Source of the DNA: Streptococcus bovimastitidis
Lineage (GTDB): Bacteria; Bacillota; Bacilli; Lactobacillales; Streptococcaceae
Reading direction: 5' to 3'
Length of the DNA stretch: 64,000 nucleotides
Assembly: GCF_001885095.1 (NCBI RefSeq)
Contig: NZ_LZDD01000001.1
Coordinates: 310,001 to 374,000 of the forward strand
The position numbers and the translations under genes are program-made. Numbering within the stretch: position 1 is the stretch's first letter; each line of letters opens with the position of its first letter. The notes beneath the pieces were generated by a model. It had not been told where the DNA came from and made no database searches. It saw only the letters and a list, made by a program, of their open reading frames with translations. Shown piece after piece: positions 1 through 64,000 of this stretch.

Positions 1-969
1 GAGCTTAAAGATGTCATTAATTACCATAAAGTTTGTCAATATTTCTTCTTCCAACAATGGTTTGAATTGAAGACCTATGCTAACGATAATGGTATTGAAA
101 TTATTGGTGATATGCCTATCTACATTTCAGCTGATAGTGTTGAAGTCTGGACAATGCCTGAATTATTCAAGGTTGATCAAGACAAGAAACCTATGTATAT
201 CGCTGGTGTTCCTGCTGATGGCTTTAGTGAAGACGGCCAACTTTGGGGTAATCCGATTTACGATTGGAATAACCATTTGTCTACAGACTTTGCATGGTGG
301 ATTTTCCGTATCCAAGAAAGTTGCAAAATGTACGACCACGTTCGTATCGACCACTTTAAAGGCTTTTCTGACTTTTGGGAAATCCCTGGCGGTGATAAGA
401 CAGCTAAGAATGGACATTGGGCTTCAGCGCCTGGCTTTGAACTCTTTACAGCAGTCAAAGAGGCCTTGGGTGACCTGCCAATCATAGCTGAGAACTTGGG
501 ATACATTGATGCTCGGGCAGAAAAATTATTGTCTGAGACTGGTTTCCCAGGAATGAAAATTTTAGAATTTGGTCTTTATGACGAAACGAGCAAAAGTTTC
601 GACTTACCACATAATTATAGTGCCAATAATATTGCATACACTGGAACACATGATAATGAAGTGATTAATGGATGGTATGAAAACTTAACGGTTAAACAAG
701 CTCGTTTTGTTAAAGAATACCTTGGACAAGCAGATCACGAACCAATTAATAAAGCCATGTTACGAACAATTTTTGCATCTGTTTGTGACTATTCTATTCT
801 CTGTATGCAAGATTTATTGGATAAACCTGCAGATAGTCGTATGAACATGCCTAATACAGTTGGTGGCAACTGGCAATGGCGGATGCTTGCTGAAGACTTA
901 ACAGTAGAACATAAAGCTTATCTGACTCATTTAACAGAGTTATATGGTAGAGCTAGAAGCAATAATTAA
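1..969 (+). CDS. malQ: 4-alpha-glucanotransferase (amylomaltase), 3' part only
   Basis: The reading frame is open from the first base of the window, so this is the C-terminal 322 residues of a roughly 500-residue GH77 enzyme; the 5' end lies outside. It disproportionates maltodextrins, passing glucan chains between acceptors in the cytoplasm. Visible family motifs are RIDHFKGF near fragment residue 115 (nucleophile Asp), IIAENLG near 160 (acid/base Glu) and YTGTHDNE near 210 (second catalytic Asp). It is followed after 20 bp by glgP, the usual streptococcal maltodextrin pair, so the two are almost certainly co-transcribed. Its promoter is not in the window. Confidence 0.96.
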   Translation, partial: ELKDVINYHKVCQYFFFQQWFELKTYANDNGIEIIGDMPIYISADSVEVWTMPELFKVDQDKKPMYIAGVPADGFSEDGQLWGNPIYDWNNHLSTDFAWWIFRIQESCKMYDHVRIDHFKGFSDFWEIPGGDKTAKNGHWASAPGFELFTAVKEALGDLPIIAENLGYIDARAEKLLSETGFPGMKILEFGLYDETSKSFDLPHNYSANNIAYTGTHDNEVINGWYENLTVKQARFVKEYLGQADHEPINKAMLRTIFASVCDYSILCMQDLLDKPADSRMNMPNTVGGNWQWRMLAEDLTVEHKAYLTHLTELYGRARSNN

Positions 970-989
970 TTTTTTGAAAAGAGGAAAAC

Positions 990-3254
990 ATGTCAACATT
1001 TACAACTTACACTGAGAACCGTCTAGGGAAATCATTAGCGCAAGCGCAAAATGAAGAAATCTACTTATCATTGTTAAGTTATGTTAAAGAAGCAGCTGCT
1101 GAAAAAAGTAAAAATACTGCTAAACGTAAAGTTTACTATATTTCTGCAGAATTTCTTATTGGTAAATTATTATCAAATAACTTAATCAACTTAGGTATTT
1201 ATAAAGAAGTCAAAGACGAATTAGCAGCTGCTGGCAAATCAATTGCGGAAGTAGAAGATGTTGAGTTAGAACCATCATTAGGTAATGGTGGGCTTGGACG
1301 CCTAGCTTCATGTTTTGTTGATTCCATTTCGAGTTTAGGAATTAATGGGGAAGGTGTTGGTCTTAACTACCATTGTGGTCTTTTTAAACAAGTCTTTAAA
1401 AACAATGAACAAGAAGCAGAGCCAAACTATTGGATTGAAGATGAATCTTGGTTGGTTCCAACAACTATTTCTTATGATGTTCCTTTTAAAAACTTTACTT
1501 TAAAATCACGTTTAGATCGCATTGATGTCTTAGGTTATAAACGCGATACAAAAAATTACCTCAATTTATTTGACATTGAAGGTGTTGATTATGGTCTTAT
1601 CAAGGATGGTATTTCTTTTGATAAAACTGAAATCAAAAAGAACTTAACCCTCTTCCTTTACCCTGATGACTCAGATCGTAATGGTGAATTATTACGTATT
1701 TATCAACAATACTTTATGGTATCTAATGCAGCGCAATTATTGATTGAAGAAGCTATTGAACGTGGTTCAAATCTTCACGATTTAGCTGATTATGCCTATG
1801 TTCAAATTAATGATACCCATCCATCAATGGTCATCCCAGAATTAATTCGTCTTTTGACTGAAAAACATGGTTTTGATTTTGAGGAAGCTGTTTCAGTTGT
1901 TAGACAAATGGTTGGTTATACAAACCATACGATTTTGGCAGAAGCCCTTGAAAAATGGCCATTAGACTACTTGAATGAAGTTGTTCCACATTTAGTTGTT
2001 ATTATTGAAAAATTACATGCTTTAGTGGCTTCAGAAGTGGCTGACAAAGCCGTTCAAATTATCGATGAATCTGGTCGCGTTCATATGGCTCATATGGATA
2101 TCCACTTTGCAACAAGTGTTAATGGTGTTGCTGCCCTTCATACTGAAATTCTTAAAAACAGTGAACTTAAAGCATTCTATCAATTATACCCAGAGAAATT
2201 TAATAACAAAACAAACGGCATTACCTTCCGTCGTTGGTTAGAATTCGCTAACCAAGACTTAGCTGATTATATTAAAGAATTAATCGGTGATGACTACTTA
2301 ACAGATGCTGCTAAACTTGAAAAATTATTAGCCTTTGCTGATAATAAAGAAGTGCATTCGAAATTGGCTGAGATTAAATATAACAATAAATTAGCCTTGA
2401 AACGTTACCTTAAAGATAACAAGGGAATCGAACTTGATGAGAACTCAATCGTTGACACTCAAATCAAACGATTCCATGAGTACAAGCGTCAGCAAATGAA
2501 TGCCCTATATGTTATTCATAAGTACTTGGACATCAAAAAAGGAAACTTACCAAAACGTAAAATTACAGTAATTTTTGGTGGTAAAGCAGCTCCAGCCTAC
2601 ATTATTGCTCAAGATATTATTCATTTAATTCTTTGCTTATCTGAACTCATTAACAATGATCCAGAAGTAAGCCCATATTTAAATGTTCATTTAGTCGAAA
2701 ACTATAATGTAACAGTTGCAGAACACTTAATTCCAGCCACTGATATTTCTGAACAAATTTCACTTGCTTCTAAAGAAGCATCTGGAACAGGCAATATGAA
2801 ATTCATGCTCAATGGTGCTTTAACACTTGGTACTATGGATGGTGCCAATGTTGAGATTGCAGAATTAGCAGGAATGGATAACATTTATACCTTTGGTAAA
2901 GATTCAGATACCATTATCAATCTTTATGCTGATGGTGGCTATGTGGCTAAACATTATTATGATATTCATCCAGACATCAAAGCAGCTGTTAACTTTATCA
3001 TCAGTCCAGAAATGTTAGACTTAGGTAATGTTGCACGACTTGAACGTCTTTACAAAGAATTAATTAATAAAGACTGGTTCATGACATTGATTGATTTAGC
3101 TGAATACATTGAGGTTAAAGAAAAAATGTTTGCTGATTATGAAGATCAAGACTTGTGGATGACAAAAGTTGTTAACAATATTGCTAAAGCTGGATTCTTC
3201 TCTTCAGACCGGACCATTGAACAGTACAACCAAGAAATCTGGCATTCAAACTAA
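990..3254 (+). CDS. glgP: Glycogen/maltodextrin phosphorylase
   Basis: A 754-residue GT35 phosphorylase that releases glucose-1-phosphate from alpha-1,4-glucans with pyridoxal phosphate. The PLP-lysine motif is in [17 protein letters not shown] near residue 604, and the N-terminal [16 protein letters not shown] and IQINDTHPS-type blocks (here [10 protein letters not shown]) are clear. At about 750 residues it is the short bacterial form without the eukaryotic regulatory extension. The start has the Shine-Dalgarno sequence AAGAGGAAA 8-9 nt upstream. It works with malQ just before it to break down imported maltodextrins. Whether the preferred substrate is maltodextrin (malP) or glycogen (glgP) cannot be read from sequence alone. 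Confidence 0.96.
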
Positions 3255-3320
3255 TCTTCTAAAAATACATTCAAGCTAAATTCCAAAAACAAAATCATTA
3301 CAACAAAGCTCCTAAACAAA

Positions 3321-3352
3321 AAAGCATTCAGTTCATTTGAACTGAATGCTTT
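3321..3352. terminator. Bidirectional terminator between glgP and the minus-strand small gene
   Basis: A perfect 15-bp inverted repeat (3321-3335 and 3338-3352) with a 2-nt spacer, preceded by an A run and followed by T residues, so it can stop both the + strand glgP transcript and the converging minus-strand transcript. Confidence 0.85.
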
Positions 3353-3369
3353 TATTATCTTAAGTATTA

Positions 3370-3675
3370 TTATGAAATCAACAAATGATGAATTTTGATT
3401 TCTTGATCGGCATAGTTTTCCTTTAAATCATTGACGACTTCTTGGTATAAGTCTTTAATGGCTTGTCTTTTCTCTGGGTATTCATGGCCAATGTAGTGGA
3501 ACTGGCACTCAATCGTTAAGAAGAGCTCGTGGAAAAGGGTGTTTAACTTTTCCAATTTTTCCAGGAGTGCTTTATCATTCTGAATAAACTCAGGAATCTC
3601 ATTATCTTCCCCAAGTTGTGCATCAACCACTGTAAGAGGGTAAGTACCATATTCAAGACATAGTTCGTAAGACAT
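3370..3675 (-). CDS. Conserved small protein of unknown function
   Basis: A 101-residue protein starting [15 protein letters not shown] longer reading (to 3744) exists, but this ATG has a good AAGGAG Shine-Dalgarno about 7 nt upstream, so the short form is preferred. The sequence is acidic and probably mostly helical, with the middle [18 protein letters not shown] likely amphipathic. No catalytic motif, signal peptide or membrane segment is visible, and I do not recognise the family. It is convergent with glgP and divergent from trhO, with the 172-bp gap to trhO holding promoters for both directions. Confidence 0.8.
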
Positions 3676-3783
3676 TTTTTTCTCCTTTATCGTCAATAAG
3701 ATTGTTACCACTTTCATTCTTTCATATTTAAGACTTTCAGTCAATTATTTGGTATTTTGTGATTTTTTGAGCAAGCTAATTGA

Positions 3784-3813
3784 TTGCGTTGCTTTCTTAA
3801 GAGACGGTATAAT
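3784..3813 (+). promoter_or_regulatory. trhO promoter
   Basis: TTGCGT at 3784-3789, an 18-bp spacer and TATAAT at 3808-3813, followed by a 34-nt leader with AGGAG just before the trhO ATG. Confidence 0.7.
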
Positions 3814-3847
3814 AATATGTAAAACTTTTGATAACATAGGAGATATC

Positions 3848-4834
3848 ATGTCAGAAAAAATTAGAGTTCTTCTCTACTATAAATATGTGGCTATTGAAAA
3901 TGCCCAAGAATATGCAGCAGAACATTTAGCATTTTGTAAATCAATTGGTCTTAAAGGCCGTATTTTAATCGCCGACGAAGGTATTAATGGTACTGTTTCT
4001 GGTGATTATGAAACAACACAAAAATATATGGATTGGGTTCATAGTGATGAACGCTTTGCTGACCTTTGGTTCAAAATGGACGAAGAAGATGAGCAAGCTT
4101 TCAAAAAAATGTTTGTCCGTTATAAAAAAGAAATCGTTCACCTTGGTTTAGAGGATAATGATTTTGATAACGATATTAATCCATTAGAAGTAACTGGTGA
4201 GTACCTTAACCCTAAACAATTTAAGGAAGCCCTTTTAGATGAGGACACGGTAGTCCTTGATACGCGTAATGACTATGAATATGATTTAGGTCATTTCCGT
4301 GGTGCGATTCGCCCAGATATCCGTAATTTCCGTGACCTACCTCAATGGGTTCGTGATAACAAAGAAAAATTCATGGAAAAACGTGTCGTAGTTTACTGTA
4401 CTGGTGGCGTTCGTTGTGAAAAATTCTCAGGTTGGATGGTCCGTGAAGGCTTTAAAGATGTTGGCCAATTACACGGTGGGATTGCCACTTACGGTAAAGA
4501 CCCAGAGGTTCAAGGCGAACTTTGGGATGGTGCTATGTATGTCTTTGACGAACGTATTGCTGTGCCAATTAACCATGTAGACCCAACAGTAGTAGCCAAA
4601 GATTACTTCGATGGTCAACCTTGTGAACGTTACGTTAATTGTGCTAATCCATTCTGTAACAAGCAAATCTTTGCTTCTGAGGAGAATGAGGCTAAATATG
4701 TTCGTGGTTGCTCGCCAGAATGTCGCGCCCACGAACGCAATCGCTATGTTGCTGAGCACGGGCTAAGCCGCCAAGAATGGGCTAGTCGCTTAGAAGGAAT
4801 TGGTGAAACATTGCCAACATTAGAAACTGTATAA
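3848..4834 (+). CDS. trhO: tRNA uridine-34 hydroxylase (rhodanese family)
   Basis: A 328-residue TrhO/YceA-type protein, a rhodanese-fold enzyme that makes 5-hydroxyuridine at wobble position 34 of tRNA with O2. The N-terminal acylphosphatase-like domain (about 1-110) is followed by a rhodanese domain with the active loop CTGGVRCEK near residue 185. The C-terminus is cysteine rich (CANPFCNKQ and [10 protein letters not shown]), as is common in Gram-positive members. An in-frame upstream start at 3749 exists but overlaps the promoter; the ATG at 3848 has AGGAG at the right distance. It is a single-gene unit closed by a terminator at 4841-4870. Confidence 0.93.
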
Positions 4835-4840
4835 TTTTGA

Positions 4841-4870
4841 AAAAAGGATTCCAAGTGGAGTCCTTTTTTT
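4841..4870 (+). terminator. trhO terminator
   Basis: A 12-bp stem (AAAAAGGATTCC with GGAGTCCTTTTT, one G-T pair) and a run of T. Confidence 0.85.
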
Positions 4871-4883
4871 CCTTGTATTATGC

Positions 4884-4889
4884 TATAAT
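4884..4889 (+). promoter_or_regulatory. -10 box of the CDF/TDT transporter pair
   Basis: TATAAT 21 nt before the ATG at 4911, with Shine-Dalgarno AAGGAG at 4900-4905. The -35 would fall in the T-rich end of the trhO terminator and is not distinctive. Confidence 0.6.
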
Positions 4890-4910
4890 ATAGGCTTGTA
4901 AGGAGTAATA

Positions 4911-5717
4911 ATGATGCAAAAACAGCTAACTCGATTAGCTATTCCTAAAATGGATTGTGCTAGTGAGGAACAAATGGTCCGCATGGCTCTTGGATCATTC
5001 GAGACCATTGAATCGATTCAGATTGACCTAGACAAGAGAGAAGCAGAGCTGATTCACCAAGAAAGCGAACAGGCTATTTTACAAGCTTTAATACCACTTA
5101 AACTTGGAACGCAACTGCTATTCACCAAAGCCTTAGAAGAAGGACAAGGGCTTCAAGAAGAATCAGGTTTGGACCGCCGGATTTTATGGCAGGTCTTAGC
5201 CATTAATGCTGGTTTTTTCGTGATTGAAGAAGTAGCTTCCCTACTTTTCCAATCTTTGGGCATCGCAGCTGATGGTTTAGATATGCTGGCTGATAGTTTG
5301 GTCTATGCTATGGCTTTATACGCTGTCGGATCTAGTCTGGCCAGACAAAAGATGGTTTCAAGTCTTGCTGGTTATTTCCAACTCTTTTTAGCCCTCATTG
5401 GTTTTATCAATGTTTTTATAAGGGTGACTCAGCCCCATTATCTCCCTAATGTGACCGGTATGTTTTTGGTTTCGCTTATGGCTTTGCTGGCCAATAGTTT
5501 GGCCTATTTTTTAATTGCCAAGTCCAAAAATCAAGGTCTCCATATGAAAGCTAGTAAAATCTTTACTTCCAATGACATTCTGATCAATTTAGGACTGATG
5601 TTGACCAGTCTTTTGGTAGCAATCTTCCAATCGCCAATTCCGGATTTAATCATAGGTTTCGCCATTTTCGTTTTGGTCGTCAGAGGAGCTTTCAAAATAA
5701 TCTCATTATCCCGTTAG
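4911..5717 (+). CDS. CDF-type cation transporter with N-terminal HMA-like domain
   Basis: A 268-residue membrane protein. Residues 1-70 look like a heavy-metal-associated fold in which the usual CxxC is reduced to one cysteine (PKMDCASEEQ). About five or six hydrophobic segments follow. The pattern GIAADGLDMLADSLVYAMALYAV, with Asp residues in a helix, resembles the metal site of cation diffusion facilitators, and KIFTSNDILINLG resembles the second site. The first site usually pairs Asp with Asp/His, so substrate identity is uncertain. ATG 4911 and ATG 4914 are both possible starts. A TDT-family gene follows 13 bp downstream, suggesting joint expression. Confidence 0.75.
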   Translation: MMQKQLTRLAIPKMDCASEEQMVRMALGSFETIESIQIDLDKREAELIHQESEQAILQALIPLKLGTQLLFTKALEEGQGLQEESGLDRRILWQVLAINAGFFVIEEVASLLFQSLGIAADGLDMLADSLVYAMALYAVGSSLARQKMVSSLAGYFQLFLALIGFINVFIRVTQPHYLPNVTGMFLVSLMALLANSLAYFLIAKSKNQGLHMKASKIFTSNDILINLGLMLTSLLVAIFQSPIPDLIIGFAIFVLVVRGAFKIISLSR

Positions 5718-5730
5718 AAAAAGTGACAAT

Positions 5731-6642
5731 ATGCGACATTTTCATCAACCACCCTTAGTCCTATCAGGCTTAATCTTAGGCATGACTGCCTTAGGCAACT
5801 TACTAGGAAACTTTAGCCAAAGTTTGAGGATTCTCTTTCAAATCCCAGCAGCGATTCTTTACCTTTATTTAATATTTTCAATTATTAAAGAACCTAAAAG
5901 AGCACTAGAGGAACTCAGGTCTCCCTTAATAGCCTCAGTTTTTCCAACATTTTTTATGACAGGGCTATTATTTTCATCATTAATCATCAAAATCGGCAAT
6001 TTTAGCTTAGGACACAGTCTTTGGTGCCTATTCCTAGTTGGCAATATCAGCCTGATGCTTTACTATATTTGGACCTTTGTCATTCATTTTAAATGGTCCA
6101 GTGTCTTCCCCTCTTGGTCTGTTTTGTTTGTGGGAATAGCAATGGCAGCCTTAACAGCTCCATTCAGCCAACATTTTAGACTAGGACAAGTTATTTTTTG
6201 GCTAGGTCTCCTTCTAACTTTTTTAGTACTGCCTTTTATGACTTACAAAACCTATAAAATTGGTTTAGAAGGGGCGACAAAACCAAATATTTCTACTTTT
6301 TGTGCCCCTTTGTCCTTGCTTGCAGCGGCCTATCTGGCAACATTTCCGCAGCCAGATAACGGAATGGTCATCTTTTTATTGATTTCCTCACAAGTGGTTT
6401 ACTTTTTTGTCTTGGCCCAATTGCCAGTCTTAATAAAGAGAGCCTTTAATCCAGGTTTTGCAGCCTTTACGTTCCCTTTTGTTATTAGTGCTACAGCTTG
6501 TCGGGCTTCACTGATTTACTTAGGTCGAGAACAAAAGTTTCACATCGTTATTTTGACTGAAATACTTATTGCCACTGCCCTAGTGACTTATGTTTTTATC
6601 AATTATCTGATTTTTTTAGCAAAGAAAAAGGTTCAAGGATAA
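5731..6642 (+). CDS. TDT/SLAC1-like family membrane transporter
   Basis: A 303-residue protein with about ten hydrophobic segments across nearly the whole length, matching the tellurite-resistance/dicarboxylate transporter (TDT) and SLAC1 fold. The N-terminus (PLVLSGLILGMTALGNLLG) and the late segment GFAAFTFPFVISATACRAS are typical of this fold. It lies 13 bp behind the CDF-type gene. The ribosome site (AAAAAGTGA) is weak, so translation may be coupled to the gene before it. Its last codons form the left arm of the terminator at 6625-6658. The solute carried cannot be told from the sequence. Confidence 0.78.
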   Translation: MRHFHQPPLVLSGLILGMTALGNLLGNFSQSLRILFQIPAAILYLYLIFSIIKEPKRALEELRSPLIASVFPTFFMTGLLFSSLIIKIGNFSLGHSLWCLFLVGNISLMLYYIWTFVIHFKWSSVFPSWSVLFVGIAMAALTAPFSQHFRLGQVIFWLGLLLTFLVLPFMTYKTYKIGLEGATKPNISTFCAPLSLLAAAYLATFPQPDNGMVIFLLISSQVVYFFVLAQLPVLIKRAFNPGFAAFTFPFVISATACRASLIYLGREQKFHIVILTEILIATALVTYVFINYLIFLAKKKVQG

Positions 6643-6658
6643 GTCCTTGAACCTTTTT
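6625..6658. terminator. Bidirectional terminator overlapping the TDT gene end
   Basis: A perfect 15-bp stem (6625-6639 with 6644-6658) and a 4-nt loop that contains the TAA stop of the TDT gene. A run on the left and T run on the right serve the convergent genes on both strands. Confidence 0.88.
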
Positions 6659-6662
6659 ACTT

Positions 6663-6839
6663 TTAGCGAGCTACGCGACGTCGAGCTGCTTTTTTACGAT
6701 TTTCTTCGATAAATGCTTCTTTTTCTTCTTCTGGGTCGATGATTGTTTTCTTAACTGCGAAAACAGCACCAGCAACAGTAGCTGCAGTTGCAACAACACC
6801 AGTTGCTAAACCTTTAGCAAATAGATATTTCTTTGACAT
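6663..6839 (-). CDS. Small DUF3042-type protein
   Basis: A 58-residue protein that starts MSKKYLFAKGLATGVVATAA. It has one hydrophobic Ala/Val/Gly-rich segment at about residues 8-28, then an acidic patch (DPEEEKEAF) and a very basic tail (NRKKAARRRVAR). This layout matches the DUF3042 family of Firmicutes, probably a single-span membrane protein with a cytoplasmic tail; its function is unknown. The Shine-Dalgarno GGAGAAAA is 4 nt before the ATG, and TATAGA on the minus strand (6859-6854) with an upstream TG makes a plausible extended -10. It is divergent from miaA. Its small size is what makes it easy to miss. Confidence 0.87.
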   Translation of the reverse strand: MSKKYLFAKGLATGVVATAATVAGAVFAVKKTIIDPEEEKEAFIEENRKKAARRRVAR

Positions 6840-6888
6840 AACTTTTCTCCGTTTCTATAACAAGTGACTCTAGTTCACCCTGCTCTTA

Positions 6889-6897
6889 TGTTATAAT
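6889..6897 (+). promoter_or_regulatory. Extended -10 promoter for miaA
   Basis: TGTTATAAT (TATAAT at 6892-6897), giving a leader of about 65 nt before the preferred miaA start. Confidence 0.65.
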
Positions 6898-6970
6898 ATA
6901 TGGTAACTAAATTTACAATAATAATCAAGAAAAAGATGTTTTTTGAAAGATGAAGAAGAAAAGAAAAGTC

Positions 6971-7864
6971 ATGATAAAAAAAGACAAGATAGTAGTTATT
7001 GTCGGTCCAACCGCTGTTGGTAAGACAGACTTAGGTATTCGCTTAGGCCAGGCCTTCAATGGCGAAATCATTTCTGGAGATAGTCAGCAAGTTTATCGTC
7101 AGTTAGACATTGGAACTGCTAAAGCGACAAAGGAAGAACAAGCAGCAGCCCCCCACCACTTAATCGATATCCGTGAGGTTACTGAAAATTATTCAGCCTT
7201 TGATTTTGTGACCGACGCTAATCAAGCTATCCAGGAAATTCTAGCAAAGGGTAAACTTCCCATTTTGGTCGGTGGCACCGGCCTCTACTTGCAAAGTTTG
7301 CTTGAGGGCTATCATCTTGGCGGTCAGCTTGATCAAGAAGCCTTACTCACTTATCGGGCAGAGTTGGAAAGTTTAGAGACAGAAGACTTATATAAGATGA
7401 TTGCTGATAAACAAATTGAGATACCAGAACTTAACCGTCGTAGGGCAATCAGAGCCTTAGAGTTAGATCGATTTGGGAAAGATTTAAGCAATCAGGACTT
7501 TCCTTATGACTATTTGTTGATTGGCTTAAATGATGACCGTCAGGTCATTTATGACCGTATCAATCAACGAGTCGACCGGATGATGGAAGAAGGTTTATTG
7601 GATGAGGCTAAGTGGCTTTATGATAATTATCCTAATGTTCAAGCAGCAAGAGCAATCGGCTATAAAGAACTCTTTCCATATTTCAAAGGTGAAGCAAGTT
7701 TGGAAGAAGCAAGTGACCAATTGAAGCAAAATAGTCGTCGCTTTGCCAAACGCCAATTAACTTGGTTTAGAAATCGCATGGCCGTTCCATTTTACCCCAT
7801 CACGGCAGATAACTATCCCCAAGCCGTTATGGAAGAAGTGACAAGGTTTTTAGCAGATAAGTAG
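6971..7864 (+). CDS. miaA: tRNA dimethylallyltransferase
   Basis: MiaA adds an isopentenyl group to A37 of tRNAs that read UNN codons. The protein has the P-loop GPTAVGKTD near residue 12, then [18 protein letters not shown] and [16 protein letters not shown], all family signatures. The length with this start is 297 residues, typical of streptococci. An in-frame ATG at 6950 would add seven very basic residues, but neither start has a clear Shine-Dalgarno; the purine run before 6971 and the family length favour 6971. It begins a same-strand run with hflX, an unknown gene, rnz, an SDR gene and recJ, as in many streptococci. Confidence 0.94.
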
Positions 7865-7906
7865 CCTCAAAAAGGGAGTCCTATTCTTTAGAAAGATGGG
7901 TTTTTA

Positions 7907-7915
7907 TGGTATAAT
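7907..7915 (+). promoter_or_regulatory. Extended -10 promoter for hflX
   Basis: TGGTATAAT with TATAAT at 7910-7915, 28 nt before the hflX ATG; no good -35, as expected for an extended -10. Confidence 0.65.
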
Positions 7916-7943
7916 AGAGGTTACGGAATTCGGAGGAAAAGCT

Positions 7944-9188
7944 ATGGCAATGACAGAAACAAAGACGGAACAAGAACGGGTGATCCTGTTAGGCGTTGCC
8001 TTGCAGACCAGCGAGAATTTTGACATGTCGATGGAAGAACTAGCGAGTTTAGCAAAAACAGCTGGGGCTATGGTCATCGATTCATATGTACAAAAACGTG
8101 ATAAATATGATAGTAAAACCTTTATTGGATCTGGTAAATTAGAAGAAATAAAAGCCATCATTGATGCTGAAGAAATTGATACGGTGGTGGTCAATAATCG
8201 ACTGACCCCTAGACAGAATTCTAACTTAGAAACTGCTTTAGAGGTAAAAGTCATTGACCGGATGCAGTTGATTTTGGATATTTTTGCCATGCGTGCACGG
8301 AGTCATGAGGGAAAGTTACAAGTTCATTTAGCTCAACTCAAATACATGTTACCACGTTTGGTTGGCCAAGGGATTATGCTTAGTCGTCAAGCTGGTGGGA
8401 TTGGTAGTCGTGGTCCTGGTGAGAGTCAGTTGGAATTAAACCGGAGGTCAATTCGTCATCAAATTTCGGATATTGAACGCCAACTAGCTGTAGTGGAGAA
8501 AAATCGTCAAACCATTAGGGATCGTCGTATTCAGTCAGAAACCTTTAAAATTGGTTTGATTGGTTATACCAACGCTGGTAAGTCTACCATCATGAATGTC
8601 TTAACTGATGATGGTCAATATGAAGCTAATGAACTTTTTGCGACACTTGATGCAACGACCAAACAGATTTATTTGCAAAATCAATTTAAGGCGACCTTAA
8701 CCGATACGGTTGGTTTTATTCAGGATTTACCAACCGAGTTAGTGGCGGCCTTTAAATCAACCTTAGAAGAAAGTCGTCATGTTGACTTGCTACTGCATGT
8801 TATTGATGCCAGTGACCCCAATCATTCTGAACAAGAAAAAGTGGTCCTCGATATTTTGAAGGATTTAGAGATGCTAGACATCCCTCGTTTAGCTATCTAC
8901 AATAAAATGGATCAAGCCACTAGCTTAACTGCAACAGCTTTTCCCAACGTCAGACTATCGGCCAAAAATCCTGAAAGCCGTAGTCTTTTGAGACGCATCA
9001 TTATTGATCATATTCGGGATTTATACCTGCCTTTCTCAATAAAAGTTCATCAGGATAAGGCTTATAAACTTTATGATTTAAATAAAGTGGCACTATTGGA
9101 TGCTTACAGTTTTGAAGATGAAGTGGAAGAAATTTCGGGTTATATTTCCCCTAAACAAAAATGGAGATTAGAAGAATTATATGACTGA
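7944..9188 (+). CDS. hflX: GTPase HflX (ribosome-associated)
   Basis: A 414-residue HflX GTPase, which binds the 50S subunit and splits stalled or hibernating ribosomes under stress. The N-terminal HflX domain (to about 180) contains the signature GGIGSRGPGESQLELNRR. The G domain then shows GYTNAGKST, DTVGF and NKMD. Translation could extend upstream to 7896, but that part is the promoter; ATG 7944 follows CGGAGGAAAAG. It overlaps the next gene by 8 bp, implying translational coupling. Confidence 0.95.
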   Translation: MAMTETKTEQERVILLGVALQTSENFDMSMEELASLAKTAGAMVIDSYVQKRDKYDSKTFIGSGKLEEIKAIIDAEEIDTVVVNNRLTPRQNSNLETALEVKVIDRMQLILDIFAMRARSHEGKLQVHLAQLKYMLPRLVGQGIMLSRQAGGIGSRGPGESQLELNRRSIRHQISDIERQLAVVEKNRQTIRDRRIQSETFKIGLIGYTNAGKSTIMNVLTDDGQYEANELFATLDATTKQIYLQNQFKATLTDTVGFIQDLPTELVAAFKSTLEESRHVDLLLHVIDASDPNHSEQEKVVLDILKDLEMLDIPRLAIYNKMDQATSLTATAFPNVRLSAKNPESRSLLRRIIIDHIRDLYLPFSIKVHQDKAYKLYDLNKVALLDAYSFEDEVEEISGYISPKQKWRLEELYD

Positions 9189-9822
9189 TTATCTTGCTCT
9201 AGCAACAAATCATGGTGGCTACACCACACTTGATTTAAATTATCTGAAAGAAAGTTTGCAAGGGTTAAGTCATGAGCAGAAGATGGCCTTTATCACACCG
9301 CCACCAAGTGTTATTAATGCTTACTTTGCAGAAATTTATCAAAAGCAATCTCCACAAGCAGCTTGTGACTACTATTTTGACTTGTGTAAGGCCCTTGATT
9401 TATTTCAAAAGCAACCAACATTTACTGAGCAGAAGCCATTTGTCCGTTTAAATTTATCTGGTAAGGCCTATGGTTTCACATATCAAGATCATCAGGAAAT
9501 TGCTATTGTTTTTGCTGAAGAAGAAGTGAAAGCTGGAGAAGGACTTTTCTTTGAACTGGCCCAAATTTTCCCCAACTATCTGATTTATCAGGAAGAGGGA
9601 ATGGTCAAAATGGGCAAGAAAGACTTTAACTTAGACAACCCTCAGGCCATTGAACTTGAAGGTGCTTTACTGACTAAGGCCTTCCAATCAGGTCAGATTG
9701 TTCTTTTATCAGGTTACAATGCTGACGAAGTCTTTAATCTTAGTCAGTCCTTCTCAGGGCAAAAATACTATGGCTTCCAACAGCGAGAATGCCAAGTTTA
9801 CATTATCGAAGAGAAAGTATAG
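9181..9822 (+). CDS. Conserved streptococcal protein of unknown function
   Basis: A 213-residue soluble protein starting [18 protein letters not shown]. It has no signal peptide and no obvious catalytic motif; the composition is acidic and aromatic rich. The start overlaps the end of hflX by 8 bp and rnz follows 5 bp later, so it is embedded in the hflX-rnz operon. The position suggests an RNA- or ribosome-related role, but that is only guilt by association. I do not recognise the family. Confidence 0.88.
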
Positions 9823-9827
9823 GATAT

Positions 9828-10757
9828 ATGGAATTACAATTTTTAGGGACGGGCGCGGGCCAACCAGCCAAACAGCGTAATGTTTCCAGTTTAGTATTAA
9901 AGCTTCTAGATGAAATTAATGAGGTTTGGATGTTTGATTGTGGTGAAGGTACCCAAAGACAAATTTTAGAAACAACCATCAAACCTCGCAAAATTCAGAA
10001 AATTTTTATTACCCATCTTCATGGCGACCATATTTTTGGTCTCCCTGGTTTCTTATCAAGTCGCGCCTTCCAAGCCAGTGAAGAACAAACGGATATTGAG
10101 ATTTACGGGCCAGTTGGCATTAAAAACTTTGTTCAAGGGAGTTTAGCTGTTTCTGGTAGTCGCTTGCCTTATAAGATTTCATACCATGAATTTTCAGAAA
10201 AGAACTTGGGCAAGATTTTGGAAACTGATAAGTTTATCGTCTATGCGGAAAAGCTGGCGCATACAGTTTTTTGTATGGGTTATCGGGTTGTCCAAAAAGA
10301 CCTAGAAGGTACTTTAGACGCTGAAGCTTTAAAAGCAGCAGGTCTTCCTTTCGGTCCCCTATTTGGGAAAATTAAGAATGGACAAGACGTGACCTTGGAA
10401 GATGGTAGTGTTCTTTTTGCCAAAGACTTTATTTCAGCACCTAAAAAGGGTAAAGTCATTACGATTCTTGGTGATACACGAAAAACGGATGCCAGCATTA
10501 CTCTAGCCAAGGATGCGGATGTCTTAGTCCATGAGTCAACTTATGGCAAAGGTGATGACCGAATCGCTAAAAATCATGGTCACTCAACGAATATGCAAGC
10601 GGCGGAAATTGCTAAGGCAGCTGGCGTTAAACGCTTATTATTGAACCATGTTTCAGCCCGCTTTTTAGGGCGTGATTGTCGCCAAATGGAAATAGACGCA
10701 GCTCAAGTATTTGGGGCTGTCAAAATGGTTAAAGACTTTGAGGAAGTGACGATTTAA
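9828..10757 (+). CDS. rnz: Ribonuclease Z
   Basis: A 309-residue RNase Z of the metallo-beta-lactamase fold, the endonuclease that trims the 3' trailer of CCA-less tRNA precursors. The zinc motif [14 protein letters not shown] is near residues 61-74, a further metal-binding block is GDTRKTD near 212, and the late His is in [15 protein letters not shown]. The first ATG at 9828 gives [13 protein letters not shown], the canonical N-terminus; upstream in-frame codons at 9789 lie inside the previous gene. It ends with TAATG overlap into the SDR gene. Confidence 0.96.
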
Positions 10758-11521
10758 TGACTGAAAAAATCATTGTCATAACGGGTGCATCTGGTGGTTT
10801 AGCCCAAGCCATGGTTAAACACATAAAAGAATCAGATTTTCTTATCTTGCTTGGTCGTAATAAGGCACAACTCGAAGAAATCTATGGTAATCGTAAGCAA
10901 AAGAAATGTATTCAAATTGATATTACGAATGCTGATGCTATTGAACATTTAGTGGCAGAACTTTATTTAGAATTTGGACACATTGATATTCTAATTAACA
11001 ATGCTGGCTTTGGTGCCTTTAAGGCCTTTGATGACTATGATCATCAGGATGTTGAAAGGATGTTTAAAGTTAATACCTTTGCTTCCATGGATTTTTGTCG
11101 CTTGATTGGTGCTAGAATGGCTGCGCATGGTAAGGGTCATATTATTAATATTGTTTCAATGGCTGGTTTAGTTGCTTCTAGCAAATCCAGTTTATATGCG
11201 GCCAGCAAATTTGCCATGATTGGCTATTCTAATGCTTTACGTTTAGAATTAGCAGAAAAAGGTGTTATTGTTACTAGCATCAATCCTGGTCCCATTAAAA
11301 CAGCTTTCTTCAAAGAGGCTGACCCAACAGGAACTTATTTGGAAAAAGTATCAGCTTTTGCCTTGGAACCAGACCAAGTAGCTAAAAAAGTGGTAGCAGT
11401 TTTTGGTAAGCAAAAAAGGGAGATTAATCTGCCTTGGACCTTATCTCTAACTCATCTTTTTTATACCCTCTGCCCAGGTTTATCCGATTATCTTGCAAGA
11501 AAGGTTTTTAATTATAAATGA
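10757..11521 (+). CDS. Short-chain dehydrogenase/reductase
   Basis: A 254-residue classical SDR enzyme. Visible are the NAD(P)-binding TGASGGL near residue 10, NNAGFGAF near 81, the catalytic Ser in IVSMAG and the YAASKFAMIG Tyr-Lys pair near 154-158. The C-terminal 40 residues look like those of the YqjQ/DltE-like group. Substrate is unknown. It starts within the stop codon of rnz and overlaps recJ by 4 bp, so it is translationally coupled in the rnz-recJ operon. Confidence 0.92.
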   Translation: MTEKIIVITGASGGLAQAMVKHIKESDFLILLGRNKAQLEEIYGNRKQKKCIQIDITNADAIEHLVAELYLEFGHIDILINNAGFGAFKAFDDYDHQDVERMFKVNTFASMDFCRLIGARMAAHGKGHIINIVSMAGLVASSKSSLYAASKFAMIGYSNALRLELAEKGVIVTSINPGPIKTAFFKEADPTGTYLEKVSAFALEPDQVAKKVVAVFGKQKREINLPWTLSLTHLFYTLCPGLSDYLARKVFNYK

Positions 11522-13725
11522 TTAAAGCTAATTATCAATGGGAGATCAAACAAGAAGAGCCAGATACTGGCTTTTTTAAGCTTGCTAAAGCTCAAGGCTT
11601 ATCTAAACAGTCAGCTCAACTCCTTTTTCAACGTGGCATTCGAAGTGAGGAAGAAATGCTGGCCTTTTTGAATGCAGATTTATCAGCCTTACATGATCCC
11701 TATCTTTTACATGATATGGAAAAAGCAGTTCCGAGAATTAGACAAGCCATTGAAAATGCCGAAAACATCCTCATTTATGGGGATTATGATGCTGATGGCA
11801 TGACGTCAGCTTCTATCATGAAGGAAACGTTAGAAATGATGGGAGCAGAGGTGCGGGTATATCTACCCAATCGCTTTACCGATGGTTATGGCCCAAATCT
11901 CAGCGTTTATAAATATTTTATTGAGCAGGAAGCTATCACTTTAATTATTACTGTTGACAATGGAGTTTCTGGTCATGAGGCTATTGCTTTCGCGCAAGCC
12001 AAGGGTGTTGATGTTATCGTTACCGACCACCATGGTCTGCCGGACACCCTGCCAGAAGCTTTTGCCATTATCCATCCAGAACATCCAGGAGCTGACTATC
12101 CTTTTAAAAAGTTGGCTGGTTGTGGGGTTGCTTTTAAGCTAGCGACTGCCCTTTTAGAATCAGTTCCGACGGAATTTTTAGATTTAGTAGCTATTGGAAC
12201 TGTGGCTGATATGGTAAGTTTACGCGATGAAAATCGGATTTTTGTCAAGAATGGGCTGCAAATTCTCCGATCCAGTGAAAGGGTTGGTTTGCAAGAATTG
12301 ATGGCTCTTTCCAAGGTTGATTTTGATCAGTTTGACGAAGATGTCATCGGTTTTAAAATTGCCCCTCAACTCAATGCACTAGGTCGTTTGGATGATCCTA
12401 ATCCAGCTATTGAGCTTTTGACTGGTTTTGATGATGAGGAAGCTCAAGAAATTGCCCAGATGATTTATCAAAAAAATGAAGAACGTAAGGAATTAGTGGA
12501 ATCCATTTTCCAAGAAGCTTTGCAAATGGTTGACTCAGAAAAACCAGTGCAAGTTTTGGCTAAAGCGGGTTGGCATCCTGGGGTTCTTGGCATAGTTGCC
12601 GGCCGGATAATGGAGAAAATTAGCCAAACGGTGGTTGTTTTAAATATTGACAATGGCTTTGCTAAAGGTTCGGCTCGAAGTATTGATGCGGTCGATATCT
12701 TCCAGGCCATTAATCCACATCGGGAAATTATGACGGCCTTTGGAGGTCATGCTGGTGCTGCTGGGATGACTTTACCAGTTGATAACTTGGAGGCCTTATC
12801 TCAAGTTCTCTGCGATTATATCACTGAACAGAATATTGATATCACTCAAAAAAATCACTTAAGTATTGACCAAGATTTGGATTTGCAGGATCTCTCTTTA
12901 GACCTCATAAAAAGTGTTCAGAAATTAGCACCATTCGGCATGTACAATCGAAAACCCATTTATAGAGTGACTGATTTTCAGATTAGCCAGGCCAGAACCT
13001 TGGGCGCCAATAATGTTCATCTAAAATTGAGGCTTAAAAAAGGTAATTTGGAAACCGATCTCCTGGCCTTTAATCAGGGGCATTTGGCCCTTGAATTTCA
13101 ACAAGCAAAAGGCTTGGAATTAGCAGTAAGCTTATCTGTAAATGTCTGGAATGGCAATACCAGCTTGCAACTGATGTTAGTTGACGCCAGAGTAGATGGT
13201 GTCCAATTGATTGATATCCGTTCTAAAACGGCAAAAATACCAGATCAGATTTCCCTCTTTTCAGAAGATCCAAATAACCAGATTGTGGTTCTTGATAAGA
13301 TTCCAGAAGAGATTCAAGCATTTAAAGAAGCCTTCTCAAAAAATGATTACCAGGCTGTTTACTTTAAAAATAGCATTGAAAAACCATATTATCTAACGGG
13401 TTATGGCAATAAGGACCAATTTGCCCGCCTCTACAAAACCATCTATCAGTTTCCGGAATTTGATATCCGCTTCAAGCTACAAGAGCTGAGCACCTATTTA
13501 AAAATTGAGAAAATTTTATTAGTGAAGATGATTCAAATTTTTGAAGAGTTAGGTTTTGTTTCCATTGAGAATGGCCTCATGACAGTTAATAAAGAGGCAG
13601 AGAAACGTGCTATTTCAGATAGCATGATTTACCAGGACCTAAAAGAATTAGTTAAGTTTCAGGAAATCATGGCTCTTGCTAAGCCAGAAGAGATTTATGC
13701 CTACTTGAAAGGTCAAGGAAACTGA
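11518..13725 (+). CDS. recJ: Single-stranded-DNA-specific exonuclease RecJ
   Basis: A 735-residue RecJ, the 5'-3' ssDNA exonuclease of the RecF pathway, base excision and mismatch repair. The DHH motifs are visible: GDYDADGMTSASI near 85, TVDNGVSGHEAI near 146, TDHHGLPD near 170 and GCGVAFKLATALL. The DHHA1 region includes TAFGGHAGAAGM near 410. After the OB-like domain there is a C-terminal extension (about 570-735) usual in Firmicutes. It is the last gene of this operon; a weak hairpin follows at 13734-13758. Confidence 0.95.
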   Translation: MIKANYQWEIKQEEPDTGFFKLAKAQGLSKQSAQLLFQRGIRSEEEMLAFLNADLSALHDPYLLHDMEKAVPRIRQAIENAENILIYGDYDADGMTSASIMKETLEMMGAEVRVYLPNRFTDGYGPNLSVYKYFIEQEAITLIITVDNGVSGHEAIAFAQAKGVDVIVTDHHGLPDTLPEAFAIIHPEHPGADYPFKKLAGCGVAFKLATALLESVPTEFLDLVAIGTVADMVSLRDENRIFVKNGLQILRSSERVGLQELMALSKVDFDQFDEDVIGFKIAPQLNALGRLDDPNPAIELLTGFDDEEAQEIAQMIYQKNEERKELVESIFQEALQMVDSEKPVQVLAKAGWHPGVLGIVAGRIMEKISQTVVVLNIDNGFAKGSARSIDAVDIFQAINPHREIMTAFGGHAGAAGMTLPVDNLEALSQVLCDYITEQNIDITQKNHLSIDQDLDLQDLSLDLIKSVQKLAPFGMYNRKPIYRVTDFQISQARTLGANNVHLKLRLKKGNLETDLLAFNQGHLALEFQQAKGLELAVSLSVNVWNGNTSLQLMLVDARVDGVQLIDIRSKTAKIPDQISLFSEDPNNQIVVLDKIPEEIQAFKEAFSKNDYQAVYFKNSIEKPYYLTGYGNKDQFARLYKTIYQFPEFDIRFKLQELSTYLKIEKILLVKMIQIFEELGFVSIENGLMTVNKEAEKRAISDSMIYQDLKELVKFQEIMALAKPEEIYAYLKGQGN

Positions 13726-13733
13726 GATTTTAG

Positions 13734-13758
13734 AGGTATTAGCTAATGGCTAATACCT
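13734..13758 (+). terminator. Weak hairpin after recJ
   Basis: A perfect 10-bp inverted repeat (13734-13743 with 13749-13758) and a 5-nt loop just after recJ. Only a short, interrupted T stretch follows, so it may be an inefficient terminator or a 3'-end stabiliser. Confidence 0.45.
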
Positions 13759-13792
13759 TAACCCTTTCATTTACGAAAATGCGATTTCATGC

Positions 13793-13798
13793 TATAAT
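13793..13798 (+). promoter_or_regulatory. -10 box of apt
   Basis: TATAAT preceded by ATGC (so a TGC extended -10), 53 nt before the apt ATG. Confidence 0.6.
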
Positions 13799-13851
13799 AA
13801 AGCGTATTGACATCGATACAGAAAGTTAAACTAGAAAGAAAATAAAGTATT

Positions 13852-14370
13852 ATGAACTTAACACCTTACATCGCATCTATTGAAAACTACCCTAAAGAAG
13901 GGATTACTTTCCGTGATATCTCACCTTTAATGGCTGATGGTAAAGCTTACAGCTACGCTATTAGAGAAATCTGCCAATATGCAGCCGATAAAGAGATTGA
14001 CATGATTGTTGGTCCAGAAGCTCGTGGATTTATCATTGGTTGTCCAGTTGCAGTTGAGCTAGGAATTGGTTTTGCACCTGTCCGTAAACCAGGAAAATTA
14101 CCACGTGAAGTTGTATCAGCTGATTATGAAAAAGAGTATGGCTTAGATACTTTAACCATGCATGCAGATGCCATCAAACCTGGTCAACGCGTCATGATTG
14201 TTGATGACTTATTAGCAACTGGCGGTACTGTTAAAGCCACTATTGAAATGGTTGAAAAACTTGGTGGTGTAGTTGCAGGTTGTGCATTCCTGATTGAATT
14301 AGATGGCTTAAATGGTCGTGAAGCATTAAAAGATATCGACTATAAAGTTCTTATGAATTTCCCAGGTTAA
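13852..14370 (+). CDS. apt: Adenine phosphoribosyltransferase
   Basis: A 172-residue purine salvage enzyme converting adenine and PRPP to AMP. The PRPP-binding motif [13 protein letters not shown] is near residues 118-130, and [10 protein letters not shown] near 56 is the adenine-binding family block. Length matches streptococcal Apt. Two genes follow on the same strand (dnaD-like and nth) after a 54-bp gap, so they may share its promoter. Confidence 0.97.
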
Positions 14371-14424
14371 GCAAGAGTAATCACTAACAGAAAAGACTTA
14401 CAATCAAGTCTTGATAGAGGTTTT

Positions 14425-15105
14425 ATGACTTATTTGGATCATTACAAGTCAGGCAATTTGGTCTTACCAAGTGCCTTACTTTTTCATTATAAAGATATTT
14501 TTACCAGTACTGATGACTATTTAGTATGGCAATTTTTTTATCTACAAAACACAACTGGGCATGATAGTTTGGCTCCAAGTCAAATTGCTAATGCCTTAGG
14601 AAAAACTGTAGCTGAAATTAACCGGTCGATTTCTAACCTTAGCAATCAAGAACTTTTGGATATGAAAACCATTACGGTTGCTGATGAGATTGAAACCTTG
14701 ATTGATGCCACTCCAGTCTTGCATAAATTGGATCTTTTAGTCGCAAAAGAGAATCAAAAAGACCAAAAAGCTCCAGAAAATGAGAACCGATTTAAAGCCT
14801 TGGTTTCTGATTTTGAACGGGAATTAGGTCGTTTTCTTAGTCCCTTTGAATTGGAAGACTTGGAAAAAACAATTTCGGAAGATAAGATGGACCTGGATTT
14901 GGTCCGCGAAGCTCTGAAAGAAGCTGTCTTTAATGGCAAGACTAACTGGAAATATATTCAAGCTATTCTGAGAAATTGGCGCAAAGAAGGCATCACTAAT
15001 CTCTATCAAGTAGAGGAAAGAAAGCATGCGCGTGAGCAAAACAATCCTGCCAATGTCCAAGTTTCGGATGATTTTCTTTCAGCTATGAATTTATGGAGTG
15101 ACTAA
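14425..15105 (+). CDS. DnaD-domain replication protein
   Basis: A 226-residue protein with a winged-helix N-terminus (about 1-100, DYLVWQFFYLQNT...LAPSQIANALGKT) and a DnaB2/DnaD C-terminal domain (about 120-205) containing FSPFELEDLEK-like and NWKYIQAILRNWRKEGI, the YxxxILxxW signature of DnaD. DnaD proteins help load the replicative helicase in Firmicutes. Shine-Dalgarno GAGG is 7 nt before the ATG. It overlaps nth by one base (TAATG), the same dnaD-nth pairing found in Bacillus. Confidence 0.9.
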   Translation: MTYLDHYKSGNLVLPSALLFHYKDIFTSTDDYLVWQFFYLQNTTGHDSLAPSQIANALGKTVAEINRSISNLSNQELLDMKTITVADEIETLIDATPVLHKLDLLVAKENQKDQKAPENENRFKALVSDFERELGRFLSPFELEDLEKTISEDKMDLDLVREALKEAVFNGKTNWKYIQAILRNWRKEGITNLYQVEERKHAREQNNPANVQVSDDFLSAMNLWSD

Positions 15106-15758
15106 TGAGAGTTGGACGCAAAAAATTAAAGCAAATCCTTGAAACAATTGCGGTCATGTTTCCGGAAGCCAAGGGAGAATTGGATTGGGAGCACCCATTT
15201 CAATTGCTGATTGCTGTCATTTTGTCGGCTCAAACGACTGATAAGGCCGTTAATAAAATTACCCCGCAACTTTGGCTCAAATACCCTAGGATTGAAGATT
15301 TGGCCAATGCTCAATTAAGCGATGTTGAAGATGCCTTAAGGACAATTGGTCTCTATAAAAACAAGGCTAAAAATATCATCAAAACGGCTCAAATAATTTT
15401 AAGTGATTTTGATGGACAGGTTCCTAAAACCCATGCGGAATTGGAAACTTTACCGGGCGTTGGACGTAAGACAGCAAATGTCGTCTTAGGTGAAATTTAT
15501 GGCATTCCTTCCATTGCAGTAGATACCCATGTGTCGCGCGTGGCTAAACGCCTCAATATTTCAGCACCTGATGCTGATGTTACACAAATCGAAGCTGACT
15601 TGATGGCTAAAATTCCAAAAAAGGATTGGGTGATTACCCACCATCGTTTGATATTCTTCGGTCGCTACCATTGCTTGGCTAAGAATCCTAAATGTGCTAC
15701 CTGCCCCTTGCAAGATTCCTGCCTCTACTACAAAGAAAACATCAAAAAGAAAGCCTAA
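15105..15758 (+). CDS. nth: Endonuclease III
   Basis: A 217-residue base-excision glycosylase/AP lyase for oxidised pyrimidines. The helix-hairpin-helix LPGVGRKTANVVL is near residues 112-124 (catalytic Lys included), the catalytic Asp is in AVDTHVSRV near 138, and the 4Fe-4S cluster cysteines are in CLAKNPKCATCPLQDSC near 190-206. The AQTTDKAVN block is also typical. It is coupled to the dnaD-like gene by a one-base overlap and its last codons enter the terminator at 15744. Confidence 0.96.
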   Translation: MRVGRKKLKQILETIAVMFPEAKGELDWEHPFQLLIAVILSAQTTDKAVNKITPQLWLKYPRIEDLANAQLSDVEDALRTIGLYKNKAKNIIKTAQIILSDFDGQVPKTHAELETLPGVGRKTANVVLGEIYGIPSIAVDTHVSRVAKRLNISAPDADVTQIEADLMAKIPKKDWVITHHRLIFFGRYHCLAKNPKCATCPLQDSCLYYKENIKKKA

Positions 15759-15772
15759 AGGGCTTTCTTTTT
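15744..15772 (+). terminator. nth terminator
   Basis: A 12-bp stem (15744-15755 with 15761-15772) with a 5-nt loop and T run; the TAA stop of nth is in the loop. A near copy of this hairpin is found at 16173-16195. Confidence 0.85.
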
Positions 15773-16013
15773 GATATAATATTCTTAAAAATTTTATATT
15801 CTAATAGTTAATTCAAAAATAATAATTGAGTACTTTCATATTTAGATTGGGTCTAATTTTTTATTTTATCTATTTAATAATCTAATCGAATAGAAGTCTC
15901 AAAATAAATTTATTCTAAAGCAGTTTTTAATAAGAACTAACAAAGTAAGTATCATTATTTTATAAGTCTTAAATCATTATATTGCAAAGCTTACGAGTGA
16001 AACGAGTCAAACG
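15773..16013. other. AT-rich gene-free stretch before repeat element A
   Basis: About 240 bp of very AT-rich DNA with no reading frame, promoter pair or long hairpin that I can support. The last 25 bases (ACGAGTGAAACGAGTC near 15994-16009) resemble the bases just before the second copy of the repeat at 63148-63163, so the repeat family may extend slightly to the left of its inverted-repeat end. Confidence 0.5.
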
Positions 16014-16149
16014 GATACTTTACACCGTAGCAAAAATGTCAGAAACTTTGTGTTTCTGACATTCGGAAATCTTAAGACCTTAGGCTTAAGATTTAGGTAT
16101 GGAATTCTGAAGGAAGTCGCTACCGTCCGAGCTACTTAAGTAAAGTATC
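16014..16149. repeat. Structured intergenic repeat, copy A (BOX-like)
   Basis: Bounded by the inverted repeat GATACTTT (16014-16021) and AAAGTATC (16142-16149). Inside, in order: CCGTAG (16025-16030), a perfect 12-bp hairpin (16035-16046 with 16052-16063), CGGAA, a perfect 9-bp hairpin (16067-16075 with 16086-16094) with loop GACCTTAGGC, ATGGAAT, GTCGC-4nt-GTCCG, and CTAC (16132-16135) which can pair with GTAG of the first block. The same blocks in the same order are found at 63174-63305, where both hairpin stems have different sequences but remain fully paired. No reading frame is present. It resembles streptococcal BOX/MITE repeats in style. Confidence 0.85.
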
Positions 16150-16172
16150 ATAAAAACTAATTTTTTCTGTCT

Positions 16173-16195
16173 AAGAAAGCCTAATGGGCTTTCTT
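16173..16195 (+). terminator. Second copy of the nth-type terminator hairpin
   Basis: A 9-bp stem (16173-16181 with 16187-16195) followed by TTGTTT. Its sequence, including the loop start, repeats the hairpin at the end of nth almost exactly, so the stretch between (with repeat A) is flanked by direct copies. Confidence 0.7.
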
Positions 16196-16213
16196 TTGTT
16201 TAAGTCTTGAATT

Positions 16214-16222
16214 TGTTATAAT
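16214..16222 (+). promoter_or_regulatory. Extended -10 promoter for trmK
   Basis: TGTTATAAT with TATAAT at 16217-16222, 29 nt before the trmK ATG. Confidence 0.65.
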
Positions 16223-16251
16223 AGAGCAAGTAAGACTAGAAAGATGAGATA

Positions 16252-16929
16252 ATGGATACAATTTTATCAAAACGTCTGCAGATGGTTGCGGACTTTATTC
16301 CTAAAAAAAGTAAATTATTAGATGTTGGAAGTGATCATGCTTATTTGCCGATTGCCTTGGTTGAGGCTGGTCATATTGATGCGGCAATTGCCGGTGAAGT
16401 GGTCAAGGGACCTTTTGAATCGGCTCAAAAAAACATTGCGGCTTCTGGTCTTGATCAACAAATTGAAGCCCGTTTAGCTAGTGGCTTAGCTGCCACGACC
16501 TTAGAAGACGGCATCACAGCTATTTCCATTTGTGGAATGGGCGGTCGTCTGATTGCGGAGATTTTGGAGGCTGGCAAGGATAAATTAGAAGCGGTAGAAA
16601 CGTTAACTCTGCAACCCAACAATCGCGAAGATGATCTGCGTCGTTGGCTTCGAGACAATGACTTTAGGATCCAAGCTGAGCAAATTCTCGAGGAAAACGG
16701 TAAATACTACGAAATTATTCAGGCTGTTCACGGCTCTGCCTTTTTAAGTGCCTTAGACTGTCGTTTTGGTCCATTTTTGCTGAAAGAAAAATCACCAATT
16801 TTTATCGCCAAATGGCAAAGAGAGTTAGACAAACTGCAGTATGCCTTGTCTTGTGTCCCGGAGGATAATCAACTGGACCGCTCAGCCATTTCCCAAAAAA
16901 TCAAGACTATTGAGGAGATGATTTCATGA
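16252..16929 (+). CDS. trmK: tRNA (adenine-22-N1)-methyltransferase
   Basis: A 225-residue TrmK, which methylates A22 in tRNA using S-adenosylmethionine. The Rossmann motif [15 protein letters not shown] is near residues 22-36, [12 protein letters not shown] near 98 and [14 protein letters not shown] (with the NPP-like loop) near 120. The C-terminal 60 residues form the helical domain seen in the family. It overlaps the following Nif3-like gene by 4 bp (ATGA), the pairing conserved in most Firmicutes. Confidence 0.94.
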
Positions 16930-17714
16930 AAGCTCGTGACTTAATTGCAAAATATGAAGCCTTCTGCCCACCGGAATTGTCAATGGCTGGCGATGTGGTC
17001 GGCCTGCAAATTGGCTCTTTAGATAAGGAAATCAAGCGGGTCATGGTGACCTTGGATGTTCGCGAAGGAACAGTTGCAGAAGCCATTGCTGGCCAAGTTG
17101 ATTTGATTATTACCAAGCACGCACCTATTTTTAAGGGCATAAAAGATTTGGTTGAAAGTCCGCAACGCAATATACTTTTGGATTTGGTTAAACATGATAT
17201 TGCCGTTTATGTCAGTCATACCAATATTGATATCGTGCCAAATGGCTTGAATGACTGGTTCTGCCAACATTTAGATATTAAAGAGACTAAATACCTTTCT
17301 GAGACTCAACCTGGCTTTGGAATCGGTAGGGTAGGAACAATTGAGCCAACGACACTTGAAAACTTTGCTTTTAAAGTTAAAACTACTTTTAATTTGGACG
17401 CTATCCGTCTAGTACGTTATAATGATGAAAATCCGTTGATTAAACGTGTTGCTATTTGTGGTGGTTCGGGCGATGATTTCTATAAAGCTGCCTTAAAAGA
17501 AAAAGCTGATCTTTATATTACCGGCGATATCTATTATCATACGGCGCAAGAAATGCTGACGGAGGGGTTATACGCACTAGATCCTGGTCATCATATTGAA
17601 GTGCTCTTTATTGATAAAGTAGCACAACTGATTGAAGGCTGGAAAGAATTTGAAGGTTGGCCAATTTCTATTTTGCGTAGCCAAGCCTCAAGTAATCCTT
17701 TTAGTCACTTGTAA
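16926..17714 (+). CDS. Nif3-like dinuclear metal centre protein
   Basis: A 262-residue member of the NIF3/YqfO family, which forms toroidal hexamers with a two-metal site and has an uncertain role (GTP cyclohydrolase I type 2-like folds are reported in some members). Metal ligands are visible in [11 protein letters not shown] near residue 63, YVSHTNID near 95 and the late GHHIEVLF near 225. It begins within the stop region of trmK, and a ZIP transporter gene follows 14 bp later. The protein lacks the inserted central domain of longer members such as YqfO. Confidence 0.92.
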
Positions 17715-17728
17715 GAGGGGAAAGAGAA

Positions 17729-18550
17729 ATGAATTGGTTGAGTCATCAAAGTCCAGTCTTCTTAGCCTTTTTGGCAGGACTTTTTACTTGGGGTTGTACC
17801 ATTATTGGGGCAGCCATTGTCTTCTTTTTTAAAACAATCAGTCGTAAGTTATTGGATGTCATGATGGGATTTGCTGCTGGTGTTATGATTGCGGCCAGTT
17901 TTTGGTCCCTCTTAGCACCCTCCATTTCTTATGCAGAAAAATCCTATGGCCAATGGGCCTGGATTCCTGCTGCTATTGGTTTCATGGTAGGTGCCTTCTT
18001 TATTCGAAGTATTGATGCCATTGTCCCTCACTTGCACTTAGACAAGGAAATGGTTGATATGGAAGGGATTCAGCCCGAAAAGAAATTATCTAAAACAGCT
18101 CTTTTATTTTTAGCCATTACCATTCATAATATCCCTGAAGGTTTGGCGGTGGGTGTCACCTTTGGAGCACTTGGGCATTCTGGTTTTTCAAATTTGGCTT
18201 TATTTGGTGCCCTTAGCTTAGCAATAGGGATTGGTCTCCAAAATATCCCTGAAGGGGCAGCTTTGTCCATTCCTATTCGAGCAGATGGCAATAGTCGTCT
18301 TAAAGCCTTTTACTGGGGGTCTATGTCAGCCATAGTTGAACCAATTGGTGCAGTGGTTGGAGCAGCACTTGTTTTGATTATGATGCCTGTTTTACCTTAC
18401 GCTTTGTCTTTTGCTGCTGGAGCAATGCTCTTTGTTGTGGTGGAAGAATTAATTCCCGAGTCGCAGACAAATGGTAATACCGACATTGCCACTATGGGCT
18501 TGATGCTAGGCTTCGTGATTATGATGATTATGGATGTTGCCTTAGGCTAA
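17729..18550 (+). CDS. ZIP family metal transporter (GufA type)
   Basis: A 273-residue membrane protein with about eight transmembrane helices. The two metal-site helices carry HNIPEGLAVGV near residue 132 and QNIPEGAALSIP near 171, and a late EELIPES motif near 235; a cytoplasmic loop with HLHLDKE lies near 100. These are GufA/ZupT hallmarks for import of zinc or related divalent metal ions. RBS GAGGGG lies 7-8 nt before the ATG. It follows trmK and the Nif3-like gene closely and is followed by an FAD oxidoreductase with a 10-bp gap. Confidence 0.92.
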   Translation: MNWLSHQSPVFLAFLAGLFTWGCTIIGAAIVFFFKTISRKLLDVMMGFAAGVMIAASFWSLLAPSISYAEKSYGQWAWIPAAIGFMVGAFFIRSIDAIVPHLHLDKEMVDMEGIQPEKKLSKTALLFLAITIHNIPEGLAVGVTFGALGHSGFSNLALFGALSLAIGIGLQNIPEGAALSIPIRADGNSRLKAFYWGSMSAIVEPIGAVVGAALVLIMMPVLPYALSFAAGAMLFVVVEELIPESQTNGNTDIATMGLMLGFVIMMIMDVALG

Positions 18551-18560
18551 GGAGAAAAAA

Positions 18561-19661
18561 ATGAAAATTGCTATTATCGGAGCAGGAATTGTCGGCTCAA
18601 CGCTGGCTTTTTACCTGCATCAGAATGGTCTTGAAGATGTGACAATCTATGACTATGGGCAAGGCCAAGCTACAAAAGCAGCGGCTGGTATCATTTGTCC
18701 ATGGTTTTCCAAAAGACGCAATCAGGCCTGGTATCAAATGGCCAATAAAGGAGCTGATTTTTACCAAAAATTAGTGTCAGATTTTAAAGCGCAAGGACAG
18801 TCGACGGATTTTTACCAGCAAAACGGTGTTTATTTACTCAAGAAAAATGACAGTAAATTAGAAGAGCTCTTTGAGATAGCTCAAGCTCGCTTGGAAAGCT
18901 CTCCGATTATTGGAGAATTGAGAATCTTTGAAAAAACAGAAGTTCTAGAAATTTTTCCAGGCTTAGAAGGTTTTGAGAGGGTACTATATGCTTCAGGCGC
19001 TGCACGGGTCGATGGTTCTGATCTCTGTCAAAGTCTCCTTGCCGCAACACCTTACCCGATTCTCAAGGAAAAAGTGTCTCTTAAGCTAAGTGAAGGCAAG
19101 TACCAGATAAAAGGACAGAGCTACGACCAGGTATTCTTAACCAGTGGTGCTTGGCTAGGACAAATTCTGAAGCCTTTAGGTTATCAGGTCGATATCCGTC
19201 CCCAAAAAGGACAACTCCTTGATTATCAGCTGCAATATTTAAATACAGATCAACTCCCTGTCGTTATGCCAGAAGGTGAAATCGATTTGATTCCTTTTTT
19301 TGCTGGAAAATTATCCATTGGAGCCAGCCATGAAAATGACAAAGGTTTTGACCTGACAGAAGATGAGCGGGTCTTGAGGACTCTGGCAGAATCAGCCCAG
19401 ACCTATTATCCAGCCATAGCTGACAGCAAGCCTTCATCCGTTAGAATCGGAACACGAGCCTACACCAGTGACTTTTCACCCTTTTTTGGACAAGTACCTG
19501 GGCAAAAAGGCCTTTATGCAGCTAGTGGTTTAGGGTCATCAGGATTGACAATTGGACCACTTATTGCCTATGAATTGGTCAATCTCTTTTTGGGACAAGA
19601 GACCATCTTAAAGACATCAGATTACCCAATCGAAAACTATGTCTGGCAAGGCCTGAAGTGA
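18561..19661 (+). CDS. FAD-dependent oxidoreductase (D-amino-acid oxidase family)
   Basis: A 366-residue flavoenzyme. The dinucleotide fold GAGIVGSTLAFYL is at residues 7-19, with the DAO family block AAAGIICPW near 40, RPQKGQLLDY near 213 and the C-terminal GLGSSGLTIGPLIAYEL near 327-343. Such enzymes oxidise amines or amino acids; the substrate here is unknown. Shine-Dalgarno GGAGAAAA precedes the ATG. It is the last gene of the trmK-ZIP run, just before the rml operon. Confidence 0.88.
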   Translation: MKIAIIGAGIVGSTLAFYLHQNGLEDVTIYDYGQGQATKAAAGIICPWFSKRRNQAWYQMANKGADFYQKLVSDFKAQGQSTDFYQQNGVYLLKKNDSKLEELFEIAQARLESSPIIGELRIFEKTEVLEIFPGLEGFERVLYASGAARVDGSDLCQSLLAATPYPILKEKVSLKLSEGKYQIKGQSYDQVFLTSGAWLGQILKPLGYQVDIRPQKGQLLDYQLQYLNTDQLPVVMPEGEIDLIPFFAGKLSIGASHENDKGFDLTEDERVLRTLAESAQTYYPAIADSKPSSVRIGTRAYTSDFSPFFGQVPGQKGLYAASGLGSSGLTIGPLIAYELVNLFLGQETILKTSDYPIENYVWQGLK

Positions 19662-19677
19662 CATTGACTTAAAAAAG

Positions 19678-19686
19678 TGATAGAAT
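19678..19686 (+). promoter_or_regulatory. Extended -10 promoter for the rml operon
   Basis: TGATAGAAT, 29 nt before the rmlA ATG. A TTGACT at 19664-19669 lies only 11 bp upstream and so cannot be its -35. Confidence 0.5.
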
Positions 19687-19715
19687 AAAAAGGATTAAAG
19701 AATAGGAGATTATAC

Positions 19716-20585
19716 ATGAAAGGTATTATTCTTGCCGGAGGTTCAGGCACTCGCCTTTATCCATTAACTAGAGCAGCATCAAAACAGTTGATGCCAATTT
19801 ATGACAAACCCATGATTTACTACCCTCTATCAACATTAATGTTGGCTGGGATTAAAGACATCCTCATTATCTCAACACCTCAAGATCTACCCCGTTTTGA
19901 AGACTTATTAGGAGACGGTTCAGAATTTGGGATTAAACTCTCTTACAAAGAACAACCAAGTCCAGATGGATTGGCTCAAGCCTTCATCATTGGTGAAGAC
20001 TTTATCGGAGATGATCGCGTTGCCCTTATTTTAGGAGACAATATTTATCATGGCAATGGTCTGACAAAAATGCTTCAAAAGGCTGCTGCTAAAGAAAAAG
20101 GGGCAACTGTTTTTGGTTACCAAGTTAAGGACCCAGAACGCTTTGGTGTGGTTGAGTTTGACCAAGATATGAATGCCATCTCCATCGAAGAAAAACCTGC
20201 TGTACCAAAATCTAACTACGCCGTAACAGGTTTATATTTTTATGACAATGATGTCGTTGAAATTGCTAAAAACATTAAACCAAGTGACCGTGGTGAATTG
20301 GAAATTACCGATGTTAACAAAGCTTATCTAGACCGTGGTGACCTCTCTGTTGAATTAATGGGCCGTGGCTTTGCATGGCTTGATACTGGAACACATGAAA
20401 GTCTTCTTGAAGCAGCACAGTATATTGAAACTGTTCAACGTCTCCAAAATGCTCAAGTTGCTAACTTAGAAGAAATTGCCTACCGCATGGGTTACATCAC
20501 TAAAGAAGACGTCCATAATCTTGCTCAATCATTGAAGAAAAATGAATATGGTCAATACCTTCTACGTTTGATTGGAGAAGCTTAA
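19716..20585 (+). CDS. rmlA: Glucose-1-phosphate thymidylyltransferase
   Basis: A 289-residue RmlA/RfbA, catalysing dTTP plus glucose-1-phosphate to dTDP-glucose, the first step of dTDP-L-rhamnose synthesis. The N-terminal [11 protein letters not shown] pyrophosphorylase signature, [11 protein letters not shown] near 84, GDNIYHG near 110 and the late [19 protein letters not shown] are all present. It overlaps rmlC by one base. Rhamnose feeds the group-carbohydrate/rhamnan polysaccharide of the streptococcal wall, so the operon is probably essential or nearly so. The symbol rfbA is also used. Confidence 0.97.
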
Positions 20586-21178
20586 TGTCTGAACAATTTT
20601 TTGAAAAAGAATTAGCCTGTCGTCCAATTGAAGCTATTCCAGGATTATTGGAATTTGATATTCCTGTTCATGGGGATAACCGTGGTTGGTTTAAAGAAAA
20701 CTTCCAAAAAGCCAAAATGGTACCATTAGGTTTCCCTGAATCTTTCTTTGCGGAAGGTAAATTACAAAATAACGTGTCTTTCTCACGTCAACACGTTCTG
20801 CGTGGACTTCATGCAGAACCTTGGGATAAATACATCTCAGTTGCTGATGAAGGAAAAGTGTTAGGGTCGTGGGTTGACTTACGTGAAGGGGATAGCTTTG
20901 GTAATGTCTACCAAACAGTCATTGATGCTTCAAAAGGCATTTTTGTTCCTCGTGGCGTTGCAAATGGTTTCCAAGTTTTATCGGAAAAAGTATCATACAG
21001 CTACTTAGTTAATGACTATTGGGCTTTAGAATTAAAACCTAAATATGCCTTTGTTAACTATGCTGATCCAAGCCTTGCTATCAAGTGGGAAAACTTAGAG
21101 CAAGCAGAAGTTTCTGAAGCAGATAAGAACCATCCTTTCCTAAAAGATGTTAAACCCCTTAAAAAAGAAGATTTATAA
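20585..21178 (+). CDS. rmlC: dTDP-4-dehydrorhamnose 3,5-epimerase
   Basis: A 197-residue RmlC cupin. The active-site block HVLRGLHAEPW near residues 75-85 carries the catalytic His, and IFVPRGVANGFQVLSE near 119-134 is the second signature. It epimerises C3 and C5 of dTDP-4-keto-6-deoxyglucose. As in other streptococci, rmlC sits between rmlA and rmlB. The second enzyme of the route (RmlB) follows after 45 bp; the final reductase RmlD is not in the window. Confidence 0.96.
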   Translation: MSEQFFEKELACRPIEAIPGLLEFDIPVHGDNRGWFKENFQKAKMVPLGFPESFFAEGKLQNNVSFSRQHVLRGLHAEPWDKYISVADEGKVLGSWVDLREGDSFGNVYQTVIDASKGIFVPRGVANGFQVLSEKVSYSYLVNDYWALELKPKYAFVNYADPSLAIKWENLEQAEVSEADKNHPFLKDVKPLKKEDL

Positions 21179-21208
21179 GAGTTAATTTTAGACTTTGTTC
21201 TAAAATGA

Positions 21209-22270
<1,062 letters not shown>

Positions 22271-22271
22271 T

Positions 22272-22295
22272 AAAAAGAGCCTAAGGGCTCTTTTT
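22272..22295. terminator. Bidirectional terminator after rmlB
   Basis: A 10-bp stem (22272-22281 with 22286-22295) with flanking A and T runs, between rmlB (+) and a convergent small gene (-). Confidence 0.88.
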
Positions 22296-22301
22296 TCTTG
22301 A

Positions 22302-22493
22302 TTATTTACCAAATAGGCCTTTAACTTGATCAAGGACTCCAGAAAGTCCTTCTGTACCGTCTAGTAAGCCTTTAGCTTCTTCAAAGTATGTTCCTAGATC
22401 ATCTTTATTGGTTTCGATGAAGTCTTTAGCACCGGCTAAATCTTTGTTGGCGATAAGTTCTTTGACTTGATCAAATAGTTCTTGTGGGTTCAT
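22302..22493 (-). CDS. Small conserved protein of unknown function
   Basis: A 63-residue acidic protein, starting MNPQELFDQVKELIANKDL and ending VLDQVKGLFGK. It appears to consist of several short amphipathic helices, with the heptad-like pattern F-QV-ELI, F-I, and VLDQVKGLF. There is no signal peptide or cysteine. The Shine-Dalgarno AGAGG lies about 8 nt before the ATG. It is the downstream gene behind the lactonase on the same strand, but the 69-bp gap makes joint transcription only possible. I do not recognise a function. Confidence 0.82.
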   Translation of the reverse strand: MNPQELFDQVKELIANKDLAGAKDFIETNKDDLGTYFEEAKGLLDGTEGLSGVLDQVKGLFGK

Positions 22494-22562
22494 GTGAAAT
22501 ACCTCTTCTATTTTATAATCTTATTTAATCACACGGATTCCTAAATAGCAAACAATTTGATA

Positions 22563-23576
22563 TTATTCTGGGAAATAAATACAAACAGCTTCTGGTAGGT
22601 AAAAATCCTTTGAAACTAGGCTTAGTTTGCCTGTTTCTGAATCCCTCTTAAAGATGGTAGCATTTGTGCTATCTTGGTGTCCCACAATCAGATAATTCTG
22701 GTCAGGACTGAGATTGAAATCTCGCGGATTCTTGCCATGGCAGGGAACAATCTCACGCAAACTTAACTGGGCATCCTTATTCACCGCAAAAACAGCAATA
22801 GAATCATGACCACGATTGCTGGCATAGAGGAACTTGCCGTCTTGACTAATCCGGATAGCAGCTGTAGCGTTGAAGTCCTTAAAATCCTCTGGCAAAGTCG
22901 AGATGGTTTGAAGTCGCTCAAAGTATCCGCAGCCATTATAAATTAAGACTTCCACAGTTGAATTGAGCTCACATAGAAGGTAGGCGATTTTCTGGTTGGG
23001 GTGGAAGACCAAGTGGCGAGGACCTGCACCAGAAATTGATTGATATTCAGTAATCAATTCCAATTTTCCTTGCTCAGAAATCGCAAAGCTTCTCACTTTG
23101 TCACTGCCTAAGTCGCAGGTAATCAAGTATCTATCTGGGCTGAGGCCAACAAAATGAGCATGGGCAGATTTTTGATTTTGGTGTGGACCAGTGCCTTTAA
23201 GTGGGACCAAATCAGCGAGTTTTATACCATCATTTTCTTCAATCTGGTAGGCGGTGATTTCTCCCTTGTGGTAGTTTGCTCCATAAAGTAATTGACGCTT
23301 TTCATCAATGGCTAGATGGCAGAGGGGCGCCCCTTCAAGGAGGACGCAATTAATAAGTTTTCCCTCAGCGTCGAAAGCAGCAATTCCCCCTTGATTGCCC
23401 TCTTTGCGAATGGCATAGAGATTGCCTTTTTGAGAGGTTACTAAATATGTAGGGGAATCTGTTTCAATAATATTTTTGAGGTCAGATAAGTGACCATTGC
23501 TTTGATTAAATTGTGCTTTATAGATGCCTTTTGAAAGGCCTTTGGTATAGGTACCAAAATAAATGTCTTTTTTCAT
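22563..23576 (-). CDS. Lactonase family protein (YkgB/Pgl-like beta-propeller)
   Basis: A 337-residue seven-bladed beta-propeller of the 6-phosphogluconolactonase (Pgl) type. The N-terminal DIYFGTYTKGLSKGIY, the mid block HAHFVGLSPDRYLITCDLGSDKV near 145-167, GPRHLVFHPN near 190 and LYASNRGHDSIAVF near 245-258 are family hallmarks. True 6-phosphogluconolactonase activity is an inference; many members have other lactone substrates. Shine-Dalgarno AGGAGG is placed 9-10 nt before the ATG. It is divergent from mutX, with overlapping promoters in the 85-bp gap. Confidence 0.9.
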   Translation of the reverse strand: MKKDIYFGTYTKGLSKGIYKAQFNQSNGHLSDLKNIIETDSPTYLVTSQKGNLYAIRKEGNQGGIAAFDAEGKLINCVLLEGAPLCHLAIDEKRQLLYGANYHKGEITAYQIEENDGIKLADLVPLKGTGPHQNQKSAHAHFVGLSPDRYLITCDLGSDKVRSFAISEQGKLELITEYQSISGAGPRHLVFHPNQKIAYLLCELNSTVEVLIYNGCGYFERLQTISTLPEDFKDFNATAAIRISQDGKFLYASNRGHDSIAVFAVNKDAQLSLREIVPCHGKNPRDFNLSPDQNYLIVGHQDSTNATIFKRDSETGKLSLVSKDFYLPEAVCIYFPE

Positions 23577-23601
23577 GCTTTCTTTGCCTCCTGCTGATTT
23601 A

Positions 23602-23633
23602 ATGATAGCATATTTTACGGTTCTTGGTATAAT
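23602..23633. promoter_or_regulatory. Divergent promoters of the lactonase gene and mutX
   Basis: On the + strand TGGTATAAT (TATAAT 23628-23633) lies 28 nt before the mutX ATG. On the minus strand TGCTATCAT (TATCAT 23607-23602) is placed for the lactonase gene. The -35 regions would overlap, so the two transcription starts may compete. Confidence 0.6.
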
Positions 23634-23661
23634 AGATACAAAGAAAATAAAGGATACAATA

Positions 23662-24189
23662 ATGACAAAATTGGCAACAATCTGTTATATAGATAATGGA
23701 GAATCCTTATTACTTCTCCATCGCAATAAAAAAGACAATGATGTCCATGAAGGAAAATGGATATCGGTTGGTGGTAAATTGGAAGCAGGTGAAAGCCCTG
23801 ACCAATGTGCTATCAGAGAAATTTATGAGGAAACTCATCTCAAAGTTGAAAAAATGGACTTCAAAGGGGTTATTACTTTCCCTGAATTTACGCCAGGCCA
23901 TGACTGGTACACTTATGTCTTTAAGGTGACAGCCTTTAGTGGTCAATTAATTTCAGATGAAGAATCGCGAGAAGGAACTCTCGAATGGGTACCTTATGAC
24001 CAAGTTCTGACTAAACCGACTTGGGAAGGCGATTACGACATCTTCAAATGGATTTTGGAAGACCGCCCATTTTTCTCAGCTAAATTCAGTTACGGACCAA
24101 ATCATCAATTATTAGAGAAAGAAGTGACCTTTTATGGCTCAGAAAAGGGAACTGGAATAGAAAAGGGAGGACAAAATATTAATGAATAA
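23662..24189 (+). CDS. mutX: 8-oxo-dGTP diphosphatase MutX (Nudix)
   Basis: A 175-residue Nudix hydrolase that resembles streptococcal MutX, which clears oxidised nucleotides. The Nudix box starts GGKLEAGESPDQCAIREIYE near residue 38 and matches GX5EX7REUXEEXGU, with a final T-H-L in place of the usual Gly. The frame can be extended upstream to 23563, but that region holds the promoter and the start of the lactonase gene; ATG 23662 with AAAGGA nearby gives the family N-terminus MTKLATICYIDNG. It overlaps the next gene by 8 bp. Confidence 0.93.
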   Translation: MTKLATICYIDNGESLLLLHRNKKDNDVHEGKWISVGGKLEAGESPDQCAIREIYEETHLKVEKMDFKGVITFPEFTPGHDWYTYVFKVTAFSGQLISDEESREGTLEWVPYDQVLTKPTWEGDYDIFKWILEDRPFFSAKFSYGPNHQLLEKEVTFYGSEKGTGIEKGGQNINE

Positions 24190-25363
24190 AAAAATTGATC
24201 ATCAGTTAGAAGAAAGTTGGTTTTACAAATGGATTCTCAACAATAAGGCCGTTGTAAGCTTACTTATTATCTTGCTGGTTTTTTGTATTATTTTTGTCTT
24301 TACGAAAATTTCCTTCTTATTTACTTCAGTTGCTGCTTTTTTGACAATCTTAATGTTACCCTTGGTCATCTCGACACTTCTTTATTATTTGACCAAACCA
24401 TTGGTTGACCGTATTGAAGCCCTGGGACCTAACCGAACAGTTTCCATCTTTATTGTCTTCTCATTTATCTTATTGATGCTTATTTGGGCCTTTTCCGGTT
24501 TAATTCCAATGATTAGTCATCAAACAACGACATTTATTTCGGACCTTCCTAAATATGTTGAAACGGTCAATAAAGAGGCTAATAAACTTTTGGAAAATGA
24601 TTGGTTGGTTAGCTACCGATCAGAATTGCAGAGCATGTTAAGCAATGTTAGCAAGAAAGCTTTAGATTATGCGGAAAGCTTTTCTAAAAATGCTCTTGAT
24701 TGGGCTGGTACATTTGCTAGTGCCATCGCAAGAATTGCTGTTTCCATTATCATCTCACCTTTCATTGTCTTCTACTTCCTCCGAGATAGTGGCAAGATGA
24801 AAGATGGTCTAGTTAATGTGTTACCAACACGCCTAAGAATTCCTATTTCGCGTGTCCTTGGTGATATAAATAAACAATTATCAGGATATGTCCAAGGACA
24901 AGTAACAGTTGCCATCATCGTTGGTTTTATGTTCGCCATCTTGTTTAGCATGGTTGGACTGAAATATTCTGTTACTTTCGCCATCGTAGCAGGATTCTTG
25001 AATATGGTACCTTATTTAGGCTCTTTCTTAGCGATGGTGCCAGTTGTCATCATGGCCATGGTTCAAGGTCCTCTGATGTTAGTTAAGGTATTACTGGTCT
25101 TTACTGTCGAGCAAACCATTGAAGGGCGTTTTGTCACCCCATTAGTATTAGGTAATAAATTAAGTATTCATCCAATAACCATCATGTTCCTCTTATTAAC
25201 ATCAGGCGCTATGTTTGGCGTTTGGGGAGTCTTCTTAATCATTCCTATTTATGCTTCCTTGAAAGTTATCGTTAAAGAACTCTTTGATTGGTACAAATCT
25301 GTAAGTAATCTTTATGTTGATAACAAAATTATTGTGAAGGAGAAAAAAGACCGTGTTAAATAG
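24182..25363 (+). CDS. AI-2E family membrane transporter
   Basis: A 393-residue protein with eight likely transmembrane helices arranged as in the AI-2E/PerM family: two N-terminal pairs, a soluble middle region (about 120-180, LPKYVETVNKEANKLL), then the C-terminal core with FLNMVPYLGSFLAMVPVVIMA near 278 and the family motif EGRFVTPLVLGNKLSIHP near 320. Members move various solutes (some Na+/H+ exchange), and the substrate here is not known. GGAGG lies 10-11 nt before the ATG. It overlaps the mutX end and the next gene by 8 and 11 bp, so translation of the three is coupled. Confidence 0.9.
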   Translation: MNKKIDHQLEESWFYKWILNNKAVVSLLIILLVFCIIFVFTKISFLFTSVAAFLTILMLPLVISTLLYYLTKPLVDRIEALGPNRTVSIFIVFSFILLMLIWAFSGLIPMISHQTTTFISDLPKYVETVNKEANKLLENDWLVSYRSELQSMLSNVSKKALDYAESFSKNALDWAGTFASAIARIAVSIIISPFIVFYFLRDSGKMKDGLVNVLPTRLRIPISRVLGDINKQLSGYVQGQVTVAIIVGFMFAILFSMVGLKYSVTFAIVAGFLNMVPYLGSFLAMVPVVIMAMVQGPLMLVKVLLVFTVEQTIEGRFVTPLVLGNKLSIHPITIMFLLLTSGAMFGVWGVFLIIPIYASLKVIVKELFDWYKSVSNLYVDNKIIVKEKKDRVK

Positions 25364-26585
25364 TGAAAAAATGATAGCCTCTATTGATCAAGGCGATTTA
25401 GAGCATGCGGAAAAGTATTTTGAAAAAGCTTTGAAATATGATGATTCGGAAAGTCTCTTGGCTCTTGGTCAATACCTAGAAGGAATAGGTTTTTTACCCC
25501 ATGCCAAACGCCTCTATTCTCAAATAGAATCAGACTATCCAGAAGTCAATTTAAACCTAGCACAGATAGTAGCAGAAGATGGCCTAATTGAAGAGGCCTT
25601 CCTCTATTTAGATAAGATTCCAACAGATAGTCCGGATTATCTCCATACCTTAATTATTATGGCTGATCTATATGATATGGAGGGCTTGACCGATGTTGCC
25701 CACGAAAAGTTATTAGAAGCGGAAAATTTAAGTGATGATCCGCTCATCATTTATGGTTTAGCAGAATTAGAAATGGATTTAGGTCAATTCCAGGAAGCCA
25801 TAAACCATTACGCCCAATTGGATAATCGAGATTTTCTAGAAAGCACTGGTGTCTCAACCTATCAACGGATTGGACGTGCCTATGCTAGCTTGGGTAAATT
25901 TGAAGCTGCTCTCGAGTTTTTAGAAAAAGCTGTTGAGATTTCTTATGACGATGACACTGTCTATGAGTTAGCAACCATCTTATATGACCAAGAAGAGTAT
26001 CAAAAAGCTAATCTATATTTCAAACAGCTAGAAGCCATGAATCCAGATTATGAAGGCTATGAATATGCCTATGCCCAAAGCCTTCATGAAGAACATAAAA
26101 CAGCAGAAGCGCTACGCTTAACCCAACAAGCTATTCGGAAAAATGCTTATGACAGTCAACTTCTCCTTTTAGCTTCGCAATTGGCCTTTGAAGAACATGA
26201 TGCTGACTTATCAGAGCAATACTTGTTAGAAGCAAAAGTGATGGCTGAAGATACCGAAGAAGTTATTATGCGTTTATCAAGCCTTTACCTGGACAGCCAA
26301 CGCTATTGTGAATTAGTTGCCTTGGATAATGACCAATTAGACAATCTTCTTAGTAAGTGGAATATTGCTAAAGGTTATCAAGCTTTAGAAGAGGATGAAA
26401 AAGCAATGGCCATTTACCAAGAACTAGAAGCAGAACTAAAAGAAAATCCTGAATTCTTGCAGGATTATGCCTATATTTTAAGAGATTTTGGTCAAAGCGA
26501 TAAGGCAGGACAAATGTGTCAGCTTTATTTAAATCTCGTACCAGATGATCTTAATATGCAAGAATTCTTAGAAGAACTCCAATGA
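25353..26585 (+). CDS. TPR-repeat protein
   Basis: A 410-residue soluble protein with about ten tetratricopeptide-like repeats, e.g. LEHAEKYFEKALKYDD, FEAALEFLEKAVEISYDD, YQKANLYFKQLEAMNPD and AMAIYQELEAELKENPE. The first codon is GTG at 25353, chosen because AAGGAG is 9 nt upstream and an ATG only appears six codons later. It overlaps the AI-2E permease gene by 11 bp, so it may be a partner or scaffold for it, although no enzymatic domain is visible. Confidence 0.88.
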   Translation: MLNSEKMIASIDQGDLEHAEKYFEKALKYDDSESLLALGQYLEGIGFLPHAKRLYSQIESDYPEVNLNLAQIVAEDGLIEEAFLYLDKIPTDSPDYLHTLIIMADLYDMEGLTDVAHEKLLEAENLSDDPLIIYGLAELEMDLGQFQEAINHYAQLDNRDFLESTGVSTYQRIGRAYASLGKFEAALEFLEKAVEISYDDDTVYELATILYDQEEYQKANLYFKQLEAMNPDYEGYEYAYAQSLHEEHKTAEALRLTQQAIRKNAYDSQLLLLASQLAFEEHDADLSEQYLLEAKVMAEDTEEVIMRLSSLYLDSQRYCELVALDNDQLDNLLSKWNIAKGYQALEEDEKAMAIYQELEAELKENPEFLQDYAYILRDFGQSDKAGQMCQLYLNLVPDDLNMQEFLEELQ

Positions 26586-26587
26586 TT

Positions 26588-26601
26588 TTGCAAACGTTTT
26601 T
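26588..26601. promoter_or_regulatory. cre-like site upstream of alsS
   Basis: TTGCAAACGTTTTT-type sequence at about 26588-26601, fitting the core AA-R-CG of catabolite responsive elements with one or two departures from consensus. It lies about 55 bp upstream of the -10 box of alsS, a position suited to activation by CcpA, which is known for acetoin genes in Bacillus. The match is suggestive only. Confidence 0.4.
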
Positions 26602-26654
26602 TCAGAAAACATATAAAATTTACAAATTGATTTCAAGAAATTTGAAAATTGAAG

Positions 26655-26663
26655 TGCTATAAT
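26655..26663 (+). promoter_or_regulatory. Extended -10 promoter for alsS-alsD
   Basis: TGCTATAAT with TATAAT at 26658-26663, 29 nt before the alsS ATG. Confidence 0.65.
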
Positions 26664-26692
26664 AAAGTCATATTGTGAATGAGGAGTAAAAA

Positions 26693-28369
26693 ATGACAGA
26701 TTCAAAACAAATGTATGGGGCTGATTTAGTAATTGACAGCCTCATTAATCATGACGTAAAGTATGTATTTGGGATTCCGGGAGCTAAGATTGACCGTGTT
26801 TTTGATACTTTAGAAGACAAAGGGCCACAACTTATCATTTCTCGCCATGAGCAAAATGCTACTTTTATGGCTCAAGGGATTGGCCGGATTACAGGAAAAC
26901 CAGGTGTTGTCATCGCGACAAGTGGTCCTGGTATTTCTAACCTTGCGACTGGTCTTGTTACTGCTACGGCTGAAGGCGACCCAGTATTAGCAATTGGTGG
27001 TCAGGTTAAAAGAAGTGACCTTTTAAAAAGAGCTCACCAATCCATGAACAATGTGGCAATGTTAGAGCCAATCACCAAATACTCAGCTGAAGTCCATGAT
27101 GCTGATACACTGTCAGAAACGATTGCTAATGCTTACCGTAAAGCTAAATCTGGTAAGCCAGGTGCAAGTTTCATTTCTATTCCTCAAGATGTCACTGACA
27201 GTCCTGTTAAGGTCAATGCGATTAAGCCATTGACTGCTCCAAAACTTGGATCTGCTTCGGTGGAAGATATTAATTATTTAGCGCAAGCCATTCGTAACGC
27301 TGTTTTACCGGTTCTACTATTAGGCAATGGCGCATCAGATGAAAAAGTAACGGCTTCAATTCGTCGCTTGCTTGAATCGGTGAAATTGCCAGTTGTTGAG
27401 ACTTTCCAAGGGGCTGGAATTGTTTCGCGTGAATTGGAAGAAGAAACTTTCTTTGGTCGTGTCGGTCTTTTCCGTAACCAACCAGGCGATATGCTTTTGA
27501 AGAAATCAGACTTAGTGATTGCTATTGGTTATGACCCAATTGAATACGAAGCCCGTAACTGGAATGCGGAAATTTCGGCGCGCGTCATTGTAATTGATGT
27601 GGCTCAAGCTGAAATCGATACTTATTTCCAACCAGAACGTGAATTGATTGGCAGTATTTCTAACACCATTGATTTACTTTTACCAGCGGTTAATGGCTAT
27701 GCACTTCCTCAAGGTTCAGTGGAATACTTGCAAAACCTTAAGAAAAACCTAGATGGTGACCTTAAATTTGATCGTCAGTCTGCAGAAGGTTTGGTTCATC
27801 CATTAGATGTAATGGATGTCTTGCAAGAACAAACAGAAGATGATATGACTGTAACGGTTGACGTTGGTAGCCACTATATCTGGATGGCCCGCTACTTCAA
27901 ATCTTATGAAGCGCGTCATTTGCTCTTCTCAAATGGGATGCAGACTCTAGGTGTTGCTTTACCTTGGGCAATATCGGCAGCATTAGTACGTCCTAATAAA
28001 ACTGTGATGTCTGTTTCTGGTGACGGTGGATTCCTCTTCTCAGCTCAAGAATTAGAAGTGGCAGTACGTCTTAATTTACCAATCGTTCATATGATTTGGA
28101 ATGACGGCCGTTATAATATGGTTGAGTTCCAAGAAGAAATGAAATATGGTCGTTCATCAGGGGTTCAATTAGGCGAAGTTGATTTTGTTAAATATGCAGA
28201 AGCTTTTGGAGCTAAAGGATACCGTGTTAACAGTAAAGAAAGCTTTAAAGAAACCCTAGCACAAGCCATTAAAGACTCTAAAAATGGTCCAGTTCTGATT
28301 GATATTCCAATCGATTACAAAGATAATGGACAATTAGGTGAAAACATTTTACCAGACGAATTCTATTAA
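26693..28369 (+). CDS. alsS: Catabolic alpha-acetolactate synthase
   Basis: A 558-residue thiamine-diphosphate enzyme that condenses two pyruvates to alpha-acetolactate and CO2. The N-terminal catalytic Glu is in [16 protein letters not shown] near residue 51, and the ThDP motif starts [20 protein letters not shown] near 444 and ends in ND about 29 residues on. Its single-subunit length, the absence of a nearby regulatory subunit gene and the following alsD mark it as the catabolic AlsS rather than the anabolic IlvB. GAGGAG precedes the ATG. The role is to divert excess pyruvate to acetoin and limit acidification. Confidence 0.95.
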
Positions 28370-28381
28370 GCAGGTGACCAA

Positions 28382-29098
28382 ATGGTAGAAAAAGTTCTTT
28401 TTCAACATAATACCCTTGCCTCATTGATGGCAGGTTTGTATCGAGGGACCATGCCACTCAGCCAATTGTTGGAGCATGGGGATTTGGGTATTGGTACTCT
28501 CGATTATATCGATGGCGAATTGATTATTCTAGACGGAAAAGCCTACCAAGCTATTGGTACAGGTGATAAAGCACAAGTCATTCAATTGGACGGCAGTCAA
28601 ACCGTACCCTATGCCGCAGTTGTTAAACATGTCGCTGACCAAAGCTTTGCCATAAATCAGGAAATGTCTGATTTAGACTTGAAAGAAAAATTAGAAGCTC
28701 ATTTTGGCACAGCTAATCTCTTTCAATCACTTAAAATCACAGGCCGCTTCAAAAAGATGCACGTCCGCATGATTCAAAAATCGGATATTGGTCCTGCCTT
28801 CGCGGAAGTTGCCAAAAACCAACCTGAATATACAGAAGAAGAGGTAGATGGAACCTTGGTTGGATTCTGGACACCAGAACTTTTCCACGGCGTCAGTGTT
28901 GCTGGCTACCACCTGCATTTTCTTTCCGATGACAAGCAATTTGGTGGCCACGTCATGGACTTCCAAATCCAAAAAGGACAAGTTGAGATCGCTCAAATTG
29001 ATGCCCTGGTTCAGGATTTTCCAAAGAATAGCCAAGCCTTTAAAGAAGCAAACTTTGATGTTGACCAATTACGTCAAGATATAGCAACATCGGAATAA
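28382..29098 (+). CDS. alsD: Alpha-acetolactate decarboxylase
   Basis: A 238-residue enzyme that decarboxylates alpha-acetolactate to acetoin in the cytoplasm. The metal-binding block FHGVSVAGYHLHFLSDDKQFGGHV near residues 168-191 holds three histidines, and the late Glu/Arg region agrees with the family. It lies 12 bp after alsS and is probably on the same transcript. Together the two form a complete pyruvate-to-acetoin route. A long hairpin terminator follows. Confidence 0.95.
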   Translation: MVEKVLFQHNTLASLMAGLYRGTMPLSQLLEHGDLGIGTLDYIDGELIILDGKAYQAIGTGDKAQVIQLDGSQTVPYAAVVKHVADQSFAINQEMSDLDLKEKLEAHFGTANLFQSLKITGRFKKMHVRMIQKSDIGPAFAEVAKNQPEYTEEEVDGTLVGFWTPELFHGVSVAGYHLHFLSDDKQFGGHVMDFQIQKGQVEIAQIDALVQDFPKNSQAFKEANFDVDQLRQDIATSE

Positions 29099-29100
29099 AA

Positions 29101-29172
29101 AAAGACTGAGTATAATGCATAACCCCACCGCAGCTAATCCTTAGCCAGTGGAGAGCATTAAGCTCAGTTTTT
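29101..29172. terminator. Long rod-shaped bidirectional terminator
   Basis: A 72-nt structure with nested stems: 29101-29110 with 29163-29172 (10 bp, one G-T), AATGC/GCATT (29114-29118 with 29155-29159), CCAC/GTGG (29125-29128 with 29148-29151) and GCTAA/TTAGC (29133-29137 with 29141-29145). An A run precedes and T runs follow, so both alsD (+) and rqcH (-) transcripts can end here. Confidence 0.75.
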
Positions 29173-29173
29173 T

Positions 29174-30832
29174 CTACTTGATTTTCATAGCCTCAATCTT
29201 GTCTTTTTCAGGAGTGACCCGCAAGGTCCGCTGTCCAGTATAGGTGACAAAACCAGGTTTAGCAGCGCTTGGTTTATGAAGCTTTTTAGCCTCAATCATG
29301 TCCACTTGAACCAAGTTCGACAGGCGACCTTTAGAGTAATAGGCTGCTAATTCGGCTGCGTCAGTCTTAACCTCATCACTAGGATCAAGATTGTCCTTAA
29401 TAATGACATGGCTTCCTGGAATATCCTTAGCATGGAACCAGAGTTCACCTTTTTTGGCCAACTTGAAGGACAATTCTTCATTTTGGAGATTGTTGCGGCC
29501 CACCATAATAATGGTTTTACCATCGCTTGCCAGATACTGCTCTGGCTTTTTGCGTTTATGGCGCTTGTCCGTTGAACGACGCTTCATAAAGCCAGCTTCA
29601 ATTAATTCTTCTCGGATATCCTCAATTTCGTCTCGGTTGGCTTGCGACAGATTGTATTCAACACTCTCAAAGTAGGCAATGCTCTGCTTTGTTTCGGCAA
29701 TCAAACCAGAAAGATGTTTAACGGCTTCTTTTAATTTTTGGTATTTTTTAAAATAGCGCTGGGCATTTTGATTGGGAGTTAAGGCCAAGTCCAAAGCTAT
29801 TTCAATTTTTTCACCGGTATAATAGTTGTCTAGGACGACTGATTCTTTATTATTAGGAACTGAGTTCAAATAGGTCGTTAGCAGCTCCCCTTTTTGTCGG
29901 AAATCTTCCGCATTGTCAGTAGCCACCAATTCAGCCTCTTGCTTAGCTAATTTTTTGATATTTTTATCCAGCTCATTTTGAACCCGATGGATGAGATCAC
30001 TAGCTTGTTGAGTAACCCGATCGCGTTCAGCCTTGTCCTGGTAATAGAAGTCCAGTAAACTTGAAAGGTCTGTGAAGACTTGCTCCTGACTATCAGAAAA
30101 GACTACCGCTGCGAAAGCTTTCTCAGTCAAAGTCGGACAAGTAGGGACTGCGAAGAATTGACGGAAAGTAGGTAACTTTTGACCATTTTCTAATTGTTTA
30201 GCTAATTCTTGGGCACTATCACGACCTAAACCTTGGAACAAGCCCTGTAACTGTTTAGGTGTCAGCTCATTGGTTTGCAAGATTTCAAACAATTTTTCAT
30301 CATTGACGGTATAAGGATTTGCGCCAGTGTTTTTCGGTGGAGCAATGTATGTTGAACCCGGTAGAATGGTTCGATAGGAATTCTGTGAAAAACCAACATG
30401 CTTAATGGATTCAATAATCTTATCCTGAGCTCGGTCAACCAAAATAATATTGGAGTGTTTACCCATAATTTCTATGATTAGAGTCGCCTGTATGGCATCT
30501 CCGATTTCATTTTTATTGGAAACCCCAATTTCAATAATTCGGTCATTTTCAATCTGTTTAAAAGATTCAATCAATGCCCCTTGCAAATATTTACGCATAA
30601 TCATGGTAAAGGTATTTGGAAATTGCGGGTTTTGAAAATCTGCCTTTGTAACTTGTAATCTCCCAAAAACAGGATGAGCTGAAAGTAGTAGTTTGAAATT
30701 TTGGCGATGATTACGAATGGTCAAAACCAGTTCCCGTTCAAAAGGTTGATTAACTTTCTGAATGCGACCATTGACTAATTTATCAGATAATTCTTGAGTG
30801 AGATGATGTAAGAAAAAGCCATCAAAAGACAT
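29174..30832 (-). CDS. rqcH: NFACT-family RqcH / fibronectin-binding protein (FbpA, PavA-like)
   Basis: A 552-residue NFACT protein. Bacterial RqcH binds 50S subunits with stalled nascent chains and adds C-terminal alanine tails; streptococcal homologues (PavA, Fbp54) have also been described as fibronectin-binding adhesins without signal peptide. Visible parts are the NFACT-N domain (MSFDGFFLHHLTQELSDKL, IEIMGKHSNIILVD near 118-131), a coiled coil (about 280-320 and 360-400), and the NFACT-R domain with GELWFHAKDIPGSHVII near 455-471. No signal peptide is seen. It is a single-gene unit on the minus strand, convergent with alsD. Confidence 0.93.
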   Translation of the reverse strand: MSFDGFFLHHLTQELSDKLVNGRIQKVNQPFERELVLTIRNHRQNFKLLLSAHPVFGRLQVTKADFQNPQFPNTFTMIMRKYLQGALIESFKQIENDRIIEIGVSNKNEIGDAIQATLIIEIMGKHSNIILVDRAQDKIIESIKHVGFSQNSYRTILPGSTYIAPPKNTGANPYTVNDEKLFEILQTNELTPKQLQGLFQGLGRDSAQELAKQLENGQKLPTFRQFFAVPTCPTLTEKAFAAVVFSDSQEQVFTDLSSLLDFYYQDKAERDRVTQQASDLIHRVQNELDKNIKKLAKQEAELVATDNAEDFRQKGELLTTYLNSVPNNKESVVLDNYYTGEKIEIALDLALTPNQNAQRYFKKYQKLKEAVKHLSGLIAETKQSIAYFESVEYNLSQANRDEIEDIREELIEAGFMKRRSTDKRHKRKKPEQYLASDGKTIIMVGRNNLQNEELSFKLAKKGELWFHAKDIPGSHVIIKDNLDPSDEVKTDAAELAAYYSKGRLSNLVQVDMIEAKKLHKPSAAKPGFVTYTGQRTLRVTPEKDKIEAMKIK

Positions 30833-30839
30833 GGTTTCT

Positions 30840-31180
30840 CCTTTCTGTCTGCTTGATTAAACCATTATATCATAGCAGACAAGCAATAGGAAAAAAAGTT
30901 CTATTTAGCTTGTCGTTTTGATGAATAATATAAGTTGAATCAATTTTCTGTTTTCAAGGTAGACATTAATTCTATTTTATACTTTTCAAAGGTGGTTACG
31001 GATGACTTTAACAGTCAGGAGTTTGACGATTGAAGGTTGTAGATAATGAACTGCAGTGTAGTTCTCCAACTTTTAACGACACTCTTTAGAACTTGTAATC
31101 CTCCTTCGCTTTTTTATTTGTAGGCTCAGGCAGAAATCATCCACAGGATAATTTCTCTCCCCAAAGTCCAGAAATGAGCA
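30840..31180. other. Gene-free stretch between rqcH and the trp leader
   Basis: About 340 bp with no supported gene. It contains small inverted repeats (for example GACT/AGTC near 31004-31018 and GAACT/AGTTC near 31050-31065) and GGTTG/CCAAC near 31035-31075, which together could fold into a branched structure, but I found no T-box sequence or other known riboswitch core. The function, if any, is unknown. Confidence 0.4.
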
Positions 31181-31188
31181 AATTCTTC

Positions 31189-31216
31189 TTGCATTTTTCA
31201 GAAGATAAGCTATAAT
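31189..31216 (+). promoter_or_regulatory. Promoter of the trp transporter leader
   Basis: TTGCAT at 31189-31194, a 16-bp spacer and TATAAT at 31211-31216, 30 nt before the leader peptide ATG. Confidence 0.75.
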
Positions 31217-31245
31217 ATAAAAAAACACGAAAGGAAATCCATAAA

Positions 31246-31293
31246 ATGACTCACACTCAAGTAATGACTAAATGGCAAAGCTGGCATAGGTAA
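31246..31293 (+). CDS. Trp-containing leader peptide
   Basis: A 15-residue open frame, MTHTQVMTKWQSWHR, with a GGAAA-type ribosome site 7-8 nt before the ATG and a consensus promoter 30 nt upstream. Two of the last six codons are TGG (Trp), a rare residue, and the frame is followed by competing hairpins and a terminator before a predicted tryptophan transporter. This is the form of a classic attenuation leader peptide. It was recognised from sequence and position only; there is no proof of translation. Confidence 0.75.
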   Translation: MTHTQVMTKWQSWHR

Positions 31294-31310
31294 GTTGTGT
31301 TTATGGATTG

Positions 31311-31354
31311 GCATAGATACGACTTTTAGAGTACTTCTAAAAAGCTATCTATGC
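31311..31354 (+). promoter_or_regulatory. Attenuator pausing/antiterminator hairpin
   Basis: GCATAGATA (31311-31319) pairs with TATCTATGC (31346-31354), with an inner stem CTTTTAGA/TCTAAAAAG. The segment GCATAG is duplicated inside the leader-peptide frame (31284-31289), so the two can compete for CTATGC. In addition GCGCT (31353-31357) can pair with AGCGC (31375-31379), the left arm of the terminator, which would block termination. Confidence 0.6.
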
Positions 31355-31372
31355 GCTAAAATTTTAAAAATT

Positions 31373-31406
31373 AAAGCGCTCAGGGATACCCGAATGAGTG
31401 CTTTTT
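31373..31406 (+). terminator. Attenuator terminator before trpX
   Basis: AAAGCGCTC (31373-31381) pairs with GAGTGCTTT (31396-31404), one G-T pair, with a small GGG/CCC stem in the loop and TTTTTCTTTT after it; it sits between the leader peptide and the transporter genes. Confidence 0.75.
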
Positions 31407-31441
31407 CTTTTGGCAAAGAATGAAAATGAAGAGGAATAAAT

Positions 31442-32440
31442 ATGAAAAATAAACCCTTAATGGCGACCATCGCCCTCATCTTCTGTTTGGTTTTCTTTTC
31501 CTTATTTATGGAAAAAAGCAAGCAGCAAAATAATTTAGCGCAGAAGCCAGTCATAAAGGTTGGAATCTTACAGTTAGTAACCCATGAGGCTTTAGACCAA
31601 ATTGAAAAAGGGATTGAGGACCAACTGAAGAAAGAATCAGTTTCTGGCAAAAGAATTGAAATCACTCTTATGAACGCAGAAGGTGACCAAAGTAAAATTC
31701 AAACCATGAGCCGCCAATTAACGGCTGGTGGCAATGATATTGTTGTCGGGATTGCGACACCTGCTGCGCAAGGCTTAGCAGCAGCCACTAAAGACACACC
31801 AGTTGTGATGTCAGCCATTACTGATCCTGTTGGTGCCAAGTTGGTTAAAAACTTAGAGCAACCTGAAGCCAATGTCACAGGCTTGTCCAATCATGTGCCT
31901 TTAAAACAAACATTGACCATGATTAAAGACCTAACACCTTACGTTAAAAAGATTGGGATTCTCTATGCTAGCAATGAAGATAATTCAGTTTCTCAGGTTA
32001 GAGATTTCACGAAATTAGCTAAGAAACAAGGATATCAGGTCATTCCATATGCGGTACCATCGACCAATGAGGTTCCCTCAACTATGTCAATTATGACCGG
32101 CAAAGTTGATGCTATCTTTGTACCCCAAGATAATACTATTGCCTCAGCCTTTTCGTCAGTTATAAGCGCCAGCAATTCTGCCAAAATACCTGTCTACTCA
32201 AGTGTGGATACTATGGTGGAGCAAGGCAGTTTAGGGTCAATTTCGCAAAGTCAGTATGATTTGGGTGTTGAGACGGCTAAGCAAGTCCAAGCATTGATTG
32301 CCGGTCGTTCGGTTAGTCAGGTGCCGGTTAAGATTGTTGATACTGGTAAGCCGTTGATTAATAAAGAAGCTGCCAAAGCTTTAGGAATTAGCATCCCAGA
32401 AAAATATCAAAGGTCAGCAACAATTGTTGGTAAGAAGTAG
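31442..32440 (+). CDS. trpX: ABC transporter substrate-binding protein (TrpX-like)
   Basis: A 332-residue periplasmic-binding-type protein of the ABC_sub_bind (DUF534) family: KVGILQLVTHEALDQIEKGIEDQL, DIVVGIATPAAQGLAAATKDTPVVMSAITDPVGAKLV and LYASNEDNS-VSQV are typical. The N-terminus has one hydrophobic segment (about 5-22) without a clear lipobox, so it may be membrane-anchored by an uncleaved signal. Homologues in streptococci with the same gene order (binding protein, permease, ATPase) are predicted to take up tryptophan; the Trp-codon leader upstream supports that substrate here. GAGGA precedes the ATG by 6-7 nt. Confidence 0.88.
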   Translation: MKNKPLMATIALIFCLVFFSLFMEKSKQQNNLAQKPVIKVGILQLVTHEALDQIEKGIEDQLKKESVSGKRIEITLMNAEGDQSKIQTMSRQLTAGGNDIVVGIATPAAQGLAAATKDTPVVMSAITDPVGAKLVKNLEQPEANVTGLSNHVPLKQTLTMIKDLTPYVKKIGILYASNEDNSVSQVRDFTKLAKKQGYQVIPYAVPSTNEVPSTMSIMTGKVDAIFVPQDNTIASAFSSVISASNSAKIPVYSSVDTMVEQGSLGSISQSQYDLGVETAKQVQALIAGRSVSQVPVKIVDTGKPLINKEAAKALGISIPEKYQRSATIVGKK

Positions 32441-32449
32441 GAGGTCATT

Positions 32450-33319
32450 ATGATTATTTCATCTGTTTCACAAGGTATTATGTGGGCTATCCTAGGTTTA
32501 GGAATCTATTTGACCTTCAGAATTTTAAATTTCCCCGATATGACTACGGAAGGTTCTTTCCCACTTGGTGGGGCTGTTGCCGTGACGGCTATCAATTTGG
32601 GGCTTAATCCCTTTCTTGCTACTTTTTTAGGGATGTTAGCGGGAGCTCTAGCTGGGCTAGCGACAGGTCTTCTCTATACAAAGGGGAAGATTCCAACTAT
32701 CTTAGCAGGTATTCTGGTTATGACCTCTTGTAATTCCATTATGTTAATGGTTATGGGGCGGGCTAATCTTGGCTTGCAGGATTTAAAAAGACTGCAAGAC
32801 TACCTTCCTTTTGCACCACATGTCAATAACCTCTTTCTAGGTTTCCTGGCTGTGACTATTATTATTAGTCTCTTAATTTACTTCCTCTATACCGATTTAG
32901 GTCAGGCTTACATTGCGACTGGTGATAATCGGGATATGGCTAAAAGTTTTGGCATTAATACTGATCGCATGGAGTTAATGGGTCTGGTCGTTTCCAATGG
33001 ACTTATTGGTCTATCTGGGGCATTAGTTAGTCAACAAGATGGCTATGCCGATGTTTCTAAAGGAATTGGTGTCATTGTTATTGGACTTGCTTCAATTATT
33101 ATTGGTGAAGTCTTATATTCTATCAATTTAACTCTTTTTGAGCGGCTAGTGGCCATCGTCGTGGGTTCTATCTTGTACCAATTTCTGATTGCTGCCGTTA
33201 TTGCTTTAGGCTTCAATACCAACTACTTGAAACTATTCAGTGCACTTGTCCTTGCCATGTGCTTAGTCTTGCCTGTTCTGCGCAAGCGATTCTTTAAGGA
33301 AGTGAGGTTATCACGATGA
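32450..33319 (+). CDS. trpY: ABC transporter permease (TrpY-like)
   Basis: A 289-residue permease of the branched-chain amino acid/sugar (LivH/RbsC-like) fold with about eight hydrophobic helices. Typical blocks are GLGIYLTFRILNFPDMTTEGSF near residue 15-36, ATGDNRDMAKSFGINTDRMELMGLVVSNGLIGLSGALVSQQDG near 160-202. It begins 9 bp after trpX with a GGAGG ribosome site and overlaps the ATPase gene by 4 bp, so the three parts are made in a coupled way. Confidence 0.9.
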   Translation: MIISSVSQGIMWAILGLGIYLTFRILNFPDMTTEGSFPLGGAVAVTAINLGLNPFLATFLGMLAGALAGLATGLLYTKGKIPTILAGILVMTSCNSIMLMVMGRANLGLQDLKRLQDYLPFAPHVNNLFLGFLAVTIIISLLIYFLYTDLGQAYIATGDNRDMAKSFGINTDRMELMGLVVSNGLIGLSGALVSQQDGYADVSKGIGVIVIGLASIIIGEVLYSINLTLFERLVAIVVGSILYQFLIAAVIALGFNTNYLKLFSALVLAMCLVLPVLRKRFFKEVRLSR

Positions 33320-34074
33320 CTAAAATAATTGAATTAATCAATGCCTCAGTAGTCGTTAACAATGGTTTTGATGATCATAAAACGATATTAGATGATGTTT
33401 CTCTCACGATTTATGAACATGACTTCATTACTATTTTGGGGGGGAACGGTGCTGGAAAATCAACCCTTTTCAATGTCATTGCTGGAACCTTACTCCTAAG
33501 CAGTGGTCAGATTAAGATTCTTGGTATCGATGTGACTAAAATGGGTGCTGAGCGTCGGGCCAAGTATTTGGCTCGGGTTTTCCAGGATCCCAAAATGGGG
33601 ACAGCCCCTCGGATGACAGTTGCTGAAAACCTCTTGATTGCGGAAAAACGGGGGGACAAACGTCAGCTGAAGCGCCGCTCTCTTAATGAACGCCAGCAAC
33701 ATTTCACGGAACTTTTAGCAAAAACGGGCAATGGCTTGGAAAAACATATGGAAACGCCAACTGGCCTCTTGTCTGGCGGACAGAGACAGGCCCTAAGTCT
33801 ATTGATGGCAACCCTCAAACGTCCAGACCTCTTACTTTTGGACGAGCACACGGCAGCTCTGGATCCTAAGACCTCTCAGTCACTAATGACGTTAACGGAC
33901 ACTTTCGTTCGTGATGACCAACTGACAGCCTTGATGATTACCCACCATATGGAAGACGCCTTAACCTACGGCAATCGCCTGATTGTGATGAAGGACGGCA
34001 AAATCGTCAAAGACTTGGATGGGGTAAGCAAATCGCAACTTAGCATTGCTGATTATTACCTCTTATTTGAATAG
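33316..34074 (+). CDS. trpZ: ABC transporter ATPase (TrpZ-like)
   Basis: A 252-residue nucleotide-binding subunit with Walker A GGNGAGKSTLF near residue 42, Q-loop FQDPKMGT, signature LLSGGQRQALSLLMA near 153, Walker B LLLLDEHTAAL near 172 (DE followed by H in place of the usual P) and the H-loop in ITHHMEDAL near 215. It starts in the ATGA overlap with the permease. Energises the tryptophan-type uptake system. The operon ends at the terminator at 34079. Confidence 0.92.
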   Translation: MTKIIELINASVVVNNGFDDHKTILDDVSLTIYEHDFITILGGNGAGKSTLFNVIAGTLLLSSGQIKILGIDVTKMGAERRAKYLARVFQDPKMGTAPRMTVAENLLIAEKRGDKRQLKRRSLNERQQHFTELLAKTGNGLEKHMETPTGLLSGGQRQALSLLMATLKRPDLLLLDEHTAALDPKTSQSLMTLTDTFVRDDQLTALMITHHMEDALTYGNRLIVMKDGKIVKDLDGVSKSQLSIADYYLLFE

Positions 34075-34078
34075 AAGG

Positions 34079-34105
34079 AAAAGGTCTGAATTTTTTCAGC
34101 CTTTT
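34079..34105 (+). terminator. trpXYZ operon terminator
   Basis: Stem AAAAGG/CCTTTT (34079-34084 with 34100-34105) plus CTGAA/TTCAG (34086-34090 with 34095-34099), one bulged base, and a run of T. Confidence 0.8.
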
Positions 34106-34159
34106 TTTGGAAAATTGTGGCCCTAATAGGTTGAGAGATAAGACGAACAGACAAAAATA

Positions 34160-34168
34160 TGCTATACT
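34160..34168 (+). promoter_or_regulatory. Extended -10 promoter of rnjB
   Basis: TGCTATACT with TATACT at 34163-34168, about 86 nt before the ATG; the leader holds a small GTAGC/GCTAC hairpin (34179-34191). Confidence 0.55.
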
Positions 34169-34253
34169 AATATGGAGTGTAGCAGAGCTACAAAGCAGTA
34201 ATTCGACTTACAAAGTAAGGACCGTTTGTAATAAATTAATTTAAAGGAGTAAC

Positions 34254-35915
34254 ATGAGTGATATAAAAATTATCGCCTTGGGAGGAGTTCGTGAATATGG
34301 TAAGAACTTCTACTTGGTCGAAGTCAACGAATCAATATTTATTTTGGATGCAGGATTAAAATACCCTGAAAATGAACAATTAGGGGTCGATTTAGTCATC
34401 CCCAACTTGGATTATGTGATTGAAAATAAAGAGAAAGTTCAAGGAGTTTTCCTTAGTCATGGACACGCCGATGCCATTGGTGCCTTATCTTATCTCTTGG
34501 CAGAAGTACCTGTACCAGTCTTTGGGTCAGAATTGACCATTGAATTGGCTAAATTGTATGTCAAAATGAACAATGCCACTAAGAAATTTAATAACTTCCA
34601 TGTGGTTGATAGTGAAACCGAAATTGAATTTAAAGATGGTCTTGTTTCCTTTTTTAAAACAACCCACTCTATTCCTGAAAGCTTAGGAATTGTGATTGGC
34701 ACTGACCAAGGTAATATTGTCTATACTGGTGATTTCAAATTTGACCAGGCAGCTCGTCCAGGCTACCAAACAGATCTAGCTCGTTTAGCAGAAATTGGTA
34801 AAGAAGGTACTTTAGCCTTGCTTTCCGCTTCAGCTAATGCCACTTCAGTCGTTCAAACAGCTTCTGAGTCAGAAGTTGGCGAAGAGATGAACCAAGTCAT
34901 TGGGGATGCAGAAGGTCGCGTTATCGTGGCAGCCGTTGCTTCCAACTTAGTTCGGATTCAGCAAGTCTTTGATTCAGCAGCGGCTTTTGGTCGTCGTGTT
35001 GTCTTAACAGGTAGTGATGTTGAAAATGTTGTTCGTACAGCTATTCGTTTGAAAAAATTAATGATTATTGATGAAAAATTATTAATCAAACCAAAAGATA
35101 TGGCTAAGTATGAAGACCATGAGTTGATCATTTTAGAAGCTGGTAAGATGGGTGAACCTATTAACAGCTTGCAAAAAATGGCTAACGGTCGTCACCGTTA
35201 TGTGGAAATCAAAAAAGGTGACTTGGTCTATATTGTAACCACACCAAATGTTTCGAAAGAAGCTATGGTAGCACGTGTGGAAAACTTGATTTACAAGGCA
35301 GGCGCAAGCGTTAAATTGATTACCCAAAACCTTCGCGTTTCAGGTCATGCGAATGGTCGTGATTTGCAATTGATGTTAAATCTCATCAAGCCTAAGTACC
35401 TCTTCCCAGTTCAAGGGGAATACCGTGACTTAGCAGCTCATGCTGATTTAGCGGAAGAAGTAGGTCATTACCCAGAAAATATCTATATCATGAAACGTGG
35501 CGACATTATGAACCTCAATCCAGAAGGCTTCTTACATGAAGGTGGAGTTCCTGCCTCTGATGTTATGATTGATGGTAATGCTATTGGTGATGTCGGTAAT
35601 ATTGTTCTTCGTGACCGTAAAGTTTTATCTGAAGATGGTATTTTCATCGTTGTTATTACTGTTAATAAACGTGAGAAGAAAATTGTTTCGAAAGCTAAAG
35701 TCAATACCCGTGGTTTTGTCTATGTTAAGAAGAGCCGTGATATTTTACGCGAAAGCGCTGAGTTAGTGAATGAGACAGTTGGCAACTACCTGCTTCAAGA
35801 TAATTTTGATTGGGGGGAACTAAAAGGTTCTGTCCGCGATGAACTTTCAAAATTCTTGTTCGAACAAACCAAACGTCGCCCTGCGATTCTTCCAGTAGTC
35901 ATGGAAGTACGTTAA
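34254..35915 (+). CDS. rnjB: Ribonuclease J2
   Basis: A 553-residue RNase J with metallo-beta-lactamase, beta-CASP and C-terminal domains. The metal motif reads LSHGHADAIGAL near residue 68, where RNase J1 has HGHEDH; loss of the Glu and last His is the mark of RNase J2, which has weak catalysis of its own and works in a complex with J1. Other conserved parts are YTGDFKFDQ near 158 and SGHANGRDL near 364. Shine-Dalgarno AAAGGAG precedes the ATG. Gene order rnjB-estA is as in other streptococci. Confidence 0.93.
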   Translation: MSDIKIIALGGVREYGKNFYLVEVNESIFILDAGLKYPENEQLGVDLVIPNLDYVIENKEKVQGVFLSHGHADAIGALSYLLAEVPVPVFGSELTIELAKLYVKMNNATKKFNNFHVVDSETEIEFKDGLVSFFKTTHSIPESLGIVIGTDQGNIVYTGDFKFDQAARPGYQTDLARLAEIGKEGTLALLSASANATSVVQTASESEVGEEMNQVIGDAEGRVIVAAVASNLVRIQQVFDSAAAFGRRVVLTGSDVENVVRTAIRLKKLMIIDEKLLIKPKDMAKYEDHELIILEAGKMGEPINSLQKMANGRHRYVEIKKGDLVYIVTTPNVSKEAMVARVENLIYKAGASVKLITQNLRVSGHANGRDLQLMLNLIKPKYLFPVQGEYRDLAAHADLAEEVGHYPENIYIMKRGDIMNLNPEGFLHEGGVPASDVMIDGNAIGDVGNIVLRDRKVLSEDGIFIVVITVNKREKKIVSKAKVNTRGFVYVKKSRDILRESAELVNETVGNYLLQDNFDWGELKGSVRDELSKFLFEQTKRRPAILPVVMEVR

Positions 35916-35980
35916 GTTTCATTTAAGAGGCTTGTTTTACTATTAAATAGTAGAACTATTAAAGTAATTGACAAATAGGC

Positions 35981-36025
35981 AGCGGGAAGGCTGCGATTCT
36001 TTAAAATCGCTCTTCTCGCTCTTTT
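35981..36025 (+). terminator. rnjB terminator
   Basis: AGCGGGAAG (35981-35989) pairs with CTTCTCGCT (36012-36020, one G-T), with an inner GCGATT/AATCGC hairpin, followed by CTTTTT. Confidence 0.8.
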
Positions 36026-36052
36026 TAACCACTAGAAAGAGAAGGAAGTTTT

Positions 36053-36838
36053 ATGGCAACTTTAAATATTGAATACCGTTCAGAAGCCTTGGGCATGGAG
36101 CGTCAAGTTAATGTCATTTATCCCGACCAGTCATCCTTGGCTAAGGATGAGCAAGGCGATACTGATATTCCTGTCTTGTATTTATTGCATGGTATGGGTG
36201 GTAATGAGAATTCTTGGCAAAAAAGGACGAATATTGAACGTCTGATCAGACATACTAATCTGATTGTTGTTATGCCTTCAACAGATTTAGGATGGTACAC
36301 AGATACAGCTTCTGGGCTTCCTTATTACCAAGCACTAGCTGTGGAATTGCCTGAGGTGTTGAGAAGCTTTTTCCCAAATATGACCCAGAAACGTGAAAAA
36401 ACATTTATTGCTGGCCTTTCGATGGGTGGCTATGGTGCCTTTAAGTTGGCGCTTAAGACTAATCGCTTTTCATATGCCGCTTCATTTTCAGGTGCTTTAA
36501 CCACGCCAAGTACTGGTTTTGATGACATGGATCCTAATACCTTGAGATATTGGCAGGGTATCTTTGGTGATTTCCAGACAACTGATATTGAGCAACATCA
36601 ATTACGGTCAATGGTTCCTGAAGCTGATGGTCAGACTAAATTTTATGCTTGGTGTGGTTTTGAAGATTTTCTTTTTGAGGCTAATGAAACAGCAGTGGCA
36701 GAGTTCAAGGATTTGGGCATGGATATCATCTATAAGAAAGATCATGGAACTCACGAATGGTATTATTGGAATCAACAATTGGAAGTGCTGCTAGACTGGT
36801 TGCCAATCAATTACGTTAAAGAAGAAAGACTTTCCTAG
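36053..36838 (+). CDS. estA: EstA-type carboxylesterase (tributyrin esterase)
   Basis: A 261-residue alpha/beta hydrolase of the esterase D family. The nucleophile elbow is GLSMGGYGA near residue 119-127, an oxyanion region is [12 protein letters not shown] near 45, and the catalytic His is in [12 protein letters not shown] near 235. It resembles streptococcal EstA, an esterase for short-chain esters (also described to deacetylate host sialic acids in pneumococcus). No signal peptide. The gene lies behind rnjB and its terminator and is followed by a membrane protease 14 bp later. Confidence 0.92.
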
Positions 36839-36852
36839 TCAAGGAGTTAAGA

Positions 36853-37575
36853 ATGAAAAAATTTTTTAAAGCCTTACTCTGGCTGCCCACCAAAATCTTA
36901 GAATTGATATGGCGCATTATTTGGGGTTTTGTCCAAACCATCTTGGTTTTGGCTATTATCTTTTTTGGTTTGATATATTATTCTAATCATAGTAATTCAG
37001 CCTTTGCCAATCAGATTTCTAATGTTAGCAACCAGATTGTGACCATTTATAATCTTTGGAAAAATTCAGAATCACATTCTGAAAAGAACAGTCAGGCTTT
37101 AGCTTCGGATAATTACCAGCATAACCATGGTATTAAATGGTCAAAGAATGAAGCAACTGTCTTTATCAAAACCACTAATCTTATTTTTCTAAATGCCTAT
37201 CAAGCAGCAATTAATAATTGGAATCAGACCGGTGCCTTTCACTTTACAGTAGTCAATGACAGCAGTAAAGCAGATATCATCGCTGATGAATCCAATGACA
37301 AAAGTGTTAGTGCAGCAGGTTTAGCTAATGTTGAGAGCCAAACTTTAACCAAAAAGATTACCAGTGTAAAAGTCTATTTAAATAGCTATTATCTCTTGGA
37401 TAAACAATATGGTTATGGTACAGACCGCATTGTCCATACGGCTGAACATGAGTTAGGACATGCTGTGGGCTTAGACCACAATGATAACGAGGAATCGGTC
37501 ATGCAGTCAGCAGGTTCTTTCTATGGCATTACAGTTACTGATGTTAAAGAATTAAAAGACTTGTATCAAAACTAA
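36853..37575 (+). CDS. Membrane-anchored zinc metalloprotease (matrixin-like)
   Basis: A 240-residue protein with a hydrophobic N-terminal segment (about 17-43) that would anchor it with the rest outside the cell. The zinc motif EHELGHAVGLDHN is near residues 198-210 (HExxHxxGxxH), followed by the Met-turn in ESVMQSAG, so it belongs to the metzincin/matrixin clan. The middle (about 90-185) is the presumed substrate-binding domain. Shine-Dalgarno AAGGAG is 7 nt before the ATG. It probably forms an operon with estA. Targets are unknown. Confidence 0.9.
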   Translation: MKKFFKALLWLPTKILELIWRIIWGFVQTILVLAIIFFGLIYYSNHSNSAFANQISNVSNQIVTIYNLWKNSESHSEKNSQALASDNYQHNHGIKWSKNEATVFIKTTNLIFLNAYQAAINNWNQTGAFHFTVVNDSSKADIIADESNDKSVSAAGLANVESQTLTKKITSVKVYLNSYYLLDKQYGYGTDRIVHTAEHELGHAVGLDHNDNEESVMQSAGSFYGITVTDVKELKDLYQN

Positions 37576-37620
37576 GACGAAATAAATATGGAAAAAATGT
37601 TCCTATCAGGGGCATTTTTT

Positions 37621-37629
37621 TGCTACAAT
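37621..37629 (+). promoter_or_regulatory. Extended -10 of the ABC-F gene, 6 nt before the ATG
   Basis: TGCTACAAT (TACAAT 37624-37629), then GACAAT and the ATG at 37636. Transcription would begin at or next to the A of the start codon. No Shine-Dalgarno is seen. Confidence 0.6.
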
Positions 37630-37635
37630 GACAAT

Positions 37636-39546
37636 ATGATTATTTTACAAGCTAATAAAATTGAACGCTCTTTTTCGGGGCAGGTCCTCTTTCAAAATAT
37701 TAATCTTCAAGTTGATCAAAGAGATCGGATTGCCTTAGTTGGACCAAATGGGGCAGGAAAGTCTACACTCTTAAAAATCTTAGTCGGTGAAGAAGTGCCA
37801 ACCAGTGGTGAAATCAATAAGAAAAAAGACATGAGTCTCTCTTATTTATCTCAGGATAGCCGTTTTGAGTCTTCAAAAACTATTTATGAGGAAATGCTGG
37901 CTGTTTTTACTGATTTACGTCAGGATGAAGCTAAGTTGCGTCAAATGGAAATTGAAATGGGACAGCTTACCGGTCAAGACTTAGAAAAGGTCATGAAAAC
38001 TTATGACCAATTAACGGAATCTTTCCGTCTTCGTAATGGTTTTTCTTATGAGTCTGATATTAAGGCTATTCTCAACGGCTTTAAGTTTGATGAAAGCATG
38101 TGGTCCATGCCTATTGAATCCTTATCAGGCGGACAAAATACCCGTTTAGCCTTGGCTAAAATGCTCTTAGAGAGACCTGATTTGTTGGTGTTGGATGAAC
38201 CGACCAACCACTTGGATATTGAAACCATAGCCTGGTTAGAAAATTACCTGACCAATTATCAAGGCGCCCTTTTAATTGTCAGCCATGACCGTTATTTCTT
38301 AGATAAAGTAGCCACTGTAACTTTTGATTTACGCCCTAATGGTATTGACCGTTATGTTGGCAACTATTCACAGTTTGTTGACTTAAAGGCAGCCAAAATT
38401 GCTAGTGAAGAAAAGAACTATGAAAAGCAACAAAAAGAAATTGCTAAGTTGGAAGATTTTGTCCAAAAAAATATTGTCAGAGCCTCAACTACTAAACGGG
38501 CCCAAGCAAGACGCAAACAGTTGGCTAAAATTGAGCGACTGGATAAACCGACTGCCGCTAAAAAATCAGCTAATATGACCTTCCATTCTGAAAAGCCTTC
38601 CGGCAACCAGGTATTAATGGTTGAAGAAGCGGCCATTGGTTACGACAATGAGGTGCTATCAGAACCCATTGAAATAGAAGTCAAAAAATATGATGCCATC
38701 GCTATCGTAGGGCCAAATGGAATTGGAAAATCAACGCTAATCAAATCCATCATTCAACAAATTCCTTTTATCAAAGGTAAAGTCAAATATGGTGCCAATG
38801 TAACCATGGGTTATTATGACCAAACCCAATCACGGTTAACACCAAGCAATACCGTTTTGGATGAATTGTGGAATGACTTTCCGACTACGCCTGAATTGGA
38901 TATCAGAAACCGACTAGGAGCCTTTCTCTTTTCTGGCGAGGATGTCAAAAAGACAGTTGGAATGCTCTCAGGTGGTGAGCGGGCCCGTTTGCTTTTGGCC
39001 AAACTCTCAATGGAAAATAATAACTTCTTGATTCTGGATGAGCCGACCAACCACTTGGACATCGACAGTAAAGAAGTTTTAGAAAATGCCCTTATTGATT
39101 ATGACGGGACCTTAGTCTTCGTTAGTCATGACCGTTATTTTATCAATCGCGTAGCTTCTAAGGTATTAGAAATTACAGAAACTGGGTCTAGCCTTTTCTT
39201 GGGCGACTATGATTATTATGTTGAGAAAAAAGCTGAGCTGGCAGAATTAGCTGCCCTAACGCAACCTGAAGAAGAGAGCCAAGAAGACCAGCTTGAAAGT
39301 GCTAACGATTACCAAAAGCAAAAAGAAAACCAAAAAGAAGTCCGCAAGTTGACACGCCGTTTGCAAGAAGTAGAAGCACGCTTAGAGGAAATCGAAGCAT
39401 CACAGGCAGCTATTAATGAAAAAATGTTTCAAATTAATGATCCTGGTCAATTGATTGATAGTCAAAAAGAATTGGATCAACTTGAAGAAGAGCAAATGCT
39501 GCTCATGGAAGAATGGGAGGAAATTGGTACACAACTTGACATCTAA
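37636..39546 (+). CDS. ABC-F family ATPase (ribosome-associated)
   Basis: A 636-residue protein with two ATPase cassettes and no membrane segments. Cassette 1: GPNGAGKST near 36, LSGGQNTRLALAKML near 155, LVLDEPTNHLDI. Cassette 2: GPNGIGKST near 361, LSGGERARLLLAKL near 447, LILDEPTNHLD. A linker (about 240-320) and a C-terminal coiled coil (about 555-636, many E, Q and K) complete the ABC-F layout. Such proteins act on the ribosomal E site in translation or antibiotic resistance. The frame extends upstream to 37588, but that stretch is the promoter; the start MIILQANKIERSF is the family N-terminus and implies a leaderless mRNA. Confidence 0.92.
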   Translation: MIILQANKIERSFSGQVLFQNINLQVDQRDRIALVGPNGAGKSTLLKILVGEEVPTSGEINKKKDMSLSYLSQDSRFESSKTIYEEMLAVFTDLRQDEAKLRQMEIEMGQLTGQDLEKVMKTYDQLTESFRLRNGFSYESDIKAILNGFKFDESMWSMPIESLSGGQNTRLALAKMLLERPDLLVLDEPTNHLDIETIAWLENYLTNYQGALLIVSHDRYFLDKVATVTFDLRPNGIDRYVGNYSQFVDLKAAKIASEEKNYEKQQKEIAKLEDFVQKNIVRASTTKRAQARRKQLAKIERLDKPTAAKKSANMTFHSEKPSGNQVLMVEEAAIGYDNEVLSEPIEIEVKKYDAIAIVGPNGIGKSTLIKSIIQQIPFIKGKVKYGANVTMGYYDQTQSRLTPSNTVLDELWNDFPTTPELDIRNRLGAFLFSGEDVKKTVGMLSGGERARLLLAKLSMENNNFLILDEPTNHLDIDSKEVLENALIDYDGTLVFVSHDRYFINRVASKVLEITETGSSLFLGDYDYYVEKKAELAELAALTQPEEESQEDQLESANDYQKQKENQKEVRKLTRRLQEVEARLEEIEASQAAINEKMFQINDPGQLIDSQKELDQLEEEQMLLMEEWEEIGTQLDI

Positions 39547-39568
39547 TTGTCATAAAGTCTCAGAAATT

Positions 39569-39593
39569 GGGTTGCGAAAGCAATCCTCTTTTT
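39569..39593 (+). terminator. Terminator after the ABC-F gene
   Basis: GGGTTGC (39569-39575) pairs with GCAATCC (39580-39586, one G-T) around a GAAA loop, followed by TCTTTTTT. Confidence 0.8.
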
Positions 39594-39706
39594 TAAACTG
39601 TTATATATTATAAAGGGTAAAAGTATAACAGATATTGTTAGTCGTTTCACAAACTATAAATTGGCGACAAATGCTTATTTTTAAGCTTAGAAAGCGATTT
39701 AAAAAC

Positions 39707-39735
39707 TTGCATCTTATCACAAAATAGGTTAATAT
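39707..39735 (+). promoter_or_regulatory. Promoter of the pyruvate dehydrogenase operon
   Basis: TTGCAT (39707-39712), a 17-bp spacer and TAATAT (39730-39735), 31 nt before the E1 alpha start. Confidence 0.65.
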
Positions 39736-39766
39736 GGATGAGTAAAATGAAAAAATGGAGGCCAAA

Positions 39767-40735
39767 ATGGTAACAGTTTCTAAAGAACAACATTTGGATA
39801 TGTTTTTAAAAATGGAACGTATCCGTGAATTTGATTCACGTATTAACAAACTTGTACGTCGTGGATTTGTACAAGGGATGACTCACTTCTCAGTAGGTGA
39901 AGAAGCGGCCAATGTTGGTGCAGTAGCACACTTAACTTATGATGATATTATTTTCTCAAACCACCGTGGACATGGACAATCAATCGCAAAAGACATGGAT
40001 CTTAACAAAATGATGGCTGAGTTAGCTGGTAAAGCTACTGGTGTCTCAAAAGGTCGTGGTGGTTCAATGCACTTAGCCGACTTTGAAAAAGGTAACTACG
40101 GAACTAACGGTATCGTTGGTGGTGGTTATGCTCTTGCAGTTGGTGCAGCCTTAACACAACAATATAAAGGAACTAACAACATCGTTGTTGCCTTCTCTGG
40201 AGACGGTGCAACTAACGAAGGTTCATTCCATGAGTCTGTTAACATGGCAGCAACTTGGAAATTACCAGTTATCTTCTTTATCATCAACAACCGTTACGGT
40301 ATTTCAATGAGTATTAACAATGCAACAAACACTCCTCACTTGTACACTCGTGCGGAAGCTTATGGAATCCCTGGTTTCTATTGTGAAGACGGAAATGATT
40401 TAATGGCAGTTTATGAAACAATGGACGAAGCTGTTAAACATGTACGTGGTGGAAACGGACCTGCAATCGTTGAAGTAGAATCTTACCGTTGGTTTGGTCA
40501 CTCAACAGCAGATGCTGGTAAATACCGTTCTAAAGAAGAAGTTGCTTCTTGGAAAGAAAAAGATCCAATGATCAAGTACAGAGCCTACCTTACTAAAGAA
40601 GGTATCGCCACTGATGAAGAGTTGGATGCTATTCAAGCACAAGTCGTTAAAGAAATTGATGATGCTTATGAATATGCTCAAAATAGTCCAGACCCTGAGC
40701 TTTCAGTTGCTTTTGAAGACATTTGGGTAGACTAA
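39767..40735 (+). CDS. pdhA: Pyruvate dehydrogenase complex E1 alpha subunit (AcoA-like)
   Basis: A 322-residue thiamine-diphosphate subunit that decarboxylates pyruvate with E1 beta. The ThDP motif begins GDGATNEGSFHESVNMAATW near residue 146, and RGHGQSIAKD near 72 and GIVGGGYALAVGAA near 120 are family blocks. The start is ATG 39767, with GGAGG 5 nt upstream, rather than ATG 39755 further up. It resembles acetoin dehydrogenase AcoA, but in streptococci this operon acts as pyruvate dehydrogenase, making acetyl-CoA. First of four genes acoA-B-C-L. Confidence 0.93.
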   Translation: MVTVSKEQHLDMFLKMERIREFDSRINKLVRRGFVQGMTHFSVGEEAANVGAVAHLTYDDIIFSNHRGHGQSIAKDMDLNKMMAELAGKATGVSKGRGGSMHLADFEKGNYGTNGIVGGGYALAVGAALTQQYKGTNNIVVAFSGDGATNEGSFHESVNMAATWKLPVIFFIINNRYGISMSINNATNTPHLYTRAEAYGIPGFYCEDGNDLMAVYETMDEAVKHVRGGNGPAIVEVESYRWFGHSTADAGKYRSKEEVASWKEKDPMIKYRAYLTKEGIATDEELDAIQAQVVKEIDDAYEYAQNSPDPELSVAFEDIWVD

Positions 40736-40796
40736 GTTCGGATTTAGCCGTAAACGTTTAAACTAACAAAAATACGATTAAAACTAGGAGTAAATA

Positions 40797-41795
40797 ATGA
40801 GTGAAACAAAATTAATGGCTTTGCGTGAAGCCGTAAATCTTGCCATGACTGAAGAAATGCGCAAGGATGAAAATATCTACCTTATGGGTGAAGATGTTGG
40901 TGTCTATGGTGGTGACTTTGGTACATCAGTAGGAATGATTGAAGAATTTGGACCAAAACGTGTTAAAGACACTCCAATTTCTGAAGCTGCTATCTCTGGT
41001 GCGGCTATCGGTTCTGCCATCACAGGTTTACGTCCAATCGTTGACGTAACTTTCATGGACTTCCTTACAATCATGATGGATGCTATCGTTAACAACGGTG
41101 CTAAAAATAACTACATGTTTGGGGGCGGTCTTAAAACACCTGTTACTTTCCGTGTGGCTTCAGGTTCAGGTATCGGATCTGCAGCACAACACTCACAATC
41201 ACTTGAAGCATGGTTAACACATATTCCAGGGATTAAAGTTGTTGCACCAGGAAACGCTAACGACGCTAAAGGACTTTTGAAATCTTCTATCCAAGATAAC
41301 AATATCGTTCTTTTCATGGAGCCAAAAGCGCTTTATGGTAAAAAAGAAGAAGTTAACCAAGATCCTGATTTCTACATTCCACTTGGTAAAGGTGAAATCA
41401 AACGTGAAGGTACTGACTTAACAATCGTTTCTTACGGACGTATGTTAGAGCGCGTTCTTCAAGCTGCTGAAGAAGTTGCTGAAGAAGGCATCAACGTTGA
41501 AGTTGTTGACCCTCGTACATTGGTTCCACTTGATAAAGAGTTAATCATCGAATCAGTTAAGAAAACTGGTAAAGTGATGCTTGTCAACGATGCATACAAA
41601 ACTGGTGGTTACATCGGTGAAATCGCGACAATGATTACTGAAAGCGAAGCATTTGATTATCTTGATCATCCAATCGTTCGTTTAGCAAGTGAAGATGTGC
41701 CAGTTCCTTACGCACGTGTCTTAGAACAAGCTATCTTACCAGATGTTGAAAAAATCAAAGCTGCTATTATCAAAATGGCAAAAAATGGTAACTAA
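40797..41795 (+). CDS. pdhB: Pyruvate dehydrogenase complex E1 beta subunit (AcoB-like)
   Basis: A 332-residue transketolase-like subunit, beginning MSETKLMALREAVNLAMTEE. The blocks GEDVGVYGGDFGTS near 32, DTPISEAAISGAAIGSA near 60 (cofactor-activating Glu) and VVDPRTLVPLD near 241 are typical. It completes the E1 active site with the subunit coded 61 bp upstream. AGGAG lies 7-8 nt before the ATG. The hairpin near 41806-41838 after the gene has no T run and may be an mRNA-processing or stability element. Confidence 0.95.
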   Translation: MSETKLMALREAVNLAMTEEMRKDENIYLMGEDVGVYGGDFGTSVGMIEEFGPKRVKDTPISEAAISGAAIGSAITGLRPIVDVTFMDFLTIMMDAIVNNGAKNNYMFGGGLKTPVTFRVASGSGIGSAAQHSQSLEAWLTHIPGIKVVAPGNANDAKGLLKSSIQDNNIVLFMEPKALYGKKEEVNQDPDFYIPLGKGEIKREGTDLTIVSYGRMLERVLQAAEEVAEEGINVEVVDPRTLVPLDKELIIESVKKTGKVMLVNDAYKTGGYIGEIATMITESEAFDYLDHPIVRLASEDVPVPYARVLEQAILPDVEKIKAAIIKMAKNGN

Positions 41796-41805
41796 TAGAC
41801 AAAGA

Positions 41806-41838
41806 AAGAAGTCTCAAATCTGAGGCTTCCTTCCGTCT
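41806..41838 (+). other. Intra-operon hairpin between E1 beta and E2 genes
   Basis: GAAG-T-CTCA pairs with TGAG-G-CTTC around AATC (near 41813-41832), enclosed by TAGAC/GTCTA. No T tract follows, so termination is not expected; possible effect on differential mRNA stability. Confidence 0.5.
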
Positions 41839-41908
41839 ATTCCGTGATAAAAATATCTGACCATTATGGCCATGTTATTTTTAGAAAAGTGAAATCGAAA
41901 GGAAAATT

Positions 41909-43327
41909 ATGGCTGTCGAAATCATTATGCCAAAACTCGGTGTTGATATGCAAGAAGGCGAAATCATCGAGTGGAAAAAACAAGTCGGTGATACCGTCAA
42001 CGAAGGCGATATTCTTCTTGAAATCAATTCTGACAAAACAAACATGGAAATCGAAGCAGAAGATGCTGGTGTTCTCTTAAAAATTATTCGTCAAGAAGGT
42101 GATGTTGTTCCAGTAACAGAAGTTATTGGTTACATCGGAGCTGAAGGCGAAAATGTTGATAACATTGCTTCAAGCGAAAAAACAAGCGAAATTCCTGCTC
42201 CAAATTCTGCAGATGCTGCTCCAACAGTAGCACCAAAAGAAGATGTTGAACGTCCTGCAACACCAGTTCCAGCTACAGCGGCTGCACCTCAAGGAGACGA
42301 TTCTTCTGTTCGCGCAACACCTGCTGCTCGTAAAATGGCTCGTGAAATGGGCGTCAGCTTAGGACAAGTATCTGGTACGGGTCCAAAAGGCCGTGTTCAT
42401 GCAGAAGACGTTGAGAACTTCAAGAATGCCCAACCTAAAGCATCACCATTGGCACGTAAAATGGCTGAAGATGCTGGTCTTGATTTAGCTGCTGTAAATG
42501 GTAGTGGCTTCAATGGCAAGGTTATGAAAGAAGACATTCTTGCGGCTATCGAAGAAAGCAAACCTGCCCAAGCACCTGCTGCCAAATCAGCTGAAGCTGA
42601 AAAACCAAAAGCTGAATTACCTGAAGGTGTTGAAATCATTAAGATGTCAGCTATGCGTAAAGCTATCTCTAAAGGTATGACGAACTCATACTTAACAGCT
42701 CCATCATTCACTCTTAACTATGATATTGATATGACTGAGATGATGGCTCTACGTAAGAAATTAATCGATCCAATCATGGAAAAAACTGGTCTTAAAGTAT
42801 CCTTTACTGACCTTATCGGTATGGCTGTTGTTAAAACATTGATGAAACCAGAACACCGTTACATGAATGCTTCATTAATCAACGACGCAACTGAAATCGA
42901 ATTGCATAAATTCGTTAACATCGGTATCGCCGTTGGTCTTGACGATGGACTTATCGTACCAGTTGTTCACAATGCAGATCAAATGACCCTTGCTGACTTT
43001 GTTGTTGCATCTAAAGATGTTATCAAGAAAACACAAGCTGGTAAATTGAAAGCAGCTGAAATGTCTGGTTCAACATTCTCAATCACTAACCTTGGTATGT
43101 TTGGAACAAAAACATTTAACCCAATCATCAACCAACCAAACTCAGCAATCTTAGGTGTCGGCGCAACTATTCCAACACCAACAGTTGTTAATGGTGAAAT
43201 TGTGGCTCGTCCAATCATGGCAATGTGCTTAACCATTGACCACCGTCTTGTTGATGGTATGAATGGTGCTAAATTCATGGTTGATCTTAAGAACTTAATG
43301 GAAAATCCATTTGGTCTATTAATCTGA
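41909..43327 (+). CDS. pdhC: Dihydrolipoamide acetyltransferase (E2), AcoC-like
   Basis: A 472-residue E2. Residues 1-80 form a lipoyl domain with the lipoylated Lys in SDKTNMEIEA near residue 42. After a Pro/Ala-rich linker there are two subunit-binding domains: ATPAARKMAREMGVSLGQVSG near 132 and ASPLARKMAEDAGLDLAAVNG near 175. The catalytic core (about 240-472) ends with the acetyltransferase motif DHRLVDGMNGAKF near 443. It transfers the acetyl group from E1 to CoA and forms the core of the complex. A ribosome site GAAAGGA precedes the ATG. Two binding domains instead of one is the unusual point. Confidence 0.95.
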   Translation: MAVEIIMPKLGVDMQEGEIIEWKKQVGDTVNEGDILLEINSDKTNMEIEAEDAGVLLKIIRQEGDVVPVTEVIGYIGAEGENVDNIASSEKTSEIPAPNSADAAPTVAPKEDVERPATPVPATAAAPQGDDSSVRATPAARKMAREMGVSLGQVSGTGPKGRVHAEDVENFKNAQPKASPLARKMAEDAGLDLAAVNGSGFNGKVMKEDILAAIEESKPAQAPAAKSAEAEKPKAELPEGVEIIKMSAMRKAISKGMTNSYLTAPSFTLNYDIDMTEMMALRKKLIDPIMEKTGLKVSFTDLIGMAVVKTLMKPEHRYMNASLINDATEIELHKFVNIGIAVGLDDGLIVPVVHNADQMTLADFVVASKDVIKKTQAGKLKAAEMSGSTFSITNLGMFGTKTFNPIINQPNSAILGVGATIPTPTVVNGEIVARPIMAMCLTIDHRLVDGMNGAKFMVDLKNLMENPFGLLI

Positions 43328-43430
43328 TCTAGAGCAACAAATAATCAGTAAGTTTTATAAATAAGAGTTATAATAGAATTAGTTCATAAGTTAGAAATCT
43401 GCTTATGGTAAAGTTAAAAAGGAGAATATA

Positions 43431-45185
43431 ATGGCTGTTGAAATTATTATGCCTAAACTTGGTGTTGACATGCAAGAAGGTGAAATCATCGAGTGGAAAA
43501 AACAAGAAGGTGAAACTGTAAACGTTGGTGACATCCTTCTTGAAATCAATTCAGATAAAACAAGCATGGAAATCGAAGCTGAAGACGCTGGTGTCCTCAT
43601 CAAAATCGTTCGCCAAGCTGGTGATGTTGTTCCTGTAACAGAAGTTATTGGTTACTTAGGTGCAGAAGGTGAAGTGGTTGAAGAAGGTGCAGCTCCTGCA
43701 TCTGCTGAAAAAGCAACTGCTGACTTAGAAGCAGCTGGTCTTGAAGTTCCTAAAGCTCCAGAAGCAGCAGCAGCTCCAATAGCTGACAAAGCGCCACTTG
43801 CTGATGACGAATATGATATTATCGTTGTAGGTGGTGGACCTGCTGGTTACTACGCTGCTATCCGTGGTGCACAACTTGGCGGAAAAGTTGCTATCGTTGA
43901 AAAATCTGAATTTGGAGGAACATGTCTAAATGTCGGCTGTATCCCAACTAAAACTTACCTTAAAAATGCTGAAATCCTAGATGGTATCAAACATGCAGCA
44001 GGTCGTGGTATCAACCTTGCTTCAACAAACTACACTATCGACATGGATAAAACAGTTGACTTCAAAAACACTGTTGTTAAGAAATTGACAAGTGGTGTAT
44101 CTGGTCTTCTTCGTGCAAACAAAGTTAAAATGTACAATGGTCTTGGTCAAGTTAACCCTGACAAGACAGTTACAATTGGTTCAGAAACAATCAAAGGACG
44201 CAATGTTATCCTTGCGACTGGTTCTAAAGTTTCACGCATCAACATCCCAGGTATTGATTCTAAATTAGTTTTAACTTCAGATGATATCTTAGACTTACGT
44301 GAAATGCCTAAATCACTTGCTGTTATGGGTGGTGGTGTTGTTGGTATCGAGCTTGGTCTTGTTTGGGCATCTTACGGTGTTGACGTAACAGTTATTGAAA
44401 TGGCTGACCGCATCATCCCAGCAATGGATAAAGAAATCTCAACTGAACTTCAAAAAATCCTTTCTAAAAAAGGCATGAAGATCAAAACATCAGTTGGTGT
44501 ATCTGAAATCGTTGAAGAAAACAACCAATTAACATTGAAATTAAACAATGGTGAAGAAGTTGTTGCTGAAAAAGCTCTTCTTTCAATCGGTCGTGTACCA
44601 CAAATGAACGGACTTGAAAACCTTAACCTTGAAATGGATCGTAACCGTATCAAAGTTAACGAATACCAAGAAACTTCAATCCCAGGTATCTACGCTCCTG
44701 GTGATGTTAACGGAACTAAAATGCTTGCCCACGCTGCTTACCGTATGGGTGAAGTTGCAGCTGAAAATGCAATGCATGGAAACGTTCGTAAAGCTAACCT
44801 TGAATTCACTCCAGCAGCAGTTTACACTCACCCTGAAGTGGCAATGGTTGGTATGACAGAAGAAGATGCTCGTGCTAAATACGGTGATGTTCTTATCGGT
44901 AAAAACAGCTTTACAGGTAACGGACGTGCCATCGCTTCTAACGAAGACCAAGGTTTCGTAAAAGTTATCGCTGATGCTAAATTCCACGAAATCCTCGGTG
45001 TTCACATCGTTGGACCTGCTGCCGCTGAAATGATCAACGAAGCAGCAACAATCATGGAAGCAGAATTAACAGTTGATGAATTGTTACTTTCAATCCACGG
45101 TCACCCAACATTCTCAGAAGTTATGTACGAAGCATTCGCTGATGTATTAGGTGAAGCTATCCATAACCCACCAAAACGCAAATAA
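43431..45185 (+). CDS. pdhD: Dihydrolipoamide dehydrogenase (E3) with N-terminal lipoyl domain, AcoL-like
   Basis: A 584-residue E3. Residues 1-80 are a lipoyl domain (SDKTSMEIEA) nearly identical to that of E2, then a linker and the flavoprotein: GGGPAGYYAAIRGAQLGG near 142, redox-active GGTCLNVGCIPTK near 163, NAD-binding GGGVVGIELGLVW near 303, and the C-terminal HGHPTFSE near 562. It reoxidises dihydrolipoamide with NAD+. The extra lipoyl domain on E3 is known from streptococcal and clostridial-type acoL. A terminator follows at 45212. Confidence 0.95.
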   Translation: MAVEIIMPKLGVDMQEGEIIEWKKQEGETVNVGDILLEINSDKTSMEIEAEDAGVLIKIVRQAGDVVPVTEVIGYLGAEGEVVEEGAAPASAEKATADLEAAGLEVPKAPEAAAAPIADKAPLADDEYDIIVVGGGPAGYYAAIRGAQLGGKVAIVEKSEFGGTCLNVGCIPTKTYLKNAEILDGIKHAAGRGINLASTNYTIDMDKTVDFKNTVVKKLTSGVSGLLRANKVKMYNGLGQVNPDKTVTIGSETIKGRNVILATGSKVSRINIPGIDSKLVLTSDDILDLREMPKSLAVMGGGVVGIELGLVWASYGVDVTVIEMADRIIPAMDKEISTELQKILSKKGMKIKTSVGVSEIVEENNQLTLKLNNGEEVVAEKALLSIGRVPQMNGLENLNLEMDRNRIKVNEYQETSIPGIYAPGDVNGTKMLAHAAYRMGEVAAENAMHGNVRKANLEFTPAAVYTHPEVAMVGMTEEDARAKYGDVLIGKNSFTGNGRAIASNEDQGFVKVIADAKFHEILGVHIVGPAAAEMINEAATIMEAELTVDELLLSIHGHPTFSEVMYEAFADVLGEAIHNPPKRK

Positions 45186-45211
45186 AAATATCTTATTTAA
45201 ATGAAATAATC

Positions 45212-45241
45212 AAAAAAGTTTAGGATTTCCTAAACTTTTTT
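45212..45241 (+). terminator. Pyruvate dehydrogenase operon terminator
   Basis: A perfect 14-bp stem (45212-45225 with 45228-45241) followed by further T residues. Confidence 0.9.
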
Positions 45242-45264
45242 GTTCTTTTTTTTTCAATTAGGAG

Positions 45265-45296
45265 TATAATATAATCATAAAATGTAAACGCTTTCG
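45265..45296 (+). promoter_or_regulatory. Promoter and cre-like site of the P-type ATPase gene
   Basis: Two overlapping -10 boxes (TATAAT at 45265-45270 and 45270-45275), then TGTAAACGCTTTCG at 45283-45296, a near-consensus catabolite responsive element placed just after the expected transcription start, where CcpA would block transcription. Confidence 0.65.
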
Positions 45297-45313
45297 AAAT
45301 CGAGGGTTTGATC

Positions 45314-48079
45314 ATGAATAATTGGAATAATGGGAACTTAGAACAAGTCCACCAAGCAGATGAACAAGGCCTATACGACCTCCTAGAAACATGCCAAGAG
45401 GGCTTGAGCAATCAAGAAGCACTTGCCCGCCAAGCCATGATTGGTAAGAACATTTTAGCTGCCGAAAAGAAAGAATCTCTTTTTGTCACTTTTATTAAGA
45501 ATTTTACTGGCCTCATGGCAATCCTCTTATGGGTTGCAGGGGCTATTGCCATTTTCTCCCATAGTCCGGAACTGGGCATAGCCATTTGGATGGTTAATGT
45601 CATAAACGGACTTTTTAGCTTTGTCCAAGAACATCGGGCTAGTCAGGCGACCGAAGCCCTCAAACGTATGTTGCCTTCCTATTGCCGTGTCATAAGAGAT
45701 GGACAAGAATGCAAACTTTTAGCCGAAGATTTGGTGATTGGGGACTTGGTCTTAATTGAAGAAGGGGATAAAATCTCAGCCGATGGACGCCTTCTCCAAA
45801 GTAATGATTTAAAGGTTAACCAGTCAGCTTTAACCGGGGAATCCAATCCCATTGAAAAAACAGAATTTCCTGATAGCGACAGCAATAAAACATCTCTAGA
45901 ATTTGATAACATGGTTTTTGCTGGAACCAGTGTTTCAGCTGGTTCAGGCAAATTTATTGTTACAGCTATCGGAATGGCCACTGAATTTGGTCAAATTGCC
46001 CACCTTACACAAGAAATGCAGGAAGAAAAGAGTCCTTTGCAAAAAGAATTAGACCTTTTGACAAAGCAGATCTCCTTAATAGCTGTTTCAATCGGTCTTT
46101 TCTTCCTCGTTTCTTCTATGTTCTTAGTAGGACAACCCTTTGCTCAAGCCTTTATCTTTGCTTTAGGAATGATTGTTGCCTTTATACCAGAGGGTCTTTT
46201 ACCCACAGTAACCTTATCCCTTGCCATGGCAGTGCAAAGAATGGCAAAGGAACATGCCCTGGTTAAGAAACTATCCTCAGTTGAAACCTTAGGAGCCACC
46301 TCAGTTATTTGTTCTGATAAAACAGGGACATTGACCCAAAATGCAATGACCGTCAATTCCCTTTGGACATCTGGCCGCCAAATTGATGTTACCGGACTCG
46401 GTTATGATAGCCATGGTGAGCTGCAAGAAGAGGGGGAAACCATTAAGCCAGATCAGGACCAACTCCTCACCAAACTGATAAGATACGCTCCTCTCTGCTC
46501 CAACGCCAAAGTCCTTGCGCCAAATGCCGAAAATCCTAATTACACTGTTCTTGGCGACCCTACCGAAGCCTGCCTCAATGTCCTTGCAGAAAAAGCTGGC
46601 TTCCAATTAGCTGACCTTCAAAAAGCCTACCCAAGACTCAGAGAATTTCCTTTCGATTCCGTTCGGAAGCGGATGACCACTCTTCACCAATCAGCTGAGC
46701 AAGGTACCTTATTTACCATCACCAAAGGAGCTCCCAAAGAGATTTTAGAAAAAGCTGCCTTTTATTGTGATGAATATGGTGTCCATCCCATGACAGAAGC
46801 TTATTTCCAAGCCAGTCTGGCTGCCAATGACCAATTCGCTCAAGAAGGGCTCCGCGTCTTAGCACTTGCTTACCGGGATTGGCCAGCAGAGACTGATAAG
46901 AATTCACTGACCCTGCAGGATGTGGAAGAGGAATTAATTTTTATCGGATTAATCTCCATGAGTGACCCACCACGTCAGGGGGTTATTGAGGCCATTGAAA
47001 AATGCCATAAGGCCTCTATCCGCATCATCATGGTAACTGGAGATTACGGCATCACCGCCTTGAGTATTGCCAAAAAAATTGGTATCGTCAAAGGTGAGCA
47101 AGCACGTGTGATTTCAGGTTCAGAACTTGTTCATCTCTCCGATCAAGAGCTTAAAAAAGCTTTGAAAGGTGAAGTGGTCTTTGCTCGGGTGGCACCAGAA
47201 CAGAAATTCAGGGTGGTTAAGAACTTGCAAGAAATGGGCGAAGTAGTGGCCGTTACAGGTGATGGGATCAACGATGCTCCAGCCTTGAAAAGAGCTGATA
47301 TCGGGGTTGCGATGGGTATTACCGGTACCGATGTGGCCAAAGAATCTGCTGATATGATATTGACCGATGATAACTTTTCATCAATTGTTCATGCGGTGGA
47401 AGAAGGTCGAGCTGTTTACCGCAACATCCAAAAATTCTTGTCCTACATTATTACGTCCAATGGACCAGAAGCAGTCCCATCAGCCTTTTTCCTCTTCTCA
47501 AAAGGTTTTATTCCCCTTCCATTAACCGTGATGCAAATCTTGACCATTGACTTAGGAACAGATATGTTACCGGCATTGGGGCTTGGTATCGAGCCACCAG
47601 TAGAAGGCGTCATGGATAAACCACCTCGGTTAATCACAGACCGCCTACTCGATCGCAGCTTGATTGTTAAAGCCTTTTGTTGGTATGGCATGCTTGAATC
47701 ACTGATTGCCATGATAGGATTCTTCTTCGTTTATTATCTAGGACAAGGTCATCTCAATCATTTTGTCAATCACGGTCTCCTATACCACCAAGCAACAACA
47801 ATTACTCTAGGTGCTATCATTTTTGCCCAAATGGGCATGGTCATGAACGCCAGGGCAGATGGCCAATCCATTTTCACTCTCAAGTATTTTGCTAATAAGT
47901 TAATCAATTTAGGTATCATCTTGGAAATCTTCCTCTTCCTTTGCTTGACCTATCTGCCATTTTTACAAGGTATCTTTAACACAGCCCCATTAGCACCAAT
48001 TCATTGGCTCTATCTACTAACATGTCCATTCCTAATGACGGCCATGGAAGAAACTCGATTAAGGTTGAAGAAGAAATGA
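45314..48079 (+). CDS. P-type cation-transporting ATPase (P2 type)
   Basis: A 921-residue P2-type ATPase. The phosphorylation motif SDKTGTLTQNAM is near residue 337, ALTGES near 176 (dephosphorylation loop), TGDGINDAPALKRADIG near 652, and the membrane motif IPEGLLPTVTLSLAMAV near 294, which is closer to Na+/K+-type pumps (PEGLL) than to the PEGLP of calcium pumps. The N-terminal Cation_ATPase_N domain and the C-terminal Cation_ATPase_C (six helices) are present. The ion is uncertain. Translation could begin at TTG 45308, but ATG 45314 with GAGGG upstream is the better start. A cre-like site suggests repression by CcpA. Confidence 0.9.
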   Translation: MNNWNNGNLEQVHQADEQGLYDLLETCQEGLSNQEALARQAMIGKNILAAEKKESLFVTFIKNFTGLMAILLWVAGAIAIFSHSPELGIAIWMVNVINGLFSFVQEHRASQATEALKRMLPSYCRVIRDGQECKLLAEDLVIGDLVLIEEGDKISADGRLLQSNDLKVNQSALTGESNPIEKTEFPDSDSNKTSLEFDNMVFAGTSVSAGSGKFIVTAIGMATEFGQIAHLTQEMQEEKSPLQKELDLLTKQISLIAVSIGLFFLVSSMFLVGQPFAQAFIFALGMIVAFIPEGLLPTVTLSLAMAVQRMAKEHALVKKLSSVETLGATSVICSDKTGTLTQNAMTVNSLWTSGRQIDVTGLGYDSHGELQEEGETIKPDQDQLLTKLIRYAPLCSNAKVLAPNAENPNYTVLGDPTEACLNVLAEKAGFQLADLQKAYPRLREFPFDSVRKRMTTLHQSAEQGTLFTITKGAPKEILEKAAFYCDEYGVHPMTEAYFQASLAANDQFAQEGLRVLALAYRDWPAETDKNSLTLQDVEEELIFIGLISMSDPPRQGVIEAIEKCHKASIRIIMVTGDYGITALSIAKKIGIVKGEQARVISGSELVHLSDQELKKALKGEVVFARVAPEQKFRVVKNLQEMGEVVAVTGDGINDAPALKRADIGVAMGITGTDVAKESADMILTDDNFSSIVHAVEEGRAVYRNIQKFLSYIITSNGPEAVPSAFFLFSKGFIPLPLTVMQILTIDLGTDMLPALGLGIEPPVEGVMDKPPRLITDRLLDRSLIVKAFCWYGMLESLIAMIGFFFVYYLGQGHLNHFVNHGLLYHQATTITLGAIIFAQMGMVMNARADGQSIFTLKYFANKLINLGIILEIFLFLCLTYLPFLQGIFNTAPLAPIHWLYLLTCPFLMTAMEETRLRLKKK

Positions 48080-48230
48080 GAAGCTTGTAGATATAGCATT
48101 TTTAGAAATTTTTAAGACTAGAAACGAAAAATTCTCAAGATTATTAAGCCATATGAATAAATTCTGCATTCAAAAATTGTAAGCTAGCAAATAAATGACC
48201 TATTACTAAAACTTATAGCAGACAGAGAAA

Positions 48231-48276
48231 AACAAGCCTTTAGGTGACCTATCATAGGAGCCAAAGGCTTGTTTTT
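48231..48276 (+). terminator. Terminator after the P-type ATPase gene
   Basis: AACAAGCCTTT (48231-48241) pairs with AAAGGCTTGTT (48263-48273), with a 21-nt loop, followed by a T run. It lies 150 bp after the gene; the 150 bp between are AT rich with no gene. Its T side also supplies the -35 box of lplA. Confidence 0.82.
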
Positions 48277-48297
48277 TAAGGGTTTTTGGCTTAAAAT
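48269..48297 (+). promoter_or_regulatory. lplA promoter overlapping the upstream terminator
   Basis: TTGTTT (48269-48274), a 17-bp spacer and TAAAAT (48292-48297), 37 nt before the lplA ATG. Confidence 0.6.
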
Positions 48298-48334
48298 AGA
48301 GACTGTAATTAATCGAAAAAAATAGGAGAAAAAA

Positions 48335-49324
48335 ATGAAATATATTGTTAACAAAAGTAACAACCCAGCTTATAATATTGCCTTAGAAGCTTACGCTTTT
48401 AGAGAATTACTTTCAGAAGATGAAATCTTCATTTTATGGATCAATGAGCCAGCAATCATCATTGGTAAACACCAAAACACTATTCAAGAAATTAATAAAG
48501 AATATACTGATGAGCACGGAATCCACGTGGTTCGTCGCCTTTCTGGTGGTGGAGCTGTTTACCATGACCTCAATAACCTTAACTACACTATCATTTCTAA
48601 CAAAACAACTGAGGGTGCCTTTGATTTTAAAACTTTCTCTCAACCTGTTATTGAAACTCTAGCTGACTTAGGTGTTAAAGCTGAATTTACTGGTCGTAAC
48701 GACTTGGAAATCAATGGTAAGAAGTTCTGTGGAAATGCTCAAGCCTATTACAAAGGCCGGATGATGCACCATGGTTGTCTCCTCTTCGATGTTGACATGA
48801 CAGTGCTCGGCGATGCCCTTAAAGTCAGCAAAGATAAAATCGAATCTAAAGGGATTAAATCAGTGCGTGCCCGCGTGACCAATATTCTTAACGAGTTACC
48901 AGAAAAAATTACGGTTAACGAATTCTCAGATAAAATCTTGGATAAAATGAAAGAAACATATCCAGACATGACTGAGTACGTGCTTTCTGAAGATGAATTG
49001 GCGAAAATCCAAAAATTAGCTGATGAACAATTCGGTAGCTGGAACTGGACTTACGGTAAAGCCCCTGAATACACCATCGAACGCAATGTTCGTTATGCAG
49101 CAGGAAAAATCAATACCTTTGCCAACGTTGAAAATTCTGTCATCAAAAACATCAAAATCTACGGAGACTTCTTCGGAATTAAAGATGTTCAAGACATTGA
49201 AGCCTTATTAATCGGTTCTAAATACGAATATAAAGATGTTCTTGAAAAACTTCAAGGCATCGATACAGCACAATACTTCTCAGGCATGACTGTCGAAGAA
49301 ATTGCCAAAGCAATTGTTGCTTAA
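48335..49324 (+). CDS. lplA: Lipoate-protein ligase A
   Basis: A 329-residue ligase that adenylates lipoate and attaches it to lipoyl-domain lysines. The family block VVRRLSGGGAVYHDLNNLNYTII near residues 65-87, GRNDLEINGKKFCGNAQAYY near 118-137 and the lysine-rich VSKDKIESKGIKSVRARVTNIL near 168-189 are present, along with the C-terminal accessory domain. RBS AGGAGAAAA. Its location next to the pyruvate dehydrogenase operon, whose E2 and E3 both have lipoyl domains, points to them as its targets. Confidence 0.94.
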   Translation: MKYIVNKSNNPAYNIALEAYAFRELLSEDEIFILWINEPAIIIGKHQNTIQEINKEYTDEHGIHVVRRLSGGGAVYHDLNNLNYTIISNKTTEGAFDFKTFSQPVIETLADLGVKAEFTGRNDLEINGKKFCGNAQAYYKGRMMHHGCLLFDVDMTVLGDALKVSKDKIESKGIKSVRARVTNILNELPEKITVNEFSDKILDKMKETYPDMTEYVLSEDELAKIQKLADEQFGSWNWTYGKAPEYTIERNVRYAAGKINTFANVENSVIKNIKIYGDFFGIKDVQDIEALLIGSKYEYKDVLEKLQGIDTAQYFSGMTVEEIAKAIVA

Positions 49325-49334
49325 TGAATAAGAG

Positions 49335-49366
49335 AAACCCATGGAATCGGATGATTTCATGGGTTT
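49335..49366 (+). terminator. lplA terminator
   Basis: A 14-bp stem (49335-49348 with 49353-49366, one G-T pair) and T run. Confidence 0.85.
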
Positions 49367-49369
49367 TAT

Positions 49370-49685
49370 TAAACATACTTTTTTGAGTGCTTGGGACGGA
49401 AGCGGATCCTTTTAGAAATCTACTACTAAAACTTATGCCAAAGCTCTAATAATTTCCTAGGTGATTGACTAATCATTTTAGCTAAAAAAATATACAGAAA
49501 ATAAATTGCACCCTATGAGTTGAAATGAAAAATCAAAGGCTTTTCAGTCCTTGTAATGGCATTGTTTTATCAGATTCATCAATAATTCTTGTCGGATCTC
49601 GCTTAGGTTTTGATCAGTCAATGCTCTCTTCTTAAAAAAATGCTTAGCAGTTAACAATGCAGCAAAATCAACTATAATTGCTTAA
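49370..49685. other. Decayed gene-free stretch before the LPXTG remnant
   Basis: About 310 bp with no supported open frame and stops in all frames. It probably holds unrecognisable remains of the surface protein whose C-terminal end is at 49686-49802. A minus-strand open stretch of about 45 codons (near 49550-49680) is not convincing as a gene. Confidence 0.4.
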
Positions 49686-49802
49686 GCTGGAGAAAGCTTG
49701 CCTTTAACTGGTGAATCAGTTACCCCATTCTTCACGGCAGCTGCTTTAGCAGTTATGGCTGGTGCAGGTACGATATCTGCTGTAAAAACTAAAAAAGACT
49801 AA
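49686..49802 (+). pseudogene. C-terminal remnant of an LPXTG cell-wall-anchored protein
   Basis: Thirty-eight codons in one frame: [16 protein letters not shown], then a hydrophobic Ala-rich stretch of about 17 residues and the charged tail KTKKD followed by TAA. This is a complete sortase A sorting signal (LPLTG, membrane segment, positive tail). A stop codon lies directly upstream in the same frame and there is no start codon or ribosome site, so only the 3' end of a surface-protein gene remains. The identity of the lost protein cannot be told from this part. Confidence 0.82.
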
Positions 49803-49886
49803 ACATTAAGCAATATTCTACCTATTCATGATAGTAAAAAAAGCCTCTGAGGAATTGCTCCTCGGAGGTTTTTTGAATCATCATTT

Positions 49887-50675
49887 TTATTTCTCAAATT
49901 CGGCCTTACTTTTAACGTCTGCGTACTCTTCAGCAACTTCCTTAGCCAGGATGTCTTTGTAGGCCGGCAAGTTAAGCTCTTGTCCGTACTTGTTTTTTAA
50001 GGCAGTTGTTACCAGACGGTAGGCCAAGTTAACATTCCTAGAGAGGATTGGTCCGTGGAAGTAAGAGCCATAGACATTCTTGTAGTGAACCCCCTCACTA
50101 CCATCTTCCTTATTATTGCCGTTTCCGTATACCACATTGCCCAGTGGTTTCTCATCGTCCGATAAGAACGTCCGGCCTTGGTGGTTTTCAAAGCCGTAAT
50201 AGGTTTCATTAAATTCAGCATTGTGAATCTTGATGTCGCCGATAAAGCGGTTGTTTTCCTGATTCAAAGTGTAGTGGTCCATGACCCCGATGCCGTCAAT
50301 TCTAACACCGTTAGCTTGGACATAGTACTGGCCTAGTAATTGAAAGCCCCCGCAGATGGCCAAAATGACCTTATCCTGGTTGATGTAATTGGCGATGGCT
50401 TCTCGTTTTGAAGGTAAATCTTTTGCCACAATAGACTGCTCATAATCCTGACCGCCGCCGAAGAAAACCAAGTCGTAGTGATCAGTATCAAAGTTGTCAC
50501 CAATGGATAGGATATCTATAGTCATCTTTGCGCCCAGCTTTTCAGCCACATATTTGAGCATGAGGACATTGCCGTTATCGCCATAGGTGTTCATCAAATT
50601 GCCGTAAAGATGAGCCATATTAAGCTCATAGTTATAGTCGCGGTTGTCTGGAGATTGTAGTGAAGTATAAGTCAT
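49887..50675 (-). CDS. gatD: Lipid II isoglutaminyl synthase, glutamine amidotransferase subunit
   Basis: A 262-residue class I (CobB/CobQ-like) glutaminase. The catalytic Cys is in [13 protein letters not shown] near residue 94-106 and a catalytic His in [13 protein letters not shown] near 190. With MurT it amidates the D-Glu of the lipid II stem peptide to D-isoGln, which is essential for cross-linking in streptococci. The start overlaps the murT stop by one base (TAATG), so the two subunits are made together. The AAGGAGATG string upstream holds its Shine-Dalgarno. Confidence 0.95.
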
Positions 50676-52018
50676 TAGTTCATCTCCTTTCCGACAAGGT
50701 GTTGGTTGGCCAGGATTTGGCGGAATTCAAGCATAGCAGTATAGGTAGCGAGGATATAAGCATGTTTAGCTTCTTGTTGCTGAATAGCAGCCATGACATC
50801 CTCAAGTTTTTCCAACTCCGTGATCTTGTTTTCCTCGTAGCCTGAGACCCGAAGTCTGCGAGCAATTTCCGAGTGGCGGACGCCTCCTGCATTAACTTCG
50901 GTGATGTCCATGTCATTGATCAGCTCAAAATTAGCATCCCAAATCCATGAGGTATCGATACCGTCAGCATAGTTGGCATTAAGCAAGACTGATAAAGAAA
51001 ATGGATAATCTGCTAATTTAATCATTTCTAAGGACTGACTAGCACCAACTGGGTTTTTAATCAAGACTAAGGTACAAGATTTATCCCCAACAGTGAAGGT
51101 TTCCTGACGGCCAAAGACAGCCCGGCTCTTGTTGAAACCAGCCTTGATTTGTTGCGGGTCAACGCCAAAGAACTCAGCCACAGCCACAGCAGCCAAGGCA
51201 TTATAAATGTTATAAAGGCCACCGACATTAATCTTGTATTCTTGTTCGTCAATAACAAAAGCTGAAGAAGAATTGGTTAATTCTGCTAGTTCAGTCAATT
51301 GGTAGTCTAAGCCTGGACGCTGGAAGTCGCAGTTAAGGCAGACGTAGTGGCCCAAATTAGCATAAGTATTTTGTTTGTATTGTAGAATATGCTCACATTT
51401 AGGGCAGAGAATACCCTCAGTATTGTAGTGGGCCAACTGTGGCTCATGTGATTCCGTATTAAAACCATAATATTTAATCGGATTAATGACTTCTTTAGAA
51501 GCAAAAATCGGACTGTCGCCATTAGCCAAAATGGTTGCCTTTGGTGCATTTTTCGCCCCGTCAAGAATCATTTGGTAGGTGGTATAAATTTCCCCATAAC
51601 GGTCCATTTGATCCCGGAAAATATTGGTAAAAACAAAAAGACTTGGGGTAATGTATTGAGTTACCTTAGGCAAGCTGGCTTCATCAATCTCTAAAACAGC
51701 AATTTTTTTACCATTTTTACCAGGCTTAGCCGAAAGGAAAGTCGATACAATCCCTGTAATCATATTGGCTCCACTTGGATTGGTTAAAACCTCTCCGTAG
51801 GCTTCTTTTAAAATGCCAACAGTCAGAGCAGTGGTTAAGGTTTTCCCATTGGTCCCTGTGACAACAACAATTTCATAATCCTTAGCTAGGGTATCTAGAA
51901 TGTCTTGGTCAAATTGCAAGGCTAATTTTCCTGGATAGGTTGAACCACGACCCATACTTTTTAGTACCGTCTGTGCTGTTTTTCCGGCAGTAATGCCCAT
52001 TAATGTCTTCATTTTCAT
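50675..52018 (-). CDS. murT: Lipid II isoglutaminyl synthase, Mur-ligase-like subunit
   Basis: A 447-residue Mur ligase homologue. The ATP-binding [14 protein letters not shown] is near residues 52-65, followed by the MurT-specific zinc ribbon CPKCEHIL and CLNCDFQRP (about 205-232), inserted in the central domain, and a C-terminal DUF1727 domain (about 315-440). MurT activates lipid II Glu for amidation by the GatD-produced ammonia. Two ATGs (52018 and 52012) are possible; neither has a Shine-Dalgarno, and an extended -10 lies 6 nt before the first, so the mRNA is likely leaderless. Confidence 0.94.
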
Positions 52019-52024
52019 GTTTAT

Positions 52025-52033
52025 ATTTTAACA
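52025..52033 (-). promoter_or_regulatory. Extended -10 of murT-gatD, 6 nt before the ATG
   Basis: On the minus strand TGTTAAAAT (TAAAAT at 52030-52025), then six bases and the murT ATG. No ribosome binding site is visible. Confidence 0.55.
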
Positions 52034-52074
52034 TAGAATTGATGATTTTAGATACAGAAAAACTTTAAGAAAAA

Positions 52075-52083
52075 TGTTATAAT
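52075..52083 (+). promoter_or_regulatory. Extended -10 promoter of cdaA-cdaR-glmM
   Basis: TGTTATAAT with TATAAT at 52078-52083, 36 nt before the cdaA ATG. Confidence 0.65.
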
Positions 52084-52119
52084 GTTACAGATATCTATTT
52101 CACATAGAAAGAGAGTAGT

Positions 52120-52965
52120 ATGAGTAATCTTAGTAATATCGACGTTCGCTTTATTCAAAGTTTATTTAGTGATCCTTGGCTGGTCACCATCCACCTACTA
52201 GACATCCTGATTGTAGCCTATGCCATCTATCGCTTTATCAAGGCACTAGCCGGCACCAAAATCATGTCCTTGGTTCAAGGGGTCTTACTATTTATCATTT
52301 TGCGCTTTGTCGCGGAATGGGTAGGACTGACTACCATTACCTATCTGATGAACCAGGTCATTACTTACGGTGTCATCGCGGGTGTTATTATCTTTGCACC
52401 GGAAATTCGGGCAGGTCTCGAAAAATTTGGGCGCTCGACCCAGGTATTTCGACCTAAAGAATTAATGAGTGACGAAGAGAAACTCTTAGATGCTATCGTT
52501 AAATCAGTAGCCTATATGAGTCCCAGGAAAATTGGTGCCTTGATTGCTATCGAACAAGCACAAACCCTGCAAGAATATATTTTAACAGGGATTCCTTTGC
52601 ATGCGGACATTTCTAGTCAGTTATTAATTAATATCTTTATCCCCAACACGCCTTTGCATGATGGGGCAGTTATCATTTCAGAAAACAAAGTCTTATCTTC
52701 GTGTTCTTATTTGCCACTGTCAGAATCCATGTCTATTTCCAAAGAGTTTGGAACAAGGCACCGGGCGGCAATTGGCTTATCAGAGAATTCAGATGCCATT
52801 ACCATTGTCGTTTCTGAAGAAACAGGTGGTATTTCTATCACACGTAAAGGACAATTCCTTCATGATTTGTCTAAAGAAGAATTTGAGTCAGTCTTACGCT
52901 CTTATTTAATCAAGGGTGGTACACCAAATACTCCCTGGTATAAAAAATGGATGGGAGGCAAATAA
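52120..52965 (+). CDS. cdaA: Diadenylate cyclase CdaA
   Basis: A 281-residue membrane-bound enzyme that makes c-di-AMP from two ATP. Three N-terminal transmembrane helices (about 25-100) are followed by the DAC domain with LHDGAVIISENKVLSS near 184 (DGA motif) and FGTRHRAAIGLSE near 216 (RHR motif). GAGAG precedes the ATG by about 5 nt. It is the first gene of the conserved cdaA-cdaR-glmM operon, linking c-di-AMP (potassium and osmotic balance) with cell-wall precursor supply. Confidence 0.96.
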   Translation: MSNLSNIDVRFIQSLFSDPWLVTIHLLDILIVAYAIYRFIKALAGTKIMSLVQGVLLFIILRFVAEWVGLTTITYLMNQVITYGVIAGVIIFAPEIRAGLEKFGRSTQVFRPKELMSDEEKLLDAIVKSVAYMSPRKIGALIAIEQAQTLQEYILTGIPLHADISSQLLINIFIPNTPLHDGAVIISENKVLSSCSYLPLSESMSISKEFGTRHRAAIGLSENSDAITIVVSEETGGISITRKGQFLHDLSKEEFESVLRSYLIKGGTPNTPWYKKWMGGK

Positions 52966-52967
52966 GC

Positions 52968-53924
52968 GTGAAATCATTTTTTAACAGTCGCCTTTGGTTA
53001 GGTCTCGTCTCTATTTTCCTAGCTATCGTTCTCTTTTTAGCAGCTGCATCAAGTAGTGTATCTAATTCAAATAGCCAACTCTACAGCCCAATAGAAACCT
53101 ATACGCACAGCTTAACCGATGTCCCTATCGATCTCAAGTACGATAGTGATAAATACTTTATCAGTGAGTATTCATACGGAGCCCAAGTCTATCTGACCTC
53201 TACCAACCGGATCAAGTTGGATTCTGAAGTCAATAGTGACACCCGTAATTTTAAGATTGTGGCAGATTTGTCCCACAGCAAGCCTGGTAAAGTAACAGTC
53301 CCTCTCAAGGTCAATAATTTACCATCTGGCGTTGCGGCAAAGGTGACACCGGGCAAAATTTCAGTAACCATCGGTAAGAAAAAGACCAAAACTTTTTCTG
53401 TTAGCGGTAGCGCAGATTCTAAACAGATTGCGTCTGGTTACGAAATCGCTGAAATTTCAACAGACATTAGTAAGGTAGAAGTGACTTCTGATGAATCAAA
53501 AATTGATTTAATTGACCATGTTGTGGCAAAACTACCTGATGATGTCAATTTGAAAGAAGATTATAGTGACGAGGTGACTTTACAAGCCGTTTCTGCGGAC
53601 GGTACCGTACTGGCCAGCTCTATCAGTCCTGCCAGAACCAACCTCAAAGTATCTATTAAGAAAATCACAAAAGAAGTGCCAATTCGCATGTCTATGCTTG
53701 GTACTGTTAATGGTGGTCTTGCGTCTATTACGCCAAAATTATCTCGACAAACGGCGATTATTTCAGGACCTAAAGAGGTCTTGGATAATACTTATGAAGT
53801 GGTGGCTGAATTTGACATTTCAGATGTCACAAAAAATACCAATAAAACTGTAAGCTTAAAGGCTGATGGGGTTTCGATTGAACCAACTTCAGTTGTGGTT
53901 CAGTTGACAACGAAAAAGAAATAA
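52968..53924 (+). CDS. cdaR: CdaA regulatory protein CdaR (YbbR-like)
   Basis: A 318-residue protein with one N-terminal transmembrane segment (about 9-28, LWLGLVSIFLAIVLFLAAAS) and three or four YbbR beta-domains outside the membrane (repeated PI..K..., e.g. LTDVPIDLKYDSDKYF, KEVPIRMSMLG). It modulates CdaA activity. The frame extends upstream to 52947, but GTG 52968, with GGAGG 8 nt upstream and 2 bp after cdaA stop, is the better start. Confidence 0.92.
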   Translation: MKSFFNSRLWLGLVSIFLAIVLFLAAASSSVSNSNSQLYSPIETYTHSLTDVPIDLKYDSDKYFISEYSYGAQVYLTSTNRIKLDSEVNSDTRNFKIVADLSHSKPGKVTVPLKVNNLPSGVAAKVTPGKISVTIGKKKTKTFSVSGSADSKQIASGYEIAEISTDISKVEVTSDESKIDLIDHVVAKLPDDVNLKEDYSDEVTLQAVSADGTVLASSISPARTNLKVSIKKITKEVPIRMSMLGTVNGGLASITPKLSRQTAIISGPKEVLDNTYEVVAEFDISDVTKNTNKTVSLKADGVSIEPTSVVVQLTTKKK

Positions 53925-53984
53925 TACATAATATCAAAGGAAATTTGGAAACGGAGGAAGCGCTTAGGCGCTGAAGGATAAATT

Positions 53985-55337
53985 ATGGGGAAATATTTTG
54001 GAACAGACGGTGTGCGTGGTGAAGCAAACATTGAGTTAACACCGGAATTAGCATTTAAATTAGGTCGCTTTGGAGGCTACGTCTTAAGCCAACATGAAAC
54101 AGAACGACCAAAAGTTTTTGTAGCAAGAGATACCCGCATTTCAGGAGAAATGTTAGAATCAGCTCTTGTTGCAGGTTTGCTATCTGTTGGGATTGAAGTA
54201 TACAAATTAGGTGTCCTAGCAACACCGGGTGTTTCTTACTTAGTAAGAACCGAAAATGCTAGCGCTGGTGTTATGATATCAGCCAGCCACAATCCAGCCT
54301 TGGATAACGGCATCAAATTCTTTGGTAGCGACGGCTTTAAATTAGCTGACGATCAAGAATTAGAAATAGAAGCTCTTTTAGATGCTAGTGAAGATACCCT
54401 ACCTCGCCCAAGTGCTGAAGGCTTAGGAACACTTGTTGATTATCCAGAAGGCCTACGAAAATACGAAAAATTCTTAGTCTCAACTGGTCTTGACTTAGAA
54501 GGCATGAAAGTTGCCCTTGACACTGCCAACGGGGCAGCATCAGTATCAGCGCGTGATATCTTCTTAGACTTAAACGCTGACATCACTGTCATTGGTGAAA
54601 AAGCAAATGGTCTCAACATCAATGATGGCATCGGTTCAACTCATCCAGAAAAATTACAAGAACTTGTCCTTGAAAATGGTTCAGATCTTGGTTTGGCTTT
54701 TGATGGGGATAGTGACCGTTTAATTGCGGTTGATGAAGAGGGCCAAATTGTTGACGGTGATAAAGTCATGTTTATCATTGGGAAGTATCTATCAGAAAAA
54801 GGACTCCTTGCGCAAAACACCATCGTTACTACAGTGATGTCTAACCTCGGTTTTCACAAAGCTCTAGATGAACACGGCATTAATAAAGCCATCACCGCAG
54901 TCGGCGACCGCTACGTTGTCGAAGAAATGCGTAAAAACAATTATAACCTCGGTGGTGAACAATCTGGACACGTCATCATCATGGATTACAACACAACTGG
55001 TGACGGCCAACTAACAGCTATTCAATTGACCAAGGTCATGAAAGAAACTGGCAAAACCCTGTCAGAATTAGCTAGTGAAGTAACCATCTACCCACAAAAA
55101 TTAGTTAACATTCGTGTTGAAAATAGCATGAAAGACAAAGCTATGGAAGTCCCAGCTATCGCAGCTATCATTGAAAAAATGGAAGCTGAGATGCAAGGCA
55201 ACGGCCGCATCCTGGTAAGACCAAGTGGAACAGAGCCCCTCCTCCGTGTCATGGCAGAAGCACCAACCCATGAAGAAGTCGACTACTATGTTGATACCAT
55301 CGCCGATGTTGTCCGCCAAGAAATTGGAATTGACTAA
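53985..55337 (+). CDS. glmM: Phosphoglucosamine mutase
   Basis: A 450-residue alpha-D-phosphohexomutase that converts glucosamine-6-phosphate to glucosamine-1-phosphate for UDP-GlcNAc. The phosphoserine loop is [13 protein letters not shown] near residues 97-109, the metal loop FDGDSDRLI near 240, and the sugar/phosphate loops GEQSGH near 325 and [12 protein letters not shown] near 409. GAAGGA lies before the ATG. GlmM binds and inhibits CdaA in related bacteria, which fits their joint operon. Confidence 0.97.
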
Positions 55338-55420
55338 AAACAGATATTTCAAATACTATTTCAATACTTTTTCTGATCGATAGTGGTTAGAAAAAACAAA
55401 ATTCGATTTAATATACTATT

Positions 55421-55448
55421 GAAGCTAGAACAAGTCTGTTCTAGCTTC
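55421..55448 (+). terminator. cdaA-glmM operon terminator
   Basis: A perfect 11-bp stem (55421-55431 with 55438-55448) followed by AGCTATTTT, 84 nt after glmM. The rest of the gap to 55600 is AT rich; AAGATGAGA/TCTCATCTT (near 55498 and 55553) is a second, long-loop inverted repeat. Confidence 0.65.
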
Positions 55449-55599
55449 AGCTATTTTAATTATCTGCTATCAACAAACGCTCTTAATAAAAAATAGTGAA
55501 GATGAGATGCTAAAAAGGATCCTTAAACCGATAGAAACTCATTTTCTCAATTTCTCATCTTGAAAATTAAAAATTCATTTTATAAAAAAGGAGACCTAA

Positions 55600-56268
55600 A
55601 TGGAAGCGAAAATCCAAGAAATTCTGAAACGTTTGGATCCCCAGGCCTCTGCCTATTTTAAAGAAATCATTCCTGAATACCAAAAGGGTTATATCGATTA
55701 TATCTATCAATCGGATATCTGTTCGGTTCAGAAGCGCCGCCTCAAATACATGTCTAAGCTTTTTCAGATCTGGCAGAAGAAGCCTTGGTATTACATCATG
55801 CCCATGACCCAGCATTCTGCTGAAATCATTGCCAAGGACTGGCAATATCCAGAACCCTATGATTTCTACAACCTAGCCGCAGACCCTGAAGACTATGCGG
55901 AGATGATGGATACCGAGCTTCGTCAAAACAGCTACTTTCAGGTCATCCGCAATGGGATTCTCTTTGGCTTTGCCTCATTTCAAGAGCAGGGCTCAGAACT
56001 GGAAATCGGTCTTGGCATGGCTCCCAAGTGGACTGGGCAATCCCATGGTGCAGCCTTCCTAAAAGCCATTGAAGACTACGCCCAATCCAATTATCAAGCT
56101 CAAACTTTTGTTCTTAATGTTGCGACCTTTAATAGCCGAGCCATTAAATGTTATAAAAATCTAGGATACCAAGCTGAGACCATTTTCAAACAAGCTACAA
56201 ATGGCAGCGTCTATGACTTTGTCAAAATGACTAAGGCAGTAGAGCAAGGCCCCAGCAGTAAGAATTAA
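55600..56268 (+). CDS. GNAT acetyltransferase with YdeI-like N-terminal domain
   Basis: A 222-residue two-domain protein. Residues 1-65 (KEIIPEYQKGYIDYIYQSDICSVQKRRLKYMSKLFQIW) look like the helical tail of YdeI/OmpD-associated proteins, with the YIxxxxxxxxxxRR pattern. Residues 85-215 form a GNAT acetyltransferase with the acetyl-CoA loop GLGMAPKWTGQSHGAAFL near 137 and the C-terminal NSRAIKCYKNLGYQ near 176-189. Substrate is unknown. It has a GGAG ribosome site and stands alone before hemW. Confidence 0.85.
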   Translation: MEAKIQEILKRLDPQASAYFKEIIPEYQKGYIDYIYQSDICSVQKRRLKYMSKLFQIWQKKPWYYIMPMTQHSAEIIAKDWQYPEPYDFYNLAADPEDYAEMMDTELRQNSYFQVIRNGILFGFASFQEQGSELEIGLGMAPKWTGQSHGAAFLKAIEDYAQSNYQAQTFVLNVATFNSRAIKCYKNLGYQAETIFKQATNGSVYDFVKMTKAVEQGPSSKN

Positions 56269-56297
56269 TCTTGTTAGGCTGACCTTTAAAACAAAAG

Positions 56298-56306
56298 TGG
56301 TATAAT
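56298..56306 (+). promoter_or_regulatory. Extended -10 of hemW, 6 nt before the ATG
   Basis: TGGTATAAT (TATAAT 56301-56306), then AATACT and ATG 56313; no Shine-Dalgarno is present. Confidence 0.65.
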
Positions 56307-56312
56307 AATACT

Positions 56313-57443
56313 ATGAAGAAAAAACCAAGTTCAGCTTACGTGCACATCCCCTTTTGTACACAAATTTGTTATTATTGTGACTTTTCCAAAGTCTTTATCA
56401 AAAATCAGCCTGTCGATGCCTATCTTCAGGCTCTTATTGCTGAATTTCGTTCTTATGACATCAAGCAATTGAAGACCCTTTACATCGGTGGTGGTACCCC
56501 GACAGCCATTACCGCCCAGCAATTAGACTACCTGCTGACAGAATTAACAAGAGGCCTAGACCTCTCTGTCTTAGAAGAATTCACAATCGAAGCCAACCCA
56601 GGAGATCTAGACGCAGAAAAAGTGGCAGTCCTCAAGAATTCAGCCGTCAACCGCATCTCGCTAGGGGTGCAAACCTTTAATGATAAGCATTTAAAACAAA
56701 TTGGCCGCAGCCATAATGAAGCGCAAATCTATGAAACTATTGATAGCCTTAAAGCAGCCGGTTTCCATAATATTTCGATCGATTTAATCTACGCTCTCCC
56801 AGGACAAACCTTGGATCAGGTCAAAGAAAATGTAGCCAAGGCCCTAGCCTTAGATATTCCCCATCTCAGCCTTTACAGCCTGATTCTGGAGCATCATACC
56901 GTCTTTATGAATAAGATGCGCCGTGGCAAACTCAACCTACCAACAGAAGACTTAGAAGCTGAAATGTTTGAGTACATCATCACCGAAATGGAGGCCAATG
57001 GCTTCGAACATTACGAAATTTCCAACTTCGGCAAACCAGGCTTTTTCAGCCAGCATAATCTCATGTACTGGGATAACGACGAGTATTACGGCTGTGGTGC
57101 CGGTGCCTCGGGTTACTTGGACGGCGTCCGTTACCGCAATCGGGTTCCCATCCAACACTACCTCAAGGCCGTGGCCGAGGGCAATGCCCGCCTGACAGAA
57201 GAGGTTCTGACCATGGAAGAGATGATGGAAGAAGAGCTCTTCCTGGGCTTGCGGAAAAAGACAGGTGTTTCCATCCCTCAATTTGAAGCCAAGTTTCCTT
57301 ATTCTTTTGAAGAAAGGTACGGCCAAATTGTGAAAGAACTGGTAGCAGATGGGCTCCTAGTCGATGACCCCCAAATCGTGCGCATGACCAAACGAGGCCT
57401 CTTCTTAGGGGACTCCGTAGCAGAGAAATTTATTTTACAATAG
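56313..57443 (+). CDS. hemW: Radical SAM haem chaperone HemW
   Basis: A 376-residue radical SAM protein. The 4Fe-4S motif CTQICYYCDF (CxxxCxxC) is near residue 15-24, the SAM-binding GGGTPTAI near 59 and RISLGVQTFN near 115. HemW proteins resemble oxygen-independent coproporphyrinogen oxidase HemN, but lack the fourth Cys and move haem into respiratory enzymes. In a streptococcus without haem synthesis the client is unclear. It is followed 10 bp later by an acyl-ACP thioesterase, the usual neighbour in streptococci. The promoter layout implies a leaderless mRNA. Confidence 0.93.
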   Translation: MKKKPSSAYVHIPFCTQICYYCDFSKVFIKNQPVDAYLQALIAEFRSYDIKQLKTLYIGGGTPTAITAQQLDYLLTELTRGLDLSVLEEFTIEANPGDLDAEKVAVLKNSAVNRISLGVQTFNDKHLKQIGRSHNEAQIYETIDSLKAAGFHNISIDLIYALPGQTLDQVKENVAKALALDIPHLSLYSLILEHHTVFMNKMRRGKLNLPTEDLEAEMFEYIITEMEANGFEHYEISNFGKPGFFSQHNLMYWDNDEYYGCGAGASGYLDGVRYRNRVPIQHYLKAVAEGNARLTEEVLTMEEMMEEELFLGLRKKTGVSIPQFEAKFPYSFEERYGQIVKELVADGLLVDDPQIVRMTKRGLFLGDSVAEKFILQ

Positions 57444-57453
57444 GAGAATTAAC

Positions 57454-58185
57454 ATGGGATTACAATATCAAGAAAGCTTCACCATGCCCTTTGACTTGTG
57501 TGATGTCAAACACGATGCCAAATTACCTTTATTATTGGCCTACTGTCTAACCGTCTCTGCCCGTCAATCCAACGGCTTAAATCGCAGTGATGCCTACGTT
57601 TTAGAACACTTCAATCTCATTTGGATTATCACTGACTATGAAGTCAATATCAAACGCCTCCCCGTTTTCAATGAGACCATTACCATCAAAACAGAAGCTG
57701 TCTCATACAATAAATTATTCTGTTATCGCCAGTTTAATATTTACGACCAAGAAGGTAATGAATTAGCAGATATCCTAACCTTCTTTGCCCTTATGAATCC
57801 AGAAACCCGTAAGGTTTCAACCATTCCAGAAGAATTAGTCCAACCTTATGAATCTGAATTTGTGAAAAAAATGCGCCGGGCCTTTAAACCGGAAGCTTTG
57901 GAAAATCCAGAAGAAAAAACCTATCATGTCCGTTATTTTGATATCGATATGAACGGCCATGTCAACAACAGCAAGTACTTGGATTGGATGTATGATAGTC
58001 TAGGCTATGATTTCCTCAGACACCATAACCCTGTCAGCCTGCGCCTCAAATATGTCAAAGAAGTTGCGCCAGGCGGTCAGATCACATCCAGCTTTGTCCA
58101 AGATGATTTAACCACCCGCCATGAGATCAAATCCGAAGGGCAGGTAAACGCGCAAGCCATCATTGAATGGATGAGAATCGACTAA
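57454..58185 (+). CDS. Acyl-ACP thioesterase
   Basis: A 243-residue double hot-dog thioesterase of the FatA/FatB-like family that releases fatty acids from acyl carrier protein. The N-terminal half has LLAYCLTVSARQSNGLN near 29, and the active-site segment is HVRYFDIDMNGHVNNSKYLDWM near 160-181. RBS AGGAG is 7-8 nt before the ATG. It lies in a tight run hemW, thioesterase, HAD phosphatase and DUF1461 protein. Confidence 0.93.
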   Translation: MGLQYQESFTMPFDLCDVKHDAKLPLLLAYCLTVSARQSNGLNRSDAYVLEHFNLIWIITDYEVNIKRLPVFNETITIKTEAVSYNKLFCYRQFNIYDQEGNELADILTFFALMNPETRKVSTIPEELVQPYESEFVKKMRRAFKPEALENPEEKTYHVRYFDIDMNGHVNNSKYLDWMYDSLGYDFLRHHNPVSLRLKYVKEVAPGGQITSSFVQDDLTTRHEIKSEGQVNAQAIIEWMRID

Positions 58186-58197
58186 AAGGAGTTAGCT

Positions 58198-58962
58198 GTG
58201 ACCTATAAAGGCTATTTAATTGACTTAGATGGAACAATTTACAAAGGAAAAGAGCGCATCCCCGCAGGTCAGCGTTTTATCCAAAGACTGCAGGAGCAAA
58301 ACGTTCCCTATCTTTTGGTAACCAATAATACCACGCGGACACCTGAAATGGTGCAGGACATGCTGTCGAGCCAGTTTGACATTGAGACACCACTTGCGAC
58401 CATTTACACGGCAACCATGGCCACCGTGGATTACATGAATGATATGAATCGGGGCAAAACCGCCTACGTTATCGGCGAAACAGGCCTCAAAAGTGCCATC
58501 GCCCAAGCCGGCTACCAGGAAGATACTGAAAATCCTGCTTATGTCGTGGTAGGCCTTGATACCCAGTTGACCTACGAAATGCTCTCGGTAGCGACCTTAG
58601 CTATCGCAAAAGGTGCCCTTTTCATCGGAACTAACCCAGACTTAAATATTCCAACAGAAAGAGGGCTTATGCCGGGTGCAGGTTCCTTAGTTGCACTATT
58701 AGAATCAGCTACCCGTGTCAAACCGGTCTTCATCGGCAAACCCAATGCTATCATCATGAACAAGGCCCTAGAGATCTTAGGTGTTAAACGGTCGGAAGCT
58801 ATTATGGTTGGCGATAATTACCTAACTGATATCATGGCAGGCATCCAAAATGATGTGGCAACACTACTTGTGACAACCGGTTTTACCAAGCCAGAAGAAG
58901 TACCAAGTCTCCCGGTTCAACCGGATTATGTGATGGCTAGCTTAGATGAGTGGGAGCTGTGA
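58198..58962 (+). CDS. HAD-IIA family hydrolase (NagD-like)
   Basis: A 254-residue sugar-phosphatase-like HAD enzyme. Motif I is [12 protein letters not shown] near residue 8, motif [12 protein letters not shown] near 41, motif III Lys in [12 protein letters not shown] near 178 and motif [15 protein letters not shown] near 203. The start is GTG, set by AAAGGAG 6-7 nt upstream. Its stop overlaps the next gene by 1 base. Typical substrates are small phosphates such as nucleotide or sugar phosphates; the true one is unknown. Confidence 0.92.
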
Positions 58963-59582
58963 TGAAAGAGAAATTGCAAATGCTATCAACTTTCATCTGG
59001 GTCCTCTCATTATCTGTCCTTTTAACCATTTATTTGGCCTGGCTTTTCTATCCCATCGAAGTGGATCTACTGAAGATTACAAAAGTGGTTTTTATGACAA
59101 AAAAATCCATTCTTTATAACTTCAACGGCCTCATGAACTACTTGACCAATCCCTTAGTCAAGTCCCTAAAGTTTGCCAGCTTCACAGCCTCAAAAGCAGG
59201 CTTAGCCCACTTCGCAGACGTCAAAGGACTTTTTCACTTAACCCAAGCTTTGTTTGTCCTCAGCTCCCTACCAGCTCTGCCATTTCTCTATAAGAACATC
59301 GAAGCAAAAACATTAGGACTCTACAGCCACTTTCTTGGCCTGGCTGTTATCTTGCCCCTAGCCATTGCGGCCATGGCGCTACTCATAGGTTTCGACAACT
59401 TCTTTGTCCTTTTCCACCATATCCTCTTTGTCGGTAAGGACAACTGGTCCTTTGACCCCTTAACGGATCCCGTCATTTGGATCCTACCCGAAACCTTTTT
59501 CATGCATTGCTTCATCCTATTTTTCATTCTTTATGAAGCCATTTTCATCGGACTATTTGGCATAAGCAGAAGAAGGAAATAA
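58962..59582 (+). CDS. DUF1461 (TIGR01906-type) integral membrane protein
   Basis: A 206-residue protein with four likely transmembrane helices (about 10-30, 100-120, 128-150 and 180-200). Between the first and second is an outside loop (KKSILYNFNGLMNYLTNP...AGLAHFADVKGLFHLTQ), and before the last helix FDPLTDPVIWILPETFFMHC, both characteristic of DUF1461/TIGR01906. In Enterococcus-like systems (LctE/Lit-related) similar proteins exist, but function here is not known. ATG 58962 overlaps the HAD stop (TGATG); an upstream GTG at 58950 is less likely. Confidence 0.88.
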   Translation: MKEKLQMLSTFIWVLSLSVLLTIYLAWLFYPIEVDLLKITKVVFMTKKSILYNFNGLMNYLTNPLVKSLKFASFTASKAGLAHFADVKGLFHLTQALFVLSSLPALPFLYKNIEAKTLGLYSHFLGLAVILPLAIAAMALLIGFDNFFVLFHHILFVGKDNWSFDPLTDPVIWILPETFFMHCFILFFILYEAIFIGLFGISRRRK

Positions 59583-59585
59583 TGA

Positions 59586-59611
59586 AAACAAGTTCAATAA
59601 AGAGCTTGTTT
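59586..59611 (+). terminator. Terminator of the hemW-DUF1461 operon
   Basis: A 10-bp stem (59586-59595 with 59602-59611, one G-T pair), six-base loop and T-rich tail, directly after the last stop codon. Confidence 0.82.
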
Positions 59612-59637
59612 GTTTTGAAATAAAATTTATGAAAACT

Positions 59638-59671
59638 GTCTACTTTCTTTGAACCACAATTGGAAAGTATC
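59638..59671. repeat. Remnant of the structured intergenic repeat (ends only)
   Basis: GTCTACTTTC at 59638-59647 and GGAAAGTATC at 59662-59671, followed by AAAAAGA. The right end and the seven bases after it match the right end of copy B (63296-63312) exactly. The interior of the element is missing, leaving 14 bp between the ends. Confidence 0.6.
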
Positions 59672-59704
59672 AAAAAGAACGAAAGAAAACAGAATTACTT
59701 TTTT

Positions 59705-59730
59705 CCCTTTTCTCATGAAAAGGGTATTTT
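59705..59730 (+). terminator. Possible second terminator upstream of ndk
   Basis: CCCTTTT (59705-59711) pairs with AAAAGGG (59718-59724), followed by TATTTTTG. The remaining 190 bp up to the ndk promoter are AT rich with no gene. Confidence 0.55.
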
Positions 59731-59917
59731 TGTATTTCATTAAAGTTATTACTAAATTTTATCCAAGCTTATTTTGATAATGAATATTTATTACGAAAAA
59801 TAGACAAAAAATGCATATTGAATTTGTCGTTTTCATAAATTTTCCATGGAATATTTCTGTAAAAACAGTGTAAATAAAGGCTTTTTAGATGTTTTTATCA
59901 ATTTATTGATTTTCTGT

Positions 59918-59945
59918 TTGCAAGCCCTTACATATGTGTTATAAT
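59918..59945 (+). promoter_or_regulatory. ndk promoter
   Basis: TTGCAA (59918-59923), a 16-bp spacer and TATAAT (59940-59945), 26 nt before the ndk ATG, which has AGAGGAG upstream. Confidence 0.8.
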
Positions 59946-59971
59946 GAGAAAAAATAAGAGGAGAACTTCTA

Positions 59972-60409
59972 ATGGAAAAAACATTTTTTATGATAAAACC
60001 GGATGGTGTTAAACGTGGCTTAGTTGGCGACGTTCTTGCTCGCATGGAAAAACGTGGCTTCACTTTTGACCAACTTCAATTGGTAACACCGACTAAAGAA
60101 CAATTTGATCAACATTACTATCAATTGGTTGATAAACCATTTTACCCTGGAATGATGGACTACATGATGAGTGGTCCAATCCTGATTGGTATTATTTCGG
60201 GATATGAAGTCATTGAGTCATGGCGTACCATGATGGGGAAAACAAATCCTAAAGAAGCAGCTCCAGGAACAATCCGTAGCGATTTTGCCCAAGCACCAAA
60301 TGATAAGGGTGAAATGATGAACGTTGTTCATGGTTCTGATTCTCGTGATTCAGCTAAACGTGAAATTGAACTTTGGTTTGGTAAAGAAGCAGCTGAAGAA
60401 GTTAAATAA
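59972..60409 (+). CDS. ndk: Nucleoside diphosphate kinase
   Basis: A 145-residue enzyme that equalises nucleoside triphosphate pools. [21 protein letters not shown] is the family N-terminus, and the phospho-histidine lies in [20 protein letters not shown] near residue 117-136. Length is usual for the bacterial type. It is a single-gene unit, closed by the branched terminator at 60413-60487. Confidence 0.96.
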
Positions 60410-60412
60410 TAA

Positions 60413-60487
60413 AAAAAGAATAGCTATACTTAAGTCAGTACTTGGAATTTCCTCTTGTCTGACTCAGTAATAGAGCTATTCTTTTTT
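60413..60487. terminator. Branched bidirectional terminator between ndk and the AP2-type gene
   Basis: An outer stem (left arm 60413-60425, right arm 60474-60487) of about 13 bp encloses a smaller GTCAG/CTGAC stem near 60434-60464. Flanked by A run and T run. The right arm contains the stop codon of the minus-strand gene. Confidence 0.78.
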
Positions 60488-60940
60488 GTCTTTCTCTTGT
60501 CGAGCTACCTCTGGAAGAAGTTTTTCTTCAAAGGCTAGGCGATCTAAGTAAGCTTCCTCTTTTGTTCGTCTCGTAGGTCCGTGATAATGTTGACCTTTGA
60601 CACAGATACGAGCAATGAAGCCCTGTCCATGGCTGTAAACCCCTTTGAAACCAGAGGTGTTGTTTTTGTTTTGACGATTTTCAAACATATCAATGACGAC
60701 CCCGTCAATGATGGTCTTTTTAGCGTTCAATGCACATAAATCTTTCATTCTTGTATCTCGGTGGAGACAACCACAAGACCTTGTCTTTCCTCGTCTCAGT
60801 AAAGAGGTGTAAGCCTCTATGATTTTCCCACAATCACAGCGGCAGATGTAGACCACCTCATTATTACCGGCTCTTTTATCAGTTCTTTTGATGACTTTCA
60901 GCCTACCGAATCTCTCTCCAGTGAGATTTAATCTTTTCAT
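60476..60940 (-). CDS. AP2-domain DNA-binding protein with zinc ribbon (phage-type)
   Basis: A 154-residue protein. Its N-terminus LNLTGERFGRLKVIKRTDKR and the Cys pattern CRCDCGK...SCGCL (near residues 33-58) are those of small phage and homing-endonuclease-associated proteins; the C-terminal GFKGVYSHGQGFIARICV (near 97-114) through about 145 is an AP2/ERF-like DNA-binding fold. No HNH nuclease motif is present, so it may be a cut-down homing endonuclease or a regulator. It lies alone on the minus strand between housekeeping genes ndk and lepA. The extended -10 ends 7 nt before the ATG and no ribosome site is present, pointing to a leaderless mRNA. Confidence 0.85.
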   Translation of the reverse strand: MKRLNLTGERFGRLKVIKRTDKRAGNNEVVYICRCDCGKIIEAYTSLLRRGKTRSCGCLHRDTRMKDLCALNAKKTIIDGVVIDMFENRQNKNNTSGFKGVYSHGQGFIARICVKGQHYHGPTRRTKEEAYLDRLAFEEKLLPEVARQEKDKKE

Positions 60941-60947
60941 AAGGTTA

Positions 60948-60956
60948 ATTATAACA
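60948..60956 (-). promoter_or_regulatory. Extended -10 of the AP2-type gene, 7 nt before the ATG
   Basis: Minus strand TGTTATAAT (TATAAT 60953-60948), then seven bases and ATG at 60940. Confidence 0.6.
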
Positions 60957-61104
60957 CAGAATACTAATTAAATAAGAAGAAAACAATGACAATTTGCTTA
61001 CAAAAAGGTAGCATTTTCATGATAAATAATAACATTATCAGATAGCTTAACCTGACCAAACCACTTTTTACAGGATTATTCTTATAGCGCTTTAACCTGT
61101 CTTT

Positions 61105-61113
61105 TGTTATAAT
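61105..61113 (+). promoter_or_regulatory. Extended -10 promoter for lepA
   Basis: TGTTATAAT with TATAAT at 61108-61113, 37 nt before the lepA ATG; ATAGGAATAAAA provides the ribosome site. Confidence 0.65.
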
Positions 61114-61150
61114 TAAGGGTAACGAAAAATTGTATAGGAATAAAACGTGA

Positions 61151-62983
61151 ATGAATAGTCAAGAATTGAAACAAAGACAAGAAAAAATCAGAAATTTTTC
61201 GATTATTGCCCATATTGACCATGGCAAATCGACTTTGGCAGATAGAATTTTAGAAAAAACAGAAACGGTTTCTTCTCGTGAGATGCAAGCCCAACTTTTG
61301 GATTCGATGGATTTGGAAAGAGAACGTGGGATTACCATTAAACTCAATGCTATTGAGCTTAATTATACAGCCAAAGATGGAGAAACTTATATTCTTCACC
61401 TGATTGACACCCCAGGACACGTGGACTTTACTTATGAGGTATCTCGTTCCCTTGCTGCCTGTGAAGGCGCAGTACTAGTTGTCGATGCGGCTCAAGGGAT
61501 TGAAGCTCAGACCCTTGCTAATGTTTATTTAGCCTTAGACAATGACTTGGAAATTCTTCCAGTTATCAATAAAATTGATTTGCCCGCTGCTGATCCAGAA
61601 AGGGTTCGTCAGGAAGTCGAAGATGTTATTGGACTTGATGCCTCTGAAGCAGTTTTAGCTTCAGCCAAAGCAGGTATTGGGATAGAAGAAATCTTGGAAC
61701 AAATTGTTGAAAAGGTCCCAGCACCAACAGGTGATGTGGATGCCCCATTACAAGCCTTGATTTTTGACTCAGCTTATGATGCCTACCGTGGCGTTATTCT
61801 TCAGGTTCGGATTATCAATGGTATTGTTAAACCAGGTGACAAGATTCAAATGATGTCAAATGGTAAAACCTTTGACGTTACTGAAGTTGGTATTTTCACC
61901 CCGAAAACAGTGGGTCGTCAATTCTTAGCAACCGGAGACGTTGGTTACATCGCAGCATCTATTAAGACGGTGGCTGATACACGTGTAGGTGATACTGTCA
62001 CGCTTGCAACCAATCCTGCTGCTGAACCTCTGCACGGCTATAAACAAATGAATCCAATGGTCTTTGCCGGCCTTTACCCGATTGAGTCCAACAAGTACAA
62101 CGACTTACGGGAAGCCTTGGAGAAGTTGCAGCTTAACGATGCCAGCTTGCAATTTGAGCCTGAGACCTCGCAAGCGCTTGGTTTTGGTTTCCGTTGTGGT
62201 TTCTTGGGTCTCTTGCATATGGATGTTATTCAAGAGCGTCTGGAGCGTGAATTCAATATTGACTTAATTATGACAGCGCCATCGGTAGTATACCAAATCA
62301 ACACCACAGATGGCGAAATGGTTCGCGTGTCAAACCCGTCCGAGTTCCCAGATCCAACTAAGGTCGAGTCCATCGAGGAACCTTACGTTAAAGCGCAAAT
62401 CATGGTGCCTCAGGAGTTCGTAGGGGCTGTTATGGAATTAGCCCAAAGGAAGCGCGGCGATTTCGTAACCATGGATTATATTGATGATAACCGCGTCAAT
62501 GTTATCTATCAGATTCCTCTGGCAGAAATTGTTTTTGACTTCTTTGACAAGCTTAAATCATCAACCCGCGGCTACGCCAGCTTTGATTACGAGATTTCCG
62601 AATACCGCAAATCCCAATTGGTTAAAATGGATATCCTTCTCAATGCTGAAAAAGTTGATGCCCTCAGCTTTATTGTCCACCGCGAATTTGCCTACGAACG
62701 TGGAAAACTTATTGTTGAAAAATTAAAGAAAATCATCCCACGCCAACAATTTGAAGTGCCAATCCAAGCAGCCATCGGCCAAAAAATCGTTGCCCGTTCC
62801 GACATCAAAGCCTTACGTAAAAACGTCTTGGCCAAATGTTATGGTGGTGACGTTTCCCGTAAACGCAAACTCTTAGAAAAACAAAAAGCCGGTAAGAAAC
62901 GGATGAAAGCCATCGGTTCCGTCGAAGTCCCACAAGAAGCTTTCCTAAGCGTTCTCTCAATGGATGAAGACACTAAAAAATAA
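61151..62983 (+). CDS. lepA: Elongation factor 4 (LepA), back-translocating GTPase
   Basis: A 610-residue translational GTPase related to EF-G. G-domain motifs are [14 protein letters not shown] near residue 18, [14 protein letters not shown] near 85 and [10 protein letters not shown] near 138. Domains II, III and V (as in EF-G), and the LepA-specific C-terminal domain ([19 protein letters not shown]-type block near 530 and the basic [23 protein letters not shown] near 570) are visible. It acts on stalled or post-translocation ribosomes and in ribosome assembly. A short hairpin with T run follows. Confidence 0.97.
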
Positions 62984-62997
62984 AAGTAATGAAAGTG

Positions 62998-63026
62998 AAG
63001 ACAAAGGAATTGTCTTTGCTTTTTTT
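62998..63026 (+). terminator. lepA terminator
   Basis: AAGACAA (62998-63004) pairs with TTGTCTT (63010-63016), followed by TGC and seven T. Confidence 0.7.
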
Positions 63027-63173
63027 GATGCCAGTTTTTTTGATTATGATAATGACAAACAATCTCATAAATTAAACGAGAAATTGCGACAAATTAACAA
63101 GTAGAATGATAAATTTAGAAAGTTAAAACCCAGTTCCTGTCACAGCCACGAGCGAACGAAGTTCGCCCCCCCA

Positions 63174-63305
63174 GATACTTTCCTCCGTAGTGGAAGTAAC
63201 TGAAAAGAAATTTCAGTTACCGGAATTTTTTAGACCTAGGCTAAAAAATTAGCAATGGAATCACGCAGTGAGTCGCTTGCGTCCGCACTACTACAGGAAA
63301 GTATC
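63174..63305. repeat. Structured intergenic repeat, copy B (BOX-like)
   Basis: Bounded by an 11-bp perfect inverted repeat (GATACTTTCCT at 63174-63184 and AGGAAAGTATC at 63295-63305). Inside: CCGTAG (63185-63190), a 10-bp hairpin (63196-63205 with 63211-63220), CGGAA, a 9-bp hairpin (63224-63232 with 63242-63250) with loop GACCTAGGC, ATGGAAT, GTCGC-4nt-GTCCG and CTAC (63288-63291). Order and spacing match copy A at 16014-16149; the hairpin stems differ in sequence but are perfectly paired in both. Just upstream lies GCGAAC-GAA-GTTCGC, a further hairpin. Confidence 0.85.
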
Positions 63306-63320
63306 AAAAAGAAAAGTAAT

Positions 63321-63452
63321 GAATTATGTAGGAAGAAACTGCAGGAAGTTTCTCTTTTTTCTTCAACAGTCACTTCCCTAACTGTTGAACCCATCCGTGC
63401 TGCTTAAGTAAAGTGTCAACAAAAGATATAAGAAAATGGATAGGAAAGTATC
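63321..63452. repeat. Decayed tandem copy of the structured repeat
   Basis: Directly after copy B: GTAG (63328-63331), a 7-bp hairpin (63334-63340 with 63347-63353), a perfect 9-bp hairpin (63362-63370 with 63381-63389), then CCGTGCTGCTTAAGTAAAGTGTC ending at 63417, of which the last part resembles the right end of copy A (CTACTTAAGTAAAGTATC). Another right end, GGAAAGTATC, is at 63443-63452. No complete left end is present, so this is a truncated or rearranged copy. Confidence 0.6.
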
Positions 63453-63487
63453 AAAAAATGGAAACAGTAAAATCCTTACAAGAAGTC

Positions 63488-63511
63488 ATTCTTGCAAGAA
63501 TTTGTTACAAT
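63488..63511 (+). promoter_or_regulatory. msrB promoter with a perfect palindrome
   Basis: ATTCTTGCAAGAAT at 63488-63501 is a 14-bp perfect palindrome, overlapping the region just upstream of the extended -10 TGTTACAAT (TACAAT 63506-63511). The location suits a repressor operator. The regulator is unknown. Confidence 0.5.
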
Positions 63512-63546
63512 AAAAAGAAAGTTTATTTTTCACGTAGGAGGGACTT

Positions 63547-63990
63547 ATGGAAGATAAAGAAAGCTTGCGCCACCGGATTGGAGACTTGGCCTATGAAGTG
63601 ACGCAAAACGCGGCAACTGAAAGAGCCTATACAGGGCAATATGACAATTTCTTTGACAAAGGGATCTATGTGGATGTGGTCAGTGGTGAAGTCCTCTTTT
63701 CATCACTGGACAAGTACCAGTCTGGCTGTGGCTGGCCAGCCTTTACCAAGCCAATTGATAACCGCCTGGTGACCAACCATGAGGATCCCTCCTTTGGTAT
63801 GCATCGGGTTGAGGTGCGCAGTCGTCAAGCCCAGTCCCACTTAGGCCATGTCTTTAATGATGGCCCCAAAGAAGCAGGAGGCTTGCGTTACTGCATTAAT
63901 TCAGCAGCTCTCCGCTTTATTCCCTATCAAGACATGGAAAATGAAGGCTACGCCCAGTACTTAGATCTCTTTAGAATCGAGGAAGATTAA
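63547..63990 (+). CDS. msrB: Peptide-methionine (R)-S-oxide reductase
   Basis: A 147-residue MsrB that repairs oxidised methionine (R form) with thioredoxin. [12 protein letters not shown] near residue 57-68, [15 protein letters not shown] near 98-112 and the catalytic Cys in [14 protein letters not shown] near 114-127 are all present. The zinc CxxC pairs of some members are absent. The stand-alone form (not fused to MsrA) is intact here; GTAGGAGG lies before the ATG. A palindromic site at its promoter suggests regulation. Confidence 0.95.
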
Positions 63991-64000
63991 ACAGATGAAT

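Follow-up and report, generated by a model that had tools for sequence, protein, structure and literature searches.

The window, a 64,000-nucleotide stretch of the Streptococcus bovimastitidis genome, contains a structured element on its plus strand at two places, copy A (16014-16149) and copy B (63174-63305). Both probably represent old copies of a branched RNA module that is conserved and in streptococci has spread largely as the cargo of a non-autonomous IS1182-family element of about 250 bp (a MITE), with the fold acting as RNA. The parts are known and their combination is unexpected: a MITE of a known IS family, an unusual target duplication, and a conserved RNA fold met once before as a small RNA (sRNA).

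Both copies are present with the shared blocks that a sequence-only reading of the window had described. Hairpin 1 measures 10 bp in B, as given there, and 11 bp in A by the predicted fold, where 12 had been counted. An unfiltered scan of the window with our covariance model R1 scored A at 144.8 bits (E 1.3e-35), B at 118.9 bits (E 7.8e-29) and a third, decayed copy C on the minus strand (49374-49494) at 33.1 bits (E 2.6e-6); A and B are among the 29 sequences from which R1 was built, and their scores are therefore not independent. The whole genome has eight distinct R1 places at E <= 1 (nine rows, two of which are the two strands of a single place). RNA folding of the plus strand gave -52.7 kcal/mol for A (z -6.9) and -48.4 kcal/mol for B (z -6.4), none of 200 shuffles of either being equally stable. 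The minus strands fold too (z -8.5 for A and -7.1 for B).

Copy A lies between nth and trmK, and copy B between lepA and msrB. A is flanked on the plus strand by a pair of hairpins equal in 24 of 25 letters, a terminator hairpin upstream (15747-15771, AAGAAAGCCTAAAGGGCTTTCTTTT) and a terminator directly 3′ of the module (16173-16197), where a terminator-like site was also predicted (16173-16195). The upstream gene ends within the left hairpin, its stop codon being at 15756-15758. The pair is spaced about 400 nt apart instead of the usual 250, so that the left arm of A is about 150 nt longer than that of other units. Downstream of B, sequence reading revealed a hairpin with a T run (63335-63361, plus strand). 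No duplicated hairpin was seen around B, the flank match there (score 33) being an A-rich direct repeat and not one hairpin present twice. A promoter scan around A returned three sites against 2.2 expected. A motif of type GCGAGCGNNGCGAGC occurs shortly 5′ of the module at 15993-16006, as it does in many copies (e.g. L074, L079 and L028), at purE sites and in mobile units.

The module consists of a closing stem, a GTAG/CTAC-type stem, a free hairpin 1, and a stem in which CGGA pairs with TCCG around hairpin 2 and a third arm. The loop of hairpin 2 is GACCTTAGGC. The ATGGAAT and GTCGC blocks belong to the third arm (GGTA/TACC in A and GCAA/TTGC in B), which holds an ATGGAA/GTCGC internal loop. 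The shared ends GATACTTT...AAAGTATC are the closing stem and not the mobile ends. Mobile ends, where they survive, are found about 90 nt away on the upstream side and 24 nt away on the downstream side. The GATACTTT stem was ruled out as a transposase end: it covaries (GATAATGG, GAAACTTT, GAGACTTT, TAGCCTTT) and lies inside the real ends. The hairpin 2 loop may take an extra module of about 55 nt, one of which is present in another copy of the same genome (L002). In the window, a sequence 94% identical over 36 nt to the L002 insert (31103-31159, minus strand) is found inside another composite repeat (about 30978-31200), whose end resembles the 3′ side of the module and which may be a different type of element sharing modules. 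A loop module of about 50 nt is likewise present in one genome (G191; L111, about 212781-212968) and absent from the orthologous copy in that of a close species (G189; L093, about 253126-253263), in the manner of boxB in BOX elements.

Analysis with RNAalifold of 29 sequences, from this genome and 16 others of the genus, yielded 47 pairs, 37 of them with double-sided change. In alignment A5 (41 rows, 38 distinct, including two reverse-strand rows and one decayed row), pairing was kept in 95.7% of the cells of the 38 distinct rows, and 42 of the 47 pairs had changed on both sides. When partners were shifted by one to three columns in the same rows, double-change cells fell from 489 to 44-93. 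Alignment A1 was produced with MAFFT and not fitted to the model; A2, A4 and A5 were fitted to it, and their pair counts therefore lean towards structure. Pair covariation thus strongly supports the compensatory evolution of a folded nucleic acid that the sequence-only reading had seen in two copies, with the caveat that a process at the DNA level may contribute.

The family is far larger than those two copies. R1 matched 258 of 284 genus genomes (E <= 0.01), with copy numbers per genome that are lower bounds (up to 11 candidates scored in each), and five copies were found in each of two 400-kb stretches. An order-level scan matched 45 of 295 genomes in three genera, and outside the genus only two genomes had matches: G396, where 48 rows, of which one is a reverse strand, give 47 places, and G426, with three weak places. 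The copies of G396, which belongs to another family, are diverged, have long outer stems, are sometimes in tandem and have no IS1182-type ends by eye (L248-L267). A class-level scan of 398 genomes with the wider model R2 matched 26, all of the same genus, and all seven named exact-pattern matches were Streptococcus. A blastn search of plasmids and phages gave no match.

Many copies are the cargo of an element of about 250 bp with the ends CAGATTGAAGACAAA...TTTGTCTTCAATCTG, flanked by two near-identical local Rho-independent terminator hairpins whose sequence differs from locus to locus. Such a duplicated hairpin scored at least 28 in 23 of 58 copies, compared with 1.06% of 3298 mismatched-locus pairs, and stayed below in 35. 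The inverted ends, CAGA..G(A/T)AGACAAA and TTTGTCTTCAATCTG, lie directly inside the hairpins. Ends within four mismatches were found in 27 of the 58 copies on the left and 27 on the right, against shuffle expectations of 0.2 and 2.0 for the two sides; a recognisable end is absent on a given side in 31, and under half of the 58, which include orthologues and are not independent, keep ends or duplication. The distance from hairpin to hairpin was 233-260 nt at ten loci. When the joined flanks of six loci were searched against 34 genomes, uninterrupted unoccupied sites were found at four. At one of these loci (L055), six genomes are unoccupied (five at 98% and G083 at 86%), and ten have both halves apart. 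The unoccupied sites have one hairpin and the occupied sites two. One unit (L088, G189 141389-141841) is split by a multi-copy 180-bp repeat and has further loop inserts, and the corresponding site in G191 (about 313047-313242) holds the 180-bp repeat alone.

The probable mobilisers of the unit belong to the IS1182 family. Of 197 genus genomes, 109 had the transposase of this family (NCBIfam NF033551) at E <= 1e-10, and 62 of these exceeded the curated cut-off; the S. bovimastitidis genome itself had no match. Of 30 IS1182 loci taken, 27 were long enough to judge, and in 24 of these both ends were within three mismatches of CAGATTGAAGACAAA, while in 18 a hairpin of 18-38 bp was directly repeated against the ends. 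The end asymmetry is concordant, as the left end of the IS, read from the sequences, resembles the right end of the unit. Because the unit shares its ends and its whole-hairpin duplication with the IS1182 elements of the genus, we regard it as their non-autonomous derivative. It has the features of a MITE: it is short (233-260 nt), lacks a transposase, and shares inverted ends (27 of 58 copies at each end) with an autonomous IS (the same 15-mer in 24 of 27 loci). Its target is duplicated in 23 of the 58 copies, though not around window copy B, and four loci have unoccupied orthologous sites. The fold was unmatched in 28 of the 30 IS1182 loci. The idea that the IS itself carries the module was considered, and there is one carrier among the 30 loci and one abutting unit: L199 (G125) is an IS1182 element in which the module is placed between the left end and the gene for the transposase, and L204 (G087) is a unit fused to an IS1182 left end. 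Both were read as recombinants. A candidate autonomous element delimited by paired ends (G189, near 225743-226715) was rejected, as inspection by eye revealed no frame resembling a transposase and the stretch has the look of a remnant.

The ends, and not the fold, look like a transposase substrate. The earlier suggestion of a target for a trans-acting enzyme may hold only for these IS1182-type ends. A barely credible alternative is that a recombinase acts on the folded single strand itself, as at attC sites, and that the fold drives mobility in place of the ends. The near-perfect Watson-Crick arms, free in sequence and fixed in shape, would suit such a substrate, as would a unit lying in opposite orientations between the same flanking genes of two close species (G189 about 110012, G191 about 345576). 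However, inverted repeats border the inverted stretch, for which ordinary recombination can account, and the insertions abut the IS1182-type ends rather than the fold.

Wobble pairs bear on whether the fold acts as RNA or DNA. In 64 sequences (the best 74 of 83 rows minus identical ones; reverse-strand, truncated and decayed rows were dropped), we counted 51 GU against 22 AC among 2966 cells. At the purE site, the counts were 37 and 24 among 1565 cells (binomial p 0.12). These counts mildly favour the plus strand as RNA. GU is nevertheless rare and AC mismatches are not much rarer, which is unusual for RNA; 20 tRNAs used for comparison had GU in 34 of 445 cells and no AC. Hairpin 1 of one copy (L012) is, over its loop, the reverse complement of hairpin 1 in the orthologous copy (L011). 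Given the rare GU and this flipped hairpin, a DNA-level process that keeps the arms complementary may add to the covariation, and we keep it as the main rival. In its full form, the element would be a purely parasitic repeat and its fold without RNA function, the palindromic arms being kept perfect by template switching during replication, in which one arm is rewritten from its partner in a way that mimics compensatory evolution. Right hairpin copies at two loci also depart from the unoccupied target in ways that fit arm-to-arm copying, that of L064 being more symmetric (compared with L166) and that of L053 having its central base complemented (compared with L163). We consider this explanation unlikely. 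Arm copying gives no reason for the high conservation of the unpaired GACCTTAGGC loop, TTAG, ATGGAA and GTCGC, which are among the most conserved positions of the module.

Conservation in place speaks against the parasitic explanation as well. Twelve genomes share a locus that has a duplicated terminator on its flanks (L012 and L019 lack the left copy). There, the two inner module bins of 35 nt had 97.1 and 98.6% identity, better than the coding DNA. Identity was 94.5% in the bin of hairpin 1, 92.0 and 91.5% in the outer-stem bins, 91-96% in bins within the flanking genes and 88-94% elsewhere in the unit; of the terminators, the left bin reached 98% and the right one 85%. As the outer parts are no better conserved than coding bins, only the inner half of the module is clearly above them.

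The fold also occurs without mobile ends at fixed sites before purE and yhbY. At the purE site, where the module is kept across many species, a persistence not expected of a parasite, there were 34 matches at 31 of the 32 loci searched. Pairing there was 95.5%, with 345 double-change cells against 12-47 in slid controls, and 32 of the 47 pairs covary at this site alone; since copies may have exchanged the module, some of these changes may have arisen elsewhere. The genes purD and purE were identified at a single locus (L025), and the others were found through similarity to the start of its purE. No duplicated hairpin accompanies the purE copies. Another fixed site is between yqeH and yhbY (L023, and L022 by likeness).

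These sites raise the alternative that the module is in essence a cis-acting element of mRNA, such as a leader or processing signal between purD and purE, that a transposon picked up once. In its favour, the module is sense-oriented right before the purE start region at the purE loci displayed (31 of 34 matches), it is in tandem at three of them (L227, L230 and L235), and its location before yhbY is similar. Among 60 copies whose neighbours were oriented by a simple, crude open-frame rule, however, 22 lie between convergent genes and 17 are antisense to both neighbours, with 19 co-directional with both and two between divergent genes, and by eye the interval between module and purE has no terminator or covered ribosome site. 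We consider a cis-acting origin very improbable. The regulatory RNA module offered by the sequence-only reading is plausible for the copies fixed before purE and yhbY, and another of its offers, a MITE with a folding transcript, agrees with the mobile copies in their ends, duplicated hairpins, unoccupied sites and IS1182-type termini.

Published expression data bearing on this family come from an sRNA of Streptococcus pyogenes, SSRC8, which was detected by Northern blot and whose ends were mapped by circular RACE (PMC3675131); this expression, too, is at odds with a purely parasitic repeat. A scan of the window with Rfam found no family at its threshold. In a permissive search, part of the module resembled SSRC8_2 (RF02616). 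The match in A (16061-16126) had E 9e-14 and 51.4 bits and that in B had E 2.4e-8 and 34.8 bits, both below the gathering threshold of 72 bits. A unit of S. cuniculi (L074, 6657-6961) matched model positions 1-281 end to end at 90 bits, and the match runs from one hairpin copy through an end, the module and the second end to the other hairpin copy. The six remaining matches, in six loci, scored 52-66 bits; L015 and L017 span positions 1-281 at 53 bits, below the threshold. Thus a described family covers one whole unit, and the window copies themselves stay short of an exact match to it. Homologues of SSRC8 in other streptococci are reported to cover only about nt 149-247 (PMC3675131), and this part is the module. 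Judged by the Rfam model of the S. pyogenes sRNA, SSRC8 is a unit of this family. The accessible text of PMC3675131 treats SSRC8 as a trans-acting sRNA, uses the word "repeat" once and mentions no transposon origin.

Taken together with the SSRC8_2 match, the preferred reading of a MITE with an RNA cargo would work as follows. An IS1182 transposase would act in trans on the ends of the unit, and insertion into a Rho-independent terminator duplicates the whole hairpin. The left hairpin copy would continue to serve the host gene as its terminator, and the right one would end the transcript of the element itself. With the target hairpin duplicated, each insertion would install a finished sRNA unit at little cost, the host terminator being unharmed. 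The fold would act as RNA, either in a free sRNA or inside a transcript as before purE, and selection would keep it where it is useful, even once the transposon ends have decayed. Because the fold is unmatched in 28 of 30 IS1182 loci and many fixed copies lack ends, a role of the RNA in stability, processing or protein binding seems likelier than one in transposition. More tentatively, and with less confidence than in the reading as a whole, we suggest that the element is a transposon with a selected functional RNA cargo, in which terminator duplication makes each landing site a finished sRNA gene, and that this mobile riboregulator may have been domesticated repeatedly in the streptococci (purE, yhbY, SSRC8 and others). 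Such a mechanism would be a simple route by which transposition creates new sRNA genes with host termination unbroken, and it opens a genus-wide RNA family to functional study.

This reading joins an orphan sRNA of S. pyogenes, probably the BOX-type repeats of S. suis, the hairpin-targeting IS1182 elements and the structured element before purE, four parts described apart or, in the literature searched, not at all. In that literature, mostly without subscription journals, we recognised no description of a streptococcal IS1182 MITE with this RNA. Membership in the pneumococcal BOX family (boxA/boxB/boxC) was ruled out, in line with the first impression that the element is not BOX: R1 gave 1.8 bits on a putative BOX element (L016), and a profile of 30 BOX copies missed every module copy in the window and in the two 400-kb stretches. 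Like the module, the pneumococcal repeats BOX, RUP and SPRITE (PMC3049150) are small, dispersed, structured and often near gene ends; sequence sets the module apart from BOX, and RUP and SPRITE were compared by description. Among the closest published systems are the BOX-type elements of S. suis, boxE-(boxB)-boxF, in which boxE and boxF (115 + 133 nt) amount to 248 nt and boxB is shared (PMC3049150). They have in common with our units a size of about 250 nt, optional inner modules and dispersed copies, and by this description the S. suis members of the family are probably the published boxE/boxF elements; the part of PMC3049150 that was available gives neither a link to IS1182 nor a terminator duplication for them. 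The QMITE2 sRNAs of Coxiella likewise derive from a MITE (PMC10969869), and a genus-wide conserved multi-helix fold, present in the streptococcal module, is not mentioned for them in the available text. Finally, staphylococcal IS1272 and TnSha1, also of the IS1182 family, insert into terminator hairpins as the streptococcal elements do. Their blunt entry is, however, reported to delete part of the hairpin (PMC4923244), whereas here the whole hairpin is duplicated, and full duplication is therefore a difference between members of one transposase family.
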